DNA of 64,000 nucleotides from NCBI RefSeq assembly GCF_964340395.1, contig NC_135563.1, forward strand, positions 16,146,651 to 16,210,650. Reading direction: 5' to 3'. Below the pieces are notes generated by a model that did no database searches, was not told the DNA's origin, and saw only the letters and a list, made by a program, of their open reading frames with translations. Origin of the DNA: Glandiceps talaboti. Taxonomy: Eukaryota > Hemichordata > Enteropneusta > Spengelidae. The translations under genes and the position numbers were made by a program. Below are positions 1 to 64,000 of this stretch, in pieces (position 1 is the stretch's first letter; each line of letters starts with the position of its first letter).

Positions 1-979
1 CACTATAAATAAATAGAATGTGACAGGATATGACTATATTTACATGTACAGCAGTCGGAATTGTACGAAGAGATCTCAGGTATCATATTAGGTATACTAC
101 ATAAATTATTCACTTCTAACTATGGATATATTTTAATTTTATATATTATGTACTACCTAGCATGTTTGAACATATTATAATACTCTATTCATATACAATA
201 GGCCACCAAATGTACATGTATCAAAATAAATAATAACACCTTAGAAGGTACTGAAAATTACAAGAAATATGATTCCCATAATTCTGTCATAATGACACAG
301 TGGGAGATGATCCCTCAAAATACCAATTTGACCTCTTTCAAATTGAAAATAATATATATTTAGATAAATTACGTATAACAGAAGTATTTTTAGACTGGAA
401 CAACATGTTATATTTCTCTTCAGTGTAAACATATTTACTGACCATCTTTTTGAATACAAGCCTCATTGTTGCATTCTGCATTCTACCCATTTGCCTTTGT
501 TCAGTTTTGCTGTGCGAGTTACACTCATACTTTTGGAATGTGACTGCTCAATACAATGGGTATTGGGTAAGGAGTTGTTATTCTTTAATTATTAGTACTT
601 AGTTTTTATTATCAACTGGCCTCCAAATTATTATATTTCTTAAACTGCAACATTTTAATATATGTATTAGTTGTGTTTATGAGTTTACTTTCAAGGCAAT
701 TCTTTAAACTTTAAACTTTGAATATGTTCCATATTTGCACCATCTTTCATTAACATTTTGATAGTCCCCCCCCCCCCCTCCAAGTATTATGTGTGGTTCA
801 CTATGTGCCATTCAAATTGGCATAGCAGTGTAATGTATTGCATTTTTTCAACTATACAGGCTCATTTCATTCTCCTACAACACTCCCTAAAGTATTGTAC
901 AAGACTAGACATAACTTTGTTAAAACATGGCTCTTACATGTAACAAATTAACAAGTCATTGAGAATGACATAGTGCCCG
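1..979. other. no gene recognised
   Basis: AT-rich sequence with only short chance reading frames and a poly-C run near 768. I see no exon with convincing splice sites. It may be intron of the plus-strand gene that enters the window from the left, or intergenic DNA. Confidence 0.4.
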
Positions 980-1019
980 CTATGATTGGGTAAATTACAA
1001 TTCGATTTCTTGATATCAC

Positions 1020-1407
1020 TACTCTGAAAACTGTGCCAACAAAATGGCTGCCAGGCAGCCATATCGGATTGTATCACGACGAAAATGGATATGCACATGT
1101 ATGTCATAGAACACTGTGCTAATACCAACTTTGAATGAGATCTATTCAAGCATGTCTGAGTTATGGCGTTGGACATGGAAAATTCACAAACAAAATGGCT
1201 GCCAGGCAGCCATATTGGATCATATCACGACAACAATGAATATGCACATGTATGTCATAGAACATTGTCCTAATAGCAACTTTGAATGAGATCTGTTCAA
1301 GCATTTCTGAGTTATGGCTTTGGATAGGGAAAATTCGCAAACAAAATGGCTGCTAGGCAGCCATATTGGATCATATCATGAAACAAATTGATGTGCATAT
1401 GCATAGC
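1020..1407. repeat. 151-bp tandem repeat array, third copy split by a transposon
   Basis: Three copies of a unit containing CAAAATGGCTGCCAGGCAGC start at 1,040, 1,191 and 1,342, an exact 151-bp spacing. Each carries the small palindrome GGCTGCC-AGGCAGCC and a 'not ATG..TATTGGATCATATCA' type tail. The third copy stops at 1,407 where a transposon is inserted; a diverged continuation resumes at 2,866. Confidence 0.85.
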
Positions 1408-2865
1408 CAGGGCTCGAAATTCGTTTTTTTTCTTGGTAGCCCAGGTGGGCTACCATCTTTTAAATTTGGTAGCCCGAGAGCAATGACTGGTAGCCCATAT
1501 GCATGCATTCCTAAATTAATGGTGTCTGTGTATATATGTAACTATATGATGTATTGAATTCGATGATTGATTGAATAACTTAAGAGTCACGTTAACACGT
1601 TATTTGTGTGTATTTCATGCCATATTTGACATTGGGGACACAATTTTTTGCATGTATGTGTCTCTGGGGCCGTGTCATTTACAACGTACGGTTATCATTG
1701 CAATGAAGAAAAAACATGTAGTCGCAATTCGTACTTGTAACTATTATCTAAATCTCTTGGTGCAGTGAGACCTGTAAAATTTGAATATGATTCAACGTAT
1801 GGAAAACGTATAAACAGTTTCATAAGCCCCATGGCCATTTCCTGATGTGGAGACTACGTCTTGGGTAGTTTAGAAACTATGTGCTGTTATCATTATCTAT
1901 TCACGTGATTGGTTACTTATTAACAGATGGGTGAGACAGGATTTGTATTAATACATGACGGCCATTACGGCAAAGCCCCTAGATCCATTCATGGGCGAAG
2001 AGATAATCAAACAGAGTCTAAGACCACATCAGCAGACGGTCCATGCTGAAAACTTCACTAAGATAAATTCAAATCATCATGTCACCATTTCATTCTCACT
2101 AAAACTTCAACTTTCTTTTGAGCTTTGCTACTACTACTAGATCGAATACATTACGTGAATTTACCATTCACCACTGCATGCTCTCAGGGGTTGCGTGAGC
2201 ATGGTTTACACACGGAATGTTTTAGGCATCGTTCAAGAATAAACGAATCTGTAGGTGTATACCAAGTTAACAGTTCTCATCAGCATAAAATTGTATCAAA
2301 CACCATTACAACTGTGTCTCTGTCAAGTTGAAAGTTAAAGCTGTCATTCATTTTATGGAATTTAGTTACTGCAGCAGTGCTGTACCGAGAGTGTACTGTA
2401 CCCCGACTCTGAGAAGAACCGGAAGGGCCCGGGCCGGAGAGCAGATTTCCAGAGAGTGATAACCATGGGAAATTGAAAGTACAGAAAGATAACATTAAAT
2501 CGCTATGCAGAATATTGTTGCATATAAATGTTTTGTTGTGACATTTTGGAAGTACAAGCTGTGTATACGATGAACGGAAGAATGACGTGTACAGTGTACA
2601 TGTATTTCGTGTACATTTGATATACATGTAGTGTGGATGCAAATTTGGAAAAGACGCACTGATTTTGACGCTAATTTTGGCGAGAACGCATCCCACAGGA
2701 CTGCGACCTCGGAGGCCCCCGGCCCGGGAAGGTGTCGGAGTCAGGGTGTCACAGTTTCATTCATAACTTAGTAGCCCAATTGGGCTACCACTCACATAAT
2801 TTGGTAGCCCAGAGACAGACATTGGTAGTCTGTGGACGCGGGGCTACCGCGAATTTCGAGCCCTG
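1408..2865. mobile_element. non-autonomous TIR DNA transposon, 1,458 bp
   Basis: The ends are perfect 16-bp inverted repeats (CAGGGCTCGAAATTCG at 1,408-1,423 and its complement at 2,850-2,865). The 5-bp sequence ATAGC flanks both sides (1,403-1,407 and 2,866-2,870), a target-site duplication. Several subterminal GGTAGCCC/GGGCTACC motifs in both orientations lie just inside each end. No transposase-like reading frame is visible, so it probably depends on an enzyme supplied elsewhere. The TIR start resembles hAT ends, but a 5-bp duplication is short for typical hAT (8 bp), so the superfamily is open. Confidence 0.8.
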
Positions 2866-3589
2866 ATAGCATGTTGCCCCTGTACCAAGTTTGAAAAAAA
2901 TAAGTCCAGGCATCTCCACGCAACAGCTCCGGATGGATGGACGGACGGACGGACAGAACCCAATCCATAAGTCCTCATCCCAGAGACTAACAAATATACG
3001 TCCCCCTGGGACGTTCTGTAACTTTTTCTAATAATTTCATTTTCAATAAGTACGAATGTCAGTGACACTAACAAATTATCTTACTCTACAATATTTAATC
3101 ATTTTTTAAATGAAATTACACATACTTCATAACATTTCACTGCATCTATCTTCGTAGCCGCTGAAATTTTAGATTTTATGTAATTGATGTCTTTATTGGT
3201 GAATGCATGATTACACATGCATAGTAGAAATGTGAAGAATTCTGTCCACAGAAATGAACAGTTGGAGAATCCCTTGTACTGCTAGACATATGCTATAATT
3301 ATAGGCATAAAACTAACACTATTTGTGGAAAATAGATTTTATGATAATCATATTAAAAGTTACAATAATTTACTTATTGTTTGCGTAATAAATTGATAAC
3401 ATTATATGTCTTTATCAGGTATATTGGTTTTATACAGTACATGTATGTAGATATTTTGCCACTAAGGCATGGTAGATTAGGGTCAGTACCAGTCAGTGTC
3501 CTATCTGGCTGAGGGTCAAATCATCCTCCCTGATATCACAGATTGTAAGATACCTCGTATCTTTCTGTCATAATCAGCCCTCTCTTTAT

Positions 3590-4700
3590 GATTGTATTAC
3601 TTTATACTACAGTGTTGCAAGTGGTAGCTGATAGGGTGGCTGAACATGTCATATCTTATAGACTACAGCCTTCAAATGAGTTCATCAAAGGATCAGTCCC
3701 ACTACAGTATGATGACCGAAAAATTGGAAACCAGGTCTTGAAAGTAATGGGCTGAGCTTGGCAATGAATTATGCATGATACCACAACTGGTTAACATCTT
3801 TCACTGACAGTGAATGGTCAGCAGCTGTATATTGTACTTAGTATTAATACTGACCTAGTATCACCTCGTCAGATGAAATTTATGTTTTGTGGTTTAACAC
3901 AAGTCACTTAAACTAATGACATAACAAGGGACGATTTATTTCACAAAACCACAGCAAAAACTAGTACATGTGTACATGTATATGGAAATTGTACTGATAA
4001 CACATGGCTTGTGTGTGTGCCTGCAAATAAATCCATACTTTAATAGTCTATTTTATTTAAATCATTATATGTATGTGTACAATCTATCATTTGTATTCTT
4101 GTCTCTCCTATTTTGTATATCAACACTTTTAAATTATACAACCATTTTTCAAAGAAGAGTTGAAAACATTTATAATTCCAACAGACAAAATGGAATTCAT
4201 CTTTTTAAACCTTATACTACCAAGTTCAAGGACAGAGTAAGTCAGTCGTGTGGGTTGAATAATAAAATAAATACCTTGGAGCAAGGGATATTATACCTCA
4301 AGGAATTCTGTAGTTATAAACCTTTGAAATACATAAAGAATACACATCTCACGCATATGCACAGTTTACTATAACACATATTTGCCTTCATCTGTACAAT
4401 ACAAGTGCTGTCCACCTTATCTCTTAAAATTGGTGGCTGATATGACTGTACAAAACAATATAGTGTATCTATCTTTTTTAAAGATAGGCAGTGTTGGGGC
4501 TCTCTATCTGAGAGAGGTGGCTGATAGGGTTGCACAACACAACATGACACGACACGACACAACACAACAATATCTGGTCTAATATATATGCAAAGTTAGC
4601 ATGACACAATACTCTGAGTGATATGTCGTTTTGGGACATCTCTGAAAGAAGTGGTTGATAAGGCTGCATCACACAACGCAAATATCCTAGTCTCATTTTC
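3590..4700. repeat. diverged repeats with GTGGCTGATAGGG-like core
   Basis: Related segments containing GTGG(C/T)TGATA(A/G)GG followed by a CA/CACA-rich stretch recur at about 3,620, 4,430, 4,517 and 4,650. A related inverted pair is at 61,715-61,825. They look like diverged copies of a small dispersed element, partly tandem here, inside introns of the plus-strand gene. Confidence 0.45.
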
Positions 4701-5421
4701 CCTATGGTTTGTGTTTTGTAGGACCTTGGCTTACCTGTGGAATATTATCCAAATCTAGATCCGATTTGCTACTTGCTGGAATCTGTGAAGAAAGAAAGCA
4801 ACAAGTTACAACTTAATATGAGTTTGTAAATATTGTTTAAAATACTACTCAAAATTTTCAAACTGTTATTGCACCACAAGTTTAATTTTAAAACCAATAG
4901 ATGTATTTTATGGACTAATCAAGACTGTACATTTATGTACCATGCATTTATTGACTTTACATGGCTGGTTGTTCAATTATTCAGATCAAGGGAAAGGGCC
5001 AATTCCTGGTGTATGGAGCCACTCCATGACTTATGGGTAGACCAGCCAATCCCCAGTACCGTGATATACATGCAGGTAAATGTAACATAAAAGATGACAC
5101 ACAGAATGCAGAGTTAGAATGAAATATGTTAAATACAAACTGAGTCTCCTCCATGATCAGACTCTAATAGGATTACAATTGTGGTGGTTTTTAATAAATA
5201 AACAGTGAGGAAACCACTTTGAAGTTTTCAACATCAGTGTAAACCACTTGACCTCATAACTACAAAGTTGAATCATGTCCGACTCCCAATGGTATACTTG
5301 TCAAAACATGGTTAACATGACATACATGCATGCAATCAAGGCTATGTTTTTCATCAATTTGGATCAGACTGATGTAAATATAGATTATGGTACAAACAAA
5401 CAAACAAACAGACAGATAGAC

Positions 5422-5493
<72 letters not shown>

Positions 5494-8400
5494 TCAAGGC
5501 TATACATTTTTCATTACTTTGGATCAGACTGGTGTAGATAGATTAAATCATTCCAAAGAACAGAGAGAATATCGCTATATCTGTTCAATGTCATCTATCT
5601 ATTCAATAGTCATCATGTCCAGGCATCAGTCATCACCACTTTCAAATAGCACTCACAAATAGACAACATAGAGAAACCAAGCCTGTCTACATGTATATGT
5701 ATGTACTCTGGATTTGTGACTAAGAACAAGTGTAGCAGTCACAGCTCCAGTGAATAGACAGGCTACCAGATCAATGTTCTTACAATTTTTACACAGAAGG
5801 GTTCAAGAATTGATAACACCTTCTACATGTACTTTTGCTAGTTAGAGACTAGCAAGAGGAATTTTTTGGTCTGGTTGTGTTTTGATATCAAGTTTTGCTA
5901 TAACCAAGTGGTTTGATTTTCAAACACCAACATGCATGCTAGAACTGAATTTAAAGACAAGTACAGTTCAAAGCTATAATCACATTAGCAAACTGGTGCA
6001 ATTCTTATGCATACTGAAGCCAAATTCAGTTATAAGCTACATGTAGTTTTTGTATAATGACATTAACAAACTGGTGTAATTCATGTGCATACTAAAGACA
6101 AAGTACTTTTGTAATGTAAGCTCTACTTTGATATTCCATGACTCCAGCAAAAGTCAATCTCATAAAACAAATTAACTGGCCTGGCAGTATTGATTTTACC
6201 ATATCTGTTTCCCTGATACTATACTGTAAATCAGCTAATATAGAATACTAAACCATGTGAGCTACATTATGAAAGTGACTCAACACTTTATCAAGATGGG
6301 ATCATGTCTATTTCCAAATGCTCTATTTAGTTTACAATGTAGGTCTTTCTCCTAATGCTGTTGCATCTAAACTCTTGTGCTGTACTGCATGTTACATTTT
6401 ATTTCCAAAGAGTACATTTATTCATGTCATTGAGCATTGAAATTTAACATACAATGTTGATAGTACTTAACAGTTGTGTGGCTATAAATGAAATGATCTT
6501 GAAACTTTGAAAGCTAAAGGCCAGTGGTGGTATAGTGTGACACAGAGACTTGGAGGCCCTGAAACCCTATAAGCGCATGGCCTATAGGATTTAGCCTGGA
6601 ATCCATGTTGTCTTGTTTTAAAATGGAAAGACAAGAAGTGTCTGAGAATGGACAAGTGTCCCAGGGATGTGACATGTAGTAGAAGCTTTGGTATGTTTGA
6701 GCTACTGTTATCATACACTGTAGTTCATGACCTGACTGAGGTTGTGACCTTGGGCTGTGATAAGTCAAGATTACTTTGTATACTTCAGAACAGACAAAGT
6801 TTTGTATTACAAAATGTACTTATAAATGTTACAAGAAACATTCTTCCGTGTACAAGTACTTACATTTGTTACCTAAGATGGCAAAATTTCAAAGATTTTC
6901 TCCACTGACGCCATACATGCAAGGCTTTCAAAATTGTAGGTACCAGATATTTGACAACCATCTGCTATCCATTAATAGAAGGGAACAATTCTCCAGCTGA
7001 TGTGTTCCTCTGCTAGGGTACCCTACTCTGTGACCCTAGCTTTCACTTGTGGGCTAGTTTATGAGTGATTAGATGTAAATGACAGATCACCTATAGGTCA
7101 GACAGTTGGAATAGGCTTTGCCTTGTATCTGGCTATCTATTACGACTACACTGACATACACTCTATAAAAAGAGTACATACATGTAGGCAAGCATGTAAC
7201 ATCAGTCATCCATTCCATTGTCATTTGAAAGCCATGTCTTAGTATATTGCTTAGATTATCAAAACACAGAAACTTGCATATATAAATTTATGGATAAAAA
7301 CTGTCAAAATTGATCACTACTGGTTATGTTATAGATCTATTGGTTTAGTGGAACCAGACACAAAATGACCTTTCTCAAGTCTCTGCCCTTCCCTTGAAGA
7401 AAATACTTTTGAAAACTGTGGGTTTTTTTTTTTAAATAATAGAATAAGATAAAACACAAAATGTAACTTATCTAGGTTAAACTAATACAAAAATGTTTAC
7501 ATACATATAGTAACTTCAAGAACATACATGTAGAAGTATATCCACTTACACTAAAACGGCTGGCAATATCACACGTCATTTCACAGCCATGAGAAGGGAA
7601 GGGAAGGTGGGTAATGAAATAATTTGCATAACAATAGGACTATTTTTGAGTCATCACAGGAGATTTCCGATGGCATGGTTCTGAACTGACAATGTCTGAC
7701 AGGAGCACATGGTCTTCCTAATATGATACTACATAAGGATTGTATATACAAAACGGATGTTTGCAACTATTTACAATACTAGGTATTTAAATGAACTGTA
7801 CCTTTGTATGCCTCAATTTAGTCTACACAGACAGGGCAATATATCATAAACATGAAAAAGAACAGACAAGAATAGTCTAAACTATATTATGGAAAATTGG
7901 CCTATTCATTAAATTTTACCACCTTGTCAGCATTACTCAAATTTTGTCTTTTTTTCATCGGAATATTTCTCTCTCCTTTTTACACAAAAAATTTACAGTA
8001 TTGAATGATAAAAATATCATACATTATAGATGGATATTGGTAGATAGATATTATATATGTAAGTGACATTTAACAGTGTACTGTAAAGTCTGTTATCTTA
8101 GACTTAGTGATATGCATGACATAGCCACCTGTCATCTCAATCTACTTGATCATCATATACAATGTACAATGCAGTATGGGGGGGGGGGGGGGTCGACATC
8201 TTTCAATCCTCGACCTATCAGGTGGGTACATGTACTTATTTGTAACTCCAATAGTGTCATTAGCGCAATGAAAGAAATATTATAAAGGTCACATGATTTT
8301 AATATTAGTTATCTTTCTGAATAATCAAATGTGTGGGATGAGTAATCATGGGTGTATATTGTCACCTGTATGTTATCATCAGTGTTTTGGTCAGGGTGGA

Positions 8401-11400
8401 TCATACCAGTACTTTTGATAAGGGAATTTATTCTCATTTTTATTTATTAAAACCATGATACTGTACGTAACTATGTGCAAAATTTAGCAGATTCCTAATC
8501 TCTCTGCTACCAGAGATCCTAAATTGTTGCAAAAACACCGTTCAAACTCTAACTGGCATTCAACAACTGATGATGACAGGCAAAGATTTTGTGGGTAGGT
8601 TTATTTTTTTTTGTTCAAAGGAATGTAGATTACTCAGCGTATCAGTTTCATCCTGTGCAATGTACTTCTGACACAGTTGCCCTGATCTTGAAATCAAATA
8701 TCACAATGAATATATTTTCTTGTAAATGTAACTATGAAATTCCAAAAAAACGGCCAAAATTATTAATTGCATTCCCTTTAGACTGAGATTCCCTGCAGGA
8801 CAATGTTGTACCAATTCTGTTGTGAAATTCTAGCGAGGAACTAGCCTGGAGTCAAGTCATGTGGGGAGTAATGTTTCCCCTCATGCCTCGCATTTTCCTA
8901 CTCTTTAAAAAAAAAAAAACTTTTATAGAGCTTTGGCCAGAAGACCAGTGTAAGTTCTTATGGGTTTCTTAATTTGCCTGGTGCAATTCCCTATAGTATC
9001 ATCATGTGATTAGAACCAACCAGGAGACTGTTGCAGTAGCATGTAAACATGATTACCACATCAGAAACATAATCATTGCTGTGTCTAGGCATGAGGGGAG
9101 CAGACAATAGTCAGAATTCCTACAAGAATTGATACTAGCTCAGCAAATAACCTACTACCCCTGCAATACTGCTTGTGATTGAAGGAGGACTAGGAAGTGT
9201 TTAGCTTATGAGAACAATGGACTGGTTTCATCAACATGTAAGAATGCAACGACATGACAAGTGACTTGATTTAATGTTTTACTCAAACCATTGTTCTTGA
9301 TGTAAGTATTACAGCCCTTTGAGCTCTAAGCATTCAATGATGTCTTTATTGCTTCTGAATTCCTCAGTGTCCTCCTTGTCAGCCTCGTCGGCTTGGGTGT
9401 GGGCACTTTGGCCTAATTTCAATACTGAAGATGCAAGGTTTATTTAGGACACAGCACTATGGTTTATATAAAGACAGCAACTGAACTTGAAGCTGACCAT
9501 CTACTTGGATTGAAATATTCAAACATGACATGTCCTTGAGGGGGCTGTGGGTCACTCCAACACAGTTTGTTTCTCTGAGGGCAGAGCCCAAGGGAGACAG
9601 TCTGTGTTGGGGTGGCCCCTATGGGAAACAGTCTGTGTATACATGTACATGTACCTACTGCTACATGCCCAAGAGAAACTGTCAACGTGTGTTTTGTATC
9701 ACACCACATCCATTTCCTGTACCACTTGCCAGAAATGTGTACTTGTAGGAATGTGTACAGTTCTGTTAGGAGAACTACTTAATGATAATAAACTTGAAAC
9801 AACTCATGAATTTACAAAACTTTGCTCAGTTTGCTCCATTTTACATCATCAATTATTAGTTTTTTGTCACAATGCTAGTACAGGCATATTCATGAAAATT
9901 ATTGACTGGTGACACCATAAAAATGGTCAGTACCATGTGACCTTGTATTGACCAATCCTGCTGTGGGAAATGGATGGGGTGTGTTACAAATATAAACATT
10001 TACATTTTAATTGATGTTCTTGGGGTAAAACACATCCCTTTTCCAGTGTTTGACAAAACGGGATAAATGACAAGATTGAGTTGGATAAATGAGTTAGGGA
10101 TGGGTGCATACGCCGGTAGTCTTCCATTGGACTCTACAACAGCCAATCACATAATCACTGGGTTTGTCAACAGTGTTGTCCTATTTTATAAACATGTATC
10201 ATGAAAACACATGTAAACACGCATATTGACAAGGCCTAGATGATTACATGATGGTGTACATGTATGTAACACTCAAAACATGTCCACTTGCAGCAAATCA
10301 CTATTTTTTCAGATTTATGATTTGTATCTGGTATACAGATACACAAAAGATGTCTAAAACTTCAACAACATTCCTGAATTTTTTTCCCATGCTAAAGTTG
10401 GTAGATATTCGTAAATCAGGAATAGACGGTCACTTTCCAGTGCACATACAAGAAAAAACTTCAATTACCTTTTTGTGTTTCACAAAAATGCATAGATGGA
10501 ATGTTTCTGATAAATATTTGTGACACATTTGCAGATTATCAAATTTTATTTATTGTTTCATTTCTCCTTGAAATAACTAAACAGACTGAAACAGATTACA
10601 GTTAACCAAATACTTAAATGCATCTTTTGAAATTGTACTTCCGACAAGTACTTACTGTAATTCTACTCATTCAGAAGCTCTTAGTCTAGATTTGAGAGAG
10701 ACAGGTAATTGAACAAAAGACCATTTTACAAATAAAGGTCTTTCTCTTTGTATGTTTTGTTATATTGTAAAGTTACCCCATATGTGTTGATTGACCATCA
10801 AAGTTTTATTGTGGTATTCAAGAATAACATTGAAAGTCAACTATGCCATGAGACGTGTCTTTCTTTTCATTCAACTTACAGCACAATCATAGAATTATTT
10901 ACAGTTACTGTTTATAGTGATCACAATAAAGATAAGGTACAAGACTTTCTCATGAATAATGTAGTACTTTTTTTTACATAAACTTACAATATTCTGAGTG
11001 ATTCTCCCAAATCTTTTTATTGACCAGATGTCTAATTTCAGGAGCAAAGGTTGAAGACATATTTACCAACTGATTGGTGTGTCGACAGTGAATCCCATCT
11101 CCAAATTGGTAGATTTGGATAGGAGAAAATAGACATGATGGCCTCAGAGTATGGTCACTGTTTTGATACAAATTTTGACATATAACTCTTTGTAAAGGAA
11201 ATACAATTTTTGTTCAGGTATTACATGATGGTTTGGTACACTTGTAACTCTTACAAAGTATTGTCATGTTAAGGGAAAGTACTGGAGAACATTGTGTAGC
11301 AAGGGCATCTCTACAAGTATGTACCGAAACTCATGCCAATTCTAGTGTACAACAGCTTAATGTATGTACCTGAGCTTATGCCATTCTAATGTACCTGAGC

Positions 11401-12468
11401 TTATGCCATTCTGAAGCACTTGAGTTATGCCATTCTAATGTATGTAAGCTTCTGCCATTCTAATGTACCTGAGTTGATGCCATTCTAATGTACCAGTGTT
11501 TGTGCCATTCTAATATACAAGAGCTTGTTTGATTCTAATGTACCTGGGTTTTGCTATTCTAAACTTATCAATGTTAAAACTCCTGCCAAGATTTGACACA
11601 GCTTTTAAGGACTGCCCATACATACGTCATAGACTCCCATCATATACTCAAACACTACATCTGAATTTATATCAGTGTACAAAGGTGAGTAAACTGAAAC
11701 CATAATTCTGTTTGGAATCAGGAATGGGATATCACATTATTATAAGAAAAAACACAAAGCTTTTATTTTCATAGTGAGATTTAAAACACCCACTGTTACT
11801 AATATTTGTTTAAGTGGTCTCAATATAAGTGCTGACACACATATTACATTTATCTTGACCCACAAATACAACAAAAGCAAATTTCTACACAAAGAGGGAT
11901 AATTTCAATATCACATCAGTCACAAAATGCCATGGTATGTTCATGTAGATGTAGACATATTCCTAAACAGATAAAAGTATGATTTTCATGAAGTACTCAT
12001 TCAAGTTTTAGAGTATCAATTAAATTTAATTAAAGGCTTAGGCAGTACTACTAAGGGTACATATTTTTGTACATCTTTACCTTAAAACTCTTCAGGTCAA
12101 ATACTTAAGGGTTACACGTATGACTGTGGCAGGATAAGGGGTTTGATTTGTAATACCGTAGTATTATAGCTATATAAATTTTGTAATTTAACAAAACAAA
12201 ACTGAACTTTATTTTTAGCAAAAATGGTCCATGTAATAAAGAGCACTGGGATGCAGTGTAATGTCTCTTTCAGGAAATTGAATTACTACTGTCATTATTA
12301 TCATAATTTAGGGTTATGCTATGTTGATTCTTCTATGAATTTCAGTCATGAATAAACCACTACAAGCATACATGTCACATCGTCATCTTTTTGCAGTACC
12401 CTGACGATGACTTCACACAACACTATGAACCCAACTTCCAATCAATGATCACTGCACCTTCAAATTAA
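4155..12468 (+). CDS. unrecognised gene, C-terminal part (seven exons, plus strand)
   Basis: I do not recognise this protein. Seven successive exons fit in frame: 4,155-4,236; 4,722-4,825; 4,985-5,075; 8,491-8,594 (or from 8,488); 10,882-10,936; 11,610-11,684; 12,397-12,468 with stop TAA. All boundaries are AG/GT, and junction phases match from exon to exon (0, 2, 0, 2, 0, 0). The protein piece is about 200 residues and includes DLGLPVEYYPNLDP, ERANSWCMEPLHDLWVDQP, KHRSNSNWHSTTDDD, ELFTVTVYSDHNKD and YPDDDFTQHYEPNFQ. It is rich in aromatic, Asp and His residues, with no membrane segment or clear motif. The 5' end lies upstream, probably off the window. An AATAAA at 12,761 could serve polyadenylation. 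The 4,722-5,075 and last exons are the most secure; the 55-bp exon 10,882-10,936 is least certain. The chain was assembled by eye. Confidence 0.5.
5392..5492. repeat. (CAAA)n / (CAGA)n microsatellite
   Basis: A short CAAA run passes into about 20 units of CAGA. It lies in an intron of the plus-strand gene. Confidence 0.95.
8178..8193. repeat. poly-G tract
   Basis: An uninterrupted run of about 15 G. Similar G or C runs occur near 768, 15,700, 30,261, 43,808, 47,759 and 51,920. Confidence 0.9.
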
Positions 12469-15400
12469 TTAAATCATACCTATGACTTGACATTATAAAA
12501 ATTCTTGATTATTACACACACCACTGCTCAAGCCTTCACTAAATAACTCTCTTCTTAAATAATTTCCAAGGATAGATTTAATTCATCAGCTGGTTGACTT
12601 TTTTACAATTACATGTAACATACATGTACATCAAAACGATGACCCATGTTTCGTATTCTTAAAATTCATAGACAATTTTTAGCTGGTATTTAACACATAT
12701 ATGTGTACATATCATAGATGTCTGACACTGAATATACACTATAGAACTGACCTATCACCCAATAAACCTTGTCTGCATGTACTACTATACTCCTATTCTA
12801 GTATATCTACTCACATAATTCTTATTTTTAATATGTCAAACATTGTATTTGAAGTGAATAACCATACAAATATATACACCACACATTTTTTTACATTACA
12901 TCTAAACTCCTCTATACTAGCCTTAGCTCTTTTCTTAGCCAACTAAATTTTTCTGTATTAATGATGATCATAAAAAAAAAACAATTTTGTTTTCATGGAG
13001 TTTGCAGTACTATTGCTGTATGCAATCAGCATTTTACATTTATGGTTGTCTGTTTGTGGCTTCACAAATTGAAATTTCAAATTCTTTCAAGTTAAGAATA
13101 ATGAAGAAGAAATTGATAGTAGTTTATTTTTGTTGGCAGTGATTATCTGTAAGGCATGAAGCCTATGAGCTGACAGGATACACATACCCATTATGAATAT
13201 GATGCTCCACAAGGTCAAATATTTCATCTTACTTTGAATATTGCATTGAAAGTAAAAAATAATGAAACATACAATGTGGTATTGTGACTCTATTTACCTT
13301 TAGATTTCAATGTTTACAATCACAAATTAAATTTGACAATTCATTTGAGTCACTGAAGACAACATTAAAATCCAATATCAATTGTTTTGACCAGACCATG
13401 CACAGACAATCACTGAATAATCACCCTTTGTTTACTTTATACAACATATTAACAATGCTACTTTGTTTGTTATTCATTTTGTTGACAACACTGTTTAAAT
13501 CCAGTTGCTTACTTTGTATACATGTATTGTGGTTGTGTGGGGATTGATAAATATGGATGATTTGGTAGTGTTGGTTGAATATAGCCTGAAGGTTGACAGT
13601 GTTTGTCTAGCTACATGTAATTTAATAATATTACATGAATTCTATATTTTCCCTTGGAATTTCCTCACAACATGGTGGCTGATTTACATAATAACATATT
13701 TGCATTGTTATGCAAACGAGCTCCAATTGTTTTCAGGAAAAGTACAGAATTGTTGCCATGCTGAAATGACCCTGTGGAACAAACTGAACTCAATCCTAAT
13801 CAATGTACGTTAGTGTTTTCAGTTTTCTTTCATGTCCTATTTTCAATGATTTCTTTAATTTCAATAGAGCGATCGGCAAAATCAACAGCTGAGTTTTGCT
13901 ATGCATTTTCATCAAAATTCCCTGAAAAATGCTAGCAACTGTGCTACCCATACTATATAATAACCACATGAAATCATACACATGACACTCTCTATAATTA
14001 TACATTCCTTTATAATGATATATTAGGACAAACACTGACAGATACATAAAGTCTCCCATTCAGACATGTCTTTCATTTCCAAAAGCATTTCACAGGTTCC
14101 TAGTAAGTCTGTCATTTCAAAACCATGCCAATATTTTTTTTATGTAATATCAATAAAGATATACCTCTAAAATAATTTGAGACAGGAGACGTCACTTAAT
14201 AAATGATTAACATTCTCTGCTAAAATTGTCACACAATCTATTAATTTGATTTCATGGAATGCATATGTCCTACACTAAACTGTCAAGTAGTTGCATTGTT
14301 AGCCATACATGTATTTGTTAGTGTCTGAATTACACAACGTTGAAGTTGAAATAATTTTCATTCTTCTGAGCAGAATATTGCATTCCTTGGCAGGCTAAAC
14401 CTTATACTCATGAACGTTTATATGCAAGTTATCTCCATACAACTGAAATATTTAAAGCACAAATTACAAAGTGTCTGAATTAGTAATATTATTCTATGAT
14501 TACTGTCATGTGGAGTCATGATGGGTGAATGGTTAGCGTGACCGGCTTGGAATCTACAGGTTGCAGGTTCGAGCCCCGTCGCTGCCTGCTGTTTGTTTCT
14601 GAGTGGCTAAAGTCCTTGGGCAAGATTTGAACCACGACTGTGCCTCAGTCAACCCAGCTGTATAACTGGGGACCTGGTAGGATGTAGGTTGCAATGTGAA
14701 GGCTTTAATCCTATGCGCTTAAATGGCTGCAATGGATTGTATGCTCCCCGGGGAGTTGAGGAAGACTAAAGGGCCGTTGTGCTGTTCTGATCCGAGCCAG
14801 GGGTAATAATTGTAAAGCGCTTTGAGCACGGAGTGGGAAAGCGCTATATAAGAAACCAACATTATTATTATTATTATTTATATTTAAGGACAGTATTGGA
14901 ATACTGGTTGATTTGTAATCTTTGGGTGCAATTTTTTTTATTCTTTGGCTATTTGTTGGTTCAAATACAGCAACAAGCATATTGTAGGTAAATAGTATTT
15001 TATGAACAATGTACTGTTATGGTAATCATGGATTACAGTGAATTTTATGAGGTACTTGAGAAATGATAAATCAAAAAATTTACTGTTTCTCATACACAGC
15101 ATAAGAATGTGCATATGTCATGGTATCACTCCAAGTGTTTAAACCTGTAGCATAAAAGACTGTTCTATTTGAATGAATGTATTCAAATCCAAAGCCTTAC
15201 TGCTTGAATAGTGTTCAAAATTGTGGTGAACAATTCATGTTCTGTTGTTCATAGATTTTTTTACATCCAATGATGAGCTTGTTATTGAAGAAGGTACAGT
15301 GTAATGGTAAACCTCAAAATGCCTAGGGAACTCTGCTAGATTTCTTGGTGGTTGACCTCACATACATGTACATTTTTTTGTGCATGTAGACAAGAGACAT

Positions 15401-16408
15401 GTGTATTTTCTTCTTTGAATCCACCAAATTGGAATAACTAAATCTATATTTTTAACAAATCTACAAGGTATGGTCTGAGTGAAAGTTCATCTCACCCTCA
15501 ATCTGTTTTGTTGTTTTAATTTTTCCTTATTTTAAGTATGTACAAATGCAAAGTTATTGTAATTTATACAAAATGATTCATTTTAATCTCAATATGTATA
15601 TGCTTGATATAAATGAATATAAATAAAAAATACCTGAAGTAGGTAATGCAAACTATAGAAGACAAATGTGTGTGTGGTGGTGGTGGTGGTGGTGGTGGTG
15701 GGGGGGGGGGGGGGGTCTGGTTCCAAATGTATACATTAGTAATATTATTCTATGATTAATATTTTAATTTATTATTTAACATTTTTAGACCATAAACTTT
15801 AAATTAATATAAATATTCTTATTTTGTGTGTATATATATGCACCTTTACTTTAGAAAACAATTACTACAGGCCAAAATATTAGTAAAATTTTCACATGCC
15901 CCATTTGAATATTTTTGTGTGGTTTATCTATTTAGCCATTATGCATTTACATCCAATCGAACGTAAACAAGTTTATGGCGCTGCGTAAATGGTATCAAAC
16001 CCACCTGGGCTTAAGTTTTACAAAATAAATCATGTCGTCATTACTTGTACAGTAACGTTAATAAGCTGTGACATATAATTATGGTATAAAGTTTCAAAGG
16101 ACTTTGCTGGGATAAATCGTTCTTGGATTGGGGACACATTTAACAGTACAATGCATAATAGTTTCCGCCCATGTTGCTTATCTGACCTTTTAACTGATCT
16201 CTCCCGCTTGTGTTCTGGGTACAGATTAGCTAGTTGCATATCTATGTACCAAAAACACAAACCTTTAACAAAAAGAGCCAATAAAATCACTTAAACATAC
16301 CTCGAAATTATGAATAACTTGTTGTTTTTGTTGCTGTCGACTTCCTTTGCTGCCTCCACCCCGCTTATTCTTCCTTCTTCTACTCCGTTTCCCGTCGTTT
16401 GAACTCAT
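9309..16408 (-). CDS. unrecognised gene (minus strand), first and last exons only
   Basis: I do not recognise this protein and the model is incomplete. The first coding exon is 16,408-16,301: ATG, then 36 residues that are strongly basic (MSSNDGKRSRRRKNK, later KGSRQQQKQQ), ending in a GTATGT donor. The penultimate exon is 11,187-10,988, with motifs IQIYQFGDGIHCRHTNQ and STFAPEIRHLVNKK and a GTAAGT donor. The last exon is 9,424-9,309, with acceptor TTCAG, an acidic stretch ADEADKEDTEE, and the end ECLELKGL followed by TAA. The last two exons join in phase and read as one chain. An ATTAAA signal lies about 35 bp past the stop. I could not find the exons between 11.2 and 16.3 kb, so the assignment of the 16.4 kb exon to the same gene is inference. 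A basic, possibly nuclear or RNA-associated protein is one guess. Confidence 0.42.
11310..11562. repeat. ~25-bp minisatellite
   Basis: About nine imperfect units of the type GTACCTGAGCTTATGCCATT-CTAAT in tandem. It lies between candidate exons of the two overlapping genes. Confidence 0.85.
14510..14880 (+). mobile_element. tRNA-derived SINE, copy 1
   Basis: The head has RNA polymerase III promoter features: an A-box-like TGGTTAGCGTGACCGG and a B box GGTTCGAGCCC. The body matches the copy at 38,019 almost throughout. The 3' part has the motif GTAAAGCGCTTTGAGCA and GCGCTATATAAGAA, ending in a (TTA)n tail. The reverse complement gives a spurious minus-strand frame, which is not a gene. Confidence 0.85.
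15672..15716. repeat. (GTG)n followed by poly-G
   Basis: About ten GTG units run into a G tract of about 17. The track is strongly G-rich on one strand only. Confidence 0.9.
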
Positions 16409-16600
16409 TGCTATCGCTTTGTACTGGCTTGGTAATAGAAGGGGTATCTTTCAGTTACCCACTGTTGGTCTCAAAAAGCTCGAATTATCCTCCTTGGGAC
16501 CTAAATTTGTTAAATTACTGACCAATGTCGAAATATTTCAAAATCCAACATGGCGTAGGTAAATACTTTTCCCACAATGCTCCCGCCCCATATTCATTGC
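16409..16600 (-). promoter_or_regulatory. probable promoter of the minus-strand gene starting at 16,408
   Basis: Two motifs common near animal transcription starts lie 140-175 bp upstream of the ATG: AACATGGCG at 16,547-16,555 (YY1-like) and TCCCACAATGC at 16,570-16,580 (ZNF143/THAP11-like), next to CCCGCCCC. This supports the 16,408 exon as a real first exon. The factor assignment is inference. Confidence 0.4.
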
Positions 16601-17570
16601 CGAGGGCGCTGTACCTTGGTGCTTTCCTGAAGGACTGTGCGTACTGACTGAGATGAATGCGACATGAAATTCGTCTGTCTTTTATTTGTGCGTTTGAAAA
16701 AATAAAAATAATAACCGAACAAATGTCATCGACTGTATAATATAATACATAATGGGAAATAAGAATGTACAGAAACATTATATAGTTCATCAGTAATGCA
16801 ATTAAAAATGAAAGGATATTACATCTAAAATTTCCCATTGTGATTGAACAGCCGATGCATTATTCACGAACTATGTTTAAATTCAGTTTGAATGTGGTTT
16901 TGTGTGTTTGTTTGTCTCTATTTGTTTGTTTTTTGCATCAATTTCTCATATGCTACCTATAGAATGGCAAGGGTTTGGTGGGCAAGATCGTCCTGGAAAA
17001 GATAATGAAAGATGTCTTTCCATTGTTTCGTGTGTTTGTTTTTTTCAGGCGAGCATGCACGCAAATACATATCACTTTTTACAAATCAGCCAATTCTTAA
17101 CCTCTCAACACTTTGCTAGGCTACACATGTCAGACCACCAGTGACCGGAGGCTACAGTTTGAGACAGTGAGAATACCATTTCCAAGTTGAACAGTAACTT
17201 TTATTCATTTGAAAGTAACGAGATGCTCTAGAGTTTATCATTTAGGGCCTGCAGTATTTTATTCCAAGGTAGCCAACTCAACGGCAAGCAGCAAGGCCAG
17301 CGTTGAATTCAAATATAAATTTGATTATGTCTAAAGACAGGATAGCTGATAAGAAAACGTACCTCTCATGACAGAAACAAGTGCAGAGTGCAGTGCTACA
17401 GCGCCACCAGCGGTAAATATCAAACTTCTTCTGTTTTCCCAAATTGTTAAAATTAGGGGTATTTACTTAGACGGTACCGCTTACACAATACTGTTACCTT
17501 GTGCCACTGTAAACAGCCGCAATTTCGCCTTTTTTGGCCCTTGTGAAGAAATTGGTTTGACCAATGTATG

Positions 17571-17910
17571 AGGGCGCCCTGTCACGGCATACCTTGCAGA
17601 CTACGTACACCTGCAATACTTTACTATCCAATTTCATTCAAACCTGGCACAAAGGGGACACATCATATGGGACATATGCACATTTATACTTTGTTTTATG
17701 ACATATGCAAATTTGACCAAATGGCAGCCATATTTGTATTGAAAGATAAATATTTACTGTGCAATACATCATTTCTCAGACATGTAATATCTGATTTCTT
17801 TCAAAAATGGCACAAAGGTGAGACATGTGGTACGTATGCAGATCACTTTGTTTTATGAAATATAAAAATTAGACCAAATGGCAGCCATATTTGTAATTTA
17901 TAGCTATTAG
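17571..17910. repeat. two diverged ~170-bp tandem units plus a solo MITE end
   Basis: Segments with TTCA-AA--TGGCACAAAGG, a GACATAT/GAAATAT stretch and ACCAAATGGCAGCCATATTT occur twice (around 17,630-17,745 and 17,800-17,895). Just left, 17,573-17,605 resembles the terminus of the small element at 49,278-49,540 (GGCATACCTT core). Confidence 0.55.
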
Positions 17911-18156
17911 AGGTCTGAACAAATTTCTGTGCTCTGAGAGCAAAAGCCTTGGTCTGGTATAGACATATTCTTGTCAACTTTGATAAGGATCTCACTTCTA
18001 ATGTTGTCTAGCTGATAAAAATGTATGTGGCGGCAGCAGAGTGTCAAAGGATTAAGTGAATTCTCAAATCAAAATGATGGTACAATATATGGAAATCTAT
18101 GTTGATTTTGCCAAATTTCTCCTCTGTCACTGGGGCCTCTAAATCTAAGCAAAAAG

Positions 18157-18181
18157 TTCAGTTCAGTTCAGTTCAGTTCAT
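18157..18181. repeat. (AGTTC)n microsatellite
   Basis: Five perfect AGTTC units. The surrounding 16.9-19.4 kb contains no convincing exon. Confidence 0.85.
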
Positions 18182-19413
18182 GGGACTAGTAATCCTATTG
18201 GATTCTAAACATCCTTCTGTTCAGTAGCATAATATGAGTCAATAGCGTTCTTAAAAGCATTTACAGATGTTGATGATACTACATTGTTCGGTAGCTTGTT
18301 CCGTTCGTTTATTATTCGTTTATCAAAAACCATACACACAAATTCCTGCATTGTCAAACAATCTATTAAACAGGAAAACTGTTACACATTGGTAGTACAA
18401 AATCTTAGTCTTTTCACCACACTAGTATTCTACAAAAGTATATATTACAATAACGACTTTGACAAAATGTTTGAGTTATTACAAAATGTATGGCAAACTT
18501 CATTATATGAAAGACTACGCTAGAGTTGATGTGATTTTGATATTTCATACAATTTCATCTAACACAGCAATGTTAAACATCAGAGCACAATAAACTTGAT
18601 TTCATTATTGTTGAATTACTGGTACCTGAAGTAAACACTGCAAAAGTGGCAGGGCCACAGTTTGGATCAAGGTTACAACAAGTCAATTCGACATCTGATT
18701 ATGGAAAGGTAATTATTTTTTTTCCATCAGATCACACACTGATATGATAGAGACTCACAGCACGAGAAACTAAGCTGTCAAGAATTGAAGTTGGAATAAT
18801 ACAATTGTTGCTTGTGACTGTCTAAGAGTCAGGTAAAGGGTGAGTTACAGTATATACATTGTAATACAATTGTTGTATGTGTCTGTCTCTTGCAAATATA
18901 TTCACCAAAATGTGGTCACTTACTTATTAAAAGAAATTGTAACTGTTACTTAGTGGTCAATATTATCTGTAGTAGTGTAGTGACAAGTTTAAATCTAGAG
19001 TGAAAGCTCGGTTTTGAATCTGTCACCATGTTAAAATTGTACTAGTTGTAACTGGAGTTACATCATTTTTTGATCAGACAACCACAATATAAAGTTGACT
19101 GAAAATTGTTAAAATACCAATAATTAGACATTTTACGATATTATCCATAAGCAGTGCAAAAACAGGTTGACATCATGATTGTCATTGAAGGTTCTGATTT
19201 TTGGGTGTGGACCCAAAAGTTGACTTGATTTAATTTGTCGTGTATACAACTACAAAAATATGTTTATCTACAGGTGATATGATATGACGAGTAAATTATT
19301 GTACCTAACAAAACATTTTCAAAAAACCACATTCCAGGTGCAGCTAGTGCAGCTTTAACATTGCATTATTGTACAGGGTCAATATTAAATTTATTGCCTT
19401 ATTAAAATGTGCA

Positions 19414-22400
19414 TTACTGAACAGGGTCAATATTAAAGTTGTCAAACTGTGCATGGTTGTGTGTGGTTGTACCAATGCCAACCCATCCATTGCTGGAATT
19501 GTTCAGAGTAACTTCAAACAACTTCTTTCCATTCAAGTGTCCTATCACTTGTTTATCCTGCAAGAACAAAGAGTAAGGAGATGTCAAAAAAATAGTCACG
19601 ACAAAACATGTACCACTGAATATATCTTGAAATTGTTTACTTTTCACTTCAAATAGCCTAAAATAAAAGTACACCCCTTCAATATTTTATTTAAGTTACA
19701 AATAAAGCCCTTATGACTGTCTACTAAGTTATCATCAAATGTAGTAATTTTTAAAGAGAGAGAAAAAAAATGAGAGGTGACAAAGAAAAGCCTCATGGTG
19801 AATATTTGCTGTTACAACATTTAAGCTTTTATCTACCAATACAAGGAGACAATTTGTCAGTACAATCTTACAATCTTACAGGACTTGCTAGAAATTCAAA
19901 ATCTTTAGGCAAACCAGTTCTTCTTAAAATATTTTAATATTAAAATGTCTAATACATGTATTTAGCAATCCAAGTCTTACCTTCACATACAGTGATGCCC
20001 TATACCAATGTTTGGCTTTCACCTCACAACTACCTTGACTAACTTTGATAACTTGTTCTGAAAATAAACGAGAAAGGCTAAGTGTAAACTAGCAGCTGAA
20101 AAAATTACCCTTTCTATTACACAAATTTCTAGCATTTTCTGATACATTCAGAAAAAAAACAACTTCAAAGTCAAATTTCTAGAATTTGAAATCCAGTTGC
20201 TTTTAAATAATTGAATTTTAGGATATTTAAAAAATGAAATCTCTGTAAATATGAATAGCACACAGCAGAAAAGCAATGCATTCCCTGCTTTGACATATGT
20301 CATGCATAATTAAAGTAGTTCTGCTGCCATTCTGAGAATTCAACTCCCCCCTCCCACCTTCAGCACATGTCATAACTGAATTACATCAAAATCAGCAGTA
20401 ATGTATTGTGAAAGTTCAATGCCTCGACAAGTTTGCTTCTTTCTCAAACAAGTCCAGAACAAAGTAGAAACCCATAAGTTGTACATTCTGCTGACTGTTC
20501 TTCAAAGAACAATTATTCCTACACAATGTTGGAAGTTGAGGGCGCTATGTAGTTACTGACAGCACTCACAAAGAATACCATAAAGTTGAGGGCATTGTGT
20601 AGTTGCTGACAGCACTTATTTTAGTATAACCAACAGCCCAAAAAAGTAATGTAAATTTGAGGGCACATAGTTGCTATCAATAGCCAAACTGAGTACCATA
20701 TATAAGACTTTGTCGATGTCCTACCATGGTCTGTTGTCACTGTGTACTTCCCTGGTGTGATCCATAAAAACACACCAATAGCTAGTCTAAGATTACAGCT
20801 TCCAGCACTGACTCTTGCCGCTAATAGTACACCACCATTATTATCCTCTATGTATACATCACTGGATACATTAACATTGGTCCTGTACACAAATATACAA
20901 ACAAATCTCATCATGCTAATGTCTGTACACAAAGAATGGTACTCCGGCTGTTTTGTTGTCAATGTTACTATGTATGAATTTAGATTAGATGGGGGATACA
21001 CATATACAAATCATTGTTTGTGTGAGAACAGTTAGGTCAGTTTATGTTGCTTGTGAGAGTATACATATGTCTGTGTTACTATTGTAAGCATGATGAATAT
21101 GTTTTAATATCAAATGAAAAAACAACGACTACTTGGTAAATGACTTATCTAGTATACAGTATAGTTACCAATGATTGAAGAGGGTGAATTCAAGTCATTC
21201 CACCAGACAACTTGACATTAAAGGAATGAGGTAAGTGACTTACCAAGTATAGTTACCAATAACTGAAGAGGGTGAATTCAAATCATTCCACCAGCCAACT
21301 TGACATTAAAGGAATGAGATAAGTGACTTACCAAGTATAGTTACCAATGATTGAAGTGGGTGAATTGGAATCATTACACCAGACAACTGGACAATGAGGT
21401 AAGTGACTTACCAAGTATAGTTACCAATGACTGATGTGGGGGAATTGGAATCATTACACCAGACAACTGGACGTTGTGTTACCATCTGTCTCATGACCTT
21501 CCCATGAGTAATGTCGTTAGTTTGATGGATCTCAAAAACACCAGACTGGTCTGCAAAGTTGGCTGCTTCACTATATTCTGGATATGCTGAATAAATAGAA
21601 GAAAATGACAGACTCAGAAATTTGCTAATAAATTTGACAGTAAAGGCAGACAAATCTACAAAATTACAAAAACACATGGTTCACATAATCCGTAACAAAT
21701 AGAGAACACATTATTTTCACGCTCACCTTCAAAATCATCCTTATATGGTAGTGGAAATGGACTTGACTTTGGAATGCCAGAGAACTCCCCTTTACCTCCA
21801 ATAACAAAACTTGTCAGTGTATACACTGAATCTACATCAAGTTCAATGGTAAACTGACTATCCACGACCTGAGTAAAACAAATCCAACACAACAAGTCAA
21901 AAAATCACTTTTTTAAGATAACAAATCTCTTATTACATGTGTTCATATGTAAGTGTAGTCTAGGTCCTGACAGGGACCGTATTACGTACTACAATTCAAG
22001 TCTAGTCAATCCCGTTGCTCAAGGCATTAAATGTGGTTCAACTGCAATGGTAAGCAAAGTGCAAATGGCGCATGTCAGTAGTAATCCATCACAAATTGAC
22101 AGGCTGTCGTCATCGCTCATTAATATTCATTTGTACAGCTGATTCAGTTTTGACTATGATATGCAAATATCCAACCAGGACTCCATCTCCAGTCTATTTA
22201 AACTTAAATCACGTGGGGATGCCACGATGTCATCATGTTTATATGAACGCCATAGAGGCAGCACAGTTATCTGAGCTTGAGCAACAGTATTGACTAGACG
22301 GGAACTGTAGTGTGTAATACGGTCCCGGTCAGAACCTAGACTAAAGTAAGTATTACTCTGGTAACTGAGGTCTCAGTTTACAAAGATAGACACAAACTAA

Positions 22401-25400
22401 AACTATAACATTATTGTCGCAACATGTTGATATAAGGTACCGAGTGGACTTCGGTTTGGTTGTAGACACAGGAGGGTGACATTTTGATCACATCTACATT
22501 TTTTGGGACTCCAACTGTTTACACTATTTTGATCACAGGGTGATTAGATTTGCACAATAATTTAAAGACACAGCTATCATCCACTTGTGTAATTATAGAC
22601 ACTATACTTTCGTGTAGGGTTTATGGTGTAATCTACCACATCAAACAAAAATAGTTTTAGTTTGTGTCTATCTTAGTAAACTGAAGTCTTGATTACTAGA
22701 GTCTTCAGTATGTTTGCAAATCATGTATGTCATGTAAAAAAAATCATTTCAGTACATGCTTAAAGGCCCACTTGAGATTAGGATTAAAACTTATGAGGAA
22801 AAAGCAGTTGTTTGGTAATGCTATAGACAAAGTTGGACAGGAACAAAACAATCATCCTTCGTAATCCTTATTAAGATAACACTAATGTGATGACCCAGGA
22901 TTTAAACATGGCCCTTTTAGTCAAAAATCTATTCTGTGGATATTTATTTCATTTGCTATGTTTCCATTGGTGTCATAATAGATACAGAGTTGCTGTTTGC
23001 TAGTTCAGACACTTCGATCTGTACTACTCAAAAATTTAACACAAAAATATTTTGACATTTTTATTGCTCTAAAAATAGCACTTCCATGGATATTTCATGT
23101 TTGGTTATTCTATAAAACCTGTTCTTTATGATTGTATATTTCTTGCACAGCAAAGTCCTGGTAAATGTGTGTTGTTAGAAAATATTGCTGTTTGCAATTG
23201 AAAACAAAAGAACAATTCAATTCTGCCTCCTGTGGTCCTTACCTCTATGTTATCCAACGATTCAAACAGAGTAGTCTTGCCACCATTAAATCCAAGCTTA
23301 GAATGCCAAACATGAAGTTCTTCAATACCAGTCTGCATAAACATCAAATATATGTTATTATTGAAATATGTGGATAATTTCTAGAAATATATTTTACCCC
23401 TAGATTGCCAGCATAACTCCCTAGTCCCTATAATATTCCCCTTGATACATCTATAAAGTGCAACACTGAGAAAATCCACTTACACTTGAAGATGGAAATC
23501 CAGTTATCATTTTGCTGGTTTGCACAGTGTAACATTACAATTTTCAAGTCTAACTTCCGGAATCAAAATGTAGTGACAATACTATGGGGTCAAGAAGAAA
23601 TAAGCTTAACACACAGATTTGTTGATAGTTGTAGTATGTTTTCAGATAATGTAACACTTACACAGTTTTAGGGCCCTAAATGTAATGATAGTATATACAC
23701 AAGTTACAGCATTCCAAGGATTGATAGTTACAGTGCAGTGTGTTAGGATAGTAAAAATACTTCTACAATTCCAATAAGGTCATCATTATGATTATAACTT
23801 ACATACTTACATGGCATTCTAAGGGTTCAATATTCAGGTTACTGTTACAGTATTTCAAAGTGAACAGAATCTAGTTGAATACCTTTTTTACTAACTAGTG
23901 CTATAGACACTCTTTGAACATGCCTTTTTTCCCCCAAATTTAAAGTTTCAAGGACAGGGTATACATATCACTGTGCCATCTAATGAATGACAATGATTTT
24001 TTGTTGCGGGTCAAAATGACAGAAATTGGGTTAGGGTACGAGAATATCATTGGGTTTAATACAAAGAATTGCTGTGGATGAGGAGCACATGAAATTGGCT
24101 TAGAATGGTAGGCATTCATTACTGTTGTAAACTTTCATAACCAATTTTCAGAAAAAAAACTGACAACATACTATCATAAAATTCAACTTACATAGTTGCC
24201 TTTCAAATGGAAAGTTGCATTCTGCTTTTCAACGGTGTACTTTGGTAGTGGTGGTCTCACACATATGCTATGATCATGAGTCTGCAAAAAAAAAAGAGAT
24301 TTATTTTCTTCATGGACACGCAAGCTTTCTTACAATTTCACATTAATATCTAAATATTTTACAGTATCTAATATGTTTCAGTCAGTGAACCATATTTTGG
24401 TCATACATAAGTACATATTTGTGATTCAATTTGTATTGGGTGAATGTTCAGTACATTTGTTTTTGCATAAAACTCATTTTCCTAAAGTCAATAAGCCATA
24501 TTTTTGTCGTACATAAGCATATGTTTGTGATTAAAATTATGTTGGATGAATGTGTGGTATATTTGCATAAAACTCATTTACCCTAAAGTCAGTATGCCAT
24601 ATTGTTTGTTATACATAAGTACATATTTGTGATTCAATTTATGTTGGCCATCTGATATGTTACATACAGAAGAGACCACTGTACTTTTTAAAGAATGAAA
24701 ATATTACTGGATCAGATTTGTTAGGTTTTACACAAATCTGACCACCATTATTGAAAAAATGGATCAACATTTTTTTTTACATAAAACTTACCATGGTTTC
24801 TATGACAATTGTAATAATATGTATTATATCATCATTAGTAAAAGTGACATAACTTCCACCTTTGTCAAGATGACCTACACCAGCACCATGTTGAAAATAT
24901 TTGAACCCAGGAAATGCAAACTGAGTTGTGTGAGCTGTAATCAAATCATAAAAGAACATATTTTAACATGAAATGTTGTCTGTCAAAATAATTATTATAT
25001 TATACTGTGCACAAGCCATGTTATTGTCTTTGAACAGAAAATATGGATTACATATTCTGATAGTTCTATGCCACTACTACCTTGTCTACATTACTGGTTC
25101 TGTGGCGCTCAAAATATGCATCAAATTGTTGCAAATTGCAATTTTTCCCCCGATATTTCGATGCCACTGAAATCAGTACCACTTTTAATCTACAGTAAAA
25201 ATTACGCCACAAAATTGTATAAACTCAGCTTTTGTCAAGAATTGTTATTAACCAAAACATTGTTACCTGTAATGTAGATAGGACTTGCCACCTCATAATG
25301 ACCACTCCATGGCTCATTGGCAGTCATAAGACCATCTCGTTTCCATGACAAGTTGTCATAGTAACTGGCTATCAAATTCCAAGAAATGGTACTGGTCATA

Positions 25401-25489
25401 TGCCCATTCACATAATTTTGATTCAAAATCTGTAGGGTAGAAACATTTGATTATACAAGTTAATTGTCAAGAAGACCTAGCGCTGGTAG

Positions 25490-25568
<79 letters not shown>

Positions 25569-25616
25569 TTTGTGTGTGTGTGTGTGTGTGTGTTTGGTTG
25601 TGTGTGTGTGTTTGTT

Positions 25617-25649
<33 letters not shown>

Positions 25650-25675
25650 TTGTGTGTGTTTGTTTGTGTGTGTGT

Positions 25676-25722
<47 letters not shown>

Positions 25723-28700
25723 TATATACATCACTAGTGATAATATTTTAACTTCAAAATGTCATCAACTATTGTTTTTAATTTATCATATTACATGTTT
25801 TTTTCAATACTATATTTAACAACAAGAACATACCTAATCTTTAATTCATCATTATCATTATCAATCATGTGACATCGACATAAACTGTCAACAATATTAC
25901 CAAATAGTTGTATCTTACCCTCGCCCAGCATCCACCACCAACATTGTCATTAAAAGTACTGTAGTCTTCTGATGCCCATAGTGGTTTATTAGTCTTGATT
26001 GCATCAGCCACTGTATGTGTACCAGGATAATGTGCTCTGTAGATAAAGAAACGGACAAATCTTGACAAAATATTTTATTGGAAATTGCCTACATATTTTG
26101 GTGCCTAGATAGTAAGCTCTAGTTTATGATATCAGGATTGTCAATCACTGTATCATATCTTTGTACCTAGGTATAGTCTGGAGGCTATCCGTTGCATTGA
26201 GTATCTTCTATGAGAGATCAAATTTCAATATGTATACTGGACTGAGACATGCATAAAGTTACAATTCCTTGACTTTGCATTTGAAATAATGATGGTGGGG
26301 CTTCAATAACAAAACATGCAGTACATAGATATTATTACAAATGTTAACATTAAAAAAAATACATGACATTACTTATTTCAATATACAAAATGTTAACAAT
26401 GAATAATTATGAACTTGCAAATTTCAAGTTTTATTGTAAATAAAGCAAATGATGAAAACTACTATCTATAATTCAAATAAACAAAAAAAAATGTATTTTT
26501 CGATAACGTCTTTATCAACTCATGTAACTCCCAAAATACCTCATCCGAATATTTGGTGTATATGCAAACGATATTCTATGACTCAAACATTAATACACTG
26601 GCATTATCACAGGGAGTGTATTAAAGATCAAGAACATCTATAAAATATGATGTCCTTCGTGAAAGGAAGAAAGCTTTGTATTGGAAATTGAAAAGTTTAT
26701 GCTATGATAATTATTTCTAAAATAACCATGCCTGTTGAAAACATCTATATTTACATATAATATGATATTTATAATTCTAAGGGGGATAGAATGACAGGGG
26801 AATGGAAAATTGCTCAAATTATTCATTATGGCAAATAGCAAAAAAAATGGGGTAGAGGAAATGTGATTATACATATAACTTTAGTACATAGAAAACAAAC
26901 TATGTACTGGTGTATGCAATCACAAGTACACAAAGACACCATATAGTTGTTACCAGCACTGTGTTTTACAGTCTGAATGTACTCTTTGATCACCATTTTG
27001 CATTCAAACAAGTTGTATCTTTTGATAACACTTTTATTTTTTACACCAAAACACCTTTTAACGAAACCAAGATTTTTGACAGTGAAGTTGACATGAAATT
27101 AATCTTCATAGCTAAAATGATTTTCTTAGTTTAAAATTAATGATGATGTACAGAAAGCAGAGGTATGATTGGCTTTGACATTTTAGCAATGTAAAATTGT
27201 TACCATGACAACACTGAATTACCACCAAATAATGACAACTGTTTTATTAAAATTATGTTACCATGACATCATTGCCCAGTAATATCAACTGTCTTATCAA
27301 AATCTTGTTACCATGACAACACTGAATTACTCACCCAATGATATCAACTGTTTTATTAAAATCAGGATGTTTTAGAAGATCATCAGCAATTTCCCATTTT
27401 TCATCTGCTGCCACTATTTTCACATTTTTCAAGTCATTGTCATCCAGAGTTTTCCTTAATGTCTTTACATAGGGAATATTATATGCTCTCTCATTCCAAA
27501 TCTGAAAGTGTACATGCCTTCTTTTGTCAGTTTATTTCAGCAAAGATTTGTGTCGTACAGAAGAGTACTGTACTGATCTGGTTGCTGTGTTGGAGTAATA
27601 AATGGTTGAAGAGCGAACTTGCAATCCAGACTGAGCATGCTCAGATGCAAAGGACTATGGGATTATATGTGGTTATTGTAATACCTAATCTGGAGCTACC
27701 GATAAAATAAACCTCCCACAATTGTCAGGGTAACTATGAATTGATCATTTGTGGTTGTGAACAATGTAACAGTATTGTTTACAATACCAATTCATTAGTA
27801 TTTATTATCACATTTCCCATGATGCAACATTCAACATGGCGGGTTTGCAAGTTCCCTGTTAGAGTGGCTGACTTTGAATCTGCAGAGTACCAGTCTTGAC
27901 ACCACTGCTGTGCAACTTTGGGCAAGATTTGAACCAAACTTGCATCCTATTTCATCAACCCAACTACATAATTGGGACCTGGTAGGATAGAGGTTGAATG
28001 TGCTTATAGAAATTAATATTTGTCTTCTATATAACACATACATGACATAATAATATCAACAGGTGTGACAAATTGGATTCTCAATCACATTTCGATACAA
28101 CTATGACAGAACATAATAGTAGTCAACAGAGCACTAGTCTATGACACATTACTTGATCATGACAACTTCATTCTTGAAAATCTCGTGGGTTTTTTTTTTT
28201 ACAAGAATGAGATTTTGATCTTCATCTTTTAATCACTCATCTCCAAGGTGGTTTATGAAAACACACACATCTTCATGACATAAAATAGCAGCTTTTTTGA
28301 TAAAAATGTTTAGTGGCAGCAGAGGCAACAATTATTTGCAAAGAGCAAATGTGCATGAAAAGAATTCACAGCTGAACTCATATGTAGTTTGCCATATTTA
28401 TGTTTTGCAATAAGTACCGGACCATACAGAGGTCAAAGGTCAAAGTAACAACACACTGCTTTTCCTTACATCACCATAATGAAGCCATTTCAAATAGCAA
28501 TTATCCTTATTTCATTTGTCTCTGTGAACTTACAAGTATTAAGAGACTGTGGATATCAGTATTATCTAAAATTTTAAATCTGAATAATTATTCAAGAAAT
28601 TTTATGTCAGTATATTTATGAGAGATTTCCTATAATCATTGTTCTCAGTATTGGACAGTGGTTATTTCATTTTACTATATTCTTACAGTATTCTGGTTCC

Positions 28701-31700
28701 AGCAATATTTACATAATTTTAATTGTTCTTTAACGTTAGAGGGTGCTGTTCATTTCTAAAATGTATTATATTTTCTAGATTTGAGATCTGACATGGTTTT
28801 CCACAAATAACGGGTTTTCTAGATCTGACGTGATTTTCTAGATCTGACTTGGTGTTCTATATCTGACTTGGCTCGCTGGATCTGACATGGTTTTCTAGAT
28901 TTAATATGACTTTCTAGATCTCAGTGACAAGGTTTTCTATATCTGACTCAACTCTCTAGATCTGTACAAAACTCCAAGATTTTTTCTGTAAAGAGAATCT
29001 GGGTCATTTTAGTAACATAGGCCAACACATATCTATCTTCTAACTCAATGCAACATACCCAATTTTTTCAATAGCTTTAGCTAATTTGGGAGATTTCAAA
29101 ATATCTTTGGAAATAGTCCATTTTCCATATTTTTTACCACCGTCACAAGCAACAATCTTGACATTCTGGAAACTGTTGTCATCTAAAATCTGTCTTAGGA
29201 CTTCAATGTAACTATGATTACACTCTCTTTCATTGAATATCTGCAATATAATCATTTCACGAATTGTAAAATGTGTCGTACAAGTTTATTTGACAAGATG
29301 TAGAAATATTTCCACAGTCAAAATCAAAAATCAAAGTTACTATAGAGAAAAGGAAAAGTTGGGAAGAGCCTTATCATATTGAAAACATTCCTTACAAAAT
29401 CAATTTTACTCTTCTGGGAAGGTTGTGAGCCTCAATTTCAAGATCAAACTTTTTTTATCTATTGAGCTTTGGCTTACACAGTCCAGGTGATGGGCACCTA
29501 TAAATGGACCCCAAATTATCCTGGCAACTTAAACTTTATCACATATTTGCATCATTTTAATTTCATATCTATATAACTTTTATTAATATGTCCTTTGGAT
29601 TGAACCAATCTCTGTCTTTGTGTATCCCTTGTTGTGATTTTAGGCAACTGTTTTGACAATCACATGATTTTATGCTGAGTTTGGAATCTTATTCTTGTGT
29701 GGTATGGTAGTACTACGGTAGTACATTAGAGCATAGACCCTACATGTACACGTGTAAGGTCTATGATTAGAGAAATCCATACTACTGATACTAGCACTAC
29801 ATGGAACAAGAAGATAGAAGTTATGATGGTAATATAGAGATAGCAAGCTAAAAGTTAATTAATTAAGTAGCAGTCAGTCACCTGTTTAGTTAGTTAGTGA
29901 CAAATGGTTAGTTTTCCCCCATTCACTGTTTTTGAAGTGAGATAGGCAAGTATTTCATAAAGGAGTGTGTTAGTTACACATATTCACATTCAAATATATA
30001 ATCATAGAATGGAACATTTAACATTAATAACATATACAGAACAGCAACATTTAGAACACAACAGAATGAAGAAAACATATTTCAGAAATACATTAGAAAG
30101 ACTTCCTTTAAACTCCCTTACCTGTTACGCTTGTGATAATCCCCCCCCCCAAAAAAAAAAAAAAATTACACACCAAACCAAATAACCTAATCTTCAATGT
30201 TTGTATATTTCTTCATTTTTTCAATGCAGACTCAATGATTGCTCTAAAATTTCAAGGATGGGGGGGGGGGGGGGGGGGGGTGTCGAGCAAGTTGTATGAA
30301 TTTGAGCAGTGCAAAATACATCAAATTCATCAAATCTACTGTTACATGGAACTTGTGATCTCTCTATTGAGTACTTACCCCAATGTAATCAATATCAAGG
30401 TCATGATATTTTTTGGCTCCCTTGATCCAATTCAAAATGTACTTAGCTGTGACTTGTGGGTTTTTATATGGAGATGTTGTACCGTTGCCAAGCCAACCAG
30501 GGAAACTCCAGGGTAGTCCATACAACTTGATATCGGGATTACGCTAAAATGTCATAAAAGTGATATGGTAAGTCCTACAGATTATAATTTGAAAGTTGTG
30601 AAAGAAGTTATTCATTCTGTTTAATATTTTGTTGAAATGTAATGAGATACATATTTTTAATCCTCATACTTTATGAAAAATATAGAATCAAATCATATCA
30701 AACGATAATTTTTATTCACAAAGTCAAAAAACATTTTTGAGAGCAAATCCCAAATTATTACTACTGACATCTTGCCAGCATTGTCAGAGGTGTCCTAAAA
30801 TAGGCCAGCTGTCCTCAAATACTTGATATTTCTATAACTTAATTCACAGATGAAACTAATTTAATTTTCAATTAAATTTTGAATATACAATAAAGACGAA
30901 AAACTTCAGATGTGGATAATGCCCCTTTAAAGTCATGTGATATGTTCTTGACATGTGATTATGTGTTGAGTCAGTATTTTAGAATTTAATATTTTATATA
31001 TATACATTACCGCTTTTGCTTCTTTCATCAGCCACCATTCATAACCACGTTGATAGTTTTCATCATTTGCTGTGTGCATGTGAGAAGCTTCGGTACCATC
31101 AGAACTCTGCGCATCTCCTCCTATTTCCACTTTCAGAATGTGTAGAGATGCTCCAAAATTTGGCTATGAGGGGAAAAACCATAATATAGGAAACGGTTCT
31201 TGGGTACAATTTATCAACACAACTACTAGAATTGGCATAAAAATTTCCATTGGTACATTCTACATAAAGAACTATCAAGAGACAATAGTAAGTTTATATT
31301 ATGAGGTGTATACATATCTATACATATTAATTTACACCTCAATTTTGTGTGCTGCACTGTTTGCATTAGTTTTATTACAGTATCATACAGTATTTACCCA
31401 CACTCTCTGACAGTGTGAGTTGAATAAACAAAGACTTGGAATGGATTGAATTCAAATGTATGTGACATGTTTACCTGGTAGTGTTTTTGCTGAAGACAGT
31501 GAGTAAGTAAAATTTGCTCAGGAAAGTGAGTACTTAACATTTACCCTAGTTTCACAGTCACTTTACTATGGTTCTAAACAAACTTACGGTACAATGGAAT
31601 GTATAACAAACTCAAAACAGTTTTACCAAATTTCTCCAAGATCTGTTACCATGGTTTCCCAAACTTTTATCATTATTGATTAAATCAACATAAATAAGTC

Positions 31701-33843
31701 TTAACATTGTACATATTGTTGATCCACTGAAAATGAATTTATGCCAAAGTATGAAACTGAAGTTAACCTCAAGAAAATGTTAGGTCACAGTTACCAGGTA
31801 CTATGCACACTTACCATAAATAAAAGATCCAATATCTGATTCCTATATATCTCTGGATAACTCACTAGTAATCTTGATGTGGCCTGAAAATATAAAATTA
31901 TTGTCTTAAATATTATTATCCCTAGGATTCTTTCTATCTTTTAGTGATGTAAAAATAATGAGGAACATTTTGTGAAATATTACTCAGCAATTAAAAGAAA
32001 GCTATGTACACTCCCACAACATAGGATTTTCTGTAACCACATTAACTTTGCACTAATTTGCATAGTCATCAAAACTTCAAATAGTAGCAACACAACTGAA
32101 ATAAGCAGGAGCAATTTGATAACATTGGTGAACAGACAATATGTATTGTATCAGACCATTTTTATTTTTATGAACAGGATTACATATTATCTTAGTATGG
32201 TTCAATCATATTATTTTAGTCATGGTTAGAATCTGACCCTTAATTTCTATGTCATAGTACCATATCTATGTACCCATTGTCTGACTTTGAGAGAATGTCT
32301 CCTTAACCAATGACCATTGAACTTTATACTATGGATGCATTTCACAAGTACCCAGATGTGTTTTGTACAAGGTAGTACAGTAGTATTTGTGTCATCAGTA
32401 GCAGTCATAATATAAAGAGTGTACATACTAGTTCTAGAGTGTACATACTGTTCTAGTAGTAGTACTAGCTACTGGTACTAACTAGTAAAGAAAACACCAT
32501 AGATAAAAGGTTTTGAGTCAGGGTGGTGGATGGGGGTGGGGTTATTCCCATATTTGATATTAGTAACTGTGCTGTATGTTTGTCTACAGGTGTTTGAGGT
32601 ACATTGTCCATGTTGTCATTTCAGTTAGTATTATAATATCAGGCGTAGAACTCTTGCCTGCAATTGTTAAATTCTATCTCTACCATGTACCAGGGGGTAT
32701 TTATTTGTCCACAAACTGGGATAAAGATGTGGAACAAAGCATCAGACTGCAGACTGTGGTCTAGTTTGTTATTCCATTCGTAATGATTAAATAGGTGTGT
32801 TTTCATACGTTCAAAGACCAATGTTCACAATCTTTCCAAAAGAATGATGTTATTTTGTATGCATCTAAAATGTTACTGCTTTCCATTCACTAGAACACCT
32901 GGCATACATTTTCCCCAAAGATTCTGAAGAAAATGGCGAGGCTACAGCAGATACATTGCTGACATGCACACAAATACATATGGTCACATGTGCATGGTGT
33001 GTACACGGGTTTCCAAAATAGAATGTACACGCGTACACGCCCACTATTCAACCCTAGAATGTCACCATTTGAGGAGACAGGCGTGAATGTCAGAAAATAC
33101 CGTGCAACTTCAAGTGTTCGCATGGTTAATGATAATTAACATGTGACTAGCATTTATGTCAGGTTTCTGTGACAACAGAATCAATGTTGTGAGGAGAAAT
33201 ACTAGTAGTAATAACATGCATCACGGAAATAATTTTGTTTTGTTTTATTCATCTACATATAACTGCATCAGCGTTTGCAAATCGAGCATTGTTGGCTGTA
33301 ATTACCCGATTTGTAATATTGTAACAATATGTAACGTTTATGAAATTCGTATCTTTAAGACATACTTTACTCAAAAGGGCACGTATTATTGCTTATATTG
33401 CCGTTTTTTAAGGAAAATATCGTACGAATTCTGCTGCTACAAATGTATCAATCTCTATACTATACAAGTAGAAATATCTCCGAATATATAGTCAAAAGGT
33501 TGTTATATTTAGTCTGTAGACCTGAAAAACAACAATCTATGAAATATTACATGCCCCTATGACTTTACTATACTACGCTACGAGCATCTCCCCCGGCCCT
33601 GATACATCCATGCTACGAGAAAGTTTTATAAATTGATTGCAAGGTCATGACCTATAGAGTTGTAGATTAGTTCCTCATCGGTTTTACCAGAGTTTTACTT
33701 ACCCCGCCACCACTGATCCCTCCAATTCCGTCAAATACTCGTCCAAGACCCTTCGTGTCATCAATATCGTATGTACTTGACAATATGGTCCCAACAATCA
33801 GAGCGTACGCAACGAAAAACGTGCACGTTTGAAAGGCTGCCAT
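19414..33843 (-). CDS. GALC: galactocerebrosidase (galactosylceramidase)
   Basis: Lysosomal glycoside hydrolase (family GH59) that removes galactose from galactosylceramide and psychosine. Coding exons: 33,843-33,703; 31,883-31,815; 31,163-31,011; 30,543-30,379; 29,240-29,059 (5a) or 27,501-27,335 (5b); 26,036-25,919; 25,429-25,267; 24,934-24,792; 24,281-24,192; 23,332-23,243; 21,868-21,727; 21,586-21,412; 20,882-20,725; 20,057-19,981; 19,557-19,414 (TAA). All phases agree; the product is 664 aa with 5b or 669 with 5a, against about 685 in human. Residues 1-23 form a signal peptide. Motifs: [48 protein letters not shown] (acid/base E180), LWASEDYS (nucleophile E255 in the 5b form), [35 protein letters not shown] and the C-terminal lectin-like AQFDNF. 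The start is the ATG at 33,843; the frame is open further upstream but has no other ATG. Exon duplication at position 5 is described separately. Confidence 0.97.
20535..20690. repeat. short GTTGAGGGC repeats in a GALC intron
   Basis: Three spaced copies of a unit with (T)TGAGGGC followed by TAGTTGCT-like sequence, each about 50-55 bp apart. The last is degenerate. Confidence 0.55.
21151..21411. repeat. tandem copies of the GALC exon 12 3' end with its splice donor
   Basis: The ATAGTTACCA core of the real exon end at 21,417 recurs at 21,337, 21,249 and 21,161 (spacings 80, 88, 88). The copies include about 45 bp of exon-derived sequence and, in the two nearest, an intact ACTTAC (GTAAGT on the minus strand). 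They lie in the intron directly downstream of exon 12. Confidence 0.9.
21954..22345. mobile_element. MITE with ~70-bp inverted ends
   Basis: The left end TGTAGTCTAGGTCCTGAC and the complement of the right end TTTAGTCTAGGTTCTGAC match over about 70 bp with scattered differences. GTAAG flanks both sides (21,949-21,953 and 22,346-22,350), a probable 5-bp target duplication. No coding capacity. It sits in the GALC intron between exons 10 and 11. Confidence 0.82.
25491..25716. repeat. (GT)n microsatellite, ~225 bp
   Basis: Nearly uninterrupted GT dinucleotides with occasional TTTG interruptions, in the GALC intron between exons 6 and 7, 60 bp upstream (minus sense) of exon 7. The long Cys-Val or His-Thr frames it creates are not genes. 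Confidence 0.97.
27180..27334. repeat. tandem copies of the GALC exon 5b 3' end
   Basis: The exon-end sequence ATATCAACTGTTTTATTAAA (minus strand: exon tail) recurs twice downstream, at about 27,224-27,251 and 27,279-27,303, each with the adjoining GTTACCATGACA(A/T)CA segment. Spacing is about 55 bp. A GG-GTGGTA donor-like site survives in the outer copy. Confidence 0.8.
27335..27501 (-). CDS. GALC: GALC alternative exon 5b (canonical-like)
   Basis: A 167-bp exon with acceptor CTTTCAG and donor GTGAGT. It encodes [17 protein letters not shown], then [13 protein letters not shown], then FNKTVDIIG. It is nearer the vertebrate sequence (IWNER, then VDVIG) than 5a. It joins exon 4 in phase 0 and exon 6 in phase 2 (split Gly codon). 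Joining 5a to 5b shifts the frame and meets a stop about a dozen codons in. Confidence 0.93.
27850..28040 (+). mobile_element. degenerate SINE fragment, copy 3
   Basis: It shares GGGCAAGATTTGAACCA, CATAATTGGGACCTGGTAGGAT and GAGGTTG with the SINEs at 14,510 and 38,019, but is diverged and shortened at both ends. It lies in the intron between GALC exons 5a and 5b. Confidence 0.7.
28765..28978. repeat. ~22-bp minisatellite between alternative GALC exons
   Basis: About nine units of TTTTCTAGATCTGACTTGG type. Many contain the self-complementary AGATCT. It is 80 bp downstream (minus sense) of alternative exon 5a. Confidence 0.85.
29059..29240 (-). CDS. GALC: GALC alternative exon 5a
   Basis: A 182-bp exon with acceptor TTGCAG and donor GTATGT. 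It encodes [15 protein letters not shown], then [16 protein letters not shown], then AKAIEKIG. It aligns along its length with exon 5b and with the vertebrate IWNER segment, keeping Asn-Glu-Arg but replacing the Trp before it with Phe. It is five codons longer than 5b, in the middle. It starts in phase 0 and ends in phase 2, exactly as 5b does, so it can replace 5b but cannot be joined to it in frame. The frame is fully open, which argues against a decaying copy. Confidence 0.85.
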
Positions 33844-34952
33844 TGCCAACCTTTCAAGTTTCAATAATGACAAACGTTTTCTCAGGTGTTCATAGTGCTA
33901 TCACCACTGAGGGCGTGATACAAAAATATCATCTGAGGAGACTTGATCCTGTACAATACAAAGAGGAACAACATTTGTGCATGAAACTTTGCTTTTGCGA
34001 AATTTTGTAAATACTTTCCATTCGTATTACAAGACATGTAAGAGACTAACTACGTACATTTTGTGCACGTGATCATATAATCCAGTAGCTAGGGCCTTAA
34101 TGCAACAGAAATCTGGTCGACGATTCAAGTTGTCATGTTCATCCAAAAATTGTCTTTGACTTGTGACGCGACGAAATATTTTTTGATGCATTAAATTAAT
34201 TTTGAAAGGTAGGCAACATTATTTTTATCTATTATTTTTCAAAAATTATTTTATCATTGTAATGATAAAAAATAACATTTTTCATTTGCTTGTTAGCTTC
34301 TCACTAAAAAGTTAAACAATGCTGGTTCTACAAATATCCAACTACACATGTAACAAGAAACTCGACGTGCAAGTGTCCCTTTATTTGTCGAAATCCATTC
34401 AAATAGTTATATAGTGTTATTTCTAACCTCATTTGTCGCAGAAAATCTTCATTATTCAAACTGCATATAGAAGTAATTATTATAGAACAAAAGTAAAAAG
34501 TCATTGAAAGAAAAAAAAGCGAAAAATACAAAGATTATAAAAAGTAACAAGTAATGCATTTATAAGCGGAGATTGTAAGCCTAGTTCCACTGAGCGAATC
34601 GTTCATTCATTCATTCATTCATTCATTCATTCATTCATTCGTTCGTTCGTTCATTCATTCATTCATTCATTCATTCATTCATTCATTCATTCATTCATTC
34701 ATTCATTCATTCATTCATTCATTCATTCATTCGTTCGTTCGTTCATTCATTCATTCATTCATTCATTGACCTGCACATGTATGTCACATCTTTTTAGGAG
34801 GGGTAATAGCTTGTACACCCACCCTTCGTTAAGTCGTCCAATGAGGTCACGTGACCTTTCGCAACTACATATCAAGTTCATCAAAGAGCCCAGGCCACAT
34901 CGACTTACAGCACAGTCACAGTGTACGTACTCCCAGTGAATATCGACTGAAA
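33844..34952. promoter_or_regulatory. GALC/AKR head-to-head promoter region with CLEAR-type sites
   Basis: 1.1 kb separates the two start codons. A perfect GTCACGTGAC palindrome is at 34,846-34,855, about 100 bp before the reductase ATG and next to a CCAAT (34,839). A second E-box, GCACGTGATC, is at 34,065-34,074, about 220 bp upstream of the GALC ATG. GTCACGTGAC is the consensus of the CLEAR element bound by TFEB/MITF factors at lysosomal genes. That fits GALC; occupancy here is inference. Confidence 0.55.
34601..34767. repeat. (ATTC)n microsatellite with GTTC interruptions
   Basis: About 40 tetranucleotide units, in the middle of the bidirectional spacer between GALC and the aldo-keto reductase gene. 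Confidence 0.97.
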
Positions 34953-37758
34953 ATGGCTGTTCAAGTATTTCACACTCTACCTGGCGGACATAAGATGCCA
35001 TCTGTTGGACTTGGAACCTGGAAGGTATTAGACACTGGCACAATTCAACAGTTGGTTGATCAAATGATATTTTTAACATTTAATAGGACTAGCTATGTGT
35101 TACATCATATGTACTATGTGTGCTCTGATTCGACACACATCCGTTTCTCTAGTGTGGATGCCATATCGAATATCTTCAGATTCAAACCCAATGGGTAGCT
35201 ACATGAAGTCTGAAAGATCCAGTCGTTGGCCTGCTAATGTAACCACTCGCCACCCACCTGTATTGATTTCATTTTCCGATAAAAATTATGTAACAGTTTA
35301 TGACGGTACGTGGGTTAGAGTCGGTACGTGTATGAAACACGCTGTTCAATGTATGTTTGATCCAGACAGCTTCCCCACTATTAATCTAGCTACAAATACA
35401 AACTACTATAAAACAATGAACTGTGATGCCTGGCTGGACATTTTGTGTATGGTAAAAGGCTTATGTAACGACTATATCTTTCAGTACGTCAACCTTTACA
35501 AAGAATGGCTTTTATAATTCAAATTATAAATTATTATCAATATATTTTTTTAAAGTACAAAGTACATTCAATCTTACAATCAAAGACTTGGGTGTGTACT
35601 TTAATACTTTATAACTTGTGTGTAGAGCTGATAACGCGGACAAGCTTGAACTTTTTGAAGCGTGATTCGTATAAATCATCAAAATACACATTTTTTACGA
35701 AGTATGTTGATTTTCCACATATTCTCATCAACATAATCAACGTTCTAGCGTAATGAATATTGTCATTTGTACACAATGCATTAACAATTTACATATTGAT
35801 AGCATGAATATAGCTTGTTTATTCAGCATGAAATCTCATTACAGGGTACATGGCCATCTCTCTCTTCACATCCCCAAGTATTGTCCTGCTTGCATACGGA
35901 GTATTAGTCGTCCGGTGTTGAGGGTCATGTCAGTAATCTAGACCCGTGCACAGTCTGTAAGCAGGACTACACATCCCCAAACTTCCTGTTCACCGATACT
36001 TTAATATATAGCTCAGACAGTGCTATAAACATTTCGATTTGTGTGTTTAACTTATTTGTTTGCAGTCTAAACCTGGTGAAGTGACAAATGCTGTCAAGTG
36101 TGCCATTGATGAAGGATATCGGCACATTGACTGTGCCCATGCATATGGCAATGAAGATGAAGTTGGTCTTGCTTTACATGAAAAACTAAGTAGTGGAAAA
36201 GTGAAACGGGAAGATTTATTCATCTGTAGTAAGGTATTTGTTTCTGTACCTGATTTACTTAGTTTCTCTTATTTTAGTAATATTTAAATTTACTGCCAAT
36301 GTTACTCCTAACTGTACTTGTGTGAGCCTCTGATCCAAAAGGGATACAATTTATTTATTTATTTATTTATTTATTCAGGTAAACCAACGGGCATAAAGCC
36401 CATTTACAGGCACCTTTAAAAACAAATAAGGAAAAACAAGCACTAAAAAGATAAAACAAGGGGTAGCAATAACAGAAGTGACATGACATAAAAGGCAAAC
36501 ACAGAAATAAAAACAACAAAACAGGAAAAATTATTAAAAACACGCAGCCTGAAGCACACACATGTAATATATAAATATAAATAATACTACACAGATATAT
36601 TTGTCATAATAGACCATGTCTAGCCTGGATACTTGACTATCAGCATGATCAGACTACCACCACAAGCCAAGTCTCATGGCCATTTCTAGGATGGCTTTTG
36701 TAAATTACTAGACATAAACAAATTTCAAGGCCAGGGTTTTAATATATTCACAGTGAGATACAATGTTTCATCAGGATTTTGTCTTTGTTATGCATGTCAA
36801 TTATTGTAGTGTATGTAGTTTGCATGTACTGGTACTTCTGGTGAAAAGTCAATACAAAAGTTATTGTGGGAGAAATTGTCTGTTTGTCCATACGTACGTA
36901 CGTACGTACGTACGTACGTCCATCCATACTTACATATGTGTGTATGTATGTATGTATGTATGTATGTATGTATGTATGTATGTATGTATGTATGTATGTA
37001 TGTATGTATGTATGTATGTATGTATGTATGTATGTATGTATGTATGTATGTATGTATGTATGTATGTATGTATGTATGTATGTGTGTGTGTATGTATGTG
37101 AGTATGTTATGTGTGTGTGTGGGGGGGAGTAATTGACTTACTATAAAAATTCATTCGAAAAAGTAGATATAGCACACATCACTATACACCAGGGAATTGT
37201 AATTGTTTCTCTTTTTAATATTACAGATATGGAATGTAGATCATCATCCAGAGGACGTGAAAAAGGCTTGTCTGAAAACATTGGAATCTCTTCAACTGGG
37301 TTATTTAGATCTTTATTTGATGCATTGGCCTATGGCATACCAGGTAAGGAAAAGTTGCATTATTTAGATCTTAAATTTACTTCATGCATTGGCCTAAGGT
37401 AAGGTTGTGTAGATCTTGGAAAGAGAAAAGATTACAGTAAGATAAGATTTGAAAAAATGTTTACATACCAAATATGTATATTTTGGTTTAATGAAATCAG
37501 ATGTATTGTATGATGAAAATCTCAGGAAGGTCTGTAGTTTGCAGCCTCTAGTTTGACCTAACACCTTATCTTTGTTGTTTTGTTCTAGAGAGGTGAAAAT
37601 AAATTTCCCAAAGATGAGAATGGCAAGTTCATTTATGCTGACACTGATTTTGTGGATACCTGGAAGGTAGGGTTATGGTAGTGTTGAATGGAAACTTTCA
37701 CTTCAAAGGGGCTGTTATAATATATGTAGCCAGTAACTATGGATCGTGCCTCCCTGCT

Positions 37759-37807
<49 letters not shown>

Positions 37808-40800
37808 GTTTGTCCGTCCGTCTGTCTGTCTGTCTGTCTGTCTGTCTGTATGTGTCTGTCTGTCTGTGCATGTCTGTCTATCTATCTACCTGTCTGTCTC
37901 TTAGTCTGTTTGTCATCTCTTTTCTCTTTGATCCTCTAACTATCTATACCCTGTGTTGGTAGAGAAGTTCTTCCAAAGTTATCAGATATGAAAATTTAGC
38001 AAGTACATCTACTTCTTTGTGGAGTCATGATGGGTGAATGGTTAAAGTGACCGGCTTGGAATCTACAGGTTGCAGGTTCAAGCCCTGTCACTGCCTGCTG
38101 TTTGTTTCTGAGTGGCTAAAGTCATTGGGCAAGATTTGAACCATGACTGTGCCTCAGTCGGCCCAGCTTTATAATTGGGGACCTGGTAGGATGTAGGTTG
38201 CAATGTGAAGGCTTTAATCCAATGGCTGCAATGAATTGTATGCTCCCCGGGGAGTTGAGGAAGACTAAAGAGCTGCTGTGCTGTTCTGATCTGAGCCAGG
38301 GGTAATAATTGTAAAGCACTTTGAGCATGGCCTGGGAAAGCGCTATATAAGAACCCAACATTATTGTTATTATTATTATTACTTTCTGCATTTCAATTAA
38401 TTTGGGTTAATTTAAGTAATTGAAAGTCTCATAAAACAGTCTTTTTTTCTTTTCAGGCAATGGAAAAACTTGTTGAAGAAGGCCTTTGTAAAACTATTGG
38501 TCTGTCCAATTTTAACACCAAACAAATTGATCGTGTACTAGCAATTGCAAAAGTACCCATAGCAAATTTACAGGTAATGTGTGCTCTCAAAAAGAATTGA
38601 AATTGACACATGTGACTTATTGCTATGTTTGTTCCATTGATCATGATAATTGACAGTAGTTTTCTTACTGTAGACTTTGTATCATTGGTACTTGTCAACA
38701 GAAGTGACAGGTTAGCTGTATATTATTTTTTTAGTATGTGTACTGTTAGTACTCAGTATTGAATGCTATAAATGTATTTGTAGTCCAAAGACTTAAGTCT
38801 TGGTGTTACTTTCTCAAGAAGCTCTATGTGGAGAGTTTTTTGAGAAAGTGTCGCCAAGCTCTCTGTAGACAGCTTCTTGAGGTAGTAACACCAAGGTCTT
38901 AAGTAAATTACTAGACATAAACAAATTTCAAGGCCAGGGTTTTAATATATTCACAGTGAGATACAATGCATGTAAAACACATTAAACAGGGTAGCATGTC
39001 TTACAACCAGTCTGACAGGATCTCCAGGTCAAGGGTCTGTTTAAGTATACATATTTATATTGCCAGTGAAAACAATACTTGTCAATCCTAATATGACACA
39101 TTGTGTATATACTATTCCATGATAGCGGTTGCTATGTTGTTTGTTTTATTACAACTTAGCAACCATAGTGTGATATTTTAGACATATGATCCCTCACCCC
39201 ATTCATGTTTACTTTGGGGTAAAAGTAGTCATTTTCCCCATTGTTGTCGGGTATAGATCAGTGTTTGATCTCATATTTTAAACTATGGTTACATGGCATT
39301 GGGATAGACTTGTCTAAATCATCTGTAAGTCCTGATCAGAATCAACTTAGTATATTTCACATACATTGATTTGGTTGAGGGTATGTTGTTCATGGTTCCA
39401 AGAATCAACAGGACAGTATAGTTGATGTATTGATTTTGCTGTGTTTTGTAAGATAGTGATATGAATGAATGGAAAATTAAAGAGTAATGCAGGCATATTG
39501 AAAATAGAAAAAGAAGAATATACAGCTCTAAAGGTGCATAATTTATATTAAAAATCCTTCGTTAGAAAAATACTAGTGCTAGTGTAGGATCGAGAGGGAA
39601 ATGTGGTGGAACTTTGACAGTAGAATCTGTATACATATCAGAAAGGAACCCCAGCATGTTTGCCCAGGTAAAAGCTAGAAGTCAGGTACATTTTGCCCAT
39701 TAAATAAATAAAACCACTATAGACCACAGGGGATATAAATGTTGTGTGCTTAGTTGACAGGATAACATAAATCATGCCACTATAGACCACAGGCTGATTT
39801 GTTTGTTCTTGCAGGTTGAATGTAATCCATATATAACTCAGGACAACTTGATAGAATACTGTAAATCTAAGAATATAGTGATGACTGCATACAGTCCACT
39901 TGGTTCACCAGATAGACCATGGTAAGTCACTTTCAGATCATTTGGTTCAGCAGACAGACTATAAGTCACTTTCAGTTCCCATGGTTCACCTGACAGACTA
40001 TGGTAATTCACTTCACTTCAGATCCCTGAATTCACCAAATAGACCATGGTAAGTCACTTTCAGACCCTTTGGTTTACCATGCAGACTATGGTAAGTCATT
40101 TTCAGATCATTTGGTTCAGCAGACAGACTATAAGTCACTTTCAGTTCCCATGGTTCACCTGACAGACTATGGTAATTCACTTCACTTCAGATCCCTGAAT
40201 TCACCAAATAGACCATGGTAAGTCACTTTCAGACCCTTTGGTTTACCATGCAGACTATGGTAAGTCATTTTCAGATCCCTGAATTCACCAGATAGACAAA
40301 TGGTAAGTCACTTTCAGAAATAGATTCAGCTCTTTTGGAAGAAACTAAAACTCAAAAAAAATTATCTATGTCTTAGTGTTATTACCTGTTCAATATTTCA
40401 GGGTTAAACCAACAGATCCAAGTCTGCTGGAAGAAGCTAAACTCATGGAAATTGGTGACAAACACAAGAAATCAGTAGCACAAGTTCTTGTACGATTCCA
40501 AGTACAACGTGGATTGGTTGTACTGCCAAAGAGTGTAACCCCATCAAGAATCAAATCAAACTTTGAAGTAAGGCAATAGAGAACTACATATTTTTTACTG
40601 ACTATATATGCGGTATGTTTGTTCTTGTTGTAGTTCTGATACCGATAGCTGAAAATGCTGGAATGGGAACGAGAGATTTACTTTCACTTACAATTTCAGC
40701 TTCCTACTAGTTTGTCCAAAAAATCTGTGCACAGCTGTTTTCCGTCAGAGAATTTGTTCTTTATTTATATGTTCAAGTATTGCCCGTATTCTGGTTAGGG

Positions 40801-41735
40801 TGAAACTGATGATAGTTTTGGGTCAATTGGCTGGCATGATTAACTCAATAGTCAATCAATGGATGAGAATGGTATATTTTTGTACTGAGTAATGCATTGT
40901 ACATACAACCAGATTTGCAGGACAGTTTACTATGGGTGCTTCAACTACTTATATTTGTCAATCATAACGTATTGTTGAAATTATACTTACAACTTGACCT
41001 GATTGTAATCTTTTGTCATCAATTTTTATTTCTTTGTGTGATGATTTCAGGTCTTTGACTTTGAACTGAGTGCCGATGAAATGAAGACAGTTTCTGATTT
41101 TAATCGTAACTATAGAGGTTGTTTACTAGAATGGTAAGTAATCTCTATGAATATAAATCACTGAAAGGGTTACTTTACTCTGATTGGCCAATATTTACAC
41201 ACAATTTGCATATTTCTAACATAAATCATGGAAAGGGTTACTTTACTCTGATTGGCCAATATTGTAACATAATTTGCATATTTCTAACATAAATCATGGA
41301 AAGGGTTACTTTACTCTGATTGGCCAATATTTACACACAATTTGCATATATCTAACATAGATCATGAAAAGATTTACTTTACTCTAGTCAATATTGATAT
41401 GTTATTTGAATATTTCTCACATGGATCATTGAAAGGGTTACTTCACTGTGATTGGCCAATATTGAAACACACGTTACAATTTTCTAACATTAGATATAGA
41501 CAGCATACTCAGTCAAACTGGTTTGATCTTTAATCTTAACTTGCCTTGATTTACCAAATACAAATGTAACCCACATTTAATGTGATGTGTTCAAATACAA
41601 AGCTATAGACCTAAAATGGTAGTATTCTTTATGTTTGCTAGTGGAACTGAGGAAATTTGATGAATAACTTAATGTTGTTTATTTATTTGTTCTAGGGTTG
41701 CTGACCACCCCCATTATCCCTTCGATAAAGAGTAA
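34953..41735 (+). CDS. aldo-keto reductase, AKR1A1-like (NADPH aldehyde reductase)
   Basis: Cytosolic NADPH-dependent reductase of the AKR1 family; AKR1A1 reduces aldehydes such as glucuronate. Exons: 34,953-35,024; 36,066-36,233; 37,227-37,343; 37,589-37,666; 38,457-38,573; 39,815-39,921; 40,402-40,567; 41,051-41,133; 41,696-41,735 (TAA). All are in phase and give 315 aa, normal for the family. The start [16 protein letters not shown] is the only ATG before the conserved GLGTWK. The catalytic tetrad is present: D46 and Y51 in [15 protein letters not shown]80 in FICSK, H113 in YLMHWP. The cofactor motif [13 protein letters not shown] is in exon 7. [23 protein letters not shown] and the ending HPHYPFDKE favour AKR1A1 over AKR1B or 1C, but I cannot exclude a lineage-specific paralogue. 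AATAAA at 41,811 is a likely polyadenylation signal. Confidence 0.95.
36336..36560. repeat. (ATTT)n-headed dispersed repeat
   Basis: Six to seven ATTT units lead into CAGGTAAACCAACGGGCATAA and an A-rich body. It looks like the tail and body of a short interspersed repeat on the minus strand, in AKR intron 2. The family is not identified. Confidence 0.35.
36700..36765. repeat. 66-bp segment duplicated at 38,903-38,968
   Basis: Starting GTAAATTACTAGACATAAAC and ending GAGATACAATG, this segment is identical, base for base, to 38,903-38,968 in another intron of the same gene. Flanks differ. Confidence 0.9.
36891..37087. repeat. (TACG)n and (TATG)n microsatellite
   Basis: About seven TACG units, a short interruption, then about 37 TATG/GTAT units. 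It creates spurious Met-Tyr-Val-Cys frames. It is about 140 bp upstream of AKR exon 3. Confidence 0.97.
37360..37404 (+). repeat. copy of the AKR exon 3 3' end in intron 3
   Basis: TTATTTAGATCTT followed by TGCATTGGCCTA and AGGTAAGG repeats the end of exon 3 and its donor (37,303-37,348), with a few changes. The copy starts about 15 bp after the real donor. Confidence 0.75.
37761..37905. repeat. (TGTC)n microsatellite
   Basis: Long runs of TGTC with TCCG and TATG interruptions, in AKR intron 4. Confidence 0.97.
38019..38382 (+). mobile_element. tRNA-derived SINE, copy 2
   Basis: Nearly collinear with the copy at 14,510, including GGTTCAAGCCC (B box with one change), GTAAAGCACTTTGAGCA and AAGCGCTATATAAGAA, ending in ATT repeats. 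It is in AKR intron 4, same orientation as the gene. Confidence 0.85.
38791..38904. mobile_element. fold-back element (hairpin), ~114 bp
   Basis: The left arm ACTTAAGTCTTGGTGTTACT and the complement of the right arm ACTTAAGACCTTGGTGTTAC pair over about 45 bp, with a loop of about 25 bp. The right edge abuts the 66-bp duplicated segment at 38,903. Confidence 0.75.
38903..38968. repeat. second copy of the 66-bp duplicated segment
   Basis: Identical to 36,700-36,765. It lies directly against the fold-back element. Confidence 0.9.
39922..40315 (+). repeat. minisatellite made of the AKR exon 6 3' end and donor
   Basis: The exon end GGTTCACCAGATAGACCATG and its donor GTAAGTCACTTTCAG are repeated about ten times in tandem, with unit lengths of about 35-45 bp. 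A higher-order block of about 150 bp is itself duplicated almost exactly. Many units keep ATGGTAAGTC, a donor match. Confidence 0.92.
41140..41480 (+). repeat. ~70-bp tandem repeat in AKR intron 8
   Basis: Five units of AAAGGGTTACTTTACTCTGA, TTGGCCAATATT, TTTGCATATTTCTAACAT type. ATTGGCCAAT palindromes (inverted CCAAT boxes) recur in most units. Confidence 0.9.
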
Positions 41736-41810
41736 ATGGGATGGTCCAATTCCACAACTGAGGGAGATAGTATATTGTTATCTCTGAAAATTTGACTGAT
41801 AACAAAAAAG

Positions 41811-41816
41811 AATAAA
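41811..41816 (+). terminator. polyadenylation signal of the aldo-keto reductase gene
   Basis: AATAAA 75 bp after the stop codon. A second AATAAA occurs near 42,025. Confidence 0.5.
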
Positions 41817-41819
41817 TGG

Positions 41820-44800
41820 AGCTAGGGTTTAAGTACTGGTGTAATGAATGACGAGTTAAAATATGACTGAACACCCAAATGTGGGTGCAAAACTTTCAGC
41901 TATGCCTTTTCTTCTTAAAAGGTATGTCCAGTGTATTCCAGAAAAGAAATACCTCAGGGTCAAATTTTAATAGACATATTTGATAATTTTTAAAATGAGA
42001 TTAGTATTATATTATGATTGATGGAAATAAATTTCTGCATTAAGATATAAGTATTGCGTTCTATGAGTGATCATTTATAGAATTATTGAAGGGGGAATAC
42101 AGTAAATGTTCATGGACTCTGGGTTCGTAGTTAAGAATAAAAATTTCTACTCACAGAGTCAAAACATTTCTTAGATGTGAATCTGAAATCACATCTTGTG
42201 AGAAACATTAGGGGTTTACTATATTTGGACTATACCTGTTGTCATGTGTCTCATACCGGCATTGAGATACCAGCTGTATCTCTCTCAATCTTATGACTCT
42301 TCAAAGGCACATGACAACATTCCATTGTAGTACTTTCCTGACAAAACTGATGAGACATCAGTGAAACTCTTTGATTAACTTACAAGAAATCTTTTGACTC
42401 AGCAAGTAGAAATATTCATCAGAGATTATTGAGTATCATCTTACCCAGATAATTAATTCTGAATACCTACATAACTCATTTAGTAATACACAATTATATT
42501 CCCAGCTATTTTGATAGTGTGTGTCACTTTTGTGGAAAGGGTATGTCTGTGCTGGTTTTCAAAAAAGACAAAAGATTGTATAAAATGGCCACTAGGGGTG
42601 CTATTTCGAAGTGAAGTGATGGCCTTGAGTGCTCTTTCTGCCAAAGAAATGCCCATTTTCAGTATTTTTAGTGAAGTCAATATTGCTCTCTTTGTTTCTA
42701 TAACTGTTTTGTATAATTCTTCATACTTAGCATTCATGACCAGAGGCTATGCCCTCTTTTTCCCAGGTCTCTAACATCCTGATGCAATGCATCTTTCAAT
42801 ATGTCTACATTGGGTAACTGAGATATGTTGACTTTTCAACACCACATAATACACTATATTCACTATATGTTACTCATTCATAAAGACTACATACCACTTT
42901 GTTTTTGGAAGATCATTCCACATGAATGGAAGTTTTAATGTCTGAATACATAAGTTCTGTATACAATATTGTCACTGAATATTGTTAATATTTCAATGTC
43001 TCAATAACTTGGTAGTAAGCCATGAAGACAAAAACTTCTTTTACATCAAGTGTCACTTTTGCTGCCAGAGTAGTATGTACTGTAACACGTGGCAAGGAAA
43101 CCCCAGTATCATTTGTAATAGGTTAGTTTGTTGATGATTCTAAGAAAACATCCCAGAGAACACCAAGCAATACAACATAATGTAAGCTCACTTAGTAATA
43201 TGGTGCAAATGACACATTATATGTAATTTCAATACAGAGAAGGAGACACCAGTATTGTAGCACCCCATCCTCTCTCCGTACACACAGTTTGAGGGCAGTG
43301 AGAAAGGGGCACAATGACAACTCATCAGATGAGCTACATTCCTTATTGTAAAATCTTAGCAATTCGAACTATATCACCGACAGATTTGATGCCTAATGCA
43401 CACAACTGTTCAATGTAAAACAGACCATGTACAAGGATGCAACAATGTGTAGTCAAAATAGTTTTGAAGGTAGGAAAATTGTAAACGTTCTTTGACCAAC
43501 TTTATCAAGGGTATCTATGGTGTTGATACCGACTGACTTTGATGGTCTGTATTGTCGTAAATGTTGGGCAGTGCATTTAACAAGTTCCGCTGTCTGTGTT
43601 CAACTCTGAAATGCTAAGATTTGAAGTGTGTTAGCCCCATACATGTCCATTGTGACAAAACTCCAGTAGCTGTCGGTAAAAATATGTTTGAAACAACACA
43701 CTAAGCAAAGTGTTAATTGAAGTGACTGCATATAAAAGCATATTCAAAACACTGTCTAACATAGTCTCACAAATGTGGCTTTTGCGTAATAGGTGCATTT
43801 GACTGAAGCAAGAACCCCCCCCCCCCCCCTGCAGATTTTAAGTGTCACATTGTAAATTTTCTAGTTCCATCATTTGGTACCTGCCCCTCAAAATTAATGA
43901 ATAATTTTGCACTGAGTAATATGGGGTAATATCTTACAAGTGTAAAACAAAATCCATATAAATATCATGACAATGATAATGATAAAAACAAACTGCTTTA
44001 ACCAAAAACACTGAACTGATTATTAAAACATATCAACATTATCACTTGAATATAAATCTTTAAAAATAATTACACATTTTTCTTAATATATTGAGATATA
44101 CTGTTATACAGTCACTGAGTATCACAAACAGTTCTGGTACACAAAAAAAGATCGGTTCTGATGACATCATCTTTATAATAACTATTCATATATACTATAT
44201 TTGTGTTATCATAACTTTGGAGACATGATTTTTGGAAGTGCATGGCTAATGTGGCATAGAAGGTACTTCTATCTAAGTCCCTCTAGTTATTACAGGAGAA
44301 CAGGGTTCATAAAAAGAAGTCAGTGCAAAACACTAGAAACATACTACTAGTAAAGTTACATGATGTAGTAACATACAAGATAGGGGAAACTCAGCCTCAC
44401 TGTCAAAACAGCCTAGTAGAAATGATAAATAAATAATTTGACATATCGGTGCAACACTGCACCCAGCTTTCTAAATGATAACAATTGAGCATGTGATATT
44501 TAGCCTCCAACAAATATTTCATCTACACAGTCCATACTGTTAACATTCTCAACTTACATTACCCCTTTTGTGTGGGTTACAAAACATGCACAAGATACAT
44601 ATCATAATATTGGGTGTGTTGTTCTTCAGTCTTGCCGTAGGGGTTGGTACTCTAACAAAAACATTCCTAACCCTAATATTTCTTGTTCCTTTCATTGTGT
44701 GTGGGTTACAAAACAGGCTAAGGTACACCCTATATACATGTATATAGGACCCAGTGTTCTTCAGCCTTGCCACTAACTTACACAAGTCCTCCTGTATTAA

Positions 44801-47800
44801 TAATACTTGTACCATGCATAACCAAGTTGAACAAAAAATATGAAACATATACTCTGGTCGTTCTACGTCACAACAGTGCATGTCTATGCCACGACAATGC
44901 GTGTCTACGTCACTGGTTCTGCTGTATTCGAAATATGAGTCAAAACATTCAAAATTGCCATTACTTTCCCCGATTTTTCTTTGATATTACTGGCGCAATA
45001 TATAATGATGTTATTCTCCAACATTTTTCTTCATTGAGTCAGAAAATGACATATGGGTTGTCACTATCTAGCGACTCATACTGACAAAGTTCCCTTAGGT
45101 CACTCATATTTCCTTGGCTGAACAAAGAAAAAGGTTGAGGACAACATCTAAAATATGGGTACAGAACCATGATATATTTCAATGGAAATGATTCAACCCG
45201 TTCAACTTTACTATATGCTTAATAAGCATGTCAACTGAATAATATAGATGTGACACTTTTGCTGTGAGGTCATGGTAAAATATACAAAGTGATACTAAAT
45301 CATATTCTGTGATGAACAATTGGAAATAAACCAACACTGGTCTACGGTTGATAAATCATGGCCACAGCACATTAGATAAACACATATGTGATTTATACAA
45401 AATGGCCATGCTAGGATACATACTTATTTACTTGTGGGATAATATGGTCATATGTGTTTCGTTGTCAGCATTATACCAGATGTGGTGGCAAAGGTTAGAT
45501 GTTAGCAATGTACAAATGTACACTTGTGTCAGTTGTCTAAATGTGAAGTTAGTACATGTAGTTGATGAGTAAACACCCAATGGTGTTCTGAGAACTGTGT
45601 AATAATTACCAGTAGATATGATCCATACAATAACAATATCTAAAAATAAGCTTTCTATGCTATTCAAATCAAGATCAGCACATGGAATTAGAAATAGACA
45701 AAAAATTTGCACCATTAAAAAATAAATAGAATGAAAAATTACACCATTTATCAATCAAAACATAAATATTAGTAAAGACCAGTAAAATAGATTGTGATGA
45801 TTAAATTAAGAGGTAGGAGCTAAGATTATGATGAAAGTTCTAACAATTCTTTTAGAAGTTTACTATCAAAAATTTGAAAATAGTTTATATCAAATGACGT
45901 GTATGATTATTATTAAAACATTACAATTGAGTACATAAAATATCAAGTCCATAAATAGACTGAGATTGAGATGGGACAAGTGTGAATTTCTATATGTCTC
46001 TTTATAACTAAAATATTCAAATTAGTGGGAATTTCATATGCTGTATTCTGCAATATGGTACATGCAGAGTGGCCCCTTAATAATATGAATATACATAGTA
46101 CAATATATATATATACCTGTGCTCTCCACACAAAAATCATAGTAATTTACATAACAAAAAAAACATTGTTATGTAAATTGTATTGTTTTCAAGATATAGC
46201 GTAGAACTGGGCACTACTTTAGTAAACCATAGGGTGAAGAATATCATACATATGCAAAAGGTTGTATCATGGAAAAAATTCCCTCCTTGTCACTGGAAAT
46301 ATTTTTTTATATTTCAGTTATACCATTGTCGTTTTGATATCTTGTAACAATAAATTAATGTATTTCATGAAAGCAATCGCAGATATGTTTACAGAAGAAC
46401 TGTTGAGACTGTTTTTATGTTGTAACTACTTGGTGTCAATTGAGGCAATACTGAATACACTTCACTTCCTAACTCATAGTTTCAGTTTTACCCAGACTCT
46501 GCTACTGGGGCTCTCTTTCCCCACCCACTCTGTCTATATTCACAGAAATCATGGTATAAACTTTTCCACATCACATTGTTAAAAGATTAACCAGAAAACT
46601 CTTAGCAAAAGTTGCTACTGTGTTATTTTTACTGCAGAGGTTATGTAGTGGGTGAGCCTCAGCATCTTGTACCAACCACTGATGCTGTAATGCCAGAGTC
46701 TTGGTAACCCAGACTCTCACTGTCGAGGTCTCTACTTCGAGACGACCCAATCTATATTGTGATTCCCTAGTAATCATATTAGTAACATTTAATAGTGTCC
46801 TATGTGAGGTAAACCTATCTCCTGTCAAAAAAGTTGGTAAATTTATGTTACTGGTATTAATTTCCTACTAGTAAAATGATACATAATATGGTAATTTATA
46901 GTTGTAAGATTGTGACTAACTGAAAATGTTGTAAACTGGAACTTAGTTCTTACTAAGACTGATATACATCTCAGTTGGTAGCGAACCTCAGATTTTTACC
47001 TTAGAGAAATAATTTCCAGTGGTACTCATGTCAAAAACTCTACAACACGTCACTATACTGGCATCTTCTATTTTGTTAATTTCTTCCTGTGGTATAGGTA
47101 TCCTAGTGGTAACACTAACAGTATTAAAATGAAGATAATAACTAACTTTGATCCTTGTACACACACACTGAATTCCACATCTGCATACAATGACACTAAT
47201 ATCAGGGGCATATTCTGTAGACAAAATGCTTGCAGACATTTCAAAACATTTTGTTCCCGAACGACTAATTGTCATGGTTTTTCATGGGTGACCTGGGATG
47301 AAGGAAGGTGGAAGAGTGAGGTGAGTTGCAAAAGCCAAGATGGTGGCCATGAATTCACACTTCATCGACAAACTTTAATTTTTGTATATGATTACTTAGT
47401 GCACATCAGTTTTGATTCATCACAGCAAAAAAGTTCATGAATTGGCCATTTACAATTACATAATGGTATGATTGATTATATGATGTACAATGAGCAGTGC
47501 AACATAACTTGGGGTCATGTCACTGGTCAAAGTTTACTTCGTCAGTGTGAGAATAGTAAATGCATAAATAACATGCTTTTATTAGACATTCTTGCATCCT
47601 GACAGTACTGCAATGGTGTGATTTAATTTATGTAAATAGTCTTTTCAGTTATAAATGCTGAATGTACAAAAATTGCAGTGATTTTCTGTTTGCTGATATC
47701 TTTCAATTTTCACATGCAACATGCATAATACTCAATACTGTCCCAAGAGAGCCAGGTCACCCCCCCCCCCCCCCCCCCCGCCAAACAATGACAAAATGTT

Positions 47801-48063
47801 TGTCTACAGAATGTGCCCTGGGGGGTAACATCCACAAATATGGCATTCTGGTGCACCCTCTTGAGTTCCAAAATGTGTGACCTTCTGTTTAACCCTTTAA
47901 CCCTAAAAATAGGGTGGCTGTCTTTTAAAGGATTAACTTTTTGACATAAAATTACTTGTATGTAGTCTTTGTATAAAATATATATAGACAAGCTTAAATA
48001 TCGTGGCACAGCTGGCTGTATGTTGTTGACACAGCATTAAAAAGCTGTGTATGATTCCTCGTT
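41820..48063. other. intergenic region / 3' UTRs, no gene recognised
   Basis: About 6 kb between the convergent 3' ends of the reductase gene and TMEM127. Short open frames occur on both strands (for example 42,737-42,480 and 47,275-46,988, minus), but I see no splice-supported exon or recognisable motif. Part of it is probably TMEM127 3' UTR. It includes poly-C runs at 43,808 and 47,759. Confidence 0.45.
44568..44800. repeat. two-copy ~127-bp tandem repeat
   Basis: TGTGTGGGTTACAAAACA occurs at 44,571 and 44,698, each followed about 50-60 bp later by GTTCTTCAG(T/C)CTTGCC. The copies are diverged. Confidence 0.7.
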
Positions 48064-51000
48064 TCATGGTGCATATGCAGGAGGTGCTGGTAAATTCTGT
48101 ACACTTGCTTCACTCTGTGCAAATGTTGGTGGTAGATCTGTAAACTCATTCTCCCAGTCACTTCTGCCATCATCTCCATTGTCATCACACATTGGATATC
48201 TTCTCAACATATTTGTTGCTACAACAATAACTGAGAGTCCACCAGCGCCAGCAATAAGATAGAATCCAATATCAAACTTGACTTCCACAAGACTGGTAGG
48301 TGCCTTTTTCAGGTTTTCATGCTCCCTTATGTTTTCTTCTAGCAATGCTGTCACCCAATAACAAAATCCATTTATGGCCGCACAAAGTATTACTGTAAAA
48401 AAAAATAAAAGTCCTCCAGACTTAGCTTAGGAAAATTGATATCTATTTCTTTACCTGTACATGTATGTTCTTACAATTTCCAGTATACCTTGAGCTACAA
48501 TTTATTTATCTAAATAAATAATTCCAAAAATCTTATTTAGTACAAGAGTACATGATGTTCTAGCTGACCTATAGACTTGAAGGACTAATGCTACTACACT
48601 GTTTCTGCTATCGTAACTGATATTTTGATTTTTTGAATTTTCACTGGAGATGGACGAGCAAAAATTCAAAAAATCAAAATATCAGTTACGATAGCGAGCA
48701 TTAGTCCTTTTCAACTGCATACATCCCCAAGTCACTCTAAAAAAGGCATTTCACACTGGCCAACTTAGGGGGTCAGGTTGCTTCAGGTTGTCTCTGGTTT
48801 TCTAGTTCAAAGCCATAAGTACATGCTAAGAGACAAGAGACGCTAGAGTATACCATGGTTATCGTTTCTTCATACACTATCACTCACTTATAATTTATGA
48901 AGGAAAATAAAATCAGGGAAAACAATTCAACTTTGAAAATGAATGTGAAAAGACATACCTGCTATAATATTGCCAACTGCATGTCTACGGATGAGCTTAA
49001 GATAATATGTAGTGGGTCCAAATGTGTCTAATATAAAGGCAAACAATGATACAGCAATACTGATAAAACATAGTGAAATAACAGCTTGTAGGATTTTCAC
49101 AGCATCAGGTGTCACACACAGTTCCATTACTATAAATTAAAACACAAAAGGAGAGAGAAAGTTAATTATAGGATAGTATGCTATTACCATTTTATTTCCT
49201 ATTATAGGCTAGAGTCAATCCAGTATGTGTACCACAGTGATTGGAGACACAACTATTGAACTAGCATAGGGACTTGTAGTCTGTAAGGTATGCCGCGATA
49301 GGGTGCCCTCACACACTGGTCAACCAACATTGGGGAAGGCGGAACGATACAACATATCTGACAAGTTGCAGTCTAAAGGAACCCATAATCTTGCTTTTAT
49401 GGGTGGATACAGCAAATTCCATTACCTATTATGCTGCCAGACTGTAAGATATGCCGCGTTGTTCCGTCCTCACTCCCCCTCTCCCTGAGAGAAGTTGACT
49501 GATATGTGAGGGCACTCCATCACATCATACCTTACACACTATTATGCTGCCAGTACATACAGAAAAATATTTAAGTGCAGCTAGCAGTCATATGTCACCC
49601 CCTTTCTATGAAAATTCTCATATTTTCTAAGTTAAGAGAAACTAATTATGGCTATATTTAGCTGGGTTTTATTTCTAACTTTTATGCATGTCTGGATATT
49701 TTTTTATTGAAGGCAAACTTTCATTTACATTTTACAGACTGTTTTGCTCTATGTCCCCGTTCCATTTTTCCTTGTGTATCAAATGAGCATAGCGCATGAA
49801 GAATACACTTATTTGCAGTAACTTTTTTTGACAGTCCATATCCATTGCTGGTATATAAATCCCAAATCCATGCAACATTGTGCTTCCCTGTGAGAACTAC
49901 AACCAAGATACATAGCCCAGTCAGTAACATTACATAGCTTTGACCTTCAATTTAGATACAGATTTTAATTGGCCATAAAATGAAGGGTCGAACAAATAAC
50001 TGCAATTGTGCTGTATATAATATACTCCATAAAGTAACCACAGTAAACATGTTTTAAATAGCTAATCAGTTTCAAAGTTGTAAACTTACATGTAATGTAC
50101 ATTTCATCAAGTGACATTTCTGTTTTTATTACTTTGTGGGTACAAAGTGTTTTTCACCTACAATGGGAAGTGTGAACATAGTTCTTATCTGACGAGTGTG
50201 AAGCTACCATCATATTCATATTCATATTCACTTTCAAAGTTGACCTCTACTCTCAATGTGAATATGATGATAGCGTCACACGTTCATCATCAGATTCGAA
50301 GTCTTCCGAATGGGTACAAACAAGCGTTCGGCAAATCACAAATCCTTCATTGGCAGATTGAAATCATGTGATTGTAGTTACTTTTCACTTGATTAGCGTG
50401 GATTTGCATGCTTTCTTCTTATTTTTGCCAGAGTATCCAATTTGCACCATGAATTATTGTTGTCATATAAAAAACTAATTTAGATGTTTAGTATGCCTTT
50501 CCCATATCTTTGAAAATGAAATATCAATATTTGGGTGTACAAAAAACCTGTATGAGTAATGTAATAAAATACGGCCTGGCTGGGTGTGTTTTGATTTCCC
50601 GCAGTGCTGCTATCTTTGAAACCCTACTTAACACTTACACTGGTGAAATTTACACAAAATAGTGTTGTCAAGACCACAATTATCACAATGTGTGTAGTTC
50701 CCTTGATCGGGGTCGGTCAACGCAATCGATTGTGAAAAATAATGGTCCATGACAACAATAATTCATGGTGCAAATTGGATACTCTGGCAAAAATAACAAG
50801 AGAGCATGCAAATCCAGGCAAATAAAGTGAAAAGTAATTACAATCACATGATTTCAACCTGCCAATGAACCTGAGGATATGTGATTTGCCGAACGCATGT
50901 TCGTACCCATTCGGAAGTACTTCGAATCTGATGATGAATGTGTAAGCTATCATCATATTCACATTGATCGTAGAGGTCAACGTTTGAAAGTGAAGATGAA

Positions 51001-52789
51001 TATGAATATGATGGTAGCTTCACACTCGTTCTTATCTGTACTTTCTAACTAAACAGTCTTTACCTTAGGACAGAAGTAGGGTGTCACTTGATACCAAAAC
51101 TAATATTTACTTTGCCTGCTTGTACTACTATGTTGCATGTGAAGGTTTTTGCTGTATCGCAGTGACTTTGCCATTCAAATGGTGTCTATACATGTTACAT
51201 TTGGTAGCCAGAGGAAGACACAGCACTACCACACTGCAACATTTACTTTCTCTGTAATATTTCAGGACTTTACTAGCATTTAAAATACATGCAAACTTAA
51301 TTAATGTTTCCTTGTTTACCAGGATCAGAATATTCTTTGTAGAAAGGAGTATTTTATAACATACATGTTTCAAAAATATTATCAGCAAACAGTGAATAAT
51401 TTGCCAAAAGAGAAAAATTGCCATCAACACGATGATACATATAGCTTGATTGCCAACCATTACTATCAATGACATTACGAAACCTAAGTGTCTTTGAAAT
51501 GTACAGGGTCTAAAGGCTAGATTACTTAGACATGGCACATACAATATACGTACTGTGGTCAGGCAATATATACACTAGCCTAAACATTTTTTTAAAAGGC
51601 TTGTATCTACCACTGTTCAATTGCATTAGCAATGGTCTTTCATCTTTTGTGATTGTGCTGACAAAGTCAATGTGGCACACATGTTCATTTTTTTTCACAT
51701 GTGGGTAGCAATTATGGAAACAACAAACAAATGGTTACAAGGCATTCACATCACTTTACAGTAATAATTACCATGCCCAATTGATGTCAGTTGGCTTTGT
51801 TGTATGAATGAACAGTCAAAGAAAGAGAAAACTTCCCCTAATTTGTATTAGCGGAGTCAAATACTCCAACAATGCCTCATTTATTAATTGGACGCATGAA
51901 TTATACATGAAAGATGGGCGGGGGGGGGGGGTATAAACCCCCAATAGACTTGTGATTTTCCTCAGTGAACAGGGATACGTACGTTCTAAAATTGTGAACA
52001 GACAGACCGCATGAAATGAAGGGTACAATAAGATGTGTTAAAATCGGCCATGAGCACAGTTCTTACGAAAAATAAATGAATATTGATGAGTCAATGATCA
52101 CAATGGTATTTATCATGTCTGACATTGTCTATTGTTTGTGGTTTATCGCCACGAAGGTTTTCAATTAAAGTTGTTTTTCAAGTTTCTCTATCTCTCTGTA
52201 GCTGTGTGTTTCATTTTTTGCTTAAAATACAACGTTAATCATTACACAGCATGGCGTTTTCTCACTTCCTCTTTGGTTTTTTCTTCCACTTTCTCAGAAT
52301 CAAAGACGTAAGAGCGGGTAAAATATTGTCAACAAAAGAATTATACTTTTATAGTCCATTCCACCTAGATTTCATCGTCGTGTATCTCTGTTCACCTGAC
52401 CCAAAATCCGTGACTAAAACTTCGAAGCAGGGGAGAAAGTCATGTGTGAGTCACGAGAGCTATAAGACTGACTTTATGACAGTAAGGGGTGGGACAATAA
52501 ATCAAATTAAATCGAATGAAAACAAATACTTACTCAGGTCGTTTCCACTGTTTATGCTGAAAAACATGTACAATCCTATGTACGTGTATTCGCATTTTGT
52601 GCCGTGTAAATAAAACCACCTCGGTTCAGCTAACGCAGTGGCTAATGTAGCTATGGCAATCATGCCTAAAATGGCAGCAACTATGTTTCTTTCCCTCTGT
52701 TTTGGTCGAATTCGTCTCGATCTGGGCAATGACTCGAACGAATTTAATCGACCATATCGGCGAGACATACTTTGGAAAGTAAACGGCAT
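48064..52789 (-). CDS. TMEM127: transmembrane protein 127
   Basis: Multi-pass endosomal/lysosomal membrane protein; in mammals it restrains mTORC1 and promotes turnover of surface receptors such as RET. Exons: 52,789-52,534; 49,129-48,959; 48,392-48,064 (TGA). Phases agree and give 251 aa (human 238). The basic N terminus (RRIRPKQRERN) precedes TM1 near residues 36-54, followed by ATALAEPRWFYLHG, a family signature (human TALAEPAWLHIHG). TM2 is near 98-119, followed by DTFGPTTYYLKLIRRHA (human LDVFGPKHPALKITRRYA). TM3 is near 136-156 and TM4 (FYLIAGAGGLSVIV) near 184-204. The acidic tail ends PPAYAP; PPAY at 246-249 is a PPxY motif, the kind bound by NEDD4-family WW domains. A second in-frame ATG (52,768) could also start the protein. 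It is head-to-head with RAB28. Confidence 0.96.
48577..48712. mobile_element. fold-back MITE, ~136 bp
   Basis: GCTATCGTAACTGATATTTT on the left arm pairs with its exact complement on the right arm, around a loop of about 18 bp. Outer ends share AGGACTAATGCT. The left arm carries a 14-bp insertion. It is in TMEM127 intron 2, 185 bp from exon 3, and would form a very stable RNA hairpin in the transcript. Confidence 0.85.
49278..49540. mobile_element. MITE with ~46-bp imperfect TIRs
   Basis: The left end GTCTGTAAGGTATGCCGCGA and the complement of the right end GTGTGTAAGGTATGATGTGA match over about 46 bp, including GTGCCCTCAC. Internal sequence repeats part of the terminus again (TGTAAGATATGCCGCG at 49,442). 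It is in TMEM127 intron 1. A related solo end lies at 17,573-17,605. Confidence 0.7.
50192..51029. mobile_element. Mutator-like non-autonomous element, 838 bp
   Basis: Very long inverted repeats: ACGAGTGTGAAGCTACCATC at 50,192 and its complement ending at 51,029 continue to pair, with scattered differences and a small indel, for about 270-280 bp per arm. About 290 bp of unrelated sequence lies between them. The 9-bp TCTTATCTG flanks both sides (50,183-50,191 and 51,030-51,038). Long TIRs with a 9-bp target duplication are typical of Mutator/MULE transposons. No transposase is encoded. It is in TMEM127 intron 1. Confidence 0.87.
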
Positions 52790-53591
52790 CTTTCGCGATC
52801 AATTTCGTTAAATCCAGGAAATCAGCCGACCACAAATACTTGCCGCTATCTGAGTATTACTACCTGCCTTCAGTGGGTAAAGTCTTTTCATCAACAGGTG
52901 CCAACAATGTTTCTGAACCACAAAATATACCATGAACGCTACCAGGAAGCGGTACCTGCGAGGATGTCGGCCATTACTCTCACCTACGTCACGGGGTTAT
53001 CCCGAACAAAGGGCCCGAGATAGGAGTTATCACTTTGCACATGTCGCATAGTTTTATAGCACTATTTTTTATGCTACTTGTACAGGTAATTTATTTCATA
53101 AAATAGAATATATAAAAAAGACAGTTCCCAAGAATATGACTTTGCCCAGGAAATACATTTTCCGTCACAAAAATCATATCGCTGTCGCGTCGGGGCGCGG
53201 GTCACTATTGTCATGACTATAGACGAAAGAAAAATATAACATTTTTAAGAGGGCGCCCTTTTATACGAGGTCAAATTAACTTCCTCTATTTTGAACGTTT
53301 TACATGTAATACGAGACTTTTTGTTCAGTGATATGAATGAATTTGGCTAATGTCGAGTAAACAAGATATACCCAACGTCCACGAAGAATTTCCATAGAGA
53401 ATGATATATTTTTTTTGAAATTTACAATCGATCATGAGGGCGCTTTTGTTTGGACCTTGACGTCACACTAGACAACCATAAACATTCAGCAGCCATTTTT
53501 AGCGGAATACCTGAGATCATATTAAGATTAGTGAAGGAGAAAGCAACGAGTTTTTATATCGAGATTAATTACGGAATAGACAACCTACACT
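52790..53591. promoter_or_regulatory. TMEM127/RAB28 bidirectional promoter region
   Basis: The start codons of the two genes face away from each other 802 bp apart. The spacer holds a perfect CRE palindrome TGACGTCA (53,458-53,465, about 130 bp before the RAB28 ATG), a half CRE TACGTCAC (52,984-52,991), a CpG cluster TCGCGTCGGGGCGCGGG (near 53,183), and an inverted YY1-like AGCCATTTT (near 53,492). Factor binding is inference from motif identity. Confidence 0.6.
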
Positions 53592-54305
53592 ATGTCAGAT
53601 TCAGAAGACGAGAGCCCAGATCGACAATTTAAAATAGTCGTCATGGGTGATGGTGCGTCAGGGAAGGTAAGAAAGATATATTTCAGAAAAATAACGCTCG
53701 TTCAAAGCTTGTCCGTCGTATCCGAATGTGTTGGGAATACGTAGATTGCAACACGCTGTGGGACTGCAGTTACATAAATGGACGTACATGTACTAAATAA
53801 GAAATTGTGGTGAATCTTCTGACTGGCAAGTGTAGTCGGGGAATGTAGTTTGGTCACGTATGACATGCCCCTCCATCAGATCAAAATTTTCAAATTCAAT
53901 ATTACTGTCCGTAGGCGTAGTAATCAACTTTAATCGGCATATTCATCACCACTTAAATCTAGGGATGCAGACGACGGGAGACAGATTAGTAACAGGACAC
54001 GAAATTGACGACATGAGGCTGAATAAAATTGATCTGCGATCCACCATAAAATGATAGATTGATATTTTGATAGGGGAATATATTTAATTTATGAAATTAT
54101 GTCGAACCCTCCACTCTTGTCTATATACTACTAGCATGTCAGAAGTTGAAAAAAAAGTGGCGCAACTTATCTTAAGCAGTTAATATGATCGATATAGGCT
54201 GTGAAATTGATATTGAAATTTTAGTCTGAGTGTACAATGTAATACAAATAAACATACAGAAACACGTACATAAACATACGCACACAAATAAATACATACA
54301 TACAT

Positions 54306-54342
<37 letters not shown>

Positions 54343-57300
54343 TACATACATACATACATACATACATACATACATACATACATACATACATACATACATA
54401 CATACGTACACACACATACATACATACATACATACAGATGGCAATATTTGATTTACAAATTAACAGTATGATACAACTAAATATGAAAATTTACAATATT
54501 AAATTTATTGTACTTTATGTAATATTATGGATAGATCGACATAATAGTTTCAGATATATTAGCATATTATATATTTCCATAGTATAAGTATCCACATACT
54601 ATTGTACATGTCTTCAGAACACATAACTATGTTCCCAGGATGATCATTAGTAAACAGAGTTGGCCAAAGGATACATTTTAAGTACTTCATTCAGTGTCTT
54701 AACGATTCTCAATATACACCACTGTAGCTGGCAGCAAATACATGTTTTGACAATACACAAGGTCCTTATCACCATCAAGGTTCAAGGCCACACAACGATT
54801 AAGAATATATGTATATAATTTATTAAATGTATTCAACTATAAAATATTTTTCTTATTCCTGTTGCAATTTTATCAAAGTAAAGGTCCAATCAAATGACAT
54901 TATTCATAAAAGAAGTGTATGGCAAATGATTTATACCATTTTTTGAACTAGATAATCTTCCATTTAGCTTTAAATTTGGTTTTAGCCTCCAATATTACAT
55001 CTTCATTTTTCCCTTGAGGACAGTATTCACTAGAGTTTGCTTTGAGATTTGAGAAATTGACTTTTCTTGTGATGTCACATCATCCTAAATATTCTAGTAA
55101 GACACCTTCCATGTCAGTTTCAGCAGTCAGCACTGTAAAGGCATATACTGACTTTGGACTTGAGGATTATATTTTTGAGTCAGAATACTCGGAGAGTGAA
55201 CTTAGTGACGTGACTAGGTATCGGGGAGGGGGATCTCGCTACACAAGACGTACTTCATTAAGAAAAAAAAAAAAAAAAAAATGAAAAAAAAAAATGAAAG
55301 TACCACACAATGTGATGCTAGTCACATTTGACACGATATCAATGTACACAAACACTCCACACAATGAAGCCAAGACACAACAAAGTAAATACACTAGATA
55401 TACGTACAGACTCACACAAAACCAAATGATACACTTCAGTTCCCCCACAGAGAGTCTTGCCATCTGAAAGTGATGTTCCTTTAATAGGTTCATTAAAGGT
55501 GAAGGCCTTAGAAGTTTTTATTGAAAAAATGACATAATTCACCATGTGGAGAAAATTGACTCACCATGTTTATATAATTATACATAGTGTTTGCATGCTG
55601 GCATGTTTGCAATGCGATCAGCTACTGCTACACACACCTAGATCAAGATGCCAGTGAAGTTTAGGACGACATGACATCACCAGCATGGATATTTCCCAAT
55701 ATCCTTTGCGACAAAAGTTGTCAAAATGGCAGCACACATTGAATCAGAAATGGCCCAAATTTTGACATTTCAAAGTCACATAACTTTAATGTGTCTCATT
55801 TTATTTCGGAAATTCACATACACATCAATTAAGTACACAAAGAAAAAAATATAGTTGCAAATATGTTTGAATGATATTTTGGGAATATAAATTTACTACA
55901 TACATTTACTTTGATTTATATTGCCCCTAGGGGGTTATACATGGATGAGTATGATAGTGTCTCAGCCTTCATTTTTGGAATTGATGTGTATACTGTTTTT
56001 ATACTATTATATTAACATTTTATTCATTCTTTTTTTCTACAGACATCACTTGCAATGAGGTACTCCCAGGAACAATTTGGCAGACAATACAAACAAACAG
56101 TGGGTTTAGATTTCTTTCTTAGAAGACTAATTTTACCAGGTGAGTAGTTTGATATTATTGTAAAAAAAACAGTAGCGCTGGTACTCACCAACACTTTTTG
56201 ACAGTCTGCAGTATCTCTGGTACTCACCAACACTTGTAGCAAAATGTGATTTACTACCTAGTATCCACTTTGGAACAATTGGGCCAAGTCAGTTCAACAT
56301 AGAGAAGTAAGATTCTGACGAAGGCTTGCCCCAGCTCCTTTGGATTTGCACACTTGTAAGTGATACAAGCATTTCAATTCAAGTTGTCTATTATATACAT
56401 TAGTGCTTTCTTAATGAATTCCTACTTCAACAAAATTGTATTATACTTTGTCTTGCTCTTTCAACAGGAAATATTAATGTTACATTACAAGTATGGGATA
56501 TTGGTGGTCAAACACTGGGTGGAAAAATGTTAGATAAATACATATTTGGAGCACATGTAAGTATGGAGAAGTTCACTATCATTAAAAAATATGTATAGAT
56601 GTTGGTGAAAGGGACATCACCAAGCACTTCTTCTTGCTTCCCAAAATATTCTATCTTTTTGTGAACAGACATGTACCAAAGCATATAGCCTTAGATTGAA
56701 CCCTTAGAATGCCATACTAGTTTAGACACTATTATTATATCAAAAACATACACTACTGACCAGAAATGAACTTTTAATCCCTGTCTACATTTTCTTGCTA
56801 CTGTAGTTTGCTACTATGTTTAAAAAGTTACACATTGAATGATATTTTATATGTACTGTGTTACATGGCAAAAACCTCAACATAAGCAAGTAAGCATGGT
56901 GAGCCATTCAACTGTTTTGTTCCAAAGTACCACAATACCCTCTTCCAAGAACAAAGGTTTACATTTTTATTGGCTTCAAAAGTGAGCTAATATATTGCAA
57001 AGATTTAAAATTCTCATTTGGATTGCATTACTCTGTTCATATGCCTCCAGGAATACCCTGATGTAGGTCACACACAGTTGAAAAGTGTTGAATTTTCTGA
57101 ACTAATAACAGTAAATTTCTGTGAAAATTTCCTTCTCAGAAAAAGAACACTTATTTTCACTGAAAATCTTTTTCATAAAATGTTCTTTCAACAAATATTT
57201 TTAATAATATGATATGAATTATTTGATGTATTTATTTTTCTCTTGCAGGGTATACTTTTAGTGTATGATATTACAAATTATAATAGTTTTGAAAATTTAG

Positions 57301-57781
57301 AAGATTGGCTTGCCAATGTCAAGAAGGTATTCACAAATCAAGACAAAATGCCACATTTAGCACTTGTAGCCAATAAAAGTAAGTCATTTATTTAAACCTT
57401 CGTAATTAGTAATTGTTAACATTTTGTTTTCATACTGTGTTAAATTCATACTATAATGTTATTGTACTTATTGAAGCTTGTATGTCTGCTCAGTGAATAA
57501 ACACTATCACAGATGTACAGTTTGTTGACAAATGATAAATGTGTCCAGAGTATCTGTTCATGTACAGTGATGCCAAGCCACTGTACCATCAATGACTAGT
57601 AGACATGTAAGTCACCTAATTAAACATTTAGTAAAACTTTGATACACAGTTCAATTAGTGGAAATGGTCGAAAAATAGTGAAAAATTACAGCTACCGAGG
57701 AGATAATACAGATAGCCATACAGCCATACATATATATATACACACCCACACACACACACATACATAGATACATACACACAT

Positions 57782-57814
<33 letters not shown>

Positions 57815-60800
57815 TACATATATACATACATGTATAAATGCGTACACACATGCACAAACAAACAAACACATTAAAAATCAATGGGCTGTCAATGTATTTT
57901 CTATTTATTCATTGATACTAGAGCCTGGGGATATTGTAAAAAACATTCTAATTATATAGCGTATTCTGTTTTACTGTGAGCTCGCTGTCTCAGGTCATAT
58001 ATCAATATAATACACACAGCATCTTTGTGTTAAGGGACATCCACAATTTCAACAAGTATGGAATATTTCCATATTTTAAATATTTTATTTTATGTAACTA
58101 ATAGTTAGCAGAGCTATGGAAAAAGTTGACCCATAACAAAAGAATAATCCTATGTAATCCTTATTACGATAAAACTAATGTGACGACCCAGGATTGAAAC
58201 ATACCCCTTTAACAAATTCAGTGTTTCAATGTCAGTAAATATGCATTTGTCTCAGTTTCACAGAGTAATTCTGTTGATGGATTTGTTTTACATCTGGACA
58301 TGCTGTATTGACACAATTTGATTTGTAATTCACAAGAATGTATTTATTTTAACTAAATTTGATACCATGATAGCTGTTTGAGAGTTCCTGTAGATTACCA
58401 TCTGAACATTATCATCAGCATTAATTGTGAATCAAACACTGGCATTCAATGAAAACCATGTATTAAGTAAAAAAAAAGACAAAAAAATATGTTGGATCAT
58501 TCATGTTGTACATGTATCATTGTTGGTGATGACGTTATTTGGGTAAATATTACCAATACTCTAGTAGTTCCTGTGTGATTTATATAGCATTGAATGGCCT
58601 ACAGGGAGACTAACAATGGTGAACACCAACAGATCACTCTTATAGGCTGTAATTCTCATTTTTCATCAACTAGACATTATAAATAACAATGATCAGGGTA
58701 GGCATTTTCCAGCAAATGGGCCCAAAATCAAATTTGAACTTGATACAGAGGGTGGAAAATTGTGTCTCTCTCTACATAATGAATTTAGGAGTATAGTATC
58801 AGTAAGGAGGCAAGTGCTGAAAAATTTACAAACTCATCAGGCTAAAAGCTTCCCATGGTGAGTAATACTTGCATGTCTACAGAGAGTTTGGATATAGGAT
58901 TTCCTGCAAGTACATGTGCCATTATACAGTAAATATTTGTTTATTTATAGGGTGATAGGGTAGTTTAGTTTTCTCATCAGAATAAGTTGATATAAATCCC
59001 AGTATTTGTAGAGTAAATGCAGATAACATGACGGGAACATCTTGTTGTGTTAGCTTGTTATTTCCTACTTACTGCAGCCATGTCAAAGTGACTTGTTTGC
59101 AGAACTAAATCCAATTAATCAGGGATTGAATTACGATTCCCTAATGGAGTATGTTGATGGAAGAGTGGCCTAAAGGTTGACATTTATATCTTACAGTGGA
59201 CCTAGAACATATGCGAACAGTTAAACAAGAGAAGCATCAGAAATTTGCTCAGGAAAACGGGATGTCCACCCATTTTGTGTCTGCCAAGTCAGGTGATGCG
59301 GTGAGTTAATGTTTTCAGTTTTTTGTGCTTTTTGTGTACTAGTTCAGATGATTACATCAATGAACATATGGACATGTTGCTGCGACAAGCATACTGTAGA
59401 TGATTTTTCAGGGGAAGACACATGTATGTAATTTGTACATTTTCATGGGAAAGGAAACTTGCAGCAGATGCTTGTTAGTCATGCTGAGTTCAACTGAGTA
59501 CAGCTAGAACAGGGAGTGTTTACCAGAAGACTGTGCATATCATATACATTTACAGCAAAATATTGAAGGGTCGCCAAAAGACTGTGCGTATCATACACAT
59601 TTTAGGTTCCCCAAGAACAATTTAGATAGATAAGAAACAGGCTTCCCACAGACCACTCACTACAACTATAAACAACACTATCACTGATATACATAGGCAC
59701 ACACAAAGTCCTTGGAACAAAGAAGCCATTTAATGTCATCACACTGCATGCTCAGATTTTGACACATACCAATTGATGACAGCAAGAATTGGATTTTGCT
59801 TGGGCCCCCATGGTGATATGTGTGTACATACAGTGCCTGCTTGTGAGGAGTGTGGTGTTTTTTATATTTTTTTGTAATGAGTGGTCTGTGGGAAGCATGT
59901 TTCTTATCTATCTAAATTGATCTTGAATGTGTATGATAGTTACAGTCTTTCAGCGACCCTTTGATATTTCTGCTGTATGATCAAAGTCGATCATTTGGGG
60001 CAAGTTGAGATTGTTGTTTTAGTCACTAGATAACAGCATATTTATTGCTGAATACAGCAGGATTCTTATTGATGGAGAGTATTTTGTTTATGTCCTTCCC
60101 AGCTTTTTAAACTCCCCATAGTAACAATCATGCAGAGTTCAGCAAAATGTGGCACATATTATGATATGTTGTATATTTCAGATAATCAAAATCTTAGAAA
60201 ACAAACACAATGTGTTAAAAGGTTATCACTTACATGTAAAAAATAGAGGGAAGGGGAGTACTTTATTGTGTCAACACAGACAAGGTCTGTCTTCTGTTTG
60301 GTTACATTATTACTGATATGATGTCTGTAAAGATATATAATATCATATCAGACACAGACCATCAGCCACACTGATATGATGATACTCAGACTATGTTAAA
60401 CCTCTGGTTACATCATATATTTGTATGTGACTTGCCATGGTAGTTGTCCAATAGCTGATAATCCACCTATCACAAATTGCATCTCACAATTTGCCATTTT
60501 TCAAATGTTCTTTTATATGTAATAACCCTATCATGAGACTCACATGACAAACCTTTGACTATACTTGGTACAATAGTCGATTGATAGTTGATGTATTCAG
60601 TCTGAAGTGATACAGTACATCATGTATTACAATTCCTATCGTCTACCATCAAACTCTAGATCTCTCAGCATTTCCACTTTTCTCTGTTACACTCTGTATG
60701 TCTCTCTTTTTCTGTCTGGTTGTCCTTCAGTGTGTATGTCCATCTGTATGTCTCCCCCCCCAGGGGGGTCTGTTTGTCTCTCTCTCTCTCTCTCTTTTGA

Positions 60801-61436
60801 TTTTTGTTTCCCTCCCTCCTTGACTGTCTTTTCCCAATTCTATTACAGGCAATAAAGAGATTTAGCAAAAGTTTACAGGCAGTAAACAGATTTAGCAAAT
60901 GTCTATCTGTAGAATACCTTGTAAACATCCAAAGACAGATTATCACATTAGACACAGATATGTATGCTCTTTGAAGCTGACTGACTTGCAGAACTATGAA
61001 TGTGTTGAGGCAGTGCTTTGTTGTGATTTCTTTACTAGTATATCTTTGTACTCATCAAATGACTGTCTATCTCTGTACAGGTTAACCTATGTTTTCAGAG
61101 GATAGCAGCTGAAATATGTGGAATAAAACTGACAAAGCCAGAACTTGAACAGTCAGCGGTAAGTATTGTTTTATATCCTTGCCTCTTCTGATTAGGTGTC
61201 ATATATATTCAAAAGATATGTGTTTCATGTAAAAATGGTTTTATTTTACTTTTGTTAAATCTGGCATCTGAAAACCAGTACATGCTAATTTCCATTATCA
61301 TTTGAAATTTAAAGAGAAAATTGTGATACTTTTTCAGAGGGTGGTGAAAGCAGATATTGTCCAGTACAGTAATTCAGAACCTGTAAGTCGTGCAACTCAT
61401 ACACAGACAAGAAGTTCAATGTGCAGTATACAGTAA
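53592..61436 (+). CDS. RAB28: Ras-related small GTPase Rab28
   Basis: Small GTPase associated with cilia and extracellular-vesicle shedding in animals; loss causes cone-rod dystrophy in humans. Exons: 53,592-53,666; 56,043-56,139; 56,468-56,556; 57,249-57,378; 59,197-59,300; 61,081-61,158; 61,338-61,436 (TAA). Phases agree and give 223 aa (human short form 221). P-loop GDGASGKT is at 19-26, switch I threonine T44 in [10 protein letters not shown], switch II WDIGGQ at 67-72, NKMD at 129-132, SAK at 159-161. The two-Gly DIGGQ (instead of the usual DTAGQ) is a Rab28 hallmark. The C terminus is CSIQ, a CaaX prenylation box as in vertebrate Rab28, not the usual double-Cys Rab tail. The start MSDSEDES matches the human N terminus. 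Introns 1 and 5 are long and repeat-rich. Confidence 0.97.
54286..54438. repeat. (ACAT)n / (AC)n microsatellite
   Basis: ACAT units, an AC stretch and more ACAT units, in RAB28 intron 1. Spurious repetitive frames on both strands come from it. Confidence 0.97.
57735..57870. repeat. (AC)n / (ACAT)n microsatellite
   Basis: Interrupted AC and ACAT units in RAB28 intron 4. Confidence 0.93.
59551..59977. mobile_element. MITE with >100-bp TIRs, ~427 bp
   Basis: The left end TACAGCAAAATATTGAAGGG and the complement of the right end TACAGCAGAAATATCAAAGG match over more than 100 bp, including ATTTAGATAGATAAGAAACA and GCTTCCCACAGACCACTCA. No clear target duplication. A partial extra copy of the arm (AGAAGACTGTGCATATCAT) lies just outside the left end. 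It is in RAB28 intron 5, 250 bp after exon 5. Confidence 0.8.
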
Positions 61437-64000
61437 TTAGTCCAGTGGGACAGTCAGAGCATCACTGGGGAATGAAGACATTGGTCCACGTACTACGGTC
61501 TGATTGAATGTAAGAATGTAATCATGCAAGTCCTCTACTAAGGGCACTTTATGGAAATAGCGAGTACTGACAGCCATTTTGTTAGTTTGTCAGTTTGGAT
61601 ATCAATGTACTGGACCTGTTATCTTTTATTTCAAAATGCAATATTTTTTGTAGAGATAGTTTTACTACTTAGCTCTGTCATTTCAGAGCCTGCCATACTA
61701 ACCAGCCAATCTCTAGTCTGGAAGATATGACATGTCATACCATGCTATGAGCTATCACTCCATTGGTTGAAAAGCCTGATAGGGCTGAACAACAAGACAT
61801 ATCTTACAGTCTAGCCAACCTCAATGTTTTTGTCTGTACTTTGTTATATCGGGTAAACATCATGTTTTAGGTTGTTACAGTTTAGGAGGAAATTACACGT
61901 ATGTGATTTGCCTCAGGTGAGGAGTAATATACAGACTTTTTATCACATTCTGGTTGAAAAGTTTCCTTGATTAGACTGTCTAGAGACAATAAATCACTTA
62001 GAAGTCTTGAGAGTTAAGGTACATTGAAAGTACAAGGCATTATGGTGAACTCGTGACCTAGTTGTCTAGCTGGGATTCAGGAATATAAGCATGCTCACAA
62101 GAGTATTGCTGATTGGTTGTTTTTATTCAGGTAATGTGGGCATGCTCATAAGGTTATTGCTGATAGGTTGTTTTCATGCAAGGAATGTTGAGCATGCTCA
62201 CAAAATCTTTGCTTATTGAGAAACTCCAATTTCCCGATAAGGACTTCTTTGTGATACACAGTAACAAGAAAAGAAAGAATTGAATGTTTTTGGAACAAAA
62301 TTAAGGACAGTGAAATATTGTGAATGTATTTACATGTGTGTATGTAATATATTTAGATATTTGTTTTCTCTTTACTTAGTTCCGTTTGCTTTTGTAATAA
62401 TCATGTTCACATAGTGAATTATACAAGTTATTCTCACTTCCTTTCCCAGTCACTATATATTTTATGTTATCTGGCAAATACTACTTTTGATTTTATGTAT
62501 TTTTTATGTTTTCAAGCATGTTGAAATTATTTTTGTGTATGGATAAAATGTTTATATCACATAACTTGATAAAGTTTTATTAGAAAATTGACTTGTACAT
62601 ATCAAAGTAGTTGAGGGGAATGACAGATGGCAAAGGTTTTAAGAGGGATGACTTTCCCATCAACCTTAGTAATTCATGTAATTTGATTGGACTTCCTATG
62701 AATTGTGGGTAGATGCAGGTAATCTCTTTCTGTGGTAATGTTTGCATAGTATATACCACCTATTTACATGATCAGGCTCTAGGTTGTCTCTGATGTTTAT
62801 AATTTGTTCTACTGTTTAAAGAAATATTTGTTTATTAGTTTATCTGCAAACATTGTATCCATGGCTAATGTGACTACCAAAATAGCAAATTTTTCTGAGG
62901 TTTTGAATATCTGTGTTTCAAGATACCAACACAGGGAAAAGTTTCAGACATGCACACAGTTCAACAGCAGTGCTGTTGCAACCCTGCACTGCCACAGGAC
63001 TGAAGGAAGTTGGCTGTGAATGCATCCCACTGCACATGTATTTAGTTATAGTTTTCAAATTTAGGCTTAAACACTGAAACAGTCAAACTTTTAGTTGGGG
63101 GCTGAGCAAATTGTCAGGAAATAGGTTAAACTCAGCAACAATTGGTCACATGAGGATACTCAGAATTTCTAGGCTAAAAGAAGAATTGAATTTAGTAACA
63201 TTATATTTTGTCGTGAAAAATCACCCCAACTCTGTAAAAATATACATTTCTAGTTTAAAACAGTGACGATATGAAATAGTCTGACAGATTTAATTGTATT
63301 TGTAAACAGCATCCAGTGGTTTGTTGAAATGGTGAGATTTTCCGGTGTTGATAAGTTTCCCCTTCATTAAGATTTGGTCATCAGGAAATATTATGTCTGG
63401 TCAACAAAATCTTGAAAACCTTGGTTGTCATTTACAGTGGTCCATTTCAAGCAGCCAAGATTGAAACTATAATAATTCTATAATAGCTCACATAATGATG
63501 TCTAGCTCAGGATAAACAAACTATTGCTCCTAATACTAATACTATTGTAGACGGCAAGATTTGTCATTGAGGGCGCTGCACATTACTGGTGTAAGCTGCA
63601 GCAATGTTATGTGGAGTGCAACCAGCAATGAATCTTTCAGTCAGAGTGTAATACTGTCCTTCAACTGTAACTATGGTACATATTTATTTAGTGGGGAGTA
63701 ATATTTGAAATGCAGTAAAATGTGATGATTTTTCGGCTAAGATGTGATCCAAGGATAGCATTATGTAAACAAGTACATTCTGATATTCAGCTCGCATGGA
63801 GTATATCCACAGACTTGAATACGGATTTATAATATATTACATGGACAATTACAGGATACTCAGACTTGTATTTTACACATTCCCATTATACAAGCCTTTG
63901 TACCGTAACCAAATATGCCAGAGTTGACTATTCCCTCCCTTTGTATTCTTTCTATAGCTAGGTTTAATGTCCTCAAACTTCAACTCCAGTATGTACATTA
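61437..64000. other. RAB28 3' UTR and downstream DNA, no further gene recognised
   Basis: AATAAA near 61,988 is a candidate RAB28 polyadenylation signal. The rest shows only short chance frames; I find no splice-supported exon up to the window end. Confidence 0.45.
62086..62216. repeat. ~58-bp tandem repeat, three units
   Basis: Units of GCATGCTCA(C/T)AA, TATTGCTGAT(T/A)GGTTGTTTT and a short linker, diverging in the third copy. Confidence 0.75.

Follow-up and report, generated by a model that had tools for sequence, protein, structure and literature searches.

Likely mutually exclusive exons at the acid/base glutamate of galactocerebrosidase in the acorn worm Glandiceps talaboti

Galactocerebrosidase (GALC) is a lysosomal enzyme that takes galactose off galactosylceramide and psychosine, and its loss leads to Krabbe disease. 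The catalytic residues of mouse GALC, given in the part of the source cited here as E182 and E258 (PMC4445328), align with E180 and E255 of the protein from Glandiceps talaboti, an acorn worm and hence a hemichordate, not a vertebrate. The mouse chain has one version of the block that holds the first of these residues; the Glandiceps gene differs in having a second version with phenylalanine before the Asn-Glu (NE) pair and a five-residue insertion. Tandem-duplicated, mutually exclusive homologous exons have been described for a human set, for which the cited part of the paper reports that an ancient origin is common (Abascal et al., 2015; PMC4465641). Exons 5a and 5b of the Glandiceps gene resemble these exons, as far as that part describes them, in being adjacent and homologous with one presumably used at a time, while differing in that the swapped block carries the catalytic residue of a lysosomal hydrolase; GALC does not occur in the text of that paper as consulted. 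We consider it likely that 5a and 5b arose by tandem duplication and are used in a mutually exclusive way, a clean case in which splicing would swap the catalytic surroundings and leave the rest of the protein untouched.

The window analysed here, a stretch of 64,000 nucleotides, contains a complete GALC gene of 15 exons on the minus strand (33,843–19,414; Table 1). The spliced 5b form matches the deposited Glandiceps protein (P0003) letter for letter; the precomputed domains of that protein are PF02057, PF21708 and PF17387, and the 5b form has the sequence and fold of a GH59 GALC over its full length. It aligns over its residues 22–662 with mouse GALC (3zr5, 4ccc, 5nxb; E 7e-237), and the predicted structure made from P0003 gives TM values of 0.92/0.96 against 3zr5. 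When nine GALC queries, including both forms from the window, were run by tblastn onto the window, the 137 matches at E up to 0.1 fell, beyond the 15 exons, only on 5a and on repeats, within intron 12, of the last part of exon 12; hence 5a does not belong to a second copy of the gene in the window.

Table 1. Features of the Glandiceps GALC gene, in positions of the window.
Feature	Position	Strand	Remarks
GALC exon 1	33703..33843	-	residues 1-47, start ATG; gene model and identity of 5b form to P0003
GALC exon 2	31815..31883	-	gene model
GALC exon 3	31011..31163	-	gene model
GALC exon 4	30379..30543	-	residues 122-176; common upstream exon; donor GGG/gtaagt; ends in phase 0
Alternative exon 5a	29059..29240	-	182 nt, IFNER..., 60 codons + 2 nt; absent from deposited protein
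Intron 5a-5b	27502..29058	-	1,557 nt, GT-AG
Exon 5b	27335..27501	-	167 nt, IWNER..., 55 codons + 2 nt, residues 177-231
GALC exon 6	25919..26036	-	common downstream exon; entered in phase 2
GALC exon 7	25267..25429	-	gene model
GALC exon 8	24792..24934	-	gene model
GALC exon 9	24192..24281	-	gene model
GALC exon 10	23243..23332	-	gene model
GALC exon 11	21727..21868	-	gene model
GALC exon 12	21412..21586	-	residues 481-538; gene model
GALC exon 13	20725..20882	-	gene model
GALC exon 14	19981..20057	-	gene model
GALC exon 15	19414..19557	-	stop TAA; gene model

Both exons are open, are entered in phase 0 and left in phase 2, and have regular borders on the minus strand (attgcag/ATATTC ... AATTGG/gtatgt for 5a; tttcag/ATTTGG ... 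CATTGG/gtgagt for 5b); the positions, open frames, AG/GT borders and phases given in the original prediction were exact, as was its five-codon insertion, 5a being 15 nt longer than 5b. With 5a the spliced gene encodes an open protein of 669 residues and with 5b one of 664, each running to the normal stop. A message with both exons runs into a stop at codon 249, and one with neither into a stop at codon 187, which puts computed positions to the frame shifts predicted for the two wrong combinations. Adjacent, homologous and matched in phase, and unproductive when used together or left out together, the two exons thus present several features expected of a mutually exclusive pair. As to how one exon might exclude the other, steric hindrance is ruled out by the length of the intervening 1,557 nt, and a mismatch of U2 and U12 types is improbable, since every intron is GT-AG with a U2-like donor. 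Regulated exons often have poor pyrimidine tracts, and those of the 5a and 5b acceptors, in a pattern seen after the fact, are the poorest in the gene (7/16 each, against 10–14 for the other 13). The 5a donor is weak, with a U1 pairing of −6.5 kcal/mol that is the second weakest of 15, compared with −12.0 for 5b.

The block begins directly after the strand at 174–176, with the acid/base glutamate at E180, and spans the strand at 204–209 to the strand at 230–234; the original prediction had placed the catalytic acid/base in the swapped block, and the alignment of E180 to mouse E182 agrees. Each exon would encode the same unit of the TIM barrel, comprising the Asn and acid/base Glu after strand 4, helix 4 and strand 5, and continuing through the loop after strand 5 and helix 5 to the start of strand 6. 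Because each exon leaves the frame by two bases, 5a and 5b cannot be combined, and full enzyme would come only from messages that contain one or the other, which supposes that 5a is used in RNA; the wrong combinations would meet an early stop and then probably message decay. The five extra residues of 5a would sit on the catalytic face, following strand 5, and the 5a form would probably retain galactosidase activity while its second shell and rim are reshaped. Of the two GALC forms originally predicted, the mutually exclusive arrangement at the acid/base residue is backed by the frame logic and by comparative proteins; as to an altered galactolipid preference or tissue use of the 5a form, we infer only that it might follow.

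The two exons encode the same residue at 28 of 55 aligned codons, and tblastn of the 5b form finds 5a at E 5e-11; at position 221 it is 5b itself that departs from the consensus. Ten block positions are invariant or nearly so in a hand-chosen alignment (A2, 41 of 163 GALCs) and are also kept by 5b, and nine of these ten are kept in 5a, the catalytic Glu included. The NE pair is found in 5a, in 5b and in 163/163 GALC proteins, and the nucleophile E255 is invariant in the 41 proteins of A2. The Trp before NE, which we treat as conserved in this sample and not as a published defining feature, is present in 163/163 proteins and in 5b, and is replaced by Phe in 5a. At the nucleotide level 68 of 165 positions differ, most of them at third positions of codons (21, 14 and 33 of 55 for positions 1, 2 and 3), a pattern partly due to the constraint on 5b itself; dS for the pair was saturated or unusable by two dN/dS methods. 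Neutral evolution was simulated from 5b, and runs without a stop, with at least 28/55 identities and at least 9/10 conserved residues were taken to pass: 2.9% of runs did so at 0.2 substitutions per site, 0.3% of 5,000 at 0.3, and 0/5,000 at both 0.5 and 0.6. Given the assumed distances and 5b as stand-in ancestor in a single genome, neutral drift would rarely give a 5a-like exon and is disfavoured for 5a.

Beside the Glandiceps pair, the main new result is a block swap of this kind in deposited proteins of the starfish Asterias amurensis. Its isoforms X3 and X5 (P0082/P0127), whose contigs have the same listed length, show 32 substitutions over 608 aligned residues, every one of them within 182–230, and X5 lacks residues 122–176, exactly the segment encoded by Glandiceps exon 4. 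Like Glandiceps, the starfish swaps this block, here from directly after IWNER, and the exon 4 and exon 5 borders are the same; the starfish versions differ in that both keep the Trp and neither has an insertion, and they are, like the vertebrate versions, only candidate orthologues of 5a. By tblastn at E ≤ 0.1, X5 matches 5a at 6e-4 and X3 has no match to it.

Fourteen protein pairs were picked by eye from their names, six of which are the same-species pairs cited here, Asterias and five fish that swap most of the same block. All substitutions lie in the block in Embiotoca X1/X2 (P0060/P0028; 23/23), Neolamprologus X1/X2 (19/19) and Paramormyrops X1/X2 (P0133/P0148; 22/22), each pair being on contigs of equal listed length and identical outside the block. 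The Dicentrarchus pair has 20/20 substitutions in the block plus four gap columns elsewhere, and the Periophthalmus pair 23/25 in the block, with one member only isoform-named in each case. These fish resemble Glandiceps in having two versions of the same block within one species, and differ in that four of the five pairs begin the swap only past residue 189, so that IWNER is common to both versions; the X1 type, which is also that of the mouse chain, has an extra residue (WxPI). The Protopterus, Hoplias and Engraulis pairs differ throughout or come from different contigs and appear to be distinct genes, and no substitution falls in the block in the Scomber, Anabas and Pomacea pairs. P0144 differs from P0145 and from P0147 at two block columns, out of 25 and 24 differing columns overall. 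The original prediction knew of no report of this in vertebrate GALC; the deposited fish isoforms, with their swap of most of the block, call for this remark to be revised, though the literature searches aimed at the question listed no description of a swap of the GALC catalytic exon. The intact exons and their frame logic, the kept residues, the outcome of the neutral simulation and the swaps in starfish and fish together make it probable that 5a/5b is genuine and under selection as a mutually exclusive pair.

The age of such a pair is a separate matter. It may be, with chances not far from balanced, that 5a and 5b arose by a duplication confined to hemichordates and that the block was duplicated several times, a history compatible with mutually exclusive use. 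Separate duplications are favoured by the block starts, which lie at 177–182 in Glandiceps and Asterias, whereas four of the fish pairs start at 190 and the remaining one at 186, a hint that the exon borders differ. In trees of the exon (56 residues; 5a and a hand-chosen 40 of 163 proteins), the grouping of 5a with 5b as sisters was not rejected by the AU test (0.35 for the whole block, 0.19 for the tail), and the values for 5a within hemichordates (0.54, 0.28), with the starfish GKF type (0.49, 0.60) and with the echinoderm DNL type (0.41, 0.20) were of similar kind. Set against a hemichordate-only duplication, though not decisively on 56 residues, the best tree joins 5b weakly to Ptychodera and Saccoglossus and places 5a elsewhere, and it joins the DNL-type exons of echinoderms to the vertebrate X1 type (aLRT 89, bootstrap 84); nor is it decisive that 5a is nearer to the mussel exon (33/56) than to 5b (29/56), and as near to the sponge exon (29/56). 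Ptychodera and Saccoglossus each have one GALC among the 120 proteins listed, 5b-like and with no isoform number. The only pairing rejected by AU is that of the two Asterias exons as sisters (0.002 whole block, 0.00005 tail), which SH does not reject (0.28, 0.09); on the AU result, therefore, the two exons appear to predate Asterias itself. AU did not reject a clade of echinoderms only (0.37, 0.11), one of ambulacrarians only (0.25, 0.08) or one that unites both vertebrate types to the exclusion of all else (0.45, 0.45); for the tail alone, the columns that we take from the program's usual layout to be bp-RELL and ELW put the first two outside the set. Vertebrate rows of both types are pulled together in the tree because their front part is identical. 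We propose only tentatively that a duplicated active-site exon of GALC, chosen by splicing, predates the split of hemichordates, echinoderms and vertebrates, and that its second copy was driven furthest in Glandiceps (Trp to Phe, longer loop).

Among the observations that count against 5a as a used exon, the single deposited 5b protein, the weak donor and the lost Trp would each fit a relic, an exon formerly used and selected whose inclusion has since become rare or ceased and which recency keeps open. The deposited Glandiceps GALC is 5b only, bears no isoform number and stands in a cluster of one member, and a search with the 5a block among deposited proteins gave 17 candidates, none at E ≤ 0.001; the poor pyrimidine tract of 5a points the same way, yet that of 5b is equally poor and 5b is in the deposited protein. 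With 182 nt free of stops, frameshifts and broken GT-AG borders, and nine of ten conserved residues retained, we regard a relic as unlikely. Still less probable is that 5a serves mainly to switch the gene off, the frame shift of a 5a+5b message leading to decay and a lower GALC output without a second enzyme: the stop at codon 249 and weak-looking, possibly regulated splice sites would suit this, but a poison exon needs no conservation at the protein level, whereas in 5a the catalytic NE pair and most of the conserved residues are intact, and deposited starfish and fish isoforms replace one version by the other. Since 5a is known only once, from one assembly, it could in principle be part of a different GALC copy or result from misassembly; this is very improbable, as tblastn found no other full-exon copy in the window and the 68/165 nucleotide differences from 5b go far beyond allelic or assembly duplication.

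With the same kind of swap in some starfish and fish proteins, GALC, studied chiefly because of human Krabbe disease, may exist in two forms outside mammals. Were acorn worms, starfish and fish all to splice two versions of the block, such paired natural variants could reveal how the rim determines the preference for lipids or saposins, and one form may be missing from mammalian models; and were the early-deuterostome origin correct, many vertebrates would have a second GALC specificity, absent where Krabbe disease is studied. Among deposited proteins, both block types occur in bony fish, amphibians, lungfish and birds, and at least the X2 type in sharks and coelacanth. Mammals may have kept only the X1 type, which is the one found in the mouse chain and in the few mammal rows seen.

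The GALC gene lies complete in the window, with 15 coding exons and GT-AG introns, and splicing through exon 5b yields a 664-residue protein identical over its full length to P0003, the deposited 'galactocerebrosidase-like' protein of the source animal Glandiceps talaboti, a spengelid acorn worm in the phylum Hemichordata. Exon 4 is followed, ahead of exon 5b, by an extra exon, 5a. For 5a and 5b the originally predicted coordinates, splice borders and reading frames were re-derived exactly from the window sequence, each exon being entered in phase 0 and left in phase 2. Exon 5a alone gives an open protein of 669 residues and 5b alone the open 664-residue form; both together lead to a stop at codon 249 and neither to a stop at codon 187. 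The original observation is confirmed, and its best reading is a mutually exclusive exon pair, which we consider quite probable. Steric crowding cannot enforce the choice because the intron between the exons measures 1,557 nt; it would be enforced most simply by the reading frame together with message decay of the wrong combinations. A tblastn search of the window with nine GALC queries, its own two forms included (E up to 0.1), returned 137 matches, which beyond the 15 exons fell just on 5a and on repeated copies of the last part of exon 12; it detected no second GALC gene copy in the window, and within this scope 5a is part of no second GALC gene.

Features of the GALC locus and its surroundings (window coordinates)
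Feature	Position	Strand
GALC gene	33,843 to 19,414	minus
Exon 5a	29,240-29,059	minus
Exon 5b	27,501-27,335	minus
Degenerate 19/38-bp tandem repeat around AGATCTGACAT, in the 5a-5b intron downstream of 5a	28784-28964	
Exon 12	21412-21586	minus
88-bp tandem array, 3.7 copies	21158-21472	minus
ORF divergent from GALC	34851-35198	plus
Open segments upstream of GALC	~52800-48067	minus

Exons 5a and 5b differ at 68 of 165 aligned nucleotides (21, 14 and 33 of 55 at codon positions 1, 2 and 3) and agree in the encoded residue at 28 of 55 codons. LWL85 gives dN 0.34 and dS 1.54 and NG86 dN 0.37 with dS saturated; the maximum of the likelihood (dN 0.86, dS 11.9) gives no usable estimate. Our comparison set holds 163 distinct GALC proteins, from the best 120 of 5,380 and the best 120 of 6,487 matches. 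Aligning 41 of the 163 identified ten positions of the exon 5 block (177-180, 187, 191, 192, 195, 207 and 209, P0003 numbering) that vary little or not at all and that 5b shares. Exon 5a retains nine of these and loses Trp178, which is Phe in 5a and Trp in 163/163 proteins; the Asn-Glu is retained throughout (5a, 5b and all 163 proteins), and at position 221, where most GALCs have Asp, 5b has His and 5a has Ser. When 5b was mutated without selection (5,000 runs per distance), a stop-free exon with at least 28/55 identities and at least nine of the ten conserved residues remained in 2.9%, 0.3%, 0.04%, 0 and 0 of runs at 0.2, 0.3, 0.4, 0.5 and 0.6 substitutions per site; taking half of the divergence at third positions would put the distance at about 0.6, by our own estimate (from 33/55, assuming an equal split). 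The 5a donor (U1 pairing -6.5 kcal/mol) is the second weakest among 15 donors and that of 5b (-12.0 kcal/mol) the strongest, and the acceptor tracts of both contain 7 pyrimidines in 16, against 10 to 14 for the remaining 13 acceptors. Weak splice sites are compatible with a regulated exon and also with an unused one, and 5a may yet be a formerly used exon that died recently.

A model of the 5b form, built from P0003 with a 41-sequence alignment (mean pLDDT 85, pTM 0.86), matches mouse GALC 3zr5 with TM 0.92/0.96. Exon 5 (177-231) starts directly after strand 174-176 and contains the acid/base Glu, E180 in Glandiceps and numbered E182 in mouse GALC (PMC4445328). Beyond E180 the model has helix 185-197, strand 204-209 and helices 213-220 and 222-227, and the exon ends in strand 230-234. 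The five additional residues of 5a align after Asp209, at the end of strand 5. In TIM barrels the loops after strand ends face the active site, and the 5a insertion would be expected to lie in such a position. The saposin A complex is described as lying over the active site and as contacting all three domains (PMC5764952).

Same-species pairs of deposited protein predictions in the comparison set point to the same swap in other animals, a one-gene origin being inferred from identity beyond the block and equally long contigs where listed. Between Asterias amurensis X3 and X5, whose contigs are listed as equally long, all 32 substitutions over 608 aligned residues fall within 182-230, and X5 is without residues 122-176, exactly exon 4 in Glandiceps; the pair looks like mutually exclusive exons with the Glandiceps borders. 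Fish isoforms exchange a block version with one extra residue (WxPI or X1 type, this residue being found in 59/163 GALCs and absent from 104/163) for the X2 type without it, and every substitution lies inside the block in Embiotoca (23/23), Neolamprologus (19/19) and Paramormyrops (22/22), with contigs equally long as listed. The corresponding figures are 20/20 in Dicentrarchus, with 4 gap columns elsewhere, and 23/25 in Periophthalmus, with contigs of unequal length, each pair carrying an isoform name on one member only. The first changed residue is 190 in four of the five fish pairs and 186 in Periophthalmus. Same-species pairs from Scomber, Anabas and Pomacea have 0 substitutions in the block. 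Both versions stand in tandem in the predicted pigeon GALC P0136 (isoform B of Patagioenas fasciata); gene prediction has probably fused alternative exons here, and the protein hints at the order in which they lie in the bird gene. Two proteins of the lungfish Protopterus annectens (P0013, P0018) carry different block types and are separated by 148 substitutions in all; they may reflect a gene duplication with one exon type fixed per copy.

An exon tree of 41 segments, 5a and those of 40 of the 163 proteins picked by hand, groups the DNL-type echinoderm exons (Acanthaster X1, Asterias X5, Amphiura X2) with the vertebrate X1 type (aLRT 89, bootstrap 84) and 5b with other hemichordates (support 31 and 63), and gives 5a no stable position. 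By residue counts over 21 compared exons, 5a is closest to that of the mussel Potamilus (33/56), followed by 5b, Amphiura, a sponge and one further protein, tied at 29/56. The AU test rejects solely the two Asterias exons as sisters and SH does not reject even that; in tblastn Asterias X5 matches 5a at 6e-4 and X3 gives no match at E <= 0.1. On these grounds the starfish pair probably predates Asterias. An ancient deuterostome exon pair is possible; independent duplications of the block are no less possible, chiefly in view of the differing vertebrate border of the swapped block.

Among the matches listed in the open PMC library (titles and abstract openings) we found no description of a swappable pair in GALC, and a search there for GALC together with tandem exon duplication found no paper. 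An evolutionary study of ARSA and GALC from 2025 reports that exons were gained and lost while the active sites were preserved, and mentions one bat with an exon duplicated on the N-terminal side, seemingly in GALC (PMC12008523). The phenomenon is of a kind already known; within this literature we did not find the Glandiceps member or its starfish and fish counterparts described.

In Pomacea canaliculata X1/X2 (P0116, P0160; contigs equally long as listed) all 33 substitutions fall in 481-538 (P0003 numbering), exactly Glandiceps exon 12, which may be another swappable GALC exon, distinct from exon 5, in a mollusc. In Glandiceps, the units of the tandem array are copies of the 3' part of exon 12 plus its donor that extend into intron 12, with TTG|gtaagt kept in two further copies. 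Outside GALC, the divergent ORF has a motif by which it looks like the opening exon of an aldo-keto reductase gene, and the open segments on the GALC strand resemble a TMEM127-like membrane protein.
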